Virus record (IMG/VR): IMGVR_UViG_3300013758_000001
Location: 1 to 30,227 of that record
Length of the DNA stretch: 30,227 nt
Reading direction: 5' to 3' (one strand)
From: a virus
In this document: positions 1 to 30,227 of the stretch, piece by piece
How positions within the stretch are numbered: the stretch's first letter is position 1
Layout of the letters: the number at the start of each line of letters is the position of its first letter
Translations under genes and position numbers: made by a program
The notes under the pieces: generated by a model
What the model was told of the DNA's origin: nothing
Seen by the model: the letters and a program-made list of their open reading frames with translations, nothing else
Database searches by the model: none

Positions 1-38
1 CATCCGTAACTCACGGTAGTCAGGACGGCGGTGAGGTC

Positions 39-341
39 ATGCCAGCCAAGCCGCGCAGTCTCACGGTCGTCACGGACGCCGACAAGCCCAAACCGAAGGT
101 GACGAAGTCGGTCACGAAGGCCGCTTCGGACGGGGATCGACGCGAGCTGCTGGTAGCGATGCGTTCTCGCGTGGCAACAGCCGTGGAGGACCCGAACACG
201 CCGGCCCGTGATCTGGCTGCGCTGACCAGGCGGCTGATGGAGATCGCCAAGGACATCGAGGCCATCGACGCGGCGAAGGAGCAGGAGGGGTCCGGTGCCC
301 AAGCCACCCCCGATGAAGCCTGGGACTCCTCGGCTATCTGA
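39..341 (+). CDS. Putative terminase small subunit
   Basis: A 100-residue, charged, mostly helical protein directly upstream of the large terminase. Its middle (about residues 30-78, rich in Arg, Asp, Ala and Leu and containing a RRLMEIAKDIEAID helix) resembles the short small-terminase proteins of actinobacterial phages, which bind phage DNA and hand it to the packaging motor. The N-terminus is basic and Lys/Pro-rich, as expected for DNA contact. The ATG is preceded by GGTGAGG, a plausible ribosome binding site. The 3' end overlaps the large-terminase start at 295 by 47 bases, suggesting coupled translation. The assignment rests on position and general character; no motif is diagnostic. The 38 bases before it hold no recognisable gene. 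Confidence 0.6.
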   Translation: MPAKPRSLTVVTDADKPKPKVTKSVTKAASDGDRRELLVAMRSRVATAVEDPNTPARDLAALTRRLMEIAKDIEAIDAAKEQEGSGAQATPDEAWDSSAI

Positions 342-1683
342 GCTTGCCCGTCACGTGGTCGTTCCTACGGGGATTGTGTCGACGGGCTGGCCGGCAGTCC
401 GGGACAAGTGCGGGGACCTCGGCATCACCTTCGACGCTTGGCAGGACGGCACGGGCCGTCTGATCCTCGCCAAACGTGAGGACGGGCTCTACGCCACCAC
501 CGTGGGCGGCGTAGTCATCTCCATCCCCCGCCAGGTCGGCAAGACGTTCCTGCTCGGGTCCATCGTCTTCGCGCTGTGCTTGCTGTTCCCGAACCTCACG
601 GTGATCTGGACGGCGCACCGCCTGCGGACAGCCGCGGAGACGTTCGCTTCGATGCAGGGGATGGCGCGCAAGCAGAAGATCAAGCCGCATATCTCCAAGA
701 TCGTCCTCGGGTCGGGCGATGAGGAGATCCAGTTCCACAACGGGTCGCGCATCCTGTTCGGCGCGCGTGAACGTGGCTTCGGCCGTGGCTTCTCCGAGGT
801 CGACGTCCTGGTCTTCGACGAGGCCCAGATCCTCACCGAGAACGCCATCGACGACATGCTCCCTGCGACGAACCAGTCCCCGAATCCGCTGATCCTGTAC
901 ACGGGGACGCCCCCGAAACCGACTGACCCTGGCGAAGTCTTCAAGATGAAGCGCGCTGCGGCTCTCTCGGGCGGGTCGGACGACACGCTGTACATCGAGT
1001 TCAGCGGCGACCCTGACGCGGACCCAAACGATCGGGCGCAGTGGCGCAAGGCCAATCCGTCCCACCCGAAGCGCACGCCGGTTGCGGCAATGCTCCGCAT
1101 GTTGAAGAACCTCTCGCGGGAGTCGTTCCTCCGCGAGGCTATGGGCATCTGGGACCTCGACGACAAGCACGCCGCCTTCGACCTCAACCTCTGGTCCTCC
1201 TCCGCCGATCCTTCCGCCACCCAGCACCCTTCGCCGTCGTTCGCCATCGCTACCGCCCCGGACGAGTCCTGGTCCGCGATCGCCGCTGCTTGGCGGCGTC
1301 CTGATGGCAAGGTGCAGGTCTCGGTTGTCGACTACCAACGCGGCGGCGGGTGGGTGAAGGCCCGTTGCGCGGAACTGGGCGTTCATCGCCCGCTGGTCGA
1401 CAAGGCCTCGCGCGGCCTGGTCGATGACGGCGTGGAGGTCTCGCAGGCTGACCAGGCATTGGCCCATAACGCCTTCGCCCGGCTGCTCCTCGACGACGGG
1501 CTGCGACATGACGACCTGGTCGAGTTGAACGTCTCGGTCCGCTCGAGCCGGTGGCGTCCGCTTGGTGACACTCGCGTCCTTGACCGCAAGGGTGAGACCG
1601 AGATCAGCCCGCTCATCGCGGCGACGCTGGCCGCTCATGCCGTCGACTCCAACTCTGCCGACCCTGGCATCTACGTCATCTGA
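295..1683 (+). CDS. terL: Terminase large subunit
   Basis: This is the ATPase/nuclease motor that packages DNA into the prohead. The N-terminal ATPase domain shows a Walker A-type P-loop at residues 78-84 (PRQVGKT), a Walker B with the catalytic acid pair at 172-176 (LVFDE), and a coupling-type motif around 200-207 (ILYTGTPP). The C-terminal half has the acidic, strand-rich pattern of an RNase H-like nuclease (TAPDESW, VDYQR, then a late DTRVLDRKG), although the exact metal ligands cannot be fixed by eye. The 462-residue length is normal for actinophage TerL. The start is GTG inside the small-terminase gene; an ATG six codons later is also possible. It heads the head operon, with the portal gene 10 bases downstream. 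Confidence 0.93.
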   Translation: MPKPPPMKPGTPRLSELARHVVVPTGIVSTGWPAVRDKCGDLGITFDAWQDGTGRLILAKREDGLYATTVGGVVISIPRQVGKTFLLGSIVFALCLLFPNLTVIWTAHRLRTAAETFASMQGMARKQKIKPHISKIVLGSGDEEIQFHNGSRILFGARERGFGRGFSEVDVLVFDEAQILTENAIDDMLPATNQSPNPLILYTGTPPKPTDPGEVFKMKRAAALSGGSDDTLYIEFSGDPDADPNDRAQWRKANPSHPKRTPVAAMLRMLKNLSRESFLREAMGIWDLDDKHAAFDLNLWSSSADPSATQHPSPSFAIATAPDESWSAIAAAWRRPDGKVQVSVVDYQRGGGWVKARCAELGVHRPLVDKASRGLVDDGVEVSQADQALAHNAFARLLLDDGLRHDDLVELNVSVRSSRWRPLGDTRVLDRKGETEISPLIAATLAAHAVDSNSADPGIYVI

Positions 1684-1693
1684 GGGAGGTCGC

Positions 1694-3328
1694 ATGGCTT
1701 TGCCCGCGATCTTCCGGCGCAAGGAAGCGCAGCGCTCGAACCTGCCCGATCCCGAGGGCGTGGCGATGATGTCGCTGTCGCAGTCGTGGGGCGACCAGAC
1801 CTCAGAGCGCATCCTCCAGACCTTCCTCGCTTACAGCGTCTTCGGGTATGGCAGCAACCCCGTGGTGTTCTCCGTCATCGGCGCTCGGATCGACCTGCTG
1901 TCCCAGGCCGAGTTCAAGTTCCAGGATAAGAAGACCCGCCGCCTGTTCGGCAACCAGGACTTGGCGCTACTCGAGGAGCCATGGCCGAACGGCACGACCG
2001 CGGATCTGCTGGCACGCATGGAGCAGCATGCCAGCATCGCGGGGAACTCTTTCGTTCGCCGAGAGGGTTCGACGCTGATCGTCCTTCGGCCCGACTGGGT
2101 CGACATCGTGTCTATTCAGGTCATCACCGGCCAGGATCACACCGGCGCGCCGAAGGTGCACCGTGAGGTCATTGGCTACCTGTACTCCGAGGGCGGTATC
2201 GGCGTTGGGGAGCCGGTGTTCTATCCGGTTGAGGATGTCGCGCACTGGTCTCCGGTTCCCGATCCGCTGTCTCGGTGGCGCGGAATGTCGTGGATGACTC
2301 CGGTACTGCGGGAGATCAACGCCGACCAGTCCATGACGCAGCACCGTCAGGTGTTCTTCGACAACGCTGCGACTCCGAATCTGTTGCTGAAGTACCAGCA
2401 GAAGTTGGCTCCGGCACAGTTGGAGTCGATCAAGGCGCGGTGGCAGGCGCGGTTCTCTGGGCCGATGGGTGCCGGCGCGACCGTCGTCCTCGACGAGGGT
2501 GCTGACTTCACGGTCGTGGGCTCCACGTTCGAGTCGATGCGCTTCGGCGAGTTGCAGTCCGCGGGTGAGGCTCGGATCGCTGGAGCCGCGGGAGTGCCGC
2601 CCATCGTGGCGCACCTGCAAGCAGGGCTAGATGCAGCCACGTACTCCAACTACGGGATGGCACTGAAGGCATTTGCGAACGGCAAGTGCGCCTTCCTGTG
2701 GTCCTCAGCGTGCTCGGCGCTCGAGAAGCTCGTCACGGTCCCCGACGGCGCGCGTCTCTGGTACGACACGACGGCCATTCCTGCGTTGCAGGAGGCCGCG
2801 AAGGACCGCGCGGACACGATGCAGGTCCTCGCGGCTGCCGCTTCGACGTTGCTGACGGCTGGCTATGAGTCTGAGTCGATCACGAAGGCGCTCGTCTCGG
2901 GCGACCTGACGCAGCTCGTTCACACCGGAATGATCTCCGTCCAGCTCATCCCGAACGATGTGGCGTCGTTGGTCGCTGCGAACAAGACAGAGGCGGCACT
3001 GTCGAAGGCGAAGGTCGCGCCGCTGGATCCGGTTGCGGAGCCGTTGGCGCTCCCGGCTGGCAGGTCTGAGGCGTTGGTGCTGCGGCAGGAGCCGCAGCAG
3101 ATCAACATCACGATGGACCGCCAGCCTGCGCCCGTGGTGAACGTGACGGTCGCTCCTGCGGTGCCTGCTGCTCCGGTGATCACGGTGAGTCCGACGCCGG
3201 TGTCGGTCGTGACGCCTGTGACGGTGCAACCGGCTACGCCGGTCGTGACGGTGATCCCGTCGAAGCCGACGACGCGTCGGATCAGGCGTGACAGCAAGGG
3301 CGAGATCGTCGCCGTGGAGGAGTCCTAG
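1694..3328 (+). CDS. Portal protein (HK97-type)
   Basis: The dodecameric portal sits at one capsid vertex and is the DNA entry and exit channel. The 544-residue product follows TerL after a good ribosome binding site (GAGGGAGG, then ATG at 1694). Upstream in-frame codons exist but would place the start inside terL. The body has the usual portal pattern: YGSNPVVFSVIGARIDLLSQAEFKF near the start, then LLARMEQHASIAGNSFVRRE, and a central RWRGMSWMTPVLREI stretch with TPNLLLKYQQKL after it. From about residue 465 there is a low-complexity Val/Pro/Thr tail of some 60 residues, ending in a basic RRIRRDSKGEIVAVEES motif of the kind that often closes phage portal proteins. Its stop overlaps the next GTG. 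Confidence 0.92.
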   Translation: MALPAIFRRKEAQRSNLPDPEGVAMMSLSQSWGDQTSERILQTFLAYSVFGYGSNPVVFSVIGARIDLLSQAEFKFQDKKTRRLFGNQDLALLEEPWPNGTTADLLARMEQHASIAGNSFVRREGSTLIVLRPDWVDIVSIQVITGQDHTGAPKVHREVIGYLYSEGGIGVGEPVFYPVEDVAHWSPVPDPLSRWRGMSWMTPVLREINADQSMTQHRQVFFDNAATPNLLLKYQQKLAPAQLESIKARWQARFSGPMGAGATVVLDEGADFTVVGSTFESMRFGELQSAGEARIAGAAGVPPIVAHLQAGLDAATYSNYGMALKAFANGKCAFLWSSACSALEKLVTVPDGARLWYDTTAIPALQEAAKDRADTMQVLAAAASTLLTAGYESESITKALVSGDLTQLVHTGMISVQLIPNDVASLVAANKTEAALSKAKVAPLDPVAEPLALPAGRSEALVLRQEPQQINITMDRQPAPVVNVTVAPAVPAAPVITVSPTPVSVVTPVTVQPATPVVTVIPSKPTTRRIRRDSKGEIVAVEES

Positions 3329-3543
3329 TGGACATCGACCTGGCAGACCCGGCGGTCAAGCCGAAGCGCGGGTATGCGGCCACGGCCCACGCGGCGAACA
3401 GGGTCGAGGCGAGCATCACCTGCGCTGATGGCAAGACCCGCAACCTGGGCCGGATCGACCGGCGCTGGTGGGCGCCCCGGGCCTGGTTCTACCGCTATGT
3501 CACTTTCCCGCGCCTCAAGCGCATCCATGAGAAGAAGGGCTGA
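3328..3543 (+). CDS. Small basic protein of unknown function, head region
   Basis: A 71-residue Arg/Lys-rich protein whose GTG start shares one base with the portal stop codon. It contains a CADGKTRNLGRIDRRWWAPR segment and an aromatic, basic C-terminus, with no signal peptide or membrane segment. Tight coupling to the portal gene, and the next start only three bases after its stop, show that it belongs to the head operon. I do not recognise a family. A small virion or assembly protein is possible, but nothing in the sequence proves it. Confidence 0.65.
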   Translation: MDIDLADPAVKPKRGYAATAHAANRVEASITCADGKTRNLGRIDRRWWAPRAWFYRYVTFPRLKRIHEKKG

Positions 3544-3546
3544 GTC

Positions 3547-3918
3547 GTGGCGACGATCTTCACCAACGCGGGCAAGGCGTATGTCGCCGCGAAACTCGAT
3601 GGGACCAACACGAACCCGCCTCACTTCATCGGATGGGGTATTGGCGCGGGCACTGCTGCGGCAGCGGATACGACGCTGTTCACCGAGGCCGCTGAGGCGC
3701 GCACGGTAGGCACGAAGAGCCGCGTGACCACGACCGTCGCGAACGACACCTTCCAGGCGGTAGGCACCATCACGTCCTTGAGCGGCCAGACCATCACCAA
3801 CGCCGGAGTGCTAGACGCCACGACGACGGGCAACCTCGTCATCCACGCTGACCACACGGGGCTTCCGCTGCTCGCCAACGACAGCATCCAGTACACATTC
3901 CAGCTCAAGCTGGCGTAG
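3547..3918 (+). CDS. Putative fibre or head-ornament protein (IGWGIGAGTAA family)
   Basis: The 123-residue product has a strongly patterned sequence: an N-terminal NAGKAYVAAKLDGT, then FIGWGIGAGTAAAADTTLF, EARTVGTKS and a Thr/Val-rich stretch of beta strands ending in NDSIQYTFQLKLA. This pattern occurs in a widespread group of small phage structural proteins often labelled tail fibre or virion protein. It starts with GTG three bases after the preceding gene and is followed after three bases by the glycine-rich fibre-like gene, so the two are probably made together. Its place between portal and protease, rather than after the tape measure, makes a head-surface role as plausible as a tail role. 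The family name is from memory of the pattern and the function is inferred. Confidence 0.6.
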   Translation: MATIFTNAGKAYVAAKLDGTNTNPPHFIGWGIGAGTAAAADTTLFTEAAEARTVGTKSRVTTTVANDTFQAVGTITSLSGQTITNAGVLDATTTGNLVIHADHTGLPLLANDSIQYTFQLKLA

Positions 3919-3921
3919 TCC

Positions 3922-5418
3922 GTGACGCTCCACGTCCAGACCTTCACCGCCTCTCAGTCGTTCACGATCCCTGAAGGCGTCACGGTCATGCTCTGCGAGG
4001 TGTGGGCCGCCGGTGGCGCAGGTGCCGCGGGTTCGCTCACGACGGCCGCGGCCGGTGGTGGCGGCGGCGGCTATTCCGCGCAGGCCGCGCAGGCCGTGAA
4101 CGCCGGGGACACCTGGACGGTCACGGTGGCCCCGCAGACTGCTGCGAGCGCGGCGGGTGGGGACTCCTCGTTCGTCCGGGTCACGGGTGGGGCTTTGACT
4201 GCGGCGCTCGCTAAGGGCGGAGGGCTGGCCGTCACGACGACGCCCGGTGCGGGTGGCGCGGTGGCGGGCGGCACCGGCTCCACGAGATTCTCCGGTGGTG
4301 CGGGCAGCGCCGTCAACCTCACGAACGGCGGCTCCGGTGGTGGCGGTGCCGGATCGGGTGGCAACGGCGGCGCGGCCATGACGGTCGGCGGCACTGGCAC
4401 GGCCAACGGCGGCGGCAAGGGCGGCGACGGCGGCGTGGGCGCGGGTAACCCCGGCATTGCGGCGGGTGGTGGCGGCGCGGGCGCGGGCACCCTCGGAACC
4501 GGCTCCGGCGTCGGGGCTCGCGGCCAGGTCCAGGTGTCCTATCAGCAGAACTTCGCCCGCTCCTTGACCGTGACCGGCACTGGTACGCCCGCCATCACCA
4601 AGTATGTCGGGAAGCCCTTCTCCCTGACCGCAACCGGAACGCCGGTGGTGATCAAGCAGGTCGGGAAGCCGCTATCAGTGACTGCGACTGGCTCACCGAC
4701 CATCGTCAAGCGGGTCGGGAAGCCGATCAACATCACAGTGACTGGCACGCCCGTGATGACCAGGCTAGTGAGCGCTTTCCGTACTTTCACGCTCACAGGC
4801 ACGGGCTCCCCGACGATGGCGCGGGCGCTGATCGCAGCCCGATCGTTCAGCACCACAGCAACCGGCACTGCCACCATGACCAGGCTCGTCAGCGCGATTC
4901 GCATTCTCACAGCCACGGCGACCGGCACAGCCTTTGAGGTCATCAAGGTCATCCTGAAGCCTTTCACCCTCGCGGCGACTGGAACGCCGACGATGGCCCG
5001 GGCGCTGACGGCCAACAGGTCCTTCAGCGCAACGGCCACGGGCTCCCCGACGATGGCGCGGGCGCTGATCGCAGCCCGCGCGTTCGCCGTCACCGCTACC
5101 GGATCCTCATCAATGCTGGTCCGGATGGCTGATGCGGTCCTGGCCCGACTCGGCGGCGGTGGACCGTCGGACTTCTCCGGCACCTCGCCGACGAAGGCCA
5201 TCGCCGGCATCGTCACCACCTCAAGCGCTCCGACGTCGGGTGCGACGTGCCGCCTGATCCGCGACAGCGACGGCTTCGCGTGCGCTACGACGATGACGGA
5301 CGCGGCCGGTGCGTACTCGTTCACCCGCGACGACCTGGACCCGTACACCTATCACGTCGAGGTGTACGTCGGTGCGACCCTGCATGGCCTCACCGACAGC
5401 GGGATAGCACCCGCGTGA
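3922..5418 (+). CDS. Glycine-rich, repeat-containing fibre-like virion protein
   Basis: The 498 residues fall into three parts. Residues 1 to about 205 begin with TFTASQSFTIPEGVTVMLCEVWAAGG and continue as a Gly/Ala-rich domain like those seen in phage fibre tips. Residues 214 to about 407 are ten tandem repeats of 18-20 residues, each with a TATGTP/TATGSP-like turn followed by a basic or hydrophobic strand (for example SLTATGTPVVIKQVGKP). The last 80 or so residues (AGIVTTSSAPTSGATCRLIRD to YTYHVEVYVG) look like an Ig-like, carboxypeptidase-regulatory type beta sandwich. This architecture suits an extended fibre or spacer with a binding end. It starts at GTG 3922 and lies between portal and protease, an unusual place for a fibre. 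Function is inferred from architecture. Confidence 0.65.
   Translation: MTLHVQTFTASQSFTIPEGVTVMLCEVWAAGGAGAAGSLTTAAAGGGGGGYSAQAAQAVNAGDTWTVTVAPQTAASAAGGDSSFVRVTGGALTAALAKGGGLAVTTTPGAGGAVAGGTGSTRFSGGAGSAVNLTNGGSGGGGAGSGGNGGAAMTVGGTGTANGGGKGGDGGVGAGNPGIAAGGGGAGAGTLGTGSGVGARGQVQVSYQQNFARSLTVTGTGTPAITKYVGKPFSLTATGTPVVIKQVGKPLSVTATGSPTIVKRVGKPINITVTGTPVMTRLVSAFRTFTLTGTGSPTMARALIAARSFSTTATGTATMTRLVSAIRILTATATGTAFEVIKVILKPFTLAATGTPTMARALTANRSFSATATGSPTMARALIAARAFAVTATGSSSMLVRMADAVLARLGGGGPSDFSGTSPTKAIAGIVTTSSAPTSGATCRLIRDSDGFACATTMTDAAGAYSFTRDDLDPYTYHVEVYVGATLHGLTDSGIAPA
4561..5140 (+). repeat. Ten tandem protein repeats encoded by 54-60 bp units
   Basis: The repeat block within the fibre-like gene encodes ten units of 18-20 residues built on a T-x-T-G-T/S-x-P/T turn. 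Most units are diverged at DNA level. However, the 42 bases at 4800-4841 are identical to those at 5037-5078, which points to recent duplication or gene conversion between units 5 and 9. Confidence 0.75.
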
Positions 5419-5603
5419 GTACCGCGGTCGCGCTGAAGACGAACCCGGGCCGGCCGCAGGACGTCGAGCTCCTCGACTTCATCGCTGCCGTCACGGGCGG
5501 CGGTGCCCCTCAGCCCCTCTACTGGGGCCGCACCGAACCTCCTGCCGACCACACGAAGCGTCGTCGTGACGAGCTGGCCCTAGTCCTCCTCGGCGTCCTC
5601 TAG
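5415..5603 (+). CDS. Small protein of unknown function
   Basis: A 62-residue product read from GTG 5415, which overlaps the stop of the fibre-like gene in a GTGA arrangement, the same coupling used elsewhere in this genome. It contains NPGRPQDVELLDFIAAVTGG and ends in a hydrophobic Leu/Val tail after TKRRRDELALVLLG. A longer open frame exists upstream but lies wholly inside the preceding gene. I recognise no family. It occupies the 200 bases before the protease and is probably a minor virion or assembly factor; that is inference from position only. Confidence 0.55.
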   Translation: MSTAVALKTNPGRPQDVELLDFIAAVTGGGAPQPLYWGRTEPPADHTKRRRDELALVLLGVL

Positions 5604-5630
5604 CCCCCTCTCACCCCGGAAGGGGCCAGC

Positions 5631-6485
5631 ATGTCCGACCTGAGCCGCGACTTCGTCGCAGACCTCGACATCCGCAGCGACGCAACGGGCCGTGTCATCC
5701 ATGGCATCGTCGTCCCCTTCGGCGTCTCGGCTCGCGTCAGCGACGGTGGACCGCACTACCTGGAGTCCTTCCAGCGGGGCGCATTCACCAAGACCCTCAG
5801 CGAGCGGCGATCCCCCGTGAAGCTCCTCAGCCAGCACGACCACCGCAACCCGATCGGTCGCGCCGAGAACATGCGCGAGGACACCGCGGGACTCTACGGC
5901 GAGTTCAGGGTGTCCAACACGACCGCCGCCAATGACCAGCTCGAGCTAGCCCGCGATGGCGTGCTCGACTCCTTCAGTGTCGGCTTCGCCCCCGTCCGGG
6001 CCATCAAGCGCGCCGGTACGACCGTTCGCACCGAGGTCATCCTCCGGGAGGTGTCGCTGGTGACCTTCCCTGCCTACGAGGGGGCCGTGGTCGCCGGGAT
6101 CCGGTCCCTAGCCCCCGACCAGGCCGCCCTCGCACAGCAACTGCTCATGGCGCTGGCCGTCGCGGATGCCCAGCTCGACCCGATCGTCGAAGCGTTGTGC
6201 TGCGCTGATGGCGCGCTGGACATGGCGCAGGCCGTCGTCGCGCAGATCCTCGCCGTCCCGGACCCCGACGTCGAGGACGCCGAGCCCGACGAGCAGGCCG
6301 AGATGATGCAGAACTCCTCCAACCTGACTTCCCTCGCACGCCGGCTGGATGCAGCCATCGCCGCGAGGACTTCCAGCACCCCGCCCGGGGCCGCTTCCGA
6401 CGAGCCGCAGATGCACTCGGGTCGGTTGATCGTCGCTCGCAACAACTTGCGAGTGGCACTCTCCGAAAGAGGAATCCGCCCATGA
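5631..6485 (+). CDS. Prohead (capsid maturation) protease, HK97 type
   Basis: This serine protease cleaves the scaffold-like N-terminal region of the capsid protein during prohead maturation. The N-terminal 170 residues carry the family pattern: IHGIVVPFG at the start, ESFQRGAFTKTL, then the catalytic histidine in LLSQHDHRNPIGR (His69), the nucleophile in DSFSVGF (Ser116 by pattern), and LREVSLVTFPAYEGA at about 153-167. The remaining residues form an acidic, Ala-rich extension containing a negatively charged DPDVEDAEPDEQAEMM stretch and a basic end, possibly a capsid-interacting or scaffold-like tail. The start ATG follows GGAAGGGGC. Its stop overlaps the capsid start in ATGA, matching the usual protease-capsid pairing. 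Confidence 0.92.
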   Translation: MSDLSRDFVADLDIRSDATGRVIHGIVVPFGVSARVSDGGPHYLESFQRGAFTKTLSERRSPVKLLSQHDHRNPIGRAENMREDTAGLYGEFRVSNTTAANDQLELARDGVLDSFSVGFAPVRAIKRAGTTVRTEVILREVSLVTFPAYEGAVVAGIRSLAPDQAALAQQLLMALAVADAQLDPIVEALCCADGALDMAQAVVAQILAVPDPDVEDAEPDEQAEMMQNSSNLTSLARRLDAAIAARTSSTPPGAASDEPQMHSGRLIVARNNLRVALSERGIRP

Positions 6486-7894
6486 GCAAGCCCTCCGAGG
6501 CGCTGATCGCACAGGTCGACGCCCTCCGCACCGAACTCCTCGAACTCGACACGGTCGAGACCCCCACCGACGAGCAGGTCGCCCGCTCCACAGCGGCCCT
6601 CACCGAGTACGACGAGGCGGTCGTCGCTCGTGACGCCGCCGTTGCGCGTGAGACCAAGATGGACGCGATCCGCTCCGCGGTTGCCGACCCGGCCAACCGC
6701 GAGAACGGCTTCGGCGGGATCAACGTCAGCATCAAGCGCGACCCGTTCGAGAACATGGACGCGCTGCGCTACGCCGACCCGGACAGCGACGACCTCGTCG
6801 CACGTGCCGTGACCGCGATCTCCGAGGTCAAGATGCGTGGCATCAAGGACGAGGACCGCGAGGCCGCCGTCCGCGCTGTCGAGTCCGTCTCGGGTGCCGC
6901 CGTGCACGCCCTCGTCCACGGGTCCTCGGCCTACCGCTCCGCGTTCGTCGCGTGGGGCAAGAGTGCCGGCCAGAACCCGATCTACACCGCCGAGGAAACG
7001 GCTGCAGTCCGTACCGCACTCAGCCTCACGGGTGCGAACGGTGGCTACACGCTCCCGACGCTGCTTGACCCGACGCTCATCAAGACCGGCACCGCGGTCA
7101 AGAACCCGATCCGTCGGCTGTCCCGCGTCGAGACGATCACGCAGAACGTGTGGCACGGCGTCTCGGTCGGCAACGTCACGGCGTACTGGACCGCGCAGGC
7201 CGCCGACTTCACCGATGGCGCGCCGACCCTGGCTAGCCCGAGCGTCACGGCCGCGAAGCTCACGGCCTACATCGCGGGTTCCTACGAGATCTTCGAGGAC
7301 TCGATGCTCCTCGGCCAGCTCCCCGGCCTGATCGGTGAGGGCATGGACTACGTCGAGTCCACCGCGTTCGTCAGTGGCTCCGGTTCAGGTGCCCCGAAGG
7401 GCATCATCACCGCGATCAGCGCGACGGTCGCCTCGACGGTCACCGCGACCACCCGAGGCTCGTTCACCTCCGCCTCCTCGGGGGACGTGTACGCCCTCGT
7501 CAACTCTGTCACCCCTCGCTACGAGGACTCGGTGACGTGGGTCGCGAACAAGGCAACGTTCAACATGATCAACACGATGTCTCCCAGCGGCGGCGGTTCG
7601 CTGTTCTGGCGGGACCTCAACGGCTCGGCGACGGTGCGGCCCCCGCTGCTCGGCTCGCCGACCGCGTCCTCGTCGGACGTCAGTGCGGCTGCCACGTCAG
7701 GGACGGTCTTCATGATCCTGGGCGATTGGAGTCAGTACCTGATTGTGGACCGAATTGGCACCACGGTCGAGTTCGTGCAGAACGTGTTCAACGGGACCAC
7801 GTCCCTGCCCACTGGGCAGAGGGCCCTAGTCGCTCATAAGCGTGTAGGAGCCGACTGCACGGATCTGAACGCTTTCCGATTCCTGAAGGGCTGA
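6482..7894 (+). CDS. Major capsid protein, HK97 fold
   Basis: The 470-residue capsid subunit. About the first 100 residues are helical and highly charged (ALIAQVDALRTELLELD, ALTEYDEAVVARDAAVARETKMDAIRS), like the delta/scaffold domain of HK97-type capsid proteins removed by the protease. The shell-forming part shows typical strings: GGYTLPTLLDPTLIKTG, ISxVETITQN-like RLSRVETITQNVWHGV, GSYEIFEDSMLLGQLPGLIGEGMDY, the GSGSGAPKGI loop, and near the end MILGDWSQYLIVDRIGTTVEFVQN and ALVAHKRVGADCTDLNAFRFLKG. Translation is coupled to the protease through an ATGA overlap. A strong hairpin lies just downstream. Confidence 0.95.
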   Translation: MSKPSEALIAQVDALRTELLELDTVETPTDEQVARSTAALTEYDEAVVARDAAVARETKMDAIRSAVADPANRENGFGGINVSIKRDPFENMDALRYADPDSDDLVARAVTAISEVKMRGIKDEDREAAVRAVESVSGAAVHALVHGSSAYRSAFVAWGKSAGQNPIYTAEETAAVRTALSLTGANGGYTLPTLLDPTLIKTGTAVKNPIRRLSRVETITQNVWHGVSVGNVTAYWTAQAADFTDGAPTLASPSVTAAKLTAYIAGSYEIFEDSMLLGQLPGLIGEGMDYVESTAFVSGSGSGAPKGIITAISATVASTVTATTRGSFTSASSGDVYALVNSVTPRYEDSVTWVANKATFNMINTMSPSGGGSLFWRDLNGSATVRPPLLGSPTASSSDVSAAATSGTVFMILGDWSQYLIVDRIGTTVEFVQNVFNGTTSLPTGQRALVAHKRVGADCTDLNAFRFLKG

Positions 7895-7934
7895 TCTTCA
7901 TCAATCACGGGCTGGCGGCATAAGACACCGCCAA

Positions 7935-7970
7935 GGAGGCCCCCGGTTCCCTTCGTGACCGGGGGCCTCC
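7935..7970 (+). terminator. Perfect 13-bp hairpin after the capsid gene
   Basis: The arms at 7935-7947 (GGAGGCCCCCGGT) and 7958-7970 (ACCGGGGGCCTCC) pair perfectly around a 10-base loop. It lies 40 bases after the capsid stop. There is no following T tract, so it may be an attenuating terminator or an mRNA-stabilising 3' hairpin that lowers expression of the next genes relative to capsid, rather than a full stop. Confidence 0.65.
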
Positions 7971-8030
7971 GCCGTGCCCACGGCACCCAGCAACAGTCCA
8001 GCGAAGGAACACTCACGATGGGAACCCCTC

Positions 8031-8417
8031 ATGTGTTCTGTCTCCGGATGCCCGCGAGTCCACCTCGCTAGGTCACTCTGCTCAATGCACTACTGGCGTC
8101 TTCGTAAGCATGGCGACGTGGGCCCCGCCGAATCCCTGCATCGCCCCGGCGAGTGGCGACTGGAGCGCATCGGCTACGTCAGTCGCTACGCCAATGGCAC
8201 CAAGGAACTGCAACACCGATACGTCATGGAGCAGCACCTAGGTCGCCCACTGTGGGCGGACGAGAACGTGCACCACCTGAATGGCCAGCGCGATGACAAC
8301 CGGATCGAGAACCTCGAGCTGTGGTCGAAGATGCAGCCAGCCGGTCAGCGCGTTGAGGACAAGGTGGCGTGGGCTCGGGAGATCCTCGCTCGCTACGACG
8401 CCCTGGTCTCCGTATGA
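8031..8417 (+). CDS. HNH endonuclease with N-terminal zinc motif
   Basis: A free-standing HNH nuclease, probably a homing-type mobile gene. Starting from ATG 8031 (128 residues), Cys2, Cys7, Cys17 and His20 form a zinc motif (CSVSGC...CSMHYWR). The nuclease signature is [11 protein letters not shown] (His62), then [21 protein letters not shown] with His81-His82, Asn84 and Asn90. The open frame continues upstream to a GTG at 7974, but that start would lie at the foot of the hairpin with no ribosome binding site, so ATG 8031 is preferred. The N-terminal zinc motif is shared with the HNH gene at 14460. Its stop overlaps the glycosyltransferase start in ATGA. Confidence 0.85.
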
Positions 8418-9076
8418 CCCCCACGTTCGTTGTGATCCCAGGCCTGAACCGGCACCAGATGACCGCTTACCTGATCGGCGACCTGCAAGGCCAGGGCGCG
8501 ACGATCCTGCTGTACGACAACGGGTCCTCACCGACATATGACTTCGCCGGATGCGAGGTCATCGAGGCCGCCGGATGGCCGCTGCATCGGATGTGGGCGC
8601 ATGGCATCCAGACGGCACGGGAACGGTCCGGGGGCATCTGTGACATCGCCGTCCTGAACAACGACCTCCGCGTGCAGTCCGACCTCCTGACGCGGCTCTC
8701 GGAGGGGCTTCGGTGCAGCGAGGATGTATGGATCTCCTACCCGGACGTGCACGACATCGGGCAGACCGTCGCCACGCACGCGAGCGGGCAGACCCTCGCT
8801 GGCTACGCGTTCATGATCCGTGGCGAGTCTGCGCTGCGAGTCGATGAGCGCTTTCACTTCTGGTACGGCGACTGGGACCTGGAGAAGCAGGCGCACGCCG
8901 CCGGCAAACTGGTCGTCACGGTCGGCGACTGTCACGTCCGCCACCTTGAGCCGACGCTGTCTACGCGGGGTGAGCGGCTCGATCAGGCCAGGCGAGACGA
9001 GAAGGAGTTCGCCGCCAAGTGGGGGCTTGACCCTGAGTCGCTGTTCCTGGCGCGCAACCCGGGCTTCGGCCGGTGA
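8414..9076 (+). CDS. GT-A-fold glycosyltransferase (family 2-like)
   Basis: A 220-residue, probably soluble nucleotide-sugar glycosyltransferase. The N-terminus VVIPGLNR begins a Rossmann-like strand. LLYDNGS (Asp35-Asn36) fits the nucleotide-binding strand, and [10 protein letters not shown] (Asn83-Asp84) stands where family-2 enzymes carry the metal-binding DxD-like motif. Later, [19 protein letters not shown] (Asp153, Asp155) resembles the acceptor/catalytic EDxD-type region. It starts at ATG 8414 in a 4-base overlap with the HNH gene and is followed by a second glycosyltransferase in an overlap. The likely job is glycosylation of a virion protein, perhaps the capsid or neighbouring spike, although teichoic-acid or host-surface modification cannot be excluded. 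Confidence 0.75.
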
Positions 9077-9795
9077 GCAACCGCCCGAGCAAGCCGAAGC
9101 CGCGACGCAACGACGTCGTGGTGGCGCACATCCATCCCGGCCAGGTCTCGTCCTTCTTCCACCAGTCGATGATGGGCCTCGTCCTGTACGACCAGGCGCA
9201 CGGTCGAAAGATCGTCGGCAGCCTCCAGGAGTGGTCAAGCGCCAACGTCAGCCAGCCACGTAACAACCTGACCGGCAAGTTTCTCGATGACTACAAGGCT
9301 GAGTGGCTGCTGTGGATTGACTCGGACATGGCCTTCGCGCCCGAGTCCCTCGACGGGCTGTTGGCGGTCGCCAGCCCCGAGCGCGCACCTATCGTCGGCG
9401 GTCTGTGCTTCGGCGCGGACAATGGCGCCCTGTTTCCGACGATCTACCAGATGGCGCAGCTCGAGGATGGCCGCCCGGTCACGATGCGCGTCAGCGAGTT
9501 CGAGCCGGACACGATGCTCCAGGTCGCCTCGACGGGCGCAGCCTTCCTGCTGATTCACCGCAGTGTCCTGGTGGCGATCCGCGACCGGAAGTTCAACGAG
9601 GTCTTCCCGTGGTTCCAGGAGACGGAACTGGCCGGCAACCCCTGCAGCGAGGACTTGACCTTCTGCCTCCGTGCCGGGATCTGCGGCTTCCCCGTGTGGG
9701 TGAACACGGGGGTGAAGGTCGGGCACCACAAGAGCCACCTACTGACCGAAGACCTGTTCCGGCAGCAACGCGCTGTCCTTGCCTTGGAGGTGTGA
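9073..9795 (+). CDS. Second GT-A-like glycosyltransferase
   Basis: The 240-residue protein has a clear DxD-type metal site: LLWIDSDMAF with Asp83 and Asp85, preceded by the ARNN/QPRNNL-type loop at 61-66 often seen in this phage glycosyltransferase group. VGGLCFGAD and ASTGAAFLLIHRSVL follow, then a WFQETELAG...SEDLTFCLRAGICGFPVWVNTGVKVGHH segment in which the Glu-Asp pair is the likely catalytic region and the His-rich end could bind metal. Start GTG 9073 overlaps the preceding stop. Two adjacent glycosyltransferases followed by a surface spike gene suggest stepwise sugar addition to a virion protein. Acceptor and donor are unknown. Confidence 0.78.
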   Translation: MSNRPSKPKPRRNDVVVAHIHPGQVSSFFHQSMMGLVLYDQAHGRKIVGSLQEWSSANVSQPRNNLTGKFLDDYKAEWLLWIDSDMAFAPESLDGLLAVASPERAPIVGGLCFGADNGALFPTIYQMAQLEDGRPVTMRVSEFEPDTMLQVASTGAAFLLIHRSVLVAIRDRKFNEVFPWFQETELAGNPCSEDLTFCLRAGICGFPVWVNTGVKVGHHKSHLLTEDLFRQQRAVLALEV

Positions 9796-9798
9796 TCG

Positions 9799-11430
9799 GT
9801 GGCTCGTCTCACCTTCCCGTCTGACCGTACGGCCTTCCGTCTCCTCGGCTCCGTCTTCGAGTCTGCTGGCAGCGTCGTCGTCACGGCCTACGCGGACCTT
9901 GCTGCCACGACTCTCGCGGACGTCCAGAACGCTGACGGCAGCGCGAATGCTGCGGCCACGTTCACGATCGGCGCGGACAGCCTCGTCCCGCTGTTCCTCG
10001 GGCCGGCGGCGGGGACCTCGACGCTGTACCTCAAGGTCGGCACGGGTACGGCACAGGCTATCCGCGCGGTAGGCGGCGATGCTGCTGACGCTGCCGCTGC
10101 GGCCGCCTTGGCCTTCCTCCCGATCCCGACCGTTGTCGTCCCCGCCTGGGCCGCGACGACGGTCTACGCCAAGGGCGCGACCGTCACGCAGGGCGGGCTC
10201 TTCTGGACGAGCGCGTCCGCCCACACGTCCGGCGCGACGTTCAGCGGCACGGTCCCCGGCGGCAACTGGGTCCAGGGTGCGCCTACCTCGAGTGGCGCTA
10301 ACGCCTCTTACGTAGTGCTCAAGGAAGCACCCCTGAGCCCCTACCGCTACGGCGCGGTATGGGATGGCGTGACGGATGACACCGCTGCCATTGTTGCCAC
10401 GCTTGCCGCATTGCCCGCCTATTCAGGTGGGGTGGGTAGGGGGCAAATCAGACTCCCTCGCGGGATCGGCCAAGTTACCTCTGCCATCACGGTCCCAACC
10501 GGAGCCAACATCAAAGGCGACGGACCGCACGCGAGCATTCTGCGAGGAAACTTCGCCGGACCAATCCTCAAAACAGCGACGGATGCCACTAGCAACCCCC
10601 TCACGACCTACGTCGACCTCAAAGACATGTACGTCATCAACCAGTCCGCAAGCGCACTAGCGCGGGCTGTGGACTTCCAGCAGGTCAGCGCCGTCACCCA
10701 CACGGGCTGCCACTTCCAAACAGCCGGGGGCGTCGCCTACTACCTGATCGCCGGGTACGTCGTTGACTTCAACTCCTGCATCTTTTCCGGTGTCGGTGCC
10801 GAGCGCGGACTCGATATGGACGGCACGAAGGCAAACAACGTCGTTCGGGTGCGGGCGTCTAGTTTCCTCGACACCAAGGGTGGCATCCGGGCCGTAAACG
10901 GCACTGCGCTGACCGTGAGCGACGGCTGCCACTTCGAGGCCCTTGCCGGTGGCGCATCTGACCGACCTGGGGCTATCAGTCTTGACGCGTGGAGCGGTGG
11001 TGAACTTGCCGGGAACTACTTCGAGAGTTGCTCGTCCTCAGGCGTCATCGTTTACAACGCAGCCGGTGTCACACAGGGCTTCGCCATCGGTGAGAACTTC
11101 ATGACGAACCTTGGCTCAGCGTTTATCGACGCCAGCAACCTCCAATACTCAACGATCCGGCCGAACGTCATGATTGCGGGAGCGATTAGCCCCAATGCCA
11201 ACGGTCTGCTTGTGAACGCCGGGACCGCCCAGCATCTCATTACCAGTGCCCAGATCTACACGGGCGGCGGTGCGGGGACGACGGTAAGCGGTACCGGGAC
11301 ATCCGCTCACATCATCGACCTGAAGTTCTCGCGCACTGTGTCTGGCAGCCAGGCCTCCGGCGCGGCCCTCGCGAGCCTGCTCACGCAACTCGCCACTGCC
11401 GGTTACATCATCAACACCACCACAGCCTGA
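9799..11430 (+). CDS. Pectate-lyase-fold (beta-helix) tailspike-like or head-surface protein
   Basis: 543 residues in modules. Residues 1 to about 95 form a beta-rich, Ala/Thr-rich N-domain, possibly for virion attachment. Residues about 115-160 (WAATTVYAKGATVTQGGLFWTSASAHTSG...GGNW) look like a small carbohydrate-binding module of the family 5/12 type. From about 181, YRYGAVWDGVTDDTAAI is the signature that begins right-handed beta-helix tailspikes, and the rest has the repetitive strand-turn pattern of such helices. It probably recognises or degrades a surface glycan; catalytic residues cannot be assigned by eye. From about base 10310 codon choice becomes less G/C-biased than in the first 510 bases, matching the domain border, so the beta-helix was probably acquired separately. 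Start GTG 9799. Confidence 0.75.
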   Translation: MARLTFPSDRTAFRLLGSVFESAGSVVVTAYADLAATTLADVQNADGSANAAATFTIGADSLVPLFLGPAAGTSTLYLKVGTGTAQAIRAVGGDAADAAAAAALAFLPIPTVVVPAWAATTVYAKGATVTQGGLFWTSASAHTSGATFSGTVPGGNWVQGAPTSSGANASYVVLKEAPLSPYRYGAVWDGVTDDTAAIVATLAALPAYSGGVGRGQIRLPRGIGQVTSAITVPTGANIKGDGPHASILRGNFAGPILKTATDATSNPLTTYVDLKDMYVINQSASALARAVDFQQVSAVTHTGCHFQTAGGVAYYLIAGYVVDFNSCIFSGVGAERGLDMDGTKANNVVRVRASSFLDTKGGIRAVNGTALTVSDGCHFEALAGGASDRPGAISLDAWSGGELAGNYFESCSSSGVIVYNAAGVTQGFAIGENFMTNLGSAFIDASNLQYSTIRPNVMIAGAISPNANGLLVNAGTAQHLITSAQIYTGGGAGTTVSGTGTSAHIIDLKFSRTVSGSQASGAALASLLTQLATAGYIINTTTA

Positions 11431-11527
11431 CCGCGCGGTAAGGCCGATCTGGGTGCAATCACCTACCGCACGAGAAGCCCGGTCCTAAGCAGCTCCACAA
11501 CTCCACAACGCAGCCACTGGAGGCCCC
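11431..11527 (+). other. Intergenic stretch between spike and connector genes
   Basis: These 97 bases hold a weak imperfect stem (GCGGTA at 11435-11440 against TACCGC at 11464-11469, with GGT/ACC inside) and a direct repeat of CTCCACAA near 11492-11507. No convincing promoter or terminator is visible. It marks the boundary where the head-tail genes resume after the inserted block. Confidence 0.4.
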
Positions 11528-12142
11528 GTGCCGATCTACGCAGGCCCGGTGGTGGATGGCCTCTGCACCCTCGCGGAGGTCAAGTCCCAGCTCAACAAGA
11601 CCAGCACGGCCGATGACGTGGAGCTCCAGTCCTACATCGACGCCGTCACCGCCCCGATCGAGGGTTTCTGCGGAGCCATCCTGCCCGTCACAGTGACGGA
11701 TCCGATCACCAATCCCAACGGGTCGGTCTACGTGGTCCGCGCGGCCCGACTCGCCAGCGTTACGAGCGTGACCGAGTACCAGGGCACGACCGCCGTGGCC
11801 TACACCGAGGCGGCTGACCCGACCGCCGCCGGCAGTTACACCTACATGGTCGACCCGTCCCTGAACGGGATCATCGCCCGACTCGGGGCCAGCGGTGCCG
11901 AGCAACGGTTCGGCGGGCCGCTCAAGGTCGTCTACATCGCTGGGTTCGCGGTCATCCCCGCGAACATCAACCTCGCCGCGCGGATTCTGGTTCAGGCCTT
12001 GTGGGAGACGCAGAACGGTGGCGCGGGCCTCCCCTCCCTGGCCGATGAGATGGCCGTGCAGGCGGTCATCACCGAGACCCTTCGCTCACCACGGGTCCTG
12101 ATGCTCCTCGCCCCCTACCAGCGCGGCCCCTGGGTCGCATGA
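11528..12142 (+). CDS. Head-tail connector (gp6-like adaptor)
   Basis: A 204-residue protein with the layout of gp6-type connectors that form a ring under the portal. An early helical section LCTLAEVKSQLNKTSTADDVELQSYIDAVTAPIEGFCG is followed by a beta-rich part (RAARLASVTSVTEY...YTYMVDPSLNGIIARL, GGPLKVVYIAGFAVIPANINLAARILVQALWET) and a C-terminal helix. The LN/T-x-x-DDxEL-x-x-YI-x-A-x-T-x-x-IE pattern is the strongest clue. It starts at GTG 11528 after GGAGG and overlaps the next gene in ATGA. In most related phages this gene sits just after the capsid gene; here 3.6 kb of accessory genes separate them. Confidence 0.85.
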   Translation: MPIYAGPVVDGLCTLAEVKSQLNKTSTADDVELQSYIDAVTAPIEGFCGAILPVTVTDPITNPNGSVYVVRAARLASVTSVTEYQGTTAVAYTEAADPTAAGSYTYMVDPSLNGIIARLGASGAEQRFGGPLKVVYIAGFAVIPANINLAARILVQALWETQNGGAGLPSLADEMAVQAVITETLRSPRVLMLLAPYQRGPWVA

Positions 12143-12582
12143 GCACCAGCATCATCCCCACCGCCCTCGATGCGCTCGTCGCCGCCTTTACGGCCGTTCT
12201 CGACATCGAGGTCATCGACGGCCCCCCGACGATCGAGATTCCTCTCACCGGGCTGTACGTCGGCGCGACCACCGACGACAACAAGGTCGACTTCCAGCAG
12301 ACATGGGCTGGGGTCGGCGGGCTGTTCCGCAACGAGAGCTTCCAGATCCCGAACCTGCTCTACCTCCGTACCGGAGACACCGTCCTGTCCCCTGTCCGAC
12401 TGGCACTGTTCGGCCATCTCGCGACGATCGAGAACACGCTCCGCGCCGACCCGACCTTGGGCATCGCCGGCCGGATCGTCCGGGCCGAGTTCGGCACCAG
12501 CGGCGGTCTCACGCAACTCCAGACCAAGCAGGGCTGCATCTGCCTTGTCGAGTTCAGCATCAACGTCGACGCCCGGATCTAG
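12139..12582 (+). CDS. Putative tail terminator / neck protein
   Basis: A 147-residue alpha/beta protein located between the connector and the major tail protein, where tail terminator or head-closure proteins are usually encoded. The start SIIPTALDALVAAFTAVLDIEVIDGPPT resembles tail terminators, which often begin with a helix followed by an I/V-x-V-x-DG-P strand. The latter part LLYLRTGDTVLSPVRLALFGHLATIENTLRADPTLGI... ends with strands GCICLVEFSINVDARI. Start ATG 12139 overlaps the connector stop. The role is assigned by order and general shape, so head-closure protein remains an alternative. Confidence 0.65.
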   Translation: MSTSIIPTALDALVAAFTAVLDIEVIDGPPTIEIPLTGLYVGATTDDNKVDFQQTWAGVGGLFRNESFQIPNLLYLRTGDTVLSPVRLALFGHLATIENTLRADPTLGIAGRIVRAEFGTSGGLTQLQTKQGCICLVEFSINVDARI

Positions 12583-12593
12583 AGGAGATCATC

Positions 12594-12764
12594 ATGCAAC
12601 TGCGCTTCCTGGGATCCGAGCCGCACATGGTTCCGCTCCTGTCCAAGATCGTCAGTACCGACGAGCTTGTGGACGTCCCTGATGACGTGTATGCCGAGCA
12701 CTCCTGGGCCGAGTCCCTCTGGGCTGTCGTGAAGCCGAGCAAGCCCACCAAGAGCGAGGTCTGA
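12594..12764 (+). CDS. Small conserved-looking phage protein before the major tail gene
   Basis: A 56-residue protein starting at ATG 12594 after a strong AGAGGAGA ribosome binding site. The sequence MQLRFLGSEPHMVPLL...ELVDVPDDVYAEHSWAESLWAVV resembles short proteins found between tail terminator and major tail genes in actinobacterial phages, with a beta start, a V-D-V-P-D-D motif and a W-x-E-S-L-W-x-V end. The function is unknown. The longer open frame upstream lies within the preceding gene in another frame and is not used. Its stop is one base before the major tail gene start. Confidence 0.7.
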   Translation: MQLRFLGSEPHMVPLLSKIVSTDELVDVPDDVYAEHSWAESLWAVVKPSKPTKSEV

Positions 12765-12765
12765 G

Positions 12766-13821
12766 ATGAGCATCGGCAGCGGCCTGTCAGGGCAGTTCGG
12801 CTACAAGCTGGAGACGACCTGGGGGACGGCCGTCACCGTCGACACCTTCCAGGTCCACGAGAGCGACAGTCTCGAGGTGGACCAGAACTGGGCCGAGAGC
12901 GCCGGGCTACAGGCCGGCGCGCAGGTCCAGCTCGCTGGCTACGCGCAGCAGACCAACCGCTCCGCGAAGGGCGGGGTCACGCTGGAGTTCGCTACGAAGA
13001 AGATGGGCCAGCTCGCCAAGGTGGCGGTCGGCTCAACGGTCACGACCCCGACGCTCATTGCCGGTAGCGCCTACAAGCAGGTCCATCAGCTCGGGACGTT
13101 CACCGGAATCGGGGTGACGGCGCAACTGGGGCGGCCGCAGACCGACGGGACCGTAAAGCCCTTCACCTACCCGGGATGCAAGGTCGCCGGGTGGGAGCTG
13201 TCCTGCTCCGAGGGTGAGCTGCTGAAGCTCAAGCTCGACCTGATCGCCAAGGACGAGACGAACCTGACCACGACCCCGGCCGGGGCGGCGCTTGCGGCGG
13301 CGGTGTACCCGACGGGCAACGAGGCGTTCACGTTCAACCAGGCTGTGTTCAAGATCGGCGGGACGGCCTCGACGGCATCCTCGGTGGTGAGCGTCGCGGG
13401 CGGTGCGGTCGTCGGTGCGACGTCGGGCGCGATCGTCAAGGGCTTCACCTTCAAGGGCACCAACCCGTTCGCCGCTGACCGGTTCGGCACGGCCACGACG
13501 GTCTCAGAGCCGATCCAGAACGCCATGACGCAAATCGAGCTGGAGCTGGACTGCGAGTTCGCCTCGCAGGCCGAGTTCTACGACGTGTTCCGGGCTGGGA
13601 CCGTGACGCCCGTGCAGATCACCTTCACTGGCGCGACGCTGATCTCGGGGACGTCGTATCCGACGCTGGACCTGATCCTGTCCGCGCCGAAGATCCTCAA
13701 GGCCCCGGTGCCGGTGAGTGGTCCTGGGATCGTGCGACAGAAGGTGTCGTTCAAGGCGTACCGCGATGGGACGAACAGCCCTTTCCAGGTCACGATCACA
13801 TCGGGTGATGTTGCGCTGTGA
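12766..13821 (+). CDS. Major tail (tube) protein
   Basis: The 351-residue tail tube subunit. It opens with GLSGQFGYKLETTWGTAVTVDTFQVHESDSLEVDQNWAES, the pattern typical of siphovirus major tail proteins (G-x-K-x-E-T-x-W-G-T), and continues with GGVTLEFATKKMG, GCKVAGWELSCSEGELLKLKLDLIAKDE and later TQIELELDCEFASQAEFYDVFRAG, all consistent with a tube fold of long beta strands. It sits directly before the tail chaperone gene, with which it overlaps by four bases. The ribosome binding site is provided by GAGCGAGG before ATG 12766. Confidence 0.9.
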   Translation: MSIGSGLSGQFGYKLETTWGTAVTVDTFQVHESDSLEVDQNWAESAGLQAGAQVQLAGYAQQTNRSAKGGVTLEFATKKMGQLAKVAVGSTVTTPTLIAGSAYKQVHQLGTFTGIGVTAQLGRPQTDGTVKPFTYPGCKVAGWELSCSEGELLKLKLDLIAKDETNLTTTPAGAALAAAVYPTGNEAFTFNQAVFKIGGTASTASSVVSVAGGAVVGATSGAIVKGFTFKGTNPFAADRFGTATTVSEPIQNAMTQIELELDCEFASQAEFYDVFRAGTVTPVQITFTGATLISGTSYPTLDLILSAPKILKAPVPVSGPGIVRQKVSFKAYRDGTNSPFQVTITSGDVAL

Positions 13822-14234
13822 CCGCTCCCAAGATGGTCGTGCGCCTCACCTTCGGAGAGGAGACCTTCGACGTCGTGAAGCTGATGGCGTCGGAGGTAGC
13901 GAAGATCAGCGCGTGGACGGGCCTGGGATCGAAGCGGGCATGGGTGCAAGCCCTGGGCGAGGAGAACATCGACGCCTTCCGCGCTGGGTACACGCTGATG
14001 AAGCAGCGCGCCGGTGAGGACATTCGCTTCTCGGACGCGGACTTTGACACGGACCTGATGAGCGTCATCATGGTCGACGTCGATGGGCGGGAGATCGAAC
14101 CTGACCTGGTCCTGGACGACGACGGGGATCCGGTGGTGGGTCCGAAGGGCCGGCCGGTGTTCGTGCAGCGCGACGGTCAGGACGCCTGGCGGTACGCCGA
14201 CGACAAGAGCCCGGTCCCCCCTACCGGCGCGTAG
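13818..14234 (+). CDS. Tail assembly chaperone, short form (gpG-like)
   Basis: The 138-residue zero-frame product of the chaperone locus, between the major tail protein and the tape measure gene. It begins at GTG 13818 in a 4-base overlap with the tail protein gene. Its N-terminal strand KMVVRLTFGEETFDVVKLMASEVAKI, acidic middle and C-terminal region match gpG-type proteins that coat the tape measure before tube assembly. Near the end, the codons GTC CCC CCT contain a C CCC CCT slippery heptamer at 14216-14222, ahead of the stop at 14232. Confidence 0.82.
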   Translation: MTAPKMVVRLTFGEETFDVVKLMASEVAKISAWTGLGSKRAWVQALGEENIDAFRAGYTLMKQRAGEDIRFSDADFDTDLMSVIMVDVDGREIEPDLVLDDDGDPVVGPKGRPVFVQRDGQDAWRYADDKSPVPPTGA

Positions 14235-14389
14235 CCGACGACGCGCTCGACTACGCCTCCTACCTGTGGGAGCTGTTCGGGGTCCGCACCTGGCATGACG
14301 GGGATATGAGCGCGCTGGACTCCGACACCTTCGAGGGCTTCGTCGCGACAGCCCGGAAGGTTCATGCCGAGCGGACCAAGAAGGGCTAG
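13818..14389 (+). CDS. Tail assembly chaperone, -1 frameshift product (gpGT-like)
   Basis: A -1 slip on CCCCCCT (14216-14222) would let ribosomes read TAC CGG CGC GTA onward from 14222 and continue to the TAG at 14387-14389, giving about 190 residues. The added part reads YRRVADDALDYASYLWELFGV...SDTFEGFVATARKVHAERTKKG. It has no start codon or ribosome binding site of its own but has coding-like composition and fills the space exactly. The LxYASYLWEL segment resembles the T domain of chaperone fusions in siphoviruses, where this frameshift is widespread. The slip site and frame relation are seen directly; its use is inferred. Confidence 0.8.
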
Positions 14390-14403
14390 AATCGACAGTA
14401 AGA

Positions 14404-14432
14404 CCCCCGCGACGACTGTCATCGTCCGGGGG
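14404..14432 (+). terminator. Hairpin after the chaperone frame
   Basis: The arm CCCCCG-C-GACGA (14404-14415) pairs with TCGTCCGGGGG (14422-14432) as 11 base pairs with a single bulged C and a 6-base loop. No T tract follows. It lies between the end of the chaperone frame and the HNH gene, so it could attenuate transcription or protect the 3' end of the upstream message. Confidence 0.45.
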
Positions 14433-14459
14433 CGTGACCAACCCGGATAAGGGGTCAGT

Positions 14460-15035
14460 ATGGCTGAGCGTACTTGCAGCGTCGAGGAATGCGACAGGCC
14501 CAGTTTCTGCAAGGGGTGGTGCTCTATGCACTACCAGCGGGCGCGGCTCTACGGTGATCCGTTGTATCGGCGCCCGAGCATTGCGGATCGCTACTGGGCG
14601 AAGGTTGATCGCTCAGGCGGCTGCGATGCGTGCTGGCCCTGGACTGCGGCAACGGACGACGCCGGCTACGGAAGGTTCGGAGTTGGCGTCGCGGTTGTTC
14701 GAGCTCATCGCTTAGGCTACGAGCTTCACTACGGTCCGCTGGGGCAACTGTATGTTTGCCACCGCTGCGACAACCCTCCGTGTCAGAACCCGCGTCACCT
14801 GTACGCCGGAACCCAGCTCGATAACGCCTCAGATCGCGAGTCACGAGGACGGGGCAACCCTGGGTATGTTCCAGGAGAGGCCAACGGAATGTCCAAGCTG
14901 TCCGAGTCGGACGTGCTGGAGATTCGAGCCCAAGCGGCGGATGGCATGACACATCGCCACCTCGCTAGGCAATACATGGTCGCCAAGACAACGATCACTG
15001 ATGTAGTGCGCCGGAGAACGTGGGCGCACATCTAA
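14460..15035 (+). CDS. HNH endonuclease with zinc motif and C-terminal HTH
   Basis: A 191-residue homing-type nuclease. Cys6, Cys11, Cys21 and His24 (CSVEEC...CSMHYQR) repeat the N-terminal zinc motif of the HNH gene at 8031. The nuclease region has RAHRLGYELHYGPL (His83), then CHRCDNPPCQNPRHLYAGTQLDNASD with Cys100, Cys103, Cys108, Asn110, His113 and Asn122. The C-terminal 45 residues (LSESDVLEIRAQAADGMTHRHLARQYMVAKTTITDVVRRRTW) form a helix-turn-helix likely to bind the target site. Start ATG follows AAGGGG. It sits between the chaperone locus and the gp10-like gene and is not needed for virion assembly by analogy. Confidence 0.87.
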   Translation: MAERTCSVEECDRPSFCKGWCSMHYQRARLYGDPLYRRPSIADRYWAKVDRSGGCDACWPWTAATDDAGYGRFGVGVAVVRAHRLGYELHYGPLGQLYVCHRCDNPPCQNPRHLYAGTQLDNASDRESRGRGNPGYVPGEANGMSKLSESDVLEIRAQAADGMTHRHLARQYMVAKTTITDVVRRRTWAHI

Positions 15036-15054
15036 CCCCCAGAGGTGGGCAGGG

Positions 15055-15513
15055 ATGTCCGACTTTCAGGTCACTGGTGGTGATCAGTTTTTTGCTCTCT
15101 CCAAAGCTCTCAAGAGCGCAGGTAGGACGGGTCTTCGCAAGCATCTCAACAAGGGGCTCAAGGAGGGCGCTAAGCCGCTGATCCCGCTGACCAGGGCTGC
15201 GGCACTGGCGCAACTCCCGAAGGGCGGCGGTCTCGCGAAGCTCGTCGCGAAGGCCCCGCAGCGGGTGCAGGTCCGGACCGGCAAGACTCCCGGGGTTCGG
15301 CTGGTGGTTGGCAAGACCGACAGCGGCGCTCGTGGTGCCAACCGAGGCGAGGTCCGTCACCCCTTCTTCGGGGACCGCACCCAGTGGTTCAACCAGGCAG
15401 TCCCGGCAGGCTGGTTCGACGACACCATTAAAGCCAACATGGACAAGGTTCTCCCTGCCCTCGAGCAGGCCATGCACGACGTCATCGACGAGATCGTGAA
15501 GGGGGCGAAGTAG
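15055..15513 (+). CDS. HK97 gp10-like neck/tail-completion protein
   Basis: A 152-residue basic helical protein: GGDQFFALSKALKSAGRTGLRKHLNKGLKEGAKPLIPLTRAAAL, then LPKGGGLAKLVAKAPQRVQVRTGKTPGVRLVVGK, RHPFFGDRTQWFNQAVPAGWFDDTIKANMDKVLPALEQAMHDVIDEIVK. The combination of a long basic N-terminal helix, an LP-x-GGGLA turn, a VR beta region, an RHP-x-FG motif and a final helix resembles proteins annotated as gp10-like or minor tail proteins in actinobacterial phages. It is flanked on both sides by endonuclease genes. Gp10-like genes more often precede the major tail gene, so position slightly weakens the name. Confidence 0.7.
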   Translation: MSDFQVTGGDQFFALSKALKSAGRTGLRKHLNKGLKEGAKPLIPLTRAAALAQLPKGGGLAKLVAKAPQRVQVRTGKTPGVRLVVGKTDSGARGANRGEVRHPFFGDRTQWFNQAVPAGWFDDTIKANMDKVLPALEQAMHDVIDEIVKGAK

Positions 15514-15552
15514 ACCGTGGCGTGTCGCATCGCAGAGTTCCCCCTGACCTTT

Positions 15553-15565
15553 TAGAATCTGGAAA
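15553..15565 (+). promoter_or_regulatory. Candidate -10 element for a leaderless endonuclease transcript
   Basis: TAGAAT at 15553-15558 fits the actinobacterial TANNNT -10 pattern and ends six bases before the A of the ATG at 15565, the spacing expected for a transcript that starts at the start codon. The gene has no ribosome binding site (only CTGGAA precedes it). No -35 is recognisable. This would give the mobile nuclease gene its own expression inside the late operon. Confidence 0.4.
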
Positions 15566-16416
15566 TGAAGCGTTGCGGAGGGTGCAAACAAGACCTTGCG
15601 GTCGAGTGTTTCTACCGGGCGTCGAAGAGCGGCGACGGGCTACAGAGCCGCTGCATGGAATGCCAGAAGACGTCGCTAAGGCTTCGTGTCGCGGCAAAAC
15701 GGCTAGCGACAGTGGCGTCCCTATCGGATCCCACGGGGAAGCTCTGCCCTCGTTGCCGCGAAGTCTTACCGTGGGATCGGTTCCACAAGAACCGAAGCAA
15801 CGGCGACGAGAGGCAGGCATATTGCAAGGACTGCTCGAACGAGATCCGCAGGGAGTACGAGCACCGGAATGCGGAAGTCATCGCCCTGCGGCGCGCCGAG
15901 CGGTTAGCCAGACAGCCCGCCGAAGGAGCGACAAAGGAATGCCGGAAGTGCGGCACTACTAAGCCGATGCTCAGTTTCTACGCCCACCGGACCACGAAAG
16001 ACAGTCGTGCGAACTACTGCATGGAGTGCCAGAAGGCCGCTTCTCGTCAGTGGAGCCGCGATAACGCCGACAAGGTCAAAGCTACCAACGACGCCCACAG
16101 ACTGGCGAATCCCGAGAAACGCAAGCGCGATCACCGCCAGTACTGGCTCAAGCTATACGGACTTGACCAGGCGCAGTACGAGGCCCTGCTAGCCGAGCAG
16201 GGCGGTACCTGCGCTATCTGCGAGCGCCCCGAGCGGTACGTCGACAAGCGCACAGGCGAGCTGCGCAAGCTCTCTGTCGATCATGACCACAAGACCAACC
16301 TCGTGAGAGGGCTTCTCTGCGGCCACTGCAATCGCGGTATTGGCCAGTTCGACGACAACCCACTGGTACTGGCTAGAGCCAGCACCTACCTATCTCGGGG
16401 AATCGCCCTGGGGTAG
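15565..16416 (+). CDS. Endonuclease VII-like HNH nuclease with three N-terminal zinc ribbons
   Basis: 283 residues. The C-terminal part matches the recombination endonuclease VII family, whose T4 member cuts branched DNA: YGLDQAQYEALLAEQGGTCAIC (Cys216, Cys219), LSVDHDHKT (Asp239-His240-Asp241-His242), GLLCGHCNRGIG (Cys252, Cys255, Asn256). Ahead of it stand three similar C-x2-C...C-x2-C zinc-ribbon repeats, at residues 4-33, 61-90 and 126-155, each with an F-Y/H-x-x-x pattern between the pairs and probably used for DNA targeting. It lies between the gp10-like gene and the tape measure, so it may be a mobile nuclease rather than a resolvase for packaging. Base use is less G/C-biased than in its neighbours. 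A 20-bp palindrome spans its stop codon. Confidence 0.88.
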   Translation: MKRCGGCKQDLAVECFYRASKSGDGLQSRCMECQKTSLRLRVAAKRLATVASLSDPTGKLCPRCREVLPWDRFHKNRSNGDERQAYCKDCSNEIRREYEHRNAEVIALRRAERLARQPAEGATKECRKCGTTKPMLSFYAHRTTKDSRANYCMECQKAASRQWSRDNADKVKATNDAHRLANPEKRKRDHRQYWLKLYGLDQAQYEALLAEQGGTCAICERPERYVDKRTGELRKLSVDHDHKTNLVRGLLCGHCNRGIGQFDDNPLVLARASTYLSRGIALG

Positions 16417-16426
16417 CTACCCCAGG
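16407..16426. repeat. 20-bp perfect palindrome at the endonuclease VII stop
   Basis: CCTGGGGTAG is followed directly by its reverse complement CTACCCCAGG. The palindrome spans the TAG stop (16414-16416), and its right end supplies the first half of the AGGAGG ribosome binding site (16424-16429) of the tape measure gene. As RNA it could form an 8-bp stem with an AGCT loop that partly hides that site. Confidence 0.7.
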
Positions 16427-16437
16427 AGGTGATGTCC

Positions 16438-18064
16438 GTGGCCGCTGTGTCCCTCGCATTTTGACATCCTCGCGCGAGACCAAGCCAGCAAGGCGTTCAA
16501 CGACGTCGGCCACGCGGCCGAGAAGACCGGGAAGCACGGCATCACCCTGGGCAAGATCATGGCCGGTGCAGTTGCCGGCGGCATCGGCGTGCTGGGCGCG
16601 GTCCTCAAGGTCGGCTTCGGTGAGGTGAAGGACTATCAGGTCGGCCTGGCTGACCTCGACAACGTCCTGAAGACAACCGGGAACGTCGCCGGGGTGTCGA
16701 GCAAGGGGCTTGAGGGCTTGGCATCGAGCATCCAGTCCTACTCCGGCCAGACGGACGACTCGATCGTGAAGAGCGAAGGCCTGCTCCTGACCTTCACGAA
16801 CATCCACAACGCCGCAGGCAAGAACAACGACATCTTCACGCAGGCCACGAAGCTGACCGCGGACATGGCGGCGAAGTTCGGCGGAGAGGCGAGCGACTCT
16901 GCCATCAAGCTCGGCAAGGCCCTCAACGACCCGAGCAAGGGCCTCACGGCCCTGACGAAGATCGGAGTGTCATTCACCGATGGGCAGAAGGCATCCATCA
17001 AGGCGATGCAGGCGCACGGCGACGTAGCCGGGGCACAGAAGGTCATCCTTGCCGAGCTGTCCAAGGAGGTCGGCGGATCGGCCGCCGCCTACGGTGGGAC
17101 CTTGGCCGGTCAGGTCGACAAGGCGAAGCGATCGTTTGAGGACACCTCCCAGTCGTTGGTAACGGCGCTGCTCCCAGTCCTGACGAGCGTCATGGACTTC
17201 ATCACAACCAAGCTCGCCCCGGCGTTCCAGTCGTTGACGGCCTTTGTCGTCGCGCACAAGGCGATCTTGGGGCCGCTCGCTGCGGTCCTTGGGACGGTGG
17301 CGGGTGTGATCTGGCTGGTGACGACTGCCTCGAAGGCGTGGGCAGTGGCGCAGGCCGCGCTAAACATCGTAATGGCGCTCAACCCGATTGCCCTTGTTGT
17401 CATCGCCATCATCGCGCTGGGTGCCGCGCTCGTCCTGGCCTACAAGCATTCCGAGACGTTCCGGACCATCGTGCAAGCCGCGTTCGGGGCGATCTCGGCA
17501 GCGGCGTCGTTCATGTGGAACGACGTACTGAAGCCCACGTTCAGATTCCTGGTCGACGCTTTCCTGCTGGTCGCTGGGACGATCGTGCATGGTGCGGCCT
17601 CCGCCTTCGGTTGGGTGCCGGGGGTCGGCGGGAAGCTGAAAAGCGCCGCTAAAGCGTTCGATGCCTTCCGTGACGACGTGAACAACAGTCTCGCGGGAAT
17701 CAACGACAAGACCGTCGCGGTTCATGTCGTCACGTCCGGGGTCAACGGGGTCAACAGCGCCGTCGGCATCGCCAGCAAGCAGGACCGATTGGCGCTCGTC
17801 GGCCACAACGCCCAGGGCACCGACAGTTGGAGCGGCGGGCCGTCGTGGGTCGGAGAGAATGGCCCCGAGATCCTGGACCTGCCGCGCGGGTCTCGGGTCA
17901 TCCCGAATCACAAGCTTGCCAGCATCGGCGGTGGCGGTGGCGGTGGGACTGTTATCAACATCACCGTGCAGGGCAACGTCACCTCGGAACGGAACCTGCT
18001 CGACGCGATCCGTACCGGCCTGCTCCAGCAGTCCCGTCGCACGGGCGGGCTGGGTCTCGCCTGA
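16438..18064 (+). CDS. Tape measure protein, reading frame shifted near its start
   Basis: Tape measure sets tail length. The long frame (first ATG 16559, 501 residues) has the family's helical N-terminus, repeated Ala/Gly-rich segments, hydrophobic stretches around LGPLAAVLGTVAGVIWLV and NPIALVVIAIIALGAALVLAY, and the typical end (WVGENGPEILDLPRGSRVIPNHK...). However, the true N-terminus lies upstream. From GTG 16438 (8 bases after AGGAGG; ATG 16432 also possible) the frame encodes VAAVSLAF and hits TGA at 16462. Skipping one base at TTTT (16459-16462) joins it to DILARDQASKAFNDVGHAAEKTG, a classic tape-measure start. The joined product is about 541 residues. Either a one-base indel or +1 recoding explains this. 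Confidence 0.85.
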
Positions 18065-20007
18065 TGTCCTACCCAGCGCTCACTGTCGAGGTCGCCTTCG
18101 TCGCCGATCCTTACGGGACGCTGACGTGGACGGACGTCACCGCGTACTGGCTTGGGTGTGACTTCCAGCGTGGGCGGAACTACGAGCTGGGCAAGACCGA
18201 GGCCGGCACGCTGAACGTGAGCCTGGAGAACCTCGACGGCCAGTTCGACCCGACGAACGCCAGCAGCCCCTACTTCCCGTATGTCCTGCCGTACCGGCCG
18301 ATCCGGGTCCGGGCGACGTGGCTCACCGTCACCTACGACCTGTGGCGCGGCTACGTCGAGCGGTGGCCGCAGAAGTGGTCGACGGGTGGCAACTACGGCA
18401 CGGTTGACATCACGGCGGTGGATGGGTTCAAGACCGTCCTGGGGAAGAAGTACGGGACACGTCTTTACGATCAGGTGCAGTCCCTGTCGCCGCTCGGTTA
18501 CTCCCGGTTCGACGGTCTGGCGGTCGGCGCAAGCATCGCCGCCGGCACGGGCGGCACGGGTGGTGCTACTGACGCGGGGCAGGGCACACAGGTCGGCACC
18601 AATACTGTCTTTTTCACCAGCGTCTCCCAGACGGTCGACTTTGACCGCAATGGCCGAGCCTCGCTCGTCGCGGGCTCACCAGACACCGCCCTGGAATACT
18701 CCTGCCCAGCCGCGACAAGCACGACACTGTTCGTCCATGGTCCGATCCTTCGCGGAACCTCTGAGATGTGGATCAAACCGAACTTCACGGGAGCCACGAG
18801 TACGTACCCGATGACCACGGGTTATGGCCCTCCCGCCATCCTGTCCGGCAGTGGGACGAACAACACTGTTGGTGGCAGCGTCGGACTTGGCTACACCTCC
18901 GGCACGAACAACTACATCCTGTCCACTCTCGACCTGAACGCCGGGCTCCCCGCGTGGGTGGACACGGGCGTCCGCATCGCCCGGAACGTCACCTCCCATG
19001 TCGTCATCGTCTCCTCGAACCTCAGCACCGAACGGGCGACTCTCATCTACATCAACGGAGCCCTCGTCTACACAACGACTATCGCTGGCAACATCACCTG
19101 CACCAACCCGTCGGGAATCAACGGCTACATCAAGCTGGGGATCAACGCTGTCGGCTCCACTACGGGCTTCGCGGTTGGTGACACGTTCACCGTCGACGAA
19201 CTGTCGGTCTACAGCGGGAACCAACTCAACGCTACCGAGATCGCCCTGCACTATCAGCTCGGGCGCGGCAACACGTATGCGGAGTTCCCCGCCGAGACGA
19301 CCTCGCAGCGAGTGTCAGACGTCCTCGATACCGCCCTGTGGCCTACGAGCGCACGGGTTTCCACGGGTGGCGGGAGTGGTCTGCTCGCCACCGGAAGTGC
19401 GAAGGGCCGAACAGCGCTGGACCTGATCCAGGAGGCCACCGATGCGGAGCTGGGGAATGTCTTCATCAACGGGGCGGGCTCGTTCGTCTTCCAGAACCGA
19501 GCCACTCGCAACAGCCCCTCATCGGCGGCGACCTTCGGGGACGGTGCCGGGGAGATTCCCTACCAGGGAGACATCCGCATCGACTTCGACGACACCTACA
19601 TCTACAACGCTCTCAGCGTCACCCAGTCGGGTAGCAGCCCGGCAGTGACGTCAGTCGCGGGTGACTCGGCGTCAGAGAACTCCTACGGCCCGCGTGACTT
19701 GCCCCTCACCGTTCCGCTGTCAGCCTCGGCCGACCTGACCGGGCAGGCCAATACGCTGCTCGCCCGATATAAGGACCCGCATGCGAGGGTCCCGCAGGTC
19801 ACTCTCGAAGGCCGCGGGAACACTGACAACTTCGCCCAGATGCTGTCCCGTGAGATCGGGGATCTCGTCACCATCAACCGCAGGCCCCTTGGTGCGACCG
19901 CAATCAGCATCGGCTGCTTCATCGACGGCATCAAGCACCACATCACGCCGACGGAGTGGACGACAACGTTCATGCTCACCCCGCAGTATCCGAACGCGAC
20001 CTACTAG
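18064..20007 (+). CDS. Large minor tail protein with LamG-like insert
   Basis: 647 residues from ATG 18064, which overlaps the tape measure stop (TGATG). The N-terminal 120 residues (YPALTVEVAFVADPYGTLTWTDVTAYW...GRNYELGKTEAGTLNVSLENLDGQFDPTN...YFPYVLPYRPIRVRATW) match the beta-rich start of actinophage minor tail proteins at the tail tip. Residues about 215-400 form a jelly-roll of the LamG/concanavalin type (SEMWIKPNF, YINGALVYTTTI, FTVDELSVYSGNQLNATEIALHYQLG), suggesting glycan or cell-wall binding. The last 230 residues return to tail-protein patterns (RVSDVLDTALWP, ALDLIQEATDAELGNVFINGAGSFVFQNR, IRIDFDDTYIYNALSVTQSG). It probably forms the distal tail platform. The exact number of copies and partners is unknown. 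Confidence 0.82.
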   Translation: MSYPALTVEVAFVADPYGTLTWTDVTAYWLGCDFQRGRNYELGKTEAGTLNVSLENLDGQFDPTNASSPYFPYVLPYRPIRVRATWLTVTYDLWRGYVERWPQKWSTGGNYGTVDITAVDGFKTVLGKKYGTRLYDQVQSLSPLGYSRFDGLAVGASIAAGTGGTGGATDAGQGTQVGTNTVFFTSVSQTVDFDRNGRASLVAGSPDTALEYSCPAATSTTLFVHGPILRGTSEMWIKPNFTGATSTYPMTTGYGPPAILSGSGTNNTVGGSVGLGYTSGTNNYILSTLDLNAGLPAWVDTGVRIARNVTSHVVIVSSNLSTERATLIYINGALVYTTTIAGNITCTNPSGINGYIKLGINAVGSTTGFAVGDTFTVDELSVYSGNQLNATEIALHYQLGRGNTYAEFPAETTSQRVSDVLDTALWPTSARVSTGGGSGLLATGSAKGRTALDLIQEATDAELGNVFINGAGSFVFQNRATRNSPSSAATFGDGAGEIPYQGDIRIDFDDTYIYNALSVTQSGSSPAVTSVAGDSASENSYGPRDLPLTVPLSASADLTGQANTLLARYKDPHARVPQVTLEGRGNTDNFAQMLSREIGDLVTINRRPLGATAISIGCFIDGIKHHITPTEWTTTFMLTPQYPNATY

Positions 20008-20016
20008 GGAGCGGCT

Positions 20017-20331
20017 GTGATCGGTGACCGCGACCTCGACCGCGACGACTTCCCGTTCCCCCTCGACCGGCCGATCACGGGGCAGGATCTGGTGCAACTC
20101 CTCCCGCGGCTCCTCCAGCCGCTCTGGTCCCAAGCGGCCGATGCGGTCAGGGCCACCGTCGCCAGAGTGGCCGCTGTCAACGCCGGACCGCCCAAGACCG
20201 TGACGGTAACCGCAGCCGGCCGGGACTACGACTGCCGGTACTTCGCGGCCTACGCAAATCCGGCCGTGAACGATTTCGTCGTGGTCGTCCACAACGCGAG
20301 CCAGGGTATCGTCCTCGGCCGCCTCGCCTGA
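20017..20331 (+). CDS. Small minor tail protein (OB-fold-like end)
   Basis: A 104-residue protein from GTG 20017 with AGGGAGCGG before it. An acidic start (DRDLDRDDFPFPLDRPITG) and an amphipathic helix (LVQLLPRLLQPLWSQAADAVRATVARVAAV) precede a beta-rich end KTVTVTAAGRDYDCRYFAAYANPAVNDFVVVVHNASQGIVLGRLA. The end has the strand-loop-D-x-V-x-V-x-G-x-LGRL pattern of small OB-fold tail-tip proteins. The location between the minor tail protein and the lysis genes supports a tail-tip role. I recognise the pattern but not a precise family. Confidence 0.6.
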   Translation: MIGDRDLDRDDFPFPLDRPITGQDLVQLLPRLLQPLWSQAADAVRATVARVAAVNAGPPKTVTVTAAGRDYDCRYFAAYANPAVNDFVVVVHNASQGIVLGRLA

Positions 20332-20347
20332 TGGCATTGGGGGACGA

Positions 20348-20665
20348 ATGACAGTGCCACGCGGGGACGTCCCCACCATGGCTGAGTTGATGTGGCGGAT
20401 CACTGAGGTAGCCACTCAGATGACCGCGCTCGCGGCGGATCTCAAGACGACGTACAGCCGCAACGACGTCCTCGACGGTCGTCTCGCCGTCATCAACGGC
20501 CGCATCGACGGCATCCTGACCGCGCAGCACCAGCTCCGCACCGACGCGGACGCGATCGTGTCGCAGCAACTGAGCAACCGCCGCATGTGGATCAGCGGCC
20601 TCGCCTTCCCGATCATCGTCGCCGCCATCACTCTGTACCTCACCGTGGCAGGAGCCCATCCGTGA
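20348..20665 (+). CDS. Coiled-coil protein with C-terminal membrane segment (lysis region)
   Basis: A 105-residue protein. Residues 12-75 are helical with heptad-like spacing (MWRITEVATQMTALAADLKTTYSRNDVLDGRLAVINGRIDGIL), and residues about 80-102 (MWISGLAFPIIVAAITLYLTVAG) form one membrane helix. The layout of a soluble coiled coil followed by a single C-terminal helix resembles XhlA-type or accessory holin proteins in lysis cassettes. Its stop overlaps the GTG of the collagen-like gene, so the two membrane proteins are probably co-translated. A role in lysis timing or as a membrane-anchored partner is inference from position and topology. Confidence 0.6.
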   Translation: MTVPRGDVPTMAELMWRITEVATQMTALAADLKTTYSRNDVLDGRLAVINGRIDGILTAQHQLRTDADAIVSQQLSNRRMWISGLAFPIIVAAITLYLTVAGAHP

Positions 20666-21342
20666 AGGTTCCCCTCCGCTTGGACCGCAAGGACGCCGTC
20701 GCTGCGTTCTTGGTCCTGCTCGTCGCCATCGCCGTCGCGGTCGTCTTCGTCGGGCTGCTCGGCCTCCGCGCGCGCGTCGACAGCGAATCGGTTCGCTCGG
20801 GTGCGCTCCAAACAAACCTGGACCGCTCGCAGGCTGCCGTCACCGCCCTGGCGCAGCAGGTCAAGGGTCTCGGCGGGACTCCCGTCGCGGTGCCGTCGCT
20901 CGTCCCCGTCGCTGGGCCGCAAGGCCTGCCGGGGCTGAGCATCATCGGGCGCGATGGCAGGACGGGCGCGGTCGGCCTCACGGGTCCGCAAGGCTTCCGT
21001 GGCGCGAGCGGCCAGGCTGGCACCGTGGGCGCTGTCGGCTCGACTGGCAGCGACGGCAATGGCGGAGCCACGGGCGCGACCGGAGCGACAGGCACTGACG
21101 GCACGCCGGGTGGCCCTGGCGCTCCCGGCTCGGACGGAGCCGTAGGACCTGCCGGACCCACGGGAGCCACCGGACCCACGGGGGCGACGGGACCCGCTGG
21201 ACCGCAAGGACCGCAAGGACCGGCTGGGACTGCTGGCACGTGCGACCCGTCGCTCGGCTACGTCTGCGCCGCGCCGCCGCCTCCCAGCCCGACGCCCACC
21301 CCGAGTCCCAACCCAACGCCCACGGCGGCGGCATCGCCGTAA
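20662..21342 (+). CDS. Membrane-anchored collagen-like protein
   Basis: 226 residues from GTG 20662. Residues about 9-33 (DAVAAFLVLLVAIAVAVVFVGLLGL) form one membrane helix, followed by a short coiled coil. A collagen-like domain then starts with three Gly-X-Y triplets, is interrupted by II, and continues with 32 unbroken triplets rich in GAT, GPQ and GPT. A Cys-containing CDPSLGYVC loop and a Pro/Thr/Ser tail (PPPPSPTPTPSPNPTPT) end the protein. Collagen-like repeats in phages usually belong to fibres and trimerise. Here the membrane helix and the lysis-gene position suggest a cell-envelope protein, so it could be a lysis spacer, a trimeric spanin-like factor or a displaced fibre. Function unknown. 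Confidence 0.75.
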   Translation: MKVPLRLDRKDAVAAFLVLLVAIAVAVVFVGLLGLRARVDSESVRSGALQTNLDRSQAAVTALAQQVKGLGGTPVAVPSLVPVAGPQGLPGLSIIGRDGRTGAVGLTGPQGFRGASGQAGTVGAVGSTGSDGNGGATGATGATGTDGTPGGPGAPGSDGAVGPAGPTGATGPTGATGPAGPQGPQGPAGTAGTCDPSLGYVCAAPPPPSPTPTPSPNPTPTAAASP

Positions 21343-21417
21343 CTGACTAACTGACCTTGGCGGGCTCCTGCTCCAGTCGTTGTCAACACTTCGTGCCAAA
21401 GTTTCTTAGGGGGGCTC

Positions 21418-22167
21418 ATGAACTACGCCTACATCCCAGCGTCGTCCCAGCACACGGGCGGCCGACAGAACGGCTTCGACCGCATCGTCATGCACGGCAC
21501 GGTCAGCCCGTGTGTCCGCGGCGGAGCGCGGAACGTCGCCCGCTACTTCCAGAGCCCGTCGGCCGGCGGTGCCGCGCACTACGTCGTCGACCCCGGCGAG
21601 GTCATCCAGTGCGTCAAGACCAACCGCATCGCCTACCACGCGCCGCCGAACGCGCGAAGCGTCGGGGTCGAACTCTGTGACCCGCAGACCGGCCCCGACT
21701 CGCGCTGGTCCGACGCGAACCACACGGCAATGCTCCAGCACGCCGCGCAACTCGTGCACGAGTTGGCGCTCGAGGGCAACGTCCCGCTGCTCTACGTCAG
21801 CTCCAAGAGCCTGCGACTCGGAGGCCGCGGGATCACCGAGCACAACGACGTCTCGCGCGCCTGGGGGCAGTCCAGCCACACCGACCCCGGTAGCGGCTTC
21901 CCCATGCCGCGCTTCGTCGCCATGGTCCGCGCGCTCGCCGCCCCGCCCGGCCACGCACAGCCCGCAGTCCGCCCCGCACCGCCCGTCGCCCAGGAGGTCC
22001 GCATGATCGTCCAGTTCCAGAACGAACTCCCCGTCTGGGAGGTGGTCGGCTCTCATCTCGTCCACGTCACCAAGGCCGCCTGGGACGCCCGAGGGCTCAA
22101 GCGCTGGCAGGTCACCATCCTCCCGCAGACCCATCCGCTGAACCACCTCCCGAAGGAAGCCGCATGA
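21418..22167 (+). CDS. Endolysin, N-acetylmuramoyl-L-alanine amidase
   Basis: A 249-residue Amidase_2 (PGRP/T7 lysozyme-like) enzyme that cuts the amide bond between muramic acid and the stem peptide. Zinc ligands by pattern are His26 (RIVMHGTVS), His142 (TEHNDVS) and Asp156 (SSHTDPGSGFPM). AAHYVVDPGEVIQCV, IAYHAPPNARSVGVEL and the late catalytic-loop pattern support the fold. A Pro/Ala linker at about 176-192 leads to a 55-residue C-terminal domain (MIVQFQNELPVWEVVGSHLVHVTKAAWDARGL), probably for wall targeting. There is no signal peptide, so release needs the holin. The ribosome binding site is AGGGGGGC. The holin start overlaps the stop in ATGA. Confidence 0.9.
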   Translation: MNYAYIPASSQHTGGRQNGFDRIVMHGTVSPCVRGGARNVARYFQSPSAGGAAHYVVDPGEVIQCVKTNRIAYHAPPNARSVGVELCDPQTGPDSRWSDANHTAMLQHAAQLVHELALEGNVPLLYVSSKSLRLGGRGITEHNDVSRAWGQSSHTDPGSGFPMPRFVAMVRALAAPPGHAQPAVRPAPPVAQEVRMIVQFQNELPVWEVVGSHLVHVTKAAWDARGLKRWQVTILPQTHPLNHLPKEAA

Positions 22168-22484
22168 GCAACGACACCGCCGTCCCGGTCGGTCTCTCCG
22201 AGATCGTGACGCTCCTGACCCTCGTCGGGTCGATGCTCACGGCCCTCTTTGGCGGCGACTGGGGCCTGGCGCAGAACGCCCAGCAGTACGCCGGGGTCGC
22301 CGTGGTCCTGCTGCCCATCGGGCTGAGCCTCTCCAGGGCGATCAAGCACCACGGGGTGTCGACGGCTGCGGGAGCGCCGCTGCCGCCGGTCGAGGTCGCG
22401 AGTGTTGCGGCGGTCAGTGATCCTGTGGCCGACACCTACCCGGGCGACCTGGCCCCGGTCGTGGTACCGGTCGTCGCGCCGTGA
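22164..22484 (+). CDS. Holin, two membrane segments
   Basis: A 106-residue protein starting in an ATGA overlap with the endolysin gene. Two hydrophobic segments, about residues 10-30 (LSEIVTLLTLVGSMLTALFGG) and 42-58 (YAGVAVVLLPIGLSLSR), are separated by a short polar loop. The second is followed by the basic RAIKHH, and the C-terminal tail is long and rich in Pro, Ala and Val. Size, topology and gene order fit an actinophage holin that opens the membrane for the endolysin. The overlapping 22-residue membrane peptide at 22481 may modulate it. Confidence 0.8.
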   Translation: MSNDTAVPVGLSEIVTLLTLVGSMLTALFGGDWGLAQNAQQYAGVAVVLLPIGLSLSRAIKHHGVSTAAGAPLPPVEVASVAAVSDPVADTYPGDLAPVVVPVVAP

Positions 22485-22549
22485 CGCTCGAGACCGTCGT
22501 CCTGATTCTCGCCGCCATCGCGCTGCTGATCTTCATCGTCCGCCACTGA
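22481..22549 (+). CDS. 22-residue single-span membrane peptide
   Basis: GTG 22481 overlaps the holin stop in a GTGA arrangement. The reading frame encodes MTLETVVLILAAIALLIFIVRH, almost entirely a membrane helix with an acidic N-end and a basic C-end, before TGA at 22547. The coupled start and membrane character make chance unlikely, although such a short frame cannot be proven by sequence. It may be a small lysis-regulating or holin-partner peptide. Confidence 0.5.
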   Translation: MTLETVVLILAAIALLIFIVRH

Positions 22550-22567
22550 CTGACCCGCCCCACGAAC

Positions 22568-22614
22568 GCGCCCCACCGCTCCAGCCTCCCCCGGGCTGTC
22601 GAGCGGTGGGGCGC
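22568..22614 (+). terminator. Strong 14-bp hairpin ending the late operon
   Basis: GCGCCCCACCGCTC (22568-22581) pairs perfectly with GAGCGGTGGGGCGC (22601-22614). Inside the loop, CAGCC and GGCTG can pair again. A partial T tract (TGTTTG) follows on the plus strand. The hairpin lies between the convergent late genes and the leftward lipoprotein gene and could stop transcription from both sides. Confidence 0.85.
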
Positions 22615-22629
22615 TGTTTGCGTTGCGGG

Positions 22630-23073
22630 CTAGGCGTGCCCCGCCTTGACGCACCTCTCCACTGCCATCACGCCATCCTCGTAGATTGAGATGCTGAACG
22701 GCTTCTTCGTGCCGTCCGGCCAGACGGATTGCTGCTGAGCGGCGAGCGTCACTGACGTCGTGAGGCCACCACCCACATGCAGGCCATCTGCCTTCGCCCA
22801 TACCCCAGGCTGGGACGTGTCCCCGTTGATCCAGGCCCCGATCATGTAGATGTCGTTGTGCTCCTTGCTCTTCACCGCGAAGGTGTCGGTGAGCTTCAGC
22901 GCAGGCTTGCCGTCATCGACACCGCTCGCGAGAGCCGTCACCAGATCGGCGGGCACGGTCACGCAAGGGAGGGCCGCCGTCGCGGCCTTCTCCGAACCAC
23001 CGCCGCATCCAGATGCGAGCAGGACTAGAGGGATGATCACGAGTCGGTTCATGGGCGGAACGTAGCGCGGCAT
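22630..23073 (-). CDS. Lipoprotein, possible lysogenic-conversion gene
   Basis: A 147-residue leftward gene with an excellent ribosome binding site (AGGAGG, 7 bases before its ATG). The N-terminus MPRYVPPMNRLVIIPLVLLASGC is a lipoprotein signal with lipobox LASGC and lipidated Cys23, followed by a GGGSEKAAT linker. The mature part (LPCVTVPADLVTALASGVDDGKPALKLTDTFAVKSKEHNDIYMIGAWING...) is beta-rich with two further cysteines (CVTV near the start and ERCVKAGHA at the end) that may pair. It is likely anchored outside the membrane. Location beside the integrase in the lysogeny arm suggests expression in the lysogen, perhaps in surface change or superinfection exclusion. I recognise no family. 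Confidence 0.75.
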   Translation of the reverse strand: MPRYVPPMNRLVIIPLVLLASGCGGGSEKAATAALPCVTVPADLVTALASGVDDGKPALKLTDTFAVKSKEHNDIYMIGAWINGDTSQPGVWAKADGLHVGGGLTTSVTLAAQQQSVWPDGTKKPFSISIYEDGVMAVERCVKAGHA

Positions 23074-23101
23074 GGCCGCACCTCCTAGGGAACGTGGCGA
23101 T

Positions 23102-23941
23102 TCACGCGGCTTCGCCGAGCTGCTCGATGGCCTTGGCGGCCCGCGCGTTGCTGTACGCCGCGTACCCGGCGGTAGTGGTGGGGCTGGCGTGTCCCAAGAC
23201 CTCCTGCGTCACACGGATGTCCTGGCTGAGGTCATAGACCCGCGTCCCGAAGCGGTGCCGCAGGGAGTGCAGCGAGCCGGGGATGCCGATGCCGTGCAGG
23301 TAGTCGTTCGCCAGATGGCTGACCTGCCATGGGTGGTTGGCCCCCGGCTTGCCGTCCGCTCGGGGGAAGATGTATCCGCGTGCCGGCATCCCGTGCACGC
23401 GCAGCTCGCCGAGCACCATGCGGCTTAGAGGGACGATGCGCTCCTTGTTCCCCTTCCCGATGACGCTCAGCACGGCGGGCGAGGACCCGTCGCGGACGTG
23501 CTCGCGGCACAGCCCGGCAATCTCGGCTGCGCGCAGTCCCTCGTAGGCGGCCAGGATGAGCCAGGGGCGGATACGCGCAGGCGCTCCCGCGATCGCGAGG
23601 ACGAGGTCATCCTCAGCTATCGGGTGCGGGATTGACCGGGGCTGCTGCACGACGACAAGGACGCGCGATGGGTCGGAGATGATGAAGCCATTCTCGACGG
23701 CCCAGCGGAAGAAGGTACGGGCGTGGGAGTGCCAGGAGGCGCGGTAGCGCGGGCTCATGTGGCTGATTTCCCGTTGCCAGCGGTCCAGGTCTGAGGGCAT
23801 TACGGCGGCGAGGTCGCTGCTGTCGATCGTGAGATGACGCGCGAGCCGCTCGAGCGCATTGGATCGCTCGTGGATGGTGCGTGGGGAGAGGTTGCGTAGC
23901 CGCATCTGGGCCAGGTGCTGAGTTAGCGCGTCGGTCTGCAT
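23102..23941 (-). CDS. int: Tyrosine recombinase integrase
   Basis: A 279-residue integrase from ATG 23941 (an in-frame TTG at 23950 lies too close to the ribosome binding site). The N-terminal SAM-like core-binding domain (MRLRNLSPRTIHERSNALERLARHL...YRASWHSHARTFFRWAVENGFI) precedes a catalytic domain with Arg137 (YEGLRAAEIAGL), Lys163 (GKGNKER), His225-x-x-Arg228 (LHSLRHRFGT), His251 (LGHASPTTTAGY) and nucleophile Tyr260. There is little or no separate arm-binding domain, so it is one of the shorter integrases. It lies directly downstream of the repressor, with its start 13 bases beyond the repressor stop. The C-terminus ends in GEAA; terminal Ala-Ala can act as a weak ClpXP degradation signal, but that is inference. 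Confidence 0.93.
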   Translation of the reverse strand: MQTDALTQHLAQMRLRNLSPRTIHERSNALERLARHLTIDSSDLAAVMPSDLDRWQREISHMSPRYRASWHSHARTFFRWAVENGFIISDPSRVLVVVQQPRSIPHPIAEDDLVLAIAGAPARIRPWLILAAYEGLRAAEIAGLCREHVRDGSSPAVLSVIGKGNKERIVPLSRMVLGELRVHGMPARGYIFPRADGKPGANHPWQVSHLANDYLHGIGIPGSLHSLRHRFGTRVYDLSQDIRVTQEVLGHASPTTTAGYAAYSNARAAKAIEQLGEAA

Positions 23942-23953
23942 GATCAGCAAGTC

Positions 23954-24241
23954 CTACCCTGTGCGCGACGCTCTGCACAACAACGAAAATGTTGTGACCT
24001 TCGCGTCCATCTCACCATGTTTGAGCCAGTGGTAGGGGACGCCACACCGCATCGCCCACTGCTTGAGGAAGATGTCGCGGACAGGACCGTGGTCGTTGGT
24101 CCACCGGCTCACCGTGGCTCGGCTCATCCCCAGCTCGTCGGCCATCGCCTGCTCGGTGACGCCCGCGTGCATGAGCGCCCGCTTCATGCGCCAGCCCTGA
24201 GTCTCTGGTGGCACGATCCCTTGTTCCCAGTTCTCTGTCAT
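23954..24241 (-). CDS. Immunity repressor-like HTH protein
   Basis: A 95-residue DNA-binding protein. The helix-turn-helix is at residues 27-48 (GVTEQAMADELGMSRATVSRW), followed by the FLKQWAMRCGVPYHWLKHG segment found in many small actinophage repressor/Cro-like proteins. It is transcribed leftward, divergent from the HTH gene at 24353 and immediately upstream of int, the usual place of the lysogeny repressor. The last 14 residues after the conserved fold (VTTFSLLCRASRTG) are encoded across a candidate attP core at 23976-23996, so integration would replace the C-terminus. The ATG has no ribosome binding site; a leaderless transcript is plausible. Repressor rather than Cro is inferred from position. 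Confidence 0.8.
   Translation of the reverse strand: MTENWEQGIVPPETQGWRMKRALMHAGVTEQAMADELGMSRATVSRWTNDHGPVRDIFLKQWAMRCGVPYHWLKHGEMDAKVTTFSLLCRASRTG
23976..23996. other. Candidate attP core inside the repressor 3' end
   Basis: CACAACA (23976-23982), a 7-base spacer ACGAAAA (23983-23989), and TGTTGTG (23990-23996), the exact reverse complement of the left arm. A pair of inverted 7-bp sites around a 7-bp overlap is the layout of tyrosine-integrase core sites. It is A/T-rich in a G/C-rich setting and 35 bases upstream of the integrase start. No host site is available for comparison. Confidence 0.5.
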
Positions 24242-24343
24242 GTGTTGGATCTTGCCCTGCCTGTCCGTCGTGCGTCAAGACCTGAGCGTGACTGGAAGTT
24301 CTAAGTATTTGGTCCTTGACCGCCATGCGACATCTGTGCAACG
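24242..24343. promoter_or_regulatory. Divergent repressor / early-gene control region
   Basis: About 100 bases between the leftward repressor and the rightward HTH gene. Leftward: TTGACG (minus strand, 24278-24273) and CAAGAT (24254-24249) with an 18-base spacer, placing a start at or next to the repressor ATG. Rightward: TTGACC at 24316-24321, with no clear -10. Both TTGAC boxes are preceded by GGTC (GGTCTTGACG leftward, GGTCCTTGACC rightward), and GGTC-CTT-GACC at 24311-24321 is itself a small inverted repeat, so these may be paired operators for the repressor. The promoter matches are weak. Confidence 0.45.
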
Positions 24344-24352
24344 GTGACGCAC

Positions 24353-24538
24353 ATGCCGAACCAAGCCCTCCTGACAACCACTCAGGCCGGGGCGGTCCTC
24401 GGAAAGAGCGCTCGCACCATCCAGCGGATGGCCGACGCAGGACTGCTCCCCGTCGCACACAAGCTCCCCGGCGTCAAAGGCGCCTACCTCTTCCGCGCGG
24501 CGGACGTGGCCGCGCTCGTGCCCGCCGAAGCCGCCTAG
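24353..24538 (+). CDS. Excisionase/Cro-like small HTH protein
   Basis: A 61-residue DNA-binding protein from ATG 24353 (GTG 24344 is also in frame). The sequence LLTTTQAGAVLGKSARTIQRMADAGLLPVAHKLPGVKGAYLFRAADVAALV is the winged-HTH pattern of the HTH_17/excisionase family: an HTH with a KSARTIQRM recognition helix, a G-x-L-P turn, a wing and a final helix. As the first rightward gene opposite the repressor it could be the recombination directionality factor for int, a Cro-like switch protein, or both. A hairpin follows its stop. Confidence 0.8.
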   Translation: MPNQALLTTTQAGAVLGKSARTIQRMADAGLLPVAHKLPGVKGAYLFRAADVAALVPAEAA

Positions 24539-24545
24539 ACGCGAG

Positions 24546-24571
24546 CGGCCCCCTGCGCGAACAGGGGGCCG
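24546..24571 (+). terminator. 10-bp hairpin after the excisionase-like gene
   Basis: CGGCCCCCTG (24546-24555) and CAGGGGGCCG (24562-24571) form a perfect stem with loop CGCGAA, 7 bases after the stop codon. There is no T tract. It probably attenuates or can be overridden, since the early genes continue after it in the same direction. Confidence 0.6.
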
Positions 24572-24613
24572 GAACAACACGCAACCACACGATACCGAAG
24601 GAGCAACACGCAC

Positions 24614-24790
24614 ATGATCCCCACTCCGCTCGACAGCCTGAGGGCGCTGCTTGTCGCCGCCACCGGCGACCCCACCAAGTTCCAGGGCGCTCGCTACCCG
24701 AGCGGCAAGCACGCCGCCGGCCGCGTCCGTCAGGACGTCAAGGGCCGCACGGCTGGTCGGACGTTCGTCAAGCTCCACGGCGGCGTCTGA
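24614..24790 (+). CDS. Small basic protein of unknown function
   Basis: A 58-residue product from ATG 24614, after a good AAGGAG ribosome binding site nine bases upstream. It begins MIPTPLDSLRALLVAATGDP and continues with a Lys/Arg/Gly-rich part (GARYPSGKHAAGRVRQDVKGRTAGRTFVKLHGGV) that could bind nucleic acid. Its stop shares one base with the next start (TGATG), supporting a real gene. It is the first member of the overlapping early gene chain. No family recognised. Confidence 0.65.
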   Translation: MIPTPLDSLRALLVAATGDPTKFQGARYPSGKHAAGRVRQDVKGRTAGRTFVKLHGGV

Positions 24791-25203
24791 TGACAACCAC
24801 CGACCGCGCCGGCTACATCGCCGGGGGGAGGGAGTTATTCGACATCCTCGAAGCCAACCCCGACCTGCCGCTGCCAAGTGCAGGTTCGCTCATGCCGCTC
24901 ACCTTGTTCTTCCACGGCAACACCGCCAAGAACGACCTCGCCAGCGCCCTCTTGGCCTTCCCTGGCACGAAGGCCAAGAGCGTCCGTGACAACTACTTCG
25001 ACGTCGCGATCAACCTCCACGGCCTCAAGGTGCAGCTCACCGCTCTCCGCGAGCAGGTCTGCGAGCGCGTCGTCACCGGCACCGAGGTTATCACTCGCGA
25101 GGTCCCCGACCCGAAGGTCAGGGTTTCGATGGTTACCGTCACCGAGACCGTCGAGACGGTCGAGTGGATCTGCTCGCCGCTGCTGTCCGAGGTGTCGGCA
25201 TGA
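24790..25203 (+). CDS. Early protein of unknown function
   Basis: A 137-residue acidic-to-neutral protein starting in a TGATG overlap. The sequence GYIAGGRELFDILEANPDLPLPSAGSLMPLTLFFHG, then LASALLAFPGTKAKSVRDNYFDVAINLHGLKVQLTALREQVCERVVTGTEVITREVPDPKVRVS, has an alpha/beta pattern with an end VTVTETVETVEWICSPLL. It resembles proteins of unknown function that I associate with early regions of actinobacterial phages. A longer frame upstream overlaps other genes and is not used. It is coupled by ATGA to the next gene, which has a similar NF/GFVKNYAY-type layout, so the two may work together. Confidence 0.72.
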   Translation: MTTTDRAGYIAGGRELFDILEANPDLPLPSAGSLMPLTLFFHGNTAKNDLASALLAFPGTKAKSVRDNYFDVAINLHGLKVQLTALREQVCERVVTGTEVITREVPDPKVRVSMVTVTETVETVEWICSPLLSEVSA

Positions 25204-25664
25204 CAACCCACGAGCACCACCCGAGCCCGCCGAACATCGGCCCGAAGCTCACCGCGCTCGCGAACTTCTTGGCTTTCCACGGCGACTTCCTGCCCAGCGT
25301 CTCTGCCTGCGTCAGTCCCGGCGGTGAGATCAGACTCCAACCCTGGGGCCACGACGACCCCACTGCCGTGCATGACTGGGCCGCCGCTCTCGGGGCGACG
25401 GTCGCGACCACCGCCCCCGTGATGTCGGTCGGCTTCGTCAAGAACTACGCCTACCGATCCAGCTCCTTCCGCACCACGCTCCCCGGCACGGACATCAACG
25501 TCCACATGTTCGACCACCACCAGCACCTCACCCCCAGCGAATACCACACCTGGCAGGTCGAGCGCGCGCAGACCCTCGACGAGGCCGCCGCGAGAGCCGT
25601 CAACAGCAACCGCAACACGACGCCGTTCGGCACGCTGCCGGCGCGCGTTACGGACGTCGCATGA
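25200..25664 (+). CDS. Early protein of unknown function
   Basis: 154 residues from ATG 25200 in an ATGA overlap. His-rich ends (MTTHEHHPSPP; INVHMFDHHQHLTPSEYHTW) surround an alpha/beta core (KLTALANFLAFHGDFLPSVSACVSPGGEIRLQPWGHDDPTAVHDWAAALGATV). The His/Asp clustering could bind metal, but no known catalytic motif is complete. No membrane segment or signal. Function unknown; membership of the early chain is clear from the overlaps at both ends. Confidence 0.7.
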   Translation: MTTHEHHPSPPNIGPKLTALANFLAFHGDFLPSVSACVSPGGEIRLQPWGHDDPTAVHDWAAALGATVATTAPVMSVGFVKNYAYRSSSFRTTLPGTDINVHMFDHHQHLTPSEYHTWQVERAQTLDEAAARAVNSNRNTTPFGTLPARVTDVA

Positions 25665-25993
25665 CGCGCCGCCCCGAGACGCGCATCAACGTCCGCTGCG
25701 ACGACTGCGGAGACCACGAGCTCCCCATCCAGGCCGTGCTCCTCGTCCTCTGTGACGGCCGTCCGGACCTCAACACGTACGCCTTCCGCTGCCCGCAGTG
25801 CTTCGCCCCGGTCAGCAAGGACGCGCAGCCGGGGACGGTCGCCCTGCTCCGGAGCGTCGAGGTACAGGAGGTCCACTGGCACATCCCCGCGGAGGTCTTC
25901 GAGCCGCACGACGGGCCGCCGATCGGCTACGACGACCTGATCGACTTCTGCCTCGGGTTGCGTGGCGACTTCGCGTCGGAGCTGGCGGCGTGA
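25661..25993 (+). CDS. Zinc-ribbon protein of unknown function
   Basis: A 110-residue protein from ATG 25661 (ATGA overlap). Cys13-x2-Cys16 (VRCDDCGDHELPI) and Cys44-x2-Cys47 (FRCPQCFAPVSK) form a zinc ribbon, followed by an acidic helical end (PAEVFEPHDGPPIGYDDLIDFCLGL). The ribbon with an acidic C-terminal half resembles small regulatory or adaptor proteins, possibly acting on transcription or nucleic acid. No family recognised. Confidence 0.72.
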   Translation: MTRRPETRINVRCDDCGDHELPIQAVLLVLCDGRPDLNTYAFRCPQCFAPVSKDAQPGTVALLRSVEVQEVHWHIPAEVFEPHDGPPIGYDDLIDFCLGLRGDFASELAA

Positions 25994-26787
25994 CGGCGCG
26001 CAAGTACGCCCTCGTCCTCCGCACGACCGCTGCGGACGGCTCATCCCGCAACGGCTTCGTGTGGCCCGAGTCCGGCCCCGTGTCCTGCTCGGACTGGAGC
26101 CCGGTCGCGGAGTGTGGCGGTGGATTGCACGGGGCGCTCTGGGGCGAGGGTGACGGCGGTCTGTTCTCCTGGGCCGCTGACGCCCGCTGGCTCGTCGTGA
26201 AGGTGCTCGCCTCTGACGTCGTGGACCTCGGTGGGAAGGTGAAGTTCCCGAGGGGCGAGGTCATGCACTGCGGCGACCGCCTCTCGGCTACGGCGCACAT
26301 GGCGAAGCACGGCCTGCCCGGTAAGGCAATCATCGGCGGCACCGCGACGGCCGGGGACTACGGCACCGCGACGGCCGGGCACCGCGGCACCGCGACGGCC
26401 GGGGACTACGGCACCGCGACGGCCGGGGACTACGGCACCGCGACGGCCGGTGACTACGGCACCGCGACGGCCGGGCACCGCGGCACCGCGACGGCCGGGG
26501 ACTCCGGCACCGCGACGGCCGGGCACCGCGGCACCGCGACGGCCGGGGACTCCGGCACCGCGACGGCCGGGGACTCCGGCACCGCGACGGCCGGGGACTA
26601 CGGCACCGCGACGGCCGGGCGCTACGGCACCGCGACGGCCGGGTGCTACGGCATTGTCGAACTCCACTGGTACGACACCCAGGCCAACCGCTACCGCGTC
26701 ACCATCGGCTACATCGGCGAGGACGGCCTAGCCTCTGGGACCGCCTACCGCTGCGACGACGCGGGCCAGATCGTGGCGGCGGCGTGA
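25990..26787 (+). CDS. Octapeptide-repeat protein (GTATAGxx x13)
   Basis: 265 residues from GTG 25990. The N-domain (about 1-116) has a strand-rich pattern with RNGFVWPESGPVSCSDWSPVAECGGGLHGALWGEGDGGLFSWAADARWLVVKV, then GEVMHCGDRLSATAHM. Residues 117-220 are 13 copies of GTATAG followed by two variable residues (DY, HR, DS, RY or CY), and a short C-domain ends the protein (IVELHWYDTQANRYRVTIGYIGEDGLASGTAYRCDD). Such fixed-length Gly/Ala/Thr repeats can fold as a beta-solenoid. The layout recalls proteins of unknown function with similar G-D-x-x repeats in phages and bacteria. It is coupled to both neighbours by GTGA overlaps. Function unknown. Confidence 0.72.
   Translation: MTARKYALVLRTTAADGSSRNGFVWPESGPVSCSDWSPVAECGGGLHGALWGEGDGGLFSWAADARWLVVKVLASDVVDLGGKVKFPRGEVMHCGDRLSATAHMAKHGLPGKAIIGGTATAGDYGTATAGHRGTATAGDYGTATAGDYGTATAGDYGTATAGHRGTATAGDSGTATAGHRGTATAGDSGTATAGDSGTATAGDYGTATAGRYGTATAGCYGIVELHWYDTQANRYRVTIGYIGEDGLASGTAYRCDDAGQIVAAA
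26338..26649 (+). repeat. Thirteen tandem 24-bp repeats
   Basis: Each unit is GGC ACC GCG ACG GCC GG plus a variable end, coding GTATAG and two variable residues. The first six codons are identical in all units apart from one silent third-base change (GGT near 26450). The last two codons vary among GAC TAC, CAC CGC, GAC TCC, CGC TAC and TGC TAC. Such uniformity implies recent amplification or homogenisation. Confidence 0.9.
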
Positions 26788-26978
26788 AGCGCCTCTGGGT
26801 CTCCCTCGCCGTCCTCGCCGCCCTGTCCCTGCTCACCTCGCTCGGCTGCCTCCTCGGAGCCATCTGGACCGACGGCCCGGTGTCGAGCGAACTCGGCGCG
26901 ACGAGTGGTGTCGCGTTCATCGTCGGGCTGTGCCTGATCTTCGGGGCCGTCACCGCCGCTGACGAGGCCGACCTGTGA
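26784..26978 (+). CDS. Small two-span membrane protein
   Basis: A 64-residue protein from GTG 26784, coupled to the genes on both sides. Two hydrophobic segments, about residues 5-27 (WVSLAVLAALSLLTSLGCLLGAI) and 42-58 (SGVAFIVGLCLIFGAVT), are separated by a polar loop TDGPVSSELGA. The N-terminus MKRL is positive. Likely an inner-membrane protein; role unknown. Such proteins in early operons can modify the host membrane or block superinfection, but this is speculation. Confidence 0.65.
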   Translation: MKRLWVSLAVLAALSLLTSLGCLLGAIWTDGPVSSELGATSGVAFIVGLCLIFGAVTAADEADL

Positions 26979-27199
26979 TCGCCTACGCAGCAAGCGCCCT
27001 AGCCTCCATCGCGTCCGTCTGCCTCGCCGTGTGGCTGCTCATGACCGGATGGCAGAAGCTCCTCCGCGCGCTCGCGGACAGCGAGTGGCCCGCTGACAAC
27101 GGCGTGCGCGTCATCATCCCCGAGGCGTGCAGAGCGTGCGGGGCCGTCGGGTACTGCCACGAGGGGTGCTCGCGGCTGGATCGTTGGGACGCGGCGTGA
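26975..27199 (+). CDS. Small membrane protein with cysteine cluster
   Basis: 74 residues from GTG 26975 (GTGA overlap). Residues 3-25 form one membrane helix (AYAASALASIASVCLAVWLLMTG). The C-terminal part holds Cys52-x2-Cys55 and Cys61-x3-Cys65 (ACRACGAVGYCHEGCSRLDRW), a possible metal site. A membrane-anchored small zinc protein of unknown function. Confidence 0.62.
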   Translation: MIAYAASALASIASVCLAVWLLMTGWQKLLRALADSEWPADNGVRVIIPEACRACGAVGYCHEGCSRLDRWDAA

Positions 27200-27543
27200 C
27201 GACTCCGAAGGCGCCTCCGACCCTCGCCCAGCGGAACACCGAGGCGGCCGAGAGTATCGCCCGCTTCTTGGAGGCCTGGAATCATCGGCCGGAGGTCACG
27301 AAGCGCGCCGACATCATCTACAGCCTGGGCGTCTTCCCGCACGAGGACGAGCCCCGCGACCTGCTCGCCAGTGACATCGCCGCACTCGTCGCGGCCCGCC
27401 CGTGCCGGGGCTGCCGCCGCCCCCTCAACGAGCAGTACCGGATCTTCGCCAACCCACCCCATCCCGCGTACTGCGACGGGTGCCTGAGCGACTTACAGAG
27501 CGAGCAGCACGCCGCCGCCGACATCGACCCATGGGATATCTGA
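27196..27543 (+). CDS. Zinc-ribbon protein of unknown function
   Basis: 115 residues from GTG 27196. A helical N-terminal half (LAQRNTEAAESIARFLEAWNHRPEVTKRADIIYSLGVFP...LLASDIAALVAAR) is followed by a zinc ribbon with Cys70-x2-Cys73 (PCRGCRRPL) and Cys93-x2-Cys96 (YCDGCLSDL). The stop overlaps the next ATG by one base. Plausibly a nucleic-acid- or protein-binding early factor. Confidence 0.68.
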   Translation: MTTPKAPPTLAQRNTEAAESIARFLEAWNHRPEVTKRADIIYSLGVFPHEDEPRDLLASDIAALVAARPCRGCRRPLNEQYRIFANPPHPAYCDGCLSDLQSEQHAAADIDPWDI

Positions 27544-27821
27544 TGACCACGCAAGGGGTGACTTCTGGTGCGGCGAAGTCGGGGCGTAGGTCATCACCTA
27601 CAGGGAAGCCTGTGGATCTCATGGCCGCACTCAAGGCCAGTCTCGGCCTGTTCGACCGCATGCCGGAGCGGGTGAGCTCTAGATCAACATGCCAAGCGTC
27701 GTGGTCTGATGACTGGCGGTGCAACAAGCCCGAAGGTCACGAGGGCCAGCAGCACCGCGACCCCAAAAACGGCTCATGGTGGTTCGCACCCGAGGCGCCA
27801 GCGAGGGACGGCCACTCATGA
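27543..27821 (+). CDS. Small early protein of unknown function
   Basis: 92 residues from ATG 27543 (TGATG overlap). A basic Ser/Thr-rich N-terminus (GAAKSGRRSSPTGKPV) and a central helix (LMAALKASLGLFDRM) precede a Cys/His/Trp-rich end (STCQASWSDDWRCNKPEGHEGQQHRDPKNGSWWF) that may bind zinc. Function unknown. The 3' end overlaps the next gene by ATGA. Confidence 0.62.
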   Translation: MTTQGVTSGAAKSGRRSSPTGKPVDLMAALKASLGLFDRMPERVSSRSTCQASWSDDWRCNKPEGHEGQQHRDPKNGSWWFAPEAPARDGHS

Positions 27822-28060
27822 GCCGCCTCGAAGACTTCATGACCAACACCTCCGCCGACGCCGTGGGTATCTGGCCCGACCACAACGACGAGCCCGACGA
27901 CCGGCCCACGCTCAGCGACCTGGAGTGGGACGACGCGGAGAACGACTACTGCCAGGTGTGCGGCTACCTGCTGTGGCCCGAGCCGAACGTGCCGTGCCCG
28001 CGCTGCCGCCGCGTTGAGACAACACCAGCCAGGAGCGATGTAGGCGAGGACGACAGATGA
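27818..28060 (+). CDS. Small acidic zinc-ribbon protein
   Basis: 80 residues from ATG 27818. A very acidic front half (DHNDEPDDRPTLSDLEWDDAEND) leads to a zinc ribbon with Cys45-x2-Cys48 (YCQVCGYLLW) and Cys60-x2-Cys63 (PCPRCRRVE). The acidic stretch beside a ribbon could contact host nucleic-acid-binding proteins; this is a guess. Function unknown. Confidence 0.65.
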   Translation: MSRLEDFMTNTSADAVGIWPDHNDEPDDRPTLSDLEWDDAENDYCQVCGYLLWPEPNVPCPRCRRVETTPARSDVGEDDR

Positions 28061-28158
28061 CCCGCCTGTACCACCGGCTGCTGCGCCGCGCGCACCTCGA
28101 CCTGACCCTGGCGTACCTCGAGCACGCCGCCACGACGTTCCCGAAGGTGACCCGATGA
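28057..28158 (+). CDS. 33-residue basic peptide
   Basis: ATG 28057 overlaps the previous stop in ATGA, and its own TGA (28156-28158) overlaps the nuclease start at 28155. The product MTRLYHRLLRRAHLDLTLAY... is Arg/His/Leu-rich and could form an amphipathic helix. The frame exactly fills the space between two coupled genes with the same overlap rule, which supports translation despite its size. It may also serve to couple ribosomes into the nuclease gene. Confidence 0.5.
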   Translation: MTRLYHRLLRRAHLDLTLAYLEHAATTFPKVTR

Positions 28159-29018
28159 CCACGCCCGTCACGGCTCCTGGTGTCTACGACATCCCGGAGC
28201 ACGAGTACCACGCCGACCCGATCGCCGGCGGCTCACTGTCCTCGTCAGGGGCGCGGAAGCTCCTGACCCCCGGCTGCCCCGCGCTCTACCGCCACAGCGT
28301 CGACCACGGCAACGAGCACAAAGCCGCGTTCGACTTCGGCCACGCCGCCCACAAACTCGTCCTCGGCGTCGGCGCGGAGATCGTCCCAGTCGACGCTGAC
28401 GACTGGCGCACCAAGGCGGCGAAGGAAGCCAAGGAGGCTGCCTACGCCGCAGGCAAGGTCCCGCTCCTCGTTGCGGACGTCATCCTCGTCCACAACATGG
28501 CCGACGCCATCCGCAACCACCCCGTTGCCAGCGCCCTGTTCGACCCGGAGCGCGGGAAGGCCGAGCAGTCCCTGTTCTGGCCCGACATCGCCAGCGGGGT
28601 ATGGCTACGCGCCCGCCTCGACTGGCTTCCGACCGCCACTGATGGCCGGCTCATCATCGGCGACTACAAGACCACGGTCAGCGCCGAGCCGGGATCGTTT
28701 GCCAAGTCCTGCGCCGCCTACGGCTACCACCAGCAAGCCGCCTTCTACGAGGACGGCGTCCGGGCGCTCGGCTTGGCCGACGAGGTCGCCTTCGTCTTCG
28801 TCGCGCAAGAGAAGACCGCGCCGCACCTCATCACCGTCTTCGAGCTGGACCGCGAGGCCGTCGAGATCGGGCGAGCGCTCAACCGGCAGGCCATCGAGGT
28901 CTTCGCCGAATGCCAAGCCACCAACACCTGGCCGTCCTACACAGGCGAGGTGTCCCTCATCAGCCTGCCGCCCTGGTACCTGCGGCAGCACTACAACCTC
29001 ATGGAGATGACCGCGTGA
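28155..29018 (+). CDS. RecE-like (PD-D/ExK) exonuclease
   Basis: A 287-residue nuclease of the RecE/exonuclease VIII-like PD-(D/E)xK type. Signatures: an opening YDIPEHEYHAD...SLSSSGARKLLTP, FGHAAHKLVLG (His66), LRARLDWL (Asp156), IIGDYKTT (Asp170, Lys172) and the QxxxY helix YGYHQQAAFYEDGV (Gln194, Tyr198). These are the conserved positions of nucleases that resect double-stranded DNA to give 3' single strands for annealing. The following gene encodes the likely annealing partner, with start and stop overlapping. A role in phage recombination and replication is inferred from the pair. Confidence 0.88.
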   Translation: MTTPVTAPGVYDIPEHEYHADPIAGGSLSSSGARKLLTPGCPALYRHSVDHGNEHKAAFDFGHAAHKLVLGVGAEIVPVDADDWRTKAAKEAKEAAYAAGKVPLLVADVILVHNMADAIRNHPVASALFDPERGKAEQSLFWPDIASGVWLRARLDWLPTATDGRLIIGDYKTTVSAEPGSFAKSCAAYGYHQQAAFYEDGVRALGLADEVAFVFVAQEKTAPHLITVFELDREAVEIGRALNRQAIEVFAECQATNTWPSYTGEVSLISLPPWYLRQHYNLMEMTA

Positions 29019-29905
29019 CCAACGCCCTCGACCAGATCGGCCGCGCGCCCCGGCCCGATACTCAGGCCCTCAGCCAGGCGACCGCCATCGAGCAGTCCCG
29101 CGCCATCGCGGAAGTGCAGGCCGCCGTCACCGTGGCGCAACGGATGCCCCGCGACATCTCCAGAGCCGTCGCTGACGTCGCCGACTCCTGCGGGAGACTC
29201 GGCCTCGCCAACCGCGCATTCTACGCCGTACCCAACCGGGGCAACGGCCCGAGCGTCCACCTCGCCCGCGAACTCGCCCGCATCTGGGGCAACATCCAGT
29301 ACGGCGTCCACGAGTTGCGCCGTGACGACGCAGCCGGCGAGTCCGAGGTGCAGGCCTTCGCGTGGGACCTCGAGACCAACACCCGATCCACCCGCACCTT
29401 CATCGCCCCGCACGCCCGGATGAAGGGCGGCAAGCGCCAGGATCTCGTCGACCTCAACGACATCTACCTCAGCAACCAGAACACAGGTGCGCGCGCCGTC
29501 CGCGAGTGCATCTTCAGCGTCCTTCCGACATGGCTCACCGATTCAGCTCAGGACACCTGCCGCAAGACGCTCGACTTCGGCGAGGGCAAGCCGCTCCCGG
29601 AGCGCATTAGCGAGATGGTCAAGGCGTTCGCCGCCATCGGCGTCACCCATCAGCAGATGGAGGCGAAGCTCGGTAAGAAGCGCGGCCAGTGGACCGCGGG
29701 CGACGTCGCGCAGATGGGCATCTTCTACACGTCGATCACGCGGGACGGTCTGTCCAAGGAAGACGTCTTCCCCGCTAACCCCGTGACGGTGGCCGAGATC
29801 AAGGGCGCACCGAAGCCGACCGCGGCCGAGCCGCCGCTCGACGAGCCCGACGTTGACGCGCACCGCGAAGACGCATGGCCGCCCGTTGTGGAGGCAGGCG
29901 CATGA
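29015..29905 (+). CDS. Putative RecT-like single-strand annealing protein
   Basis: 296 residues from GTG 29015, which overlaps the nuclease stop. The conserved-looking core (AVTVAQRMPRDISRAVADVADSCGRLGLANRAFYAVPNRG...VHLARELARIWGNIQYGVHELRRDD) and the helix-rich part (ARAVRECIFSVLPTWLTDSAQDTCRKTL, then ERISEMVKAFAAIGVTHQQMEAKLGK) match a group of proteins in actinobacterial phages that stand next to RecE-like nucleases. An acidic Pro-rich tail (PPLDEPDVDAHREDAWPP) ends it, as in many single-strand DNA-handling proteins. It is not a classical RecT by obvious motif, so the function is inferred mainly from pairing. Confidence 0.62.
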   Translation: MTNALDQIGRAPRPDTQALSQATAIEQSRAIAEVQAAVTVAQRMPRDISRAVADVADSCGRLGLANRAFYAVPNRGNGPSVHLARELARIWGNIQYGVHELRRDDAAGESEVQAFAWDLETNTRSTRTFIAPHARMKGGKRQDLVDLNDIYLSNQNTGARAVRECIFSVLPTWLTDSAQDTCRKTLDFGEGKPLPERISEMVKAFAAIGVTHQQMEAKLGKKRGQWTAGDVAQMGIFYTSITRDGLSKEDVFPANPVTVAEIKGAPKPTAAEPPLDEPDVDAHREDAWPPVVEAGA

Positions 29906-30081
29906 AACTGGCCACCGTCGAGGCAGGGAAGACCTACGCCCTTCAGTGCGACCATGTACTGACTGAGGCTGAGCGCACCCGCATCATCGACGACTGGTAT
30001 CGAGCAGGCACCGGGGCGACGCTGCTCATCTTCCCCCCAAGTTTGAGGATCGCCCGCTCGCGTCGGTGGTGGCACCGATGA
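29902..30081 (+). CDS. Small early protein of unknown function
   Basis: 59 residues from ATG 29902 in an ATGA overlap with the annealing-protein gene. It contains TVEAGKTYALQCDHVLTEAERTRIIDDWYRAGTGATLLIFPPSLRIARSRRWWHR, with an alpha/beta opening and a basic end. The pattern of a strand, helix and strand suggests a small fold, but I recognise no family. Confidence 0.65.
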   Translation: MKLATVEAGKTYALQCDHVLTEAERTRIIDDWYRAGTGATLLIFPPSLRIARSRRWWHR

Positions 30082-30227
30082 CCGCCACCTCAGAGATCAC
30101 CATCAAGGTGAACCTCGACACCGAGCAGTTCGAGCGCGACCTCGCGCGGCTCACGAAGAAGATCGGCCGAGTCTCAGGCGTCCCCGAGTGGTGCTACATC
30201 CCGTGGATGCGCGGCTTCGTCATGGGA
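30078..30227 (+). CDS. Early gene cut by the window end
   Basis: ATG 30078 overlaps the previous stop in ATGA, and the frame stays open for 50 codons to the window edge. It begins with a beta strand and charged helix (SEITIKVNLDTEQFERDLARLTKKIG), then EWCYIPWMRGFVMG. It is incomplete, so no function is offered. Confidence 0.6.
   Translation, partial: MTATSEITIKVNLDTEQFERDLARLTKKIGRVSGVPEWCYIPWMRGFVMG

Follow-up and report, generated by a model that had tools for sequence, protein, structure and literature searches.

Why does the tape measure protein (TMP) gene of this virus appear to be broken a few codons after its start? We analyzed an IMG/VR virus record of 30,227 bases (66.5% G+C; hereafter the window), in which AGGAGG at 16424-16429 precedes two in-frame start codons, ATG 16432 and GTG 16438, whose frame encodes VAAVSLAF and stops at TGA 16462-16464 (next base C), with four T residues at 16459-16462. 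A direct read of the sequence confirmed the coordinates that the first-pass annotation had given for this break and for these starts. The break is real in the sequence, and its structure can be interpreted through the following features:

15055..15513, + strand: tail gene, which we take to be gp10-like (phrog_11991, function unknown in PHROGs, E 2.8e-20)
15517..15555, + strand: putative left orphan TMP start; GTG, VACRIAEFPLTF, with TAG directly after the TTT Phe codon (mini-ORF score 8.48)
15550..15553, + strand: TTTT run at the left junction (from the T-run count)
15565..16416, + strand: endonuclease VII/HNH gene of 283 aa, the presumed inserted element (PF02945)
16407..16426, + strand: perfect 20-nt palindrome, a possible coupling hairpin (from sequence and folding)
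16424..16433, + strand: extended Shine-Dalgarno AGGAGGTGAT, its GGAGG ending 8 nt 5' of GTG 16438
16438..16464, + strand: right, putatively substitute TMP start; GTG, VAAVSLAF, stop TGA (best mini-ORF of 253, score 11.17)
16459..16465, + strand: TTTTGAC at the frame junction, candidate +1 slip site (from sequence and the T-run count)
16463..18064, + strand: TMP frame, DILARDQAS... (Pfam, PHROG, codon-usage path)

The frame downstream of the break is the tape measure, as the first-pass annotation had proposed. It is stop-free from 16463 to 18061 (533 aa), with TGA at 18062-18064; Pfam TMP_2 matches it with E 3.5e-7 and 30.6 bits, only just passing the cut-off of 30.2, and 16 of its 20 PHROG matches carry the name tail length tape measure (the best-scoring, phrog_971, is labelled endolysin). 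It also lies among tail genes, with the tail tube (12766-13821) upstream and the tail fibre (20587-21342) downstream. For the short frame that precedes it, the extended Shine-Dalgarno was assigned as a complement of the anti-Shine-Dalgarno, and the usual rule for spacing between Shine-Dalgarno and start makes GTG 16438 likelier than ATG 16432, since GGAGG lies 8 nt from the former and 2 nt from the latter. By eye, no well-placed Shine-Dalgarno precedes CTG 16445 in the TMP frame. TTTTGA occurs once on the + strand of the window, and runs of at least four T occur there five times, two of them being the two junctions listed above.

Several other observations concern the neighboring head and tail genes. 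The sequence CCCCCCT (14216-14222) stands near the end of ORF 13818-14234, which is named chaperone-like by position and has no Pfam or PHROG family match; the -1 frame past it, open as far as TAG 14387-14389, is phage-like, so that this looks like the usual tail assembly chaperone -1 shift. In the head-tail region, the matches of 9799-11430 to beta-helix, pectate-lyase-like and CBM_5_12 families are weak and all fall below the Pfam cut-off, while the tail fibre gene has collagen-like profile matches and odd G+C by codon position. The protein of 18064-20004 had no phage match and one distant locus (L118).

The first-pass annotation described the break itself and missed two elements upstream of it: a second orphan start, 0.9 kb upstream of the right one, and the HNH gene in between. 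In both orphan starts, the stop directly follows a TTT Phe codon within TTTT (15550-15553 and 16459-16462), the left stop being TAG 15553-15555. The two strands of the window hold 253 mini-ORFs that begin with ATG or GTG and run 6-15 codons to a stop; each was scored against a position profile made up of the final four residues up to Phe and of residue 2. This profile was built from the TMP N-termini of 22 relatives (14, 5 and 3 from three sets of loci), picked by eye and excluding the window. The right start (11.17) and the left start (8.48) rank first and second, followed by two extended forms of the right start (6.56), and the best unrelated mini-ORF reaches 2.38. Under a looser control that does not require a stop, 3 of 9,211 open stretches reach the left score, and both starts may be among them. 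The relatives themselves score 6.3-13.8 with a profile that includes them, 20/22 lying above the left start and 13 or 14/22 above the right one (rounded values). At the residue level, the left PLTF resembles LTF|ALLARD of L005, L010 and L011 and LTF|DLLARD of L091, and the right VAAVSLAF resembles VTSLSLAF|DILARD of L114. Across 19 window genes, the Phe codon is TTT in 17 of 200 cases. Paired TTTT/TTT Phe junctions of this kind fit an insertion at the Phe codon, or a joining within it.

Relatives give the layout from which the window departs. In 22/22 of them, the TMP frame opens with ATG or GTG and continues unbroken past the aligned Phe codon (L021 has Trp there), which reads TTC in 18, TTT in 3 and TGG in 1; the next residue is Asp in 17 relatives, Ala in three (L005, L010 and L011), Arg in L007 and Asn in L021. 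A 23rd relative, L283 (VFDIIAKDRAS), is also unbroken, and its upstream gene was inspected as well; it enters the count of 23 and stands outside the profile of 22. An uninvaded homologous site was thus found in 23/23 relatives, all of them distant. Pattern matches judged by eye not to be TMP starts were discarded (21/35 in one set, 25/28 in another). We drew on the best 80 of 243 TMP relatives, among which ten match from query residue 1-3; L005, L006 (the same as L097), L007, L010, L011 and L021 were used, and L008, L013, L015 and L016 were left out because their N-termini look different. Among whole-genome loci, only L283 has a similar N-terminus, L273, L274 and L277-L282 having a different one or a start that was not read; L275 and L276 lie outside the counts.

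A similar upstream gene is found directly 5' of the TMP start in 12/19 inspected relatives (likeness judged by eye), sharing HPxxG and then often WFD or YFD, also by eye, with a gap of 13-33 nt between the upstream stop and the Phe codon and no gene in between; the upstream ORF differs in the remaining 7/19. In the window, the distance from the stop of the gp10-like gene to the Phe codon of the left start is 36 nt. Homologue searches with the gp10-like protein gave no match.

All of these relatives are distant—the top-ranked viral locus, L003, reaches 44% in its best segment—and so they show the usual layout, not the own ancestor of this phage, and a recent change in the window is compatible with 23/23 unbroken frames. 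TMP searches of viral and bacterial contigs and of sets of 4, 391, 394, 298 and 12 whole genomes returned only distant kin or none, and exact patterns found no near copies in viral contigs, where records very near the window may be absent. These searches gave no close relative, either carrying or lacking the insert, so the empty site is one that we infer. The matches lean toward actinobacteria: 102 of the 153 matching phage records are Microbacterium, Gordonia or Mycobacterium phages (20 are Vibrio), and the two best of 46 bacterial-contig loci are labelled Mycobacterium and Nocardioides, with many others from Clostridia and elsewhere. The best plasmid match (9e-33, a better E-value than those of the phage matches listed) comes from Devosia, an alphaproteobacterium. 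Since Devosia, Clostridia and Vibrio matches stand beside the actinobacterial ones, an actinobacterial host is likewise something we infer.

With two TMP-like starts flanking an endonuclease gene and 23/23 relatives unbroken, a homing-type insertion into the start of the TMP gene is probable. Judging from the sequence, we put at roughly 0.65 the probability that a homing-type endonuclease gene was inserted there, with a substitute start placed downstream and the extra T being a scar, an indel or a base error. Under this explanation, a predicted free-standing homing element—an endonuclease VII-type HNH gene—would have entered the TMP gene between Phe and Asp, stranding the old start (GTG 15517, ...PLTF) upstream, where it would now end at TAG. 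Ribosomes arriving from the gp10-like gene may initiate at GTG 15517, terminate at TAG 15553-15555 and go on to the endonuclease ATG, and translation of the endonuclease could open the hairpin over the next Shine-Dalgarno. The downstream edge would carry the substitute start, GTG 16438 (...SLAF), which is TMP-like, has its own strong Shine-Dalgarno and perhaps originates from a donor phage. The TTTT at both edges would mark the junction. The right edge has one T beyond a continuous reading, most likely as a join scar, a later indel or a base error; with the extra base right at the edge of the proposed insertion, a scar left by joining or subsequent slippage in the T run is attractive. The right start would yield eight residues before UGA C, such that TMP synthesis would hinge on the extra T, and, as the sequence is written, full-length TMP would either depend on infrequent +1 slippage at UUU UGA C or be absent altogether. 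Either the TMP gene is damaged, or it is misread in the data, or its product is made by ribosome slippage.

The content of the presumed insert is consistent with this explanation. PF02945 matches 15565-16416 with E 1.6e-21 and 76.4 bits (cut-off 23.6), and this ORF accounts for 852 nt of the ~904-nt insert, with ~50 nt outside it; its ATG lies 9 nt 3' of the left-start TAG, with no clear Shine-Dalgarno by eye. A codon-usage path that was trained on the clear genes of the window and allows for six frames plus a background state omits 15511-16462 and starts the TMP frame exactly at 16463. That stretch is the longest of seven left out; the second-longest, 14387-15138, holds another HNH gene and the first gp10-like bases. 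The path also omits five other stretches and misassigns the strand of part of the portal gene, and because of such coarse errors, omission from it is by itself no proof of foreign DNA. Two further HNH genes were seen in the window, one (HNH_3) at 14460-15035 between the chaperone-like and gp10-like genes and omitted from the phage-like path, the other at 7974-8417, which may be cut short, its best PHROG match running from position 98 to 218 of a 219-position profile.

At the right edge, the palindrome contains the endonuclease stop TAG (16414-16416) and extends with its 3' arm over the first AGG of the Shine-Dalgarno. The local hairpin folds at -19.8 kcal/mol, with 9/200 shuffles equally stable; support for it is modest, as 46/200 shuffles are equally stable for a longer fold around it. 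Related endonucleases are common, with 1,779 matching phage records and 108 viral stretches. In the best 80 of these 108 loci, a scan of up to 3 kb per side, run without a positive control, found no TMP-like stretch, and the element was therefore not seen elsewhere at a TMP gene.

The alternatives differ mainly in what they make of the extra T and of the DNA between the two starts. A base-calling or assembly error, with the true frame continuous from GTG 16438 as a working substitute start, is a realistic possibility, well short of even odds, and is compatible with the insertion; base error and mutation were the alternatives to recoding that the first-pass annotation had named. The strong Shine-Dalgarno and TMP-like N-terminus at the right start speak for it, as do the origin of the sequence in an IMG/VR virus record and the coarse codon-usage path, in which no second broken gene of a recognized family was noticed. 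It would require, however, that the extra base fall exactly at the insertion edge in a T run only four long, and indels in short-read consensus sequences are rare in four-base runs.

A programmed +1 frameshift, also compatible with the insertion, strikes us as rather unlikely: ribosomes starting at GTG 16438 would pause at UGA C, and tRNA-Phe would slip from UUU to UUU, sending a low fraction into the TMP frame. The slip geometry described in the first-pass annotation (UUU UGA C in a weak stop context, with tRNA-Phe re-pairing) is correct by sequence, a strong Shine-Dalgarno lies at good spacing before GTG 16438, and the TMP frame is otherwise stop-free with phage-like codon usage. TMP is a low-copy virion protein, with few copies per tail, a need that suits a low slip fraction. 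Against this stand the 23/23 relatives without a shift, so that recoding gains no support from comparison, distant as these relatives are. Conservation of TTT TGA C, which had been suggested as a check, goes the same way: the shift is shared by 0/23, and L251, L262 and L269 read TTTTGAC in frame, its first T ending the previous codon. We also agree with the first-pass annotation that a stimulator is lacking, as by eye no Shine-Dalgarno-like sequence stands 3 nt before the slip codon, where GTGTCCCTCGCA precedes TTT. The prfB +1 frameshift combines, as does the window, a slippery codon, a UGA C stop and a directly continuing downstream frame; prfB has CUU, whereas the window has UUU, no upstream Shine-Dalgarno-like stimulator seen, and a site unshared by the relatives read (prfB as given in the available text of PMC12421855). 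The same source reports the prfB site in 0/2,658 Actinomycetota genomes and a shifting efficiency of about 6% at this site in M. smegmatis, poor shifting that counts against recoding in the window insofar as its presumed host is actinobacterial.

A more elaborate variant is doubtful: a homing element that brings a replacement start, complete with ribosome binding site, N-terminus and +1 slip site, would set a low, slip-controlled TMP dose and make TMP expression dependent on the element.

Splicing of a group I-type intron with its endonuclease, which would connect the left start with the TMP frame and make the right start a coincidence, appears improbable. There are precedents in the spliced introns of the ICP1 TMP gene (available text of PMC10448857) and the group I introns of mycobacteriophage capsid and tail genes (available text of PMC3706429), and 17 stop-free in-frame joins end the exon in U and the intron in G. 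Among these, 15552|16457 gives LTF-HF-DILARD, adding only His-Phe; plain LTF-DILARD comes from 0/17, as that join puts T at the intron end. No Rfam intron family matched the window at gathering or at E up to 10, a search that divergent introns may escape. The ~50 nt outside the endonuclease ORF would be too little for a core unless it overlapped the ORF, and chance would have to account for the right mini-ORF being the best TMP-like start of the window. Less probable still is a TMP start at ATG 16559 that renders the upstream pieces irrelevant: this is the first ATG, GTG or TTG of the TMP frame, but no Shine-Dalgarno is seen upstream by eye, the residues DILARDQAS... kept in relatives would be lost, and the codon-usage path includes the frame from 16463. 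Ribosomal hopping from TTT 15550 to TTT 16460 was rejected because the ~0.9-kb gap holds an entire gene. In the T4 gene 60 hop, a stop follows the take-off codon and the landing codon is matched.

Known systems resemble the preferred explanation, a homing-type insertion into the TMP start, in part (each as described in the available text of the source). TMP has been called a frequently HEG-interrupted gene, and ICP1 has, as we propose for the window, a homing endonuclease gene within its TMP gene (PMC10448857). In ICP1, TMP is spliced from four exons with HNH-3 HEGs; the window, by contrast, has an endonuclease VII type, no detected intron and a second TMP-like start downstream. The nrdA gene of Aeh1 is split by mobE and T4 gene 60 by mobA, free-standing HNH genes that divide a coding region as proposed for the window, and several such HEGs are without a clear ribosome binding site, their translation being thought to occur via coupling or scanning (PMC2988022). 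In Aeh1 nrdA and T4 gene 60, both halves are coding and must reassemble (PMC2988022), whereas the upstream piece in the window is 12 codons and would be replaced by a substitute start one base out of frame. ShiLan-type actinophage elements share an HNH ORF that nearly fills the insert, between two codons, with no intron or intein; there, the host gene is open through the insert (PMC11855218), while the presumed insert in the window is closed by TAG 15553-15555, TAG 16414-16416 and TGA 16462-16464 before the restart. Among the literature matches listed (titles and abstract openings), we found no +1 shift in a TMP gene and no HEG-supplied substitute start, weak evidence of absence given this partial coverage.

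The locus would thus offer a snapshot of a free-standing endonuclease gene invading an essential gene near its start, with the same Phe codon at the end of both the stranded old start and the supplied substitute start. If the replacement-start reading were true, a selfish element would have created a recoded join, with a parallel in the history of T4 mobA and gene 60. If the offset is real and tolerated, the locus would provide a phage gene recoded by +1 shifting against a GC-rich and probably actinobacterial background, where such shifting is thought to be inefficient.

What the first reader, a model, noticed from the sequence alone, without database searches (positions are those of the whole stretch)
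23954..24010. Candidate attP core inside the repressor gene: possible integration-dependent immunity
A perfect inverted pair CACAACA / TGTTGTG with a 7-base spacer lies at 23976-23996, within codons 82-89 of the 95-codon repressor gene and just before int. Known: in BPs-like mycobacteriophages attP lies in the repressor 3' end, and integration swaps the C-terminus to give a stable repressor. The gene order here (divergent HTH gene, repressor, attP, int) is the same. Phage genes continue on both sides, so the viral form is what is seen. Against a full parallel: the viral C-terminus LLCRASRTG does not look like an ssrA-type degradation tag, although int ends in EAA.
Basis: partly seen in the sequence, partly recalled or inferred. 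Interest (0 to 1): 0.75.

Follow-up and report, generated by a model that had tools for sequence, protein, structure and literature searches.

The report
Phage repressor containing its integration site
This uncultivated phage very probably carries its chromosome-integration site inside its own repressor gene, so that only integration yields the working repressor, a switch already known in mycobacterial phages; the particular short palindrome that prompted the finding is a plausible but unproven exact crossover point.

Summary
The inverted pair CACAACA-N7-TGTTGTG is exactly where stated (23976-23996, codons 82-89 of a 95-codon repressor, next to int). As a palindrome it is weak evidence: five such 7-7-7 repeats occur in the window, and local shuffles give p about 0.02. 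The repressor is homologous to known integration-dependent-immunity repressors. The integrase falls in a supported clade in which I reconstructed att sites inside the repressor 3' end for two Actinomadura elements and two Rhodococcus prophages; contiguous empty attB sites exist in related genomes of both genera. Published M. abscessus MabC prophages are in the same clade. Most viral-form relatives have repressors ending in -AA; this one ends SRTG, like MabC and Whack. Cores in this clade are short (9-18 bp) and not tRNA, and dyads in the known sites have a 6-base spacer, not 7. No attB for this phage was found in about 790 Actinomycetota genomes. So: new member of a known kind, exact crossover unresolved. 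By-products: the attP of Rhodococcus phage Whack, called unclear in 2026, lies in its repressor; and the same module sits in integrated tectivirus-like (tailless) proviruses of Actinomadura.

The parts
23954..24241 (-). immunity repressor (rep), viral form, 95 aa, HTH_3; C-terminus LLCRASRTG, no ssrA-like tag
   Evidence: PF01381 1.2e-7; phrog_2328 2e-20; homologous to annotated immunity repressors of phiGD34-2, Ewald, cluster G and P phages; 53% to the repressor of the L099 phage
23957..24014 (-). inferred attP zone: 3' end of rep after the HTH domain (codons ~76-95)
   Evidence: position of mapped att cores in relatives; inferred for the window
23976..23996 (.). perfect inverted repeat CACAACA-ACGAAAA-TGTTGTG; candidate core, crossover not shown
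   Evidence: no attB found
23102..23950 (-). tyrosine integrase, 282 aa, begins at the core-binding domain with no obvious separate arm-binding domain; ends GEAA
   Evidence: (PF00589 4e-15)
24344..24538 (+). divergent HTH_17 protein, excisionase/Cro-like
   Evidence: phrog_66
24242..24343 (.). rep / HTH intergenic control region (inferred promoters and operators)
   Evidence: gene layout

Best explanation
The rep-int cassette is an integration-dependent immunity switch. attP lies in the last ~20 codons of the repressor gene. Int recombines a short (about 9-18 bp) non-tRNA core with a host attB; the repressor 5' part stays at attL and its 3' tail goes with int to attR. The prophage repressor then ends at or just after the core on a host-supplied stop and is the stable form, while the viral 95-aa form is inactive or unstable until integration. 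Shown: homology of rep and int, gene order, and attP-in-rep for several clade members. Inferred: location in this phage, stability difference, exact crossover (23976-23996 is the best single candidate, about 40%).
For: Rep is homologous over residues 1-78 to known integration-dependent repressors, and 53% identical to the repressor beside int in the L099 phage. Int is in a clade supported 95/91 with MabC, Whack/Rhodococcus IEGM 1409, R. fascians A44A and Actinomadura integrases. Joined ends put the core inside rep for Actinomadura violacea and nitritigenes (14 bp), Rhodococcus IEGM 1409 (14 bp) and A44A (9 bp), with the prophage stop formed at or just after the core. A contiguous empty attB exists in two other Actinomadura and four other Rhodococcus genomes. 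In the L147 prophage rep is truncated (83 aa) by host sequence. Published MabC prophages have attP in rep (PMC8092301). About 19 of 28 tallied repressors beside clade integrases end in -AA. The window repeat lies ~6-13 codons past the WLKHG end of the HTH domain, within the range seen in relatives.
Against: No attB, attL or attR of this phage was found: viral contigs gave two hits in 153-kb and 323-kb contigs that I did not examine and that are near chance level; 395 Actinomycetes genomes gave only scattered, mostly small-genome hits; 397 Actinomycetota genomes gave none. The host is unknown and the nearest integrase is only 46% identical. The viral repressor has no ssrA-like tag. Core dyads of the clade have a 6-base spacer, not 7. 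The window integrase's place within the clade is unresolved.
Confidence: 0.78

Rival explanations
1. Integration-dependent immunity is real, but the crossover is elsewhere in the rep 3' end and the palindrome is a chance or composition effect (a sub-case of the best explanation, not exclusive of it).
For: Five equivalent palindromes in the window, local p 0.018-0.047; attP sites of relatives are poorly symmetric while attB sites are symmetric with a 6-base spacer; no attB for the palindrome.
Against: Its place (just after the HTH domain, just before int), AT-richness and perfect symmetry fit a core.
Confidence: 0.45
2. Conventional repressor; attP lies outside rep (for example just downstream of the repressor stop or elsewhere), and the 95-aa protein is the active form.
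For: No degradation tag on the repressor; some integrases of the same clade (Rhodococcus KRD162, 14-2470) have no recognisable repressor beside int or at the other end.
Against: Only 4-13 nt separate rep and int, leaving little room for attP on the 5' side of int where the clade has it; relatives whose sites could be mapped have attP inside rep.
Confidence: 0.14
3. The palindrome is an operator for the repressor or an RNA hairpin, not an att core.
For: HTH_3 repressors can bind dyads of ACAA..TTGT type (general knowledge, not tested).
Against: No full arm recurs in the rep-HTH control region; no terminator or Rfam hit.
Confidence: 0.06

Closest known systems
MabC/MabN/MabO M. abscessus prophages (Dedrick et al. 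2021, PMC8092301)
   Same: MabC: same integrase clade (36-39%), attP in rep, short non-tRNA core, repressor without ssrA-like tag
   Different: Different phage, host and core; their att sites are mapped, here not
BPs / cluster G, I, N, P mycobacteriophages
   Same: Homologous repressor N-terminus (clusters G and P tested), gene order HTH / rep / int, attP in rep
   Different: Their rep carries a tRNA T-arm sequence, absent here; longer repressor; the cluster G integrase of Aroostook has a long N-terminal extension
Rhodococcus phage Whack / prophage in Rhodococcus sp. IEGM 1409
   Same: Same integrase clade; 14-bp core inside rep; viral repressor without -AA
   Different: Whack integrase only 36% identical; core sequence unrelated
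Actinomadura violacea / nitritigenes tectivirus-like proviruses
   Same: Integrase 39-41% identical in the same clade; attP in rep about 11 codons before its end
   Different: Tailless-virus capsid genes; viral repressors end WPVAA / WPLAA

Membership tests
Integration-dependent immunity systems | repressor divergent from Cro/Xis-like gene and immediately upstream of a tyrosine integrase | tested here: met
Integration-dependent immunity systems | repressor and integrase homologous to systems with attP in rep | tested here: met
Integration-dependent immunity systems | attP core, shared with host attB, inside the rep reading frame | tested here: inconclusive
   no attB found; met in relatives
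Integration-dependent immunity systems | prophage repressor shorter and active, viral form inactive | not testable with these tools
   no lysogen sequence of this phage; needs experiment
Integration-dependent immunity systems | ssrA-like tag on the viral repressor (common, not universal) | tested here: not met
   ends SRTG; also absent in MabC and Whack
BPs-type (tRNA attB) subclass | tRNA 3' sequence in the rep gene | tested here: not met
   Searches (no tRNA; no Rfam hit), no T-arm in the rep 3' end read directly; T-arm present in comparison phages

The most novel reading that the evidence does not exclude
The integration-dependent immunity cassette is a mobile switch module that has crossed between unrelated virus lineages: this integrase clade serves both tailed phages (window, MabC, Whack) and integrated tectivirus-like, tailless proviruses of Actinomadura, where attP is also inside the repressor and the viral form carries an ssrA-like tail.
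Probability: 0.75. Interest if true: 0.65.

Novelty: new member of a known kind. Interest (0 to 1): 0.42.

Why it matters
It extends a known but unusual lysogeny switch to an uncultivated phage lineage and shows why att sites of this integrase clade are missed: cores are only 9-18 bp, non-tRNA and hidden in the repressor gene. The same analysis places the attP of Rhodococcus phage Whack, described as unclear in a 2026 paper (PMC13313380), and finds the switch in tectivirus-like proviruses, a group reported mostly to lack recombinases (PMC5894146).

Tried and rejected
tRNA or structured-RNA attB: no tRNA in the window and no Rfam match. Exact 19-mer core in viral contigs: two hits in large contigs, not examined, taken as near chance level. 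21-mer with up to 3 mismatches in 395 Actinomycetes genomes: 13 hits, several in 1.2-1.5-Mb genomes with a change inside the spacer; not taken as attB. 24-mer in 397 Actinomycetota genomes: none. Host identification by terminase and DNA similarity: nothing close. Repressor search in viral contigs with exact octamers: none, although relatives exist. Direct-repeat search gave no convincing att pair for Rhodococcus KRD162, 14-2470, 06-235, Pseudonocardia and Amycolatopsis. A 6-base-spaced dyad comparable to the clade's was sought in the window rep 3' end and not found. L138 first looked like a split prophage, but its ends share a 77-bp direct repeat, so it is read as a circular viral form; its repressor then ends GAAA (my reading of the join).

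Full report
Observation. The repeat is present exactly as described. The coordinates, the codon range 82-89, the 95-codon repressor, the adjacent int ending EAA and the divergent HTH gene all check. As a palindrome it is weak evidence: five perfect >=7-bp dyads with a 7-base spacer occur in the window, and shuffling the 180 bp around the rep/int junction gives p = 0.018, or 0.047 if spacers 6-8 are allowed. The 21-mer is, however, among the 0.23% most AT-rich of the window.

Context. The window is a 30,227-base linear virus record, 66.5% GC, with terminase, portal, protease, capsid, tape measure and lysin genes on the left, then int, rep and an excisionase-like HTH gene, then a RecE-type exonuclease on the right. 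Phage genes on both sides mean that the unintegrated form is seen. No close relative or host could be named.

Repressor. It matches PF01381 and PHROG 2328 and, over residues 1-78, the immunity repressors of M. abscessus phiGD34-2, Gordonia Ewald and Rahul, and clusters G and P. In those comparison phages with an integrase, a tRNA T-arm sequence, the expected attP core, sits in the rep 3' part. The window has no such sequence. The closest repressor found is 53% identical, in the phage of L099.

Integrase. The closest homologues are 42-46% identical viral contigs and, among named phages, MabC-type and phiT45-1 (36-41%). In a maximum-likelihood tree it lies in a clade of 43 rows (support 95/91) that also holds MabC, Whack, Rhodococcus and Actinomadura integrases; its position within the clade is unresolved. 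The bacterial genome collection gave nothing closer than about 41%.

Where attP lies in this clade. For genomic relatives I fetched up to 60 kb from int and sought direct repeats between the int upstream region and the far end. In Actinomadura violacea (TGTTAATTCGCCTT) and A. nitritigenes (TGTTAAATCGTCTT) the core lies in rep. The prophage repressor ends VNSP* / VKSS* on a TGA made by the core's last T and host GA; the joined viral form ends YLWPVAA* / YLWPLAA*. In Rhodococcus IEGM 1409 the core AAACCTACGCAACC lies in rep, and in R. fascians A44A a 9-bp core TCGCCGGTA does, with the stop formed by core TA plus host A. The joined empty site is contiguous in two other Actinomadura genomes (94% and 86% over 175 bp) and, for the IEGM 1409 site, in four other Rhodococcus genomes (93-98%). 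In the L147 prophage the repressor is truncated to 83 aa by host DNA that reads, in reverse, like the C-terminus of a host protein (HHPEAKYFNAN*; I take it to be methionine synthase, from memory). Published MabC prophages agree.

Degradation tags. In viral-form relatives the repressor beside int usually ends in -AA (L097 LAA, L099 IAA, L100 SAA, L103 VAA, L121 VAA and others; 19 of 28 in a hand tally that is not corrected for relatedness). The window's does not, like MabC and Whack; its integrase does (GEAA). The tag is common but not universal in the published systems.

Is the palindrome the core? It lies ~6-13 codons after the end of the HTH domain and about 7 codons before the stop, within the range of the relatives. 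Against it, att dyads of clade members have a 6-base spacer: TAC-N6-GTA in MabC and Rhodococcus, AACCTAC-GCAACC-GTAGGTT in the Rhodococcus attB, GGTTCATAC-TCGTGA-GTATGAACC in L108. Relatives' attP sites are less symmetric than attB. No host sequence matches. With cores as short as 9-18 bp, a failed pattern search in unrelated hosts is weak evidence either way. I give about 40% that the crossover is in 23983-23989, and 78% that attP is in the rep 3' end.

By-products. (a) The Rhodococcus phage paper (PMC13313380) calls Whack's attP unclear. Whack's rep contains AAACCTACGCAACC, the mapped core of a near-identical integrase in IEGM 1409 (the two sit 0.015 and 0.022 from their common node), so attP is in rep. 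(b) The Actinomadura elements (about 16.5 and 17.4 kb between cores) encode a protein 25-30% identical to major capsid proteins of the tectiviruses Toil, P19, WheeHeim and Forthebois, a packaging-ATPase-like protein and lysins. Yutin et al. report that most Toil-like prophages lack recombinases (PMC5894146). I found no report of this switch in tectivirus-like elements in two literature searches, which is not proof of absence.

Noticed in passing
L273-L275 (Actinomadura violacea G001:C1 ~177030-194417) and L276 (A. nitritigenes G004:C83 ~118055-134558): Integrated tectivirus-like proviruses (capsid protein related to Toil/WheeHeim, packaging-ATPase-like protein, NlpC/P60 lysin) with a tyrosine integrase and attP inside the repressor; the site lies upstream of a RelA/SpoT-like gene (my reading of the reading frame).
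   Followed up: partly
L083 (Rhodococcus phage Whack) rep 1564-1938: Contains the 14-bp core AAACCTACGCAACC mapped in Rhodococcus IEGM 1409; places Whack's attP, called unclear in PMC13313380.
   Followed up: yes
window 22630-23073 (-): Small lipoprotein-like gene just downstream of int (147 aa, no Pfam family), a usual position for lysogeny-expressed cargo next to attR.
   Followed up: no
window 25798-26787 (+): Protein strongly matching phrog_18079 of unknown function (5e-72), in the early region before the recombination genes.
   Followed up: no
L101 and L102 (left ends): Host-like coding sequence (looks like an oxidoreductase and an acyl-CoA dehydrogenase start) begins within ~150 nt upstream of int, as expected if these are prophage edges at the int 5' side.
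   Followed up: partly
L138 / G416: Contig of 56.4 kb with a 77-bp terminal direct repeat lying in rep: a circular viral form with a repressor ending GAAA.
   Followed up: partly
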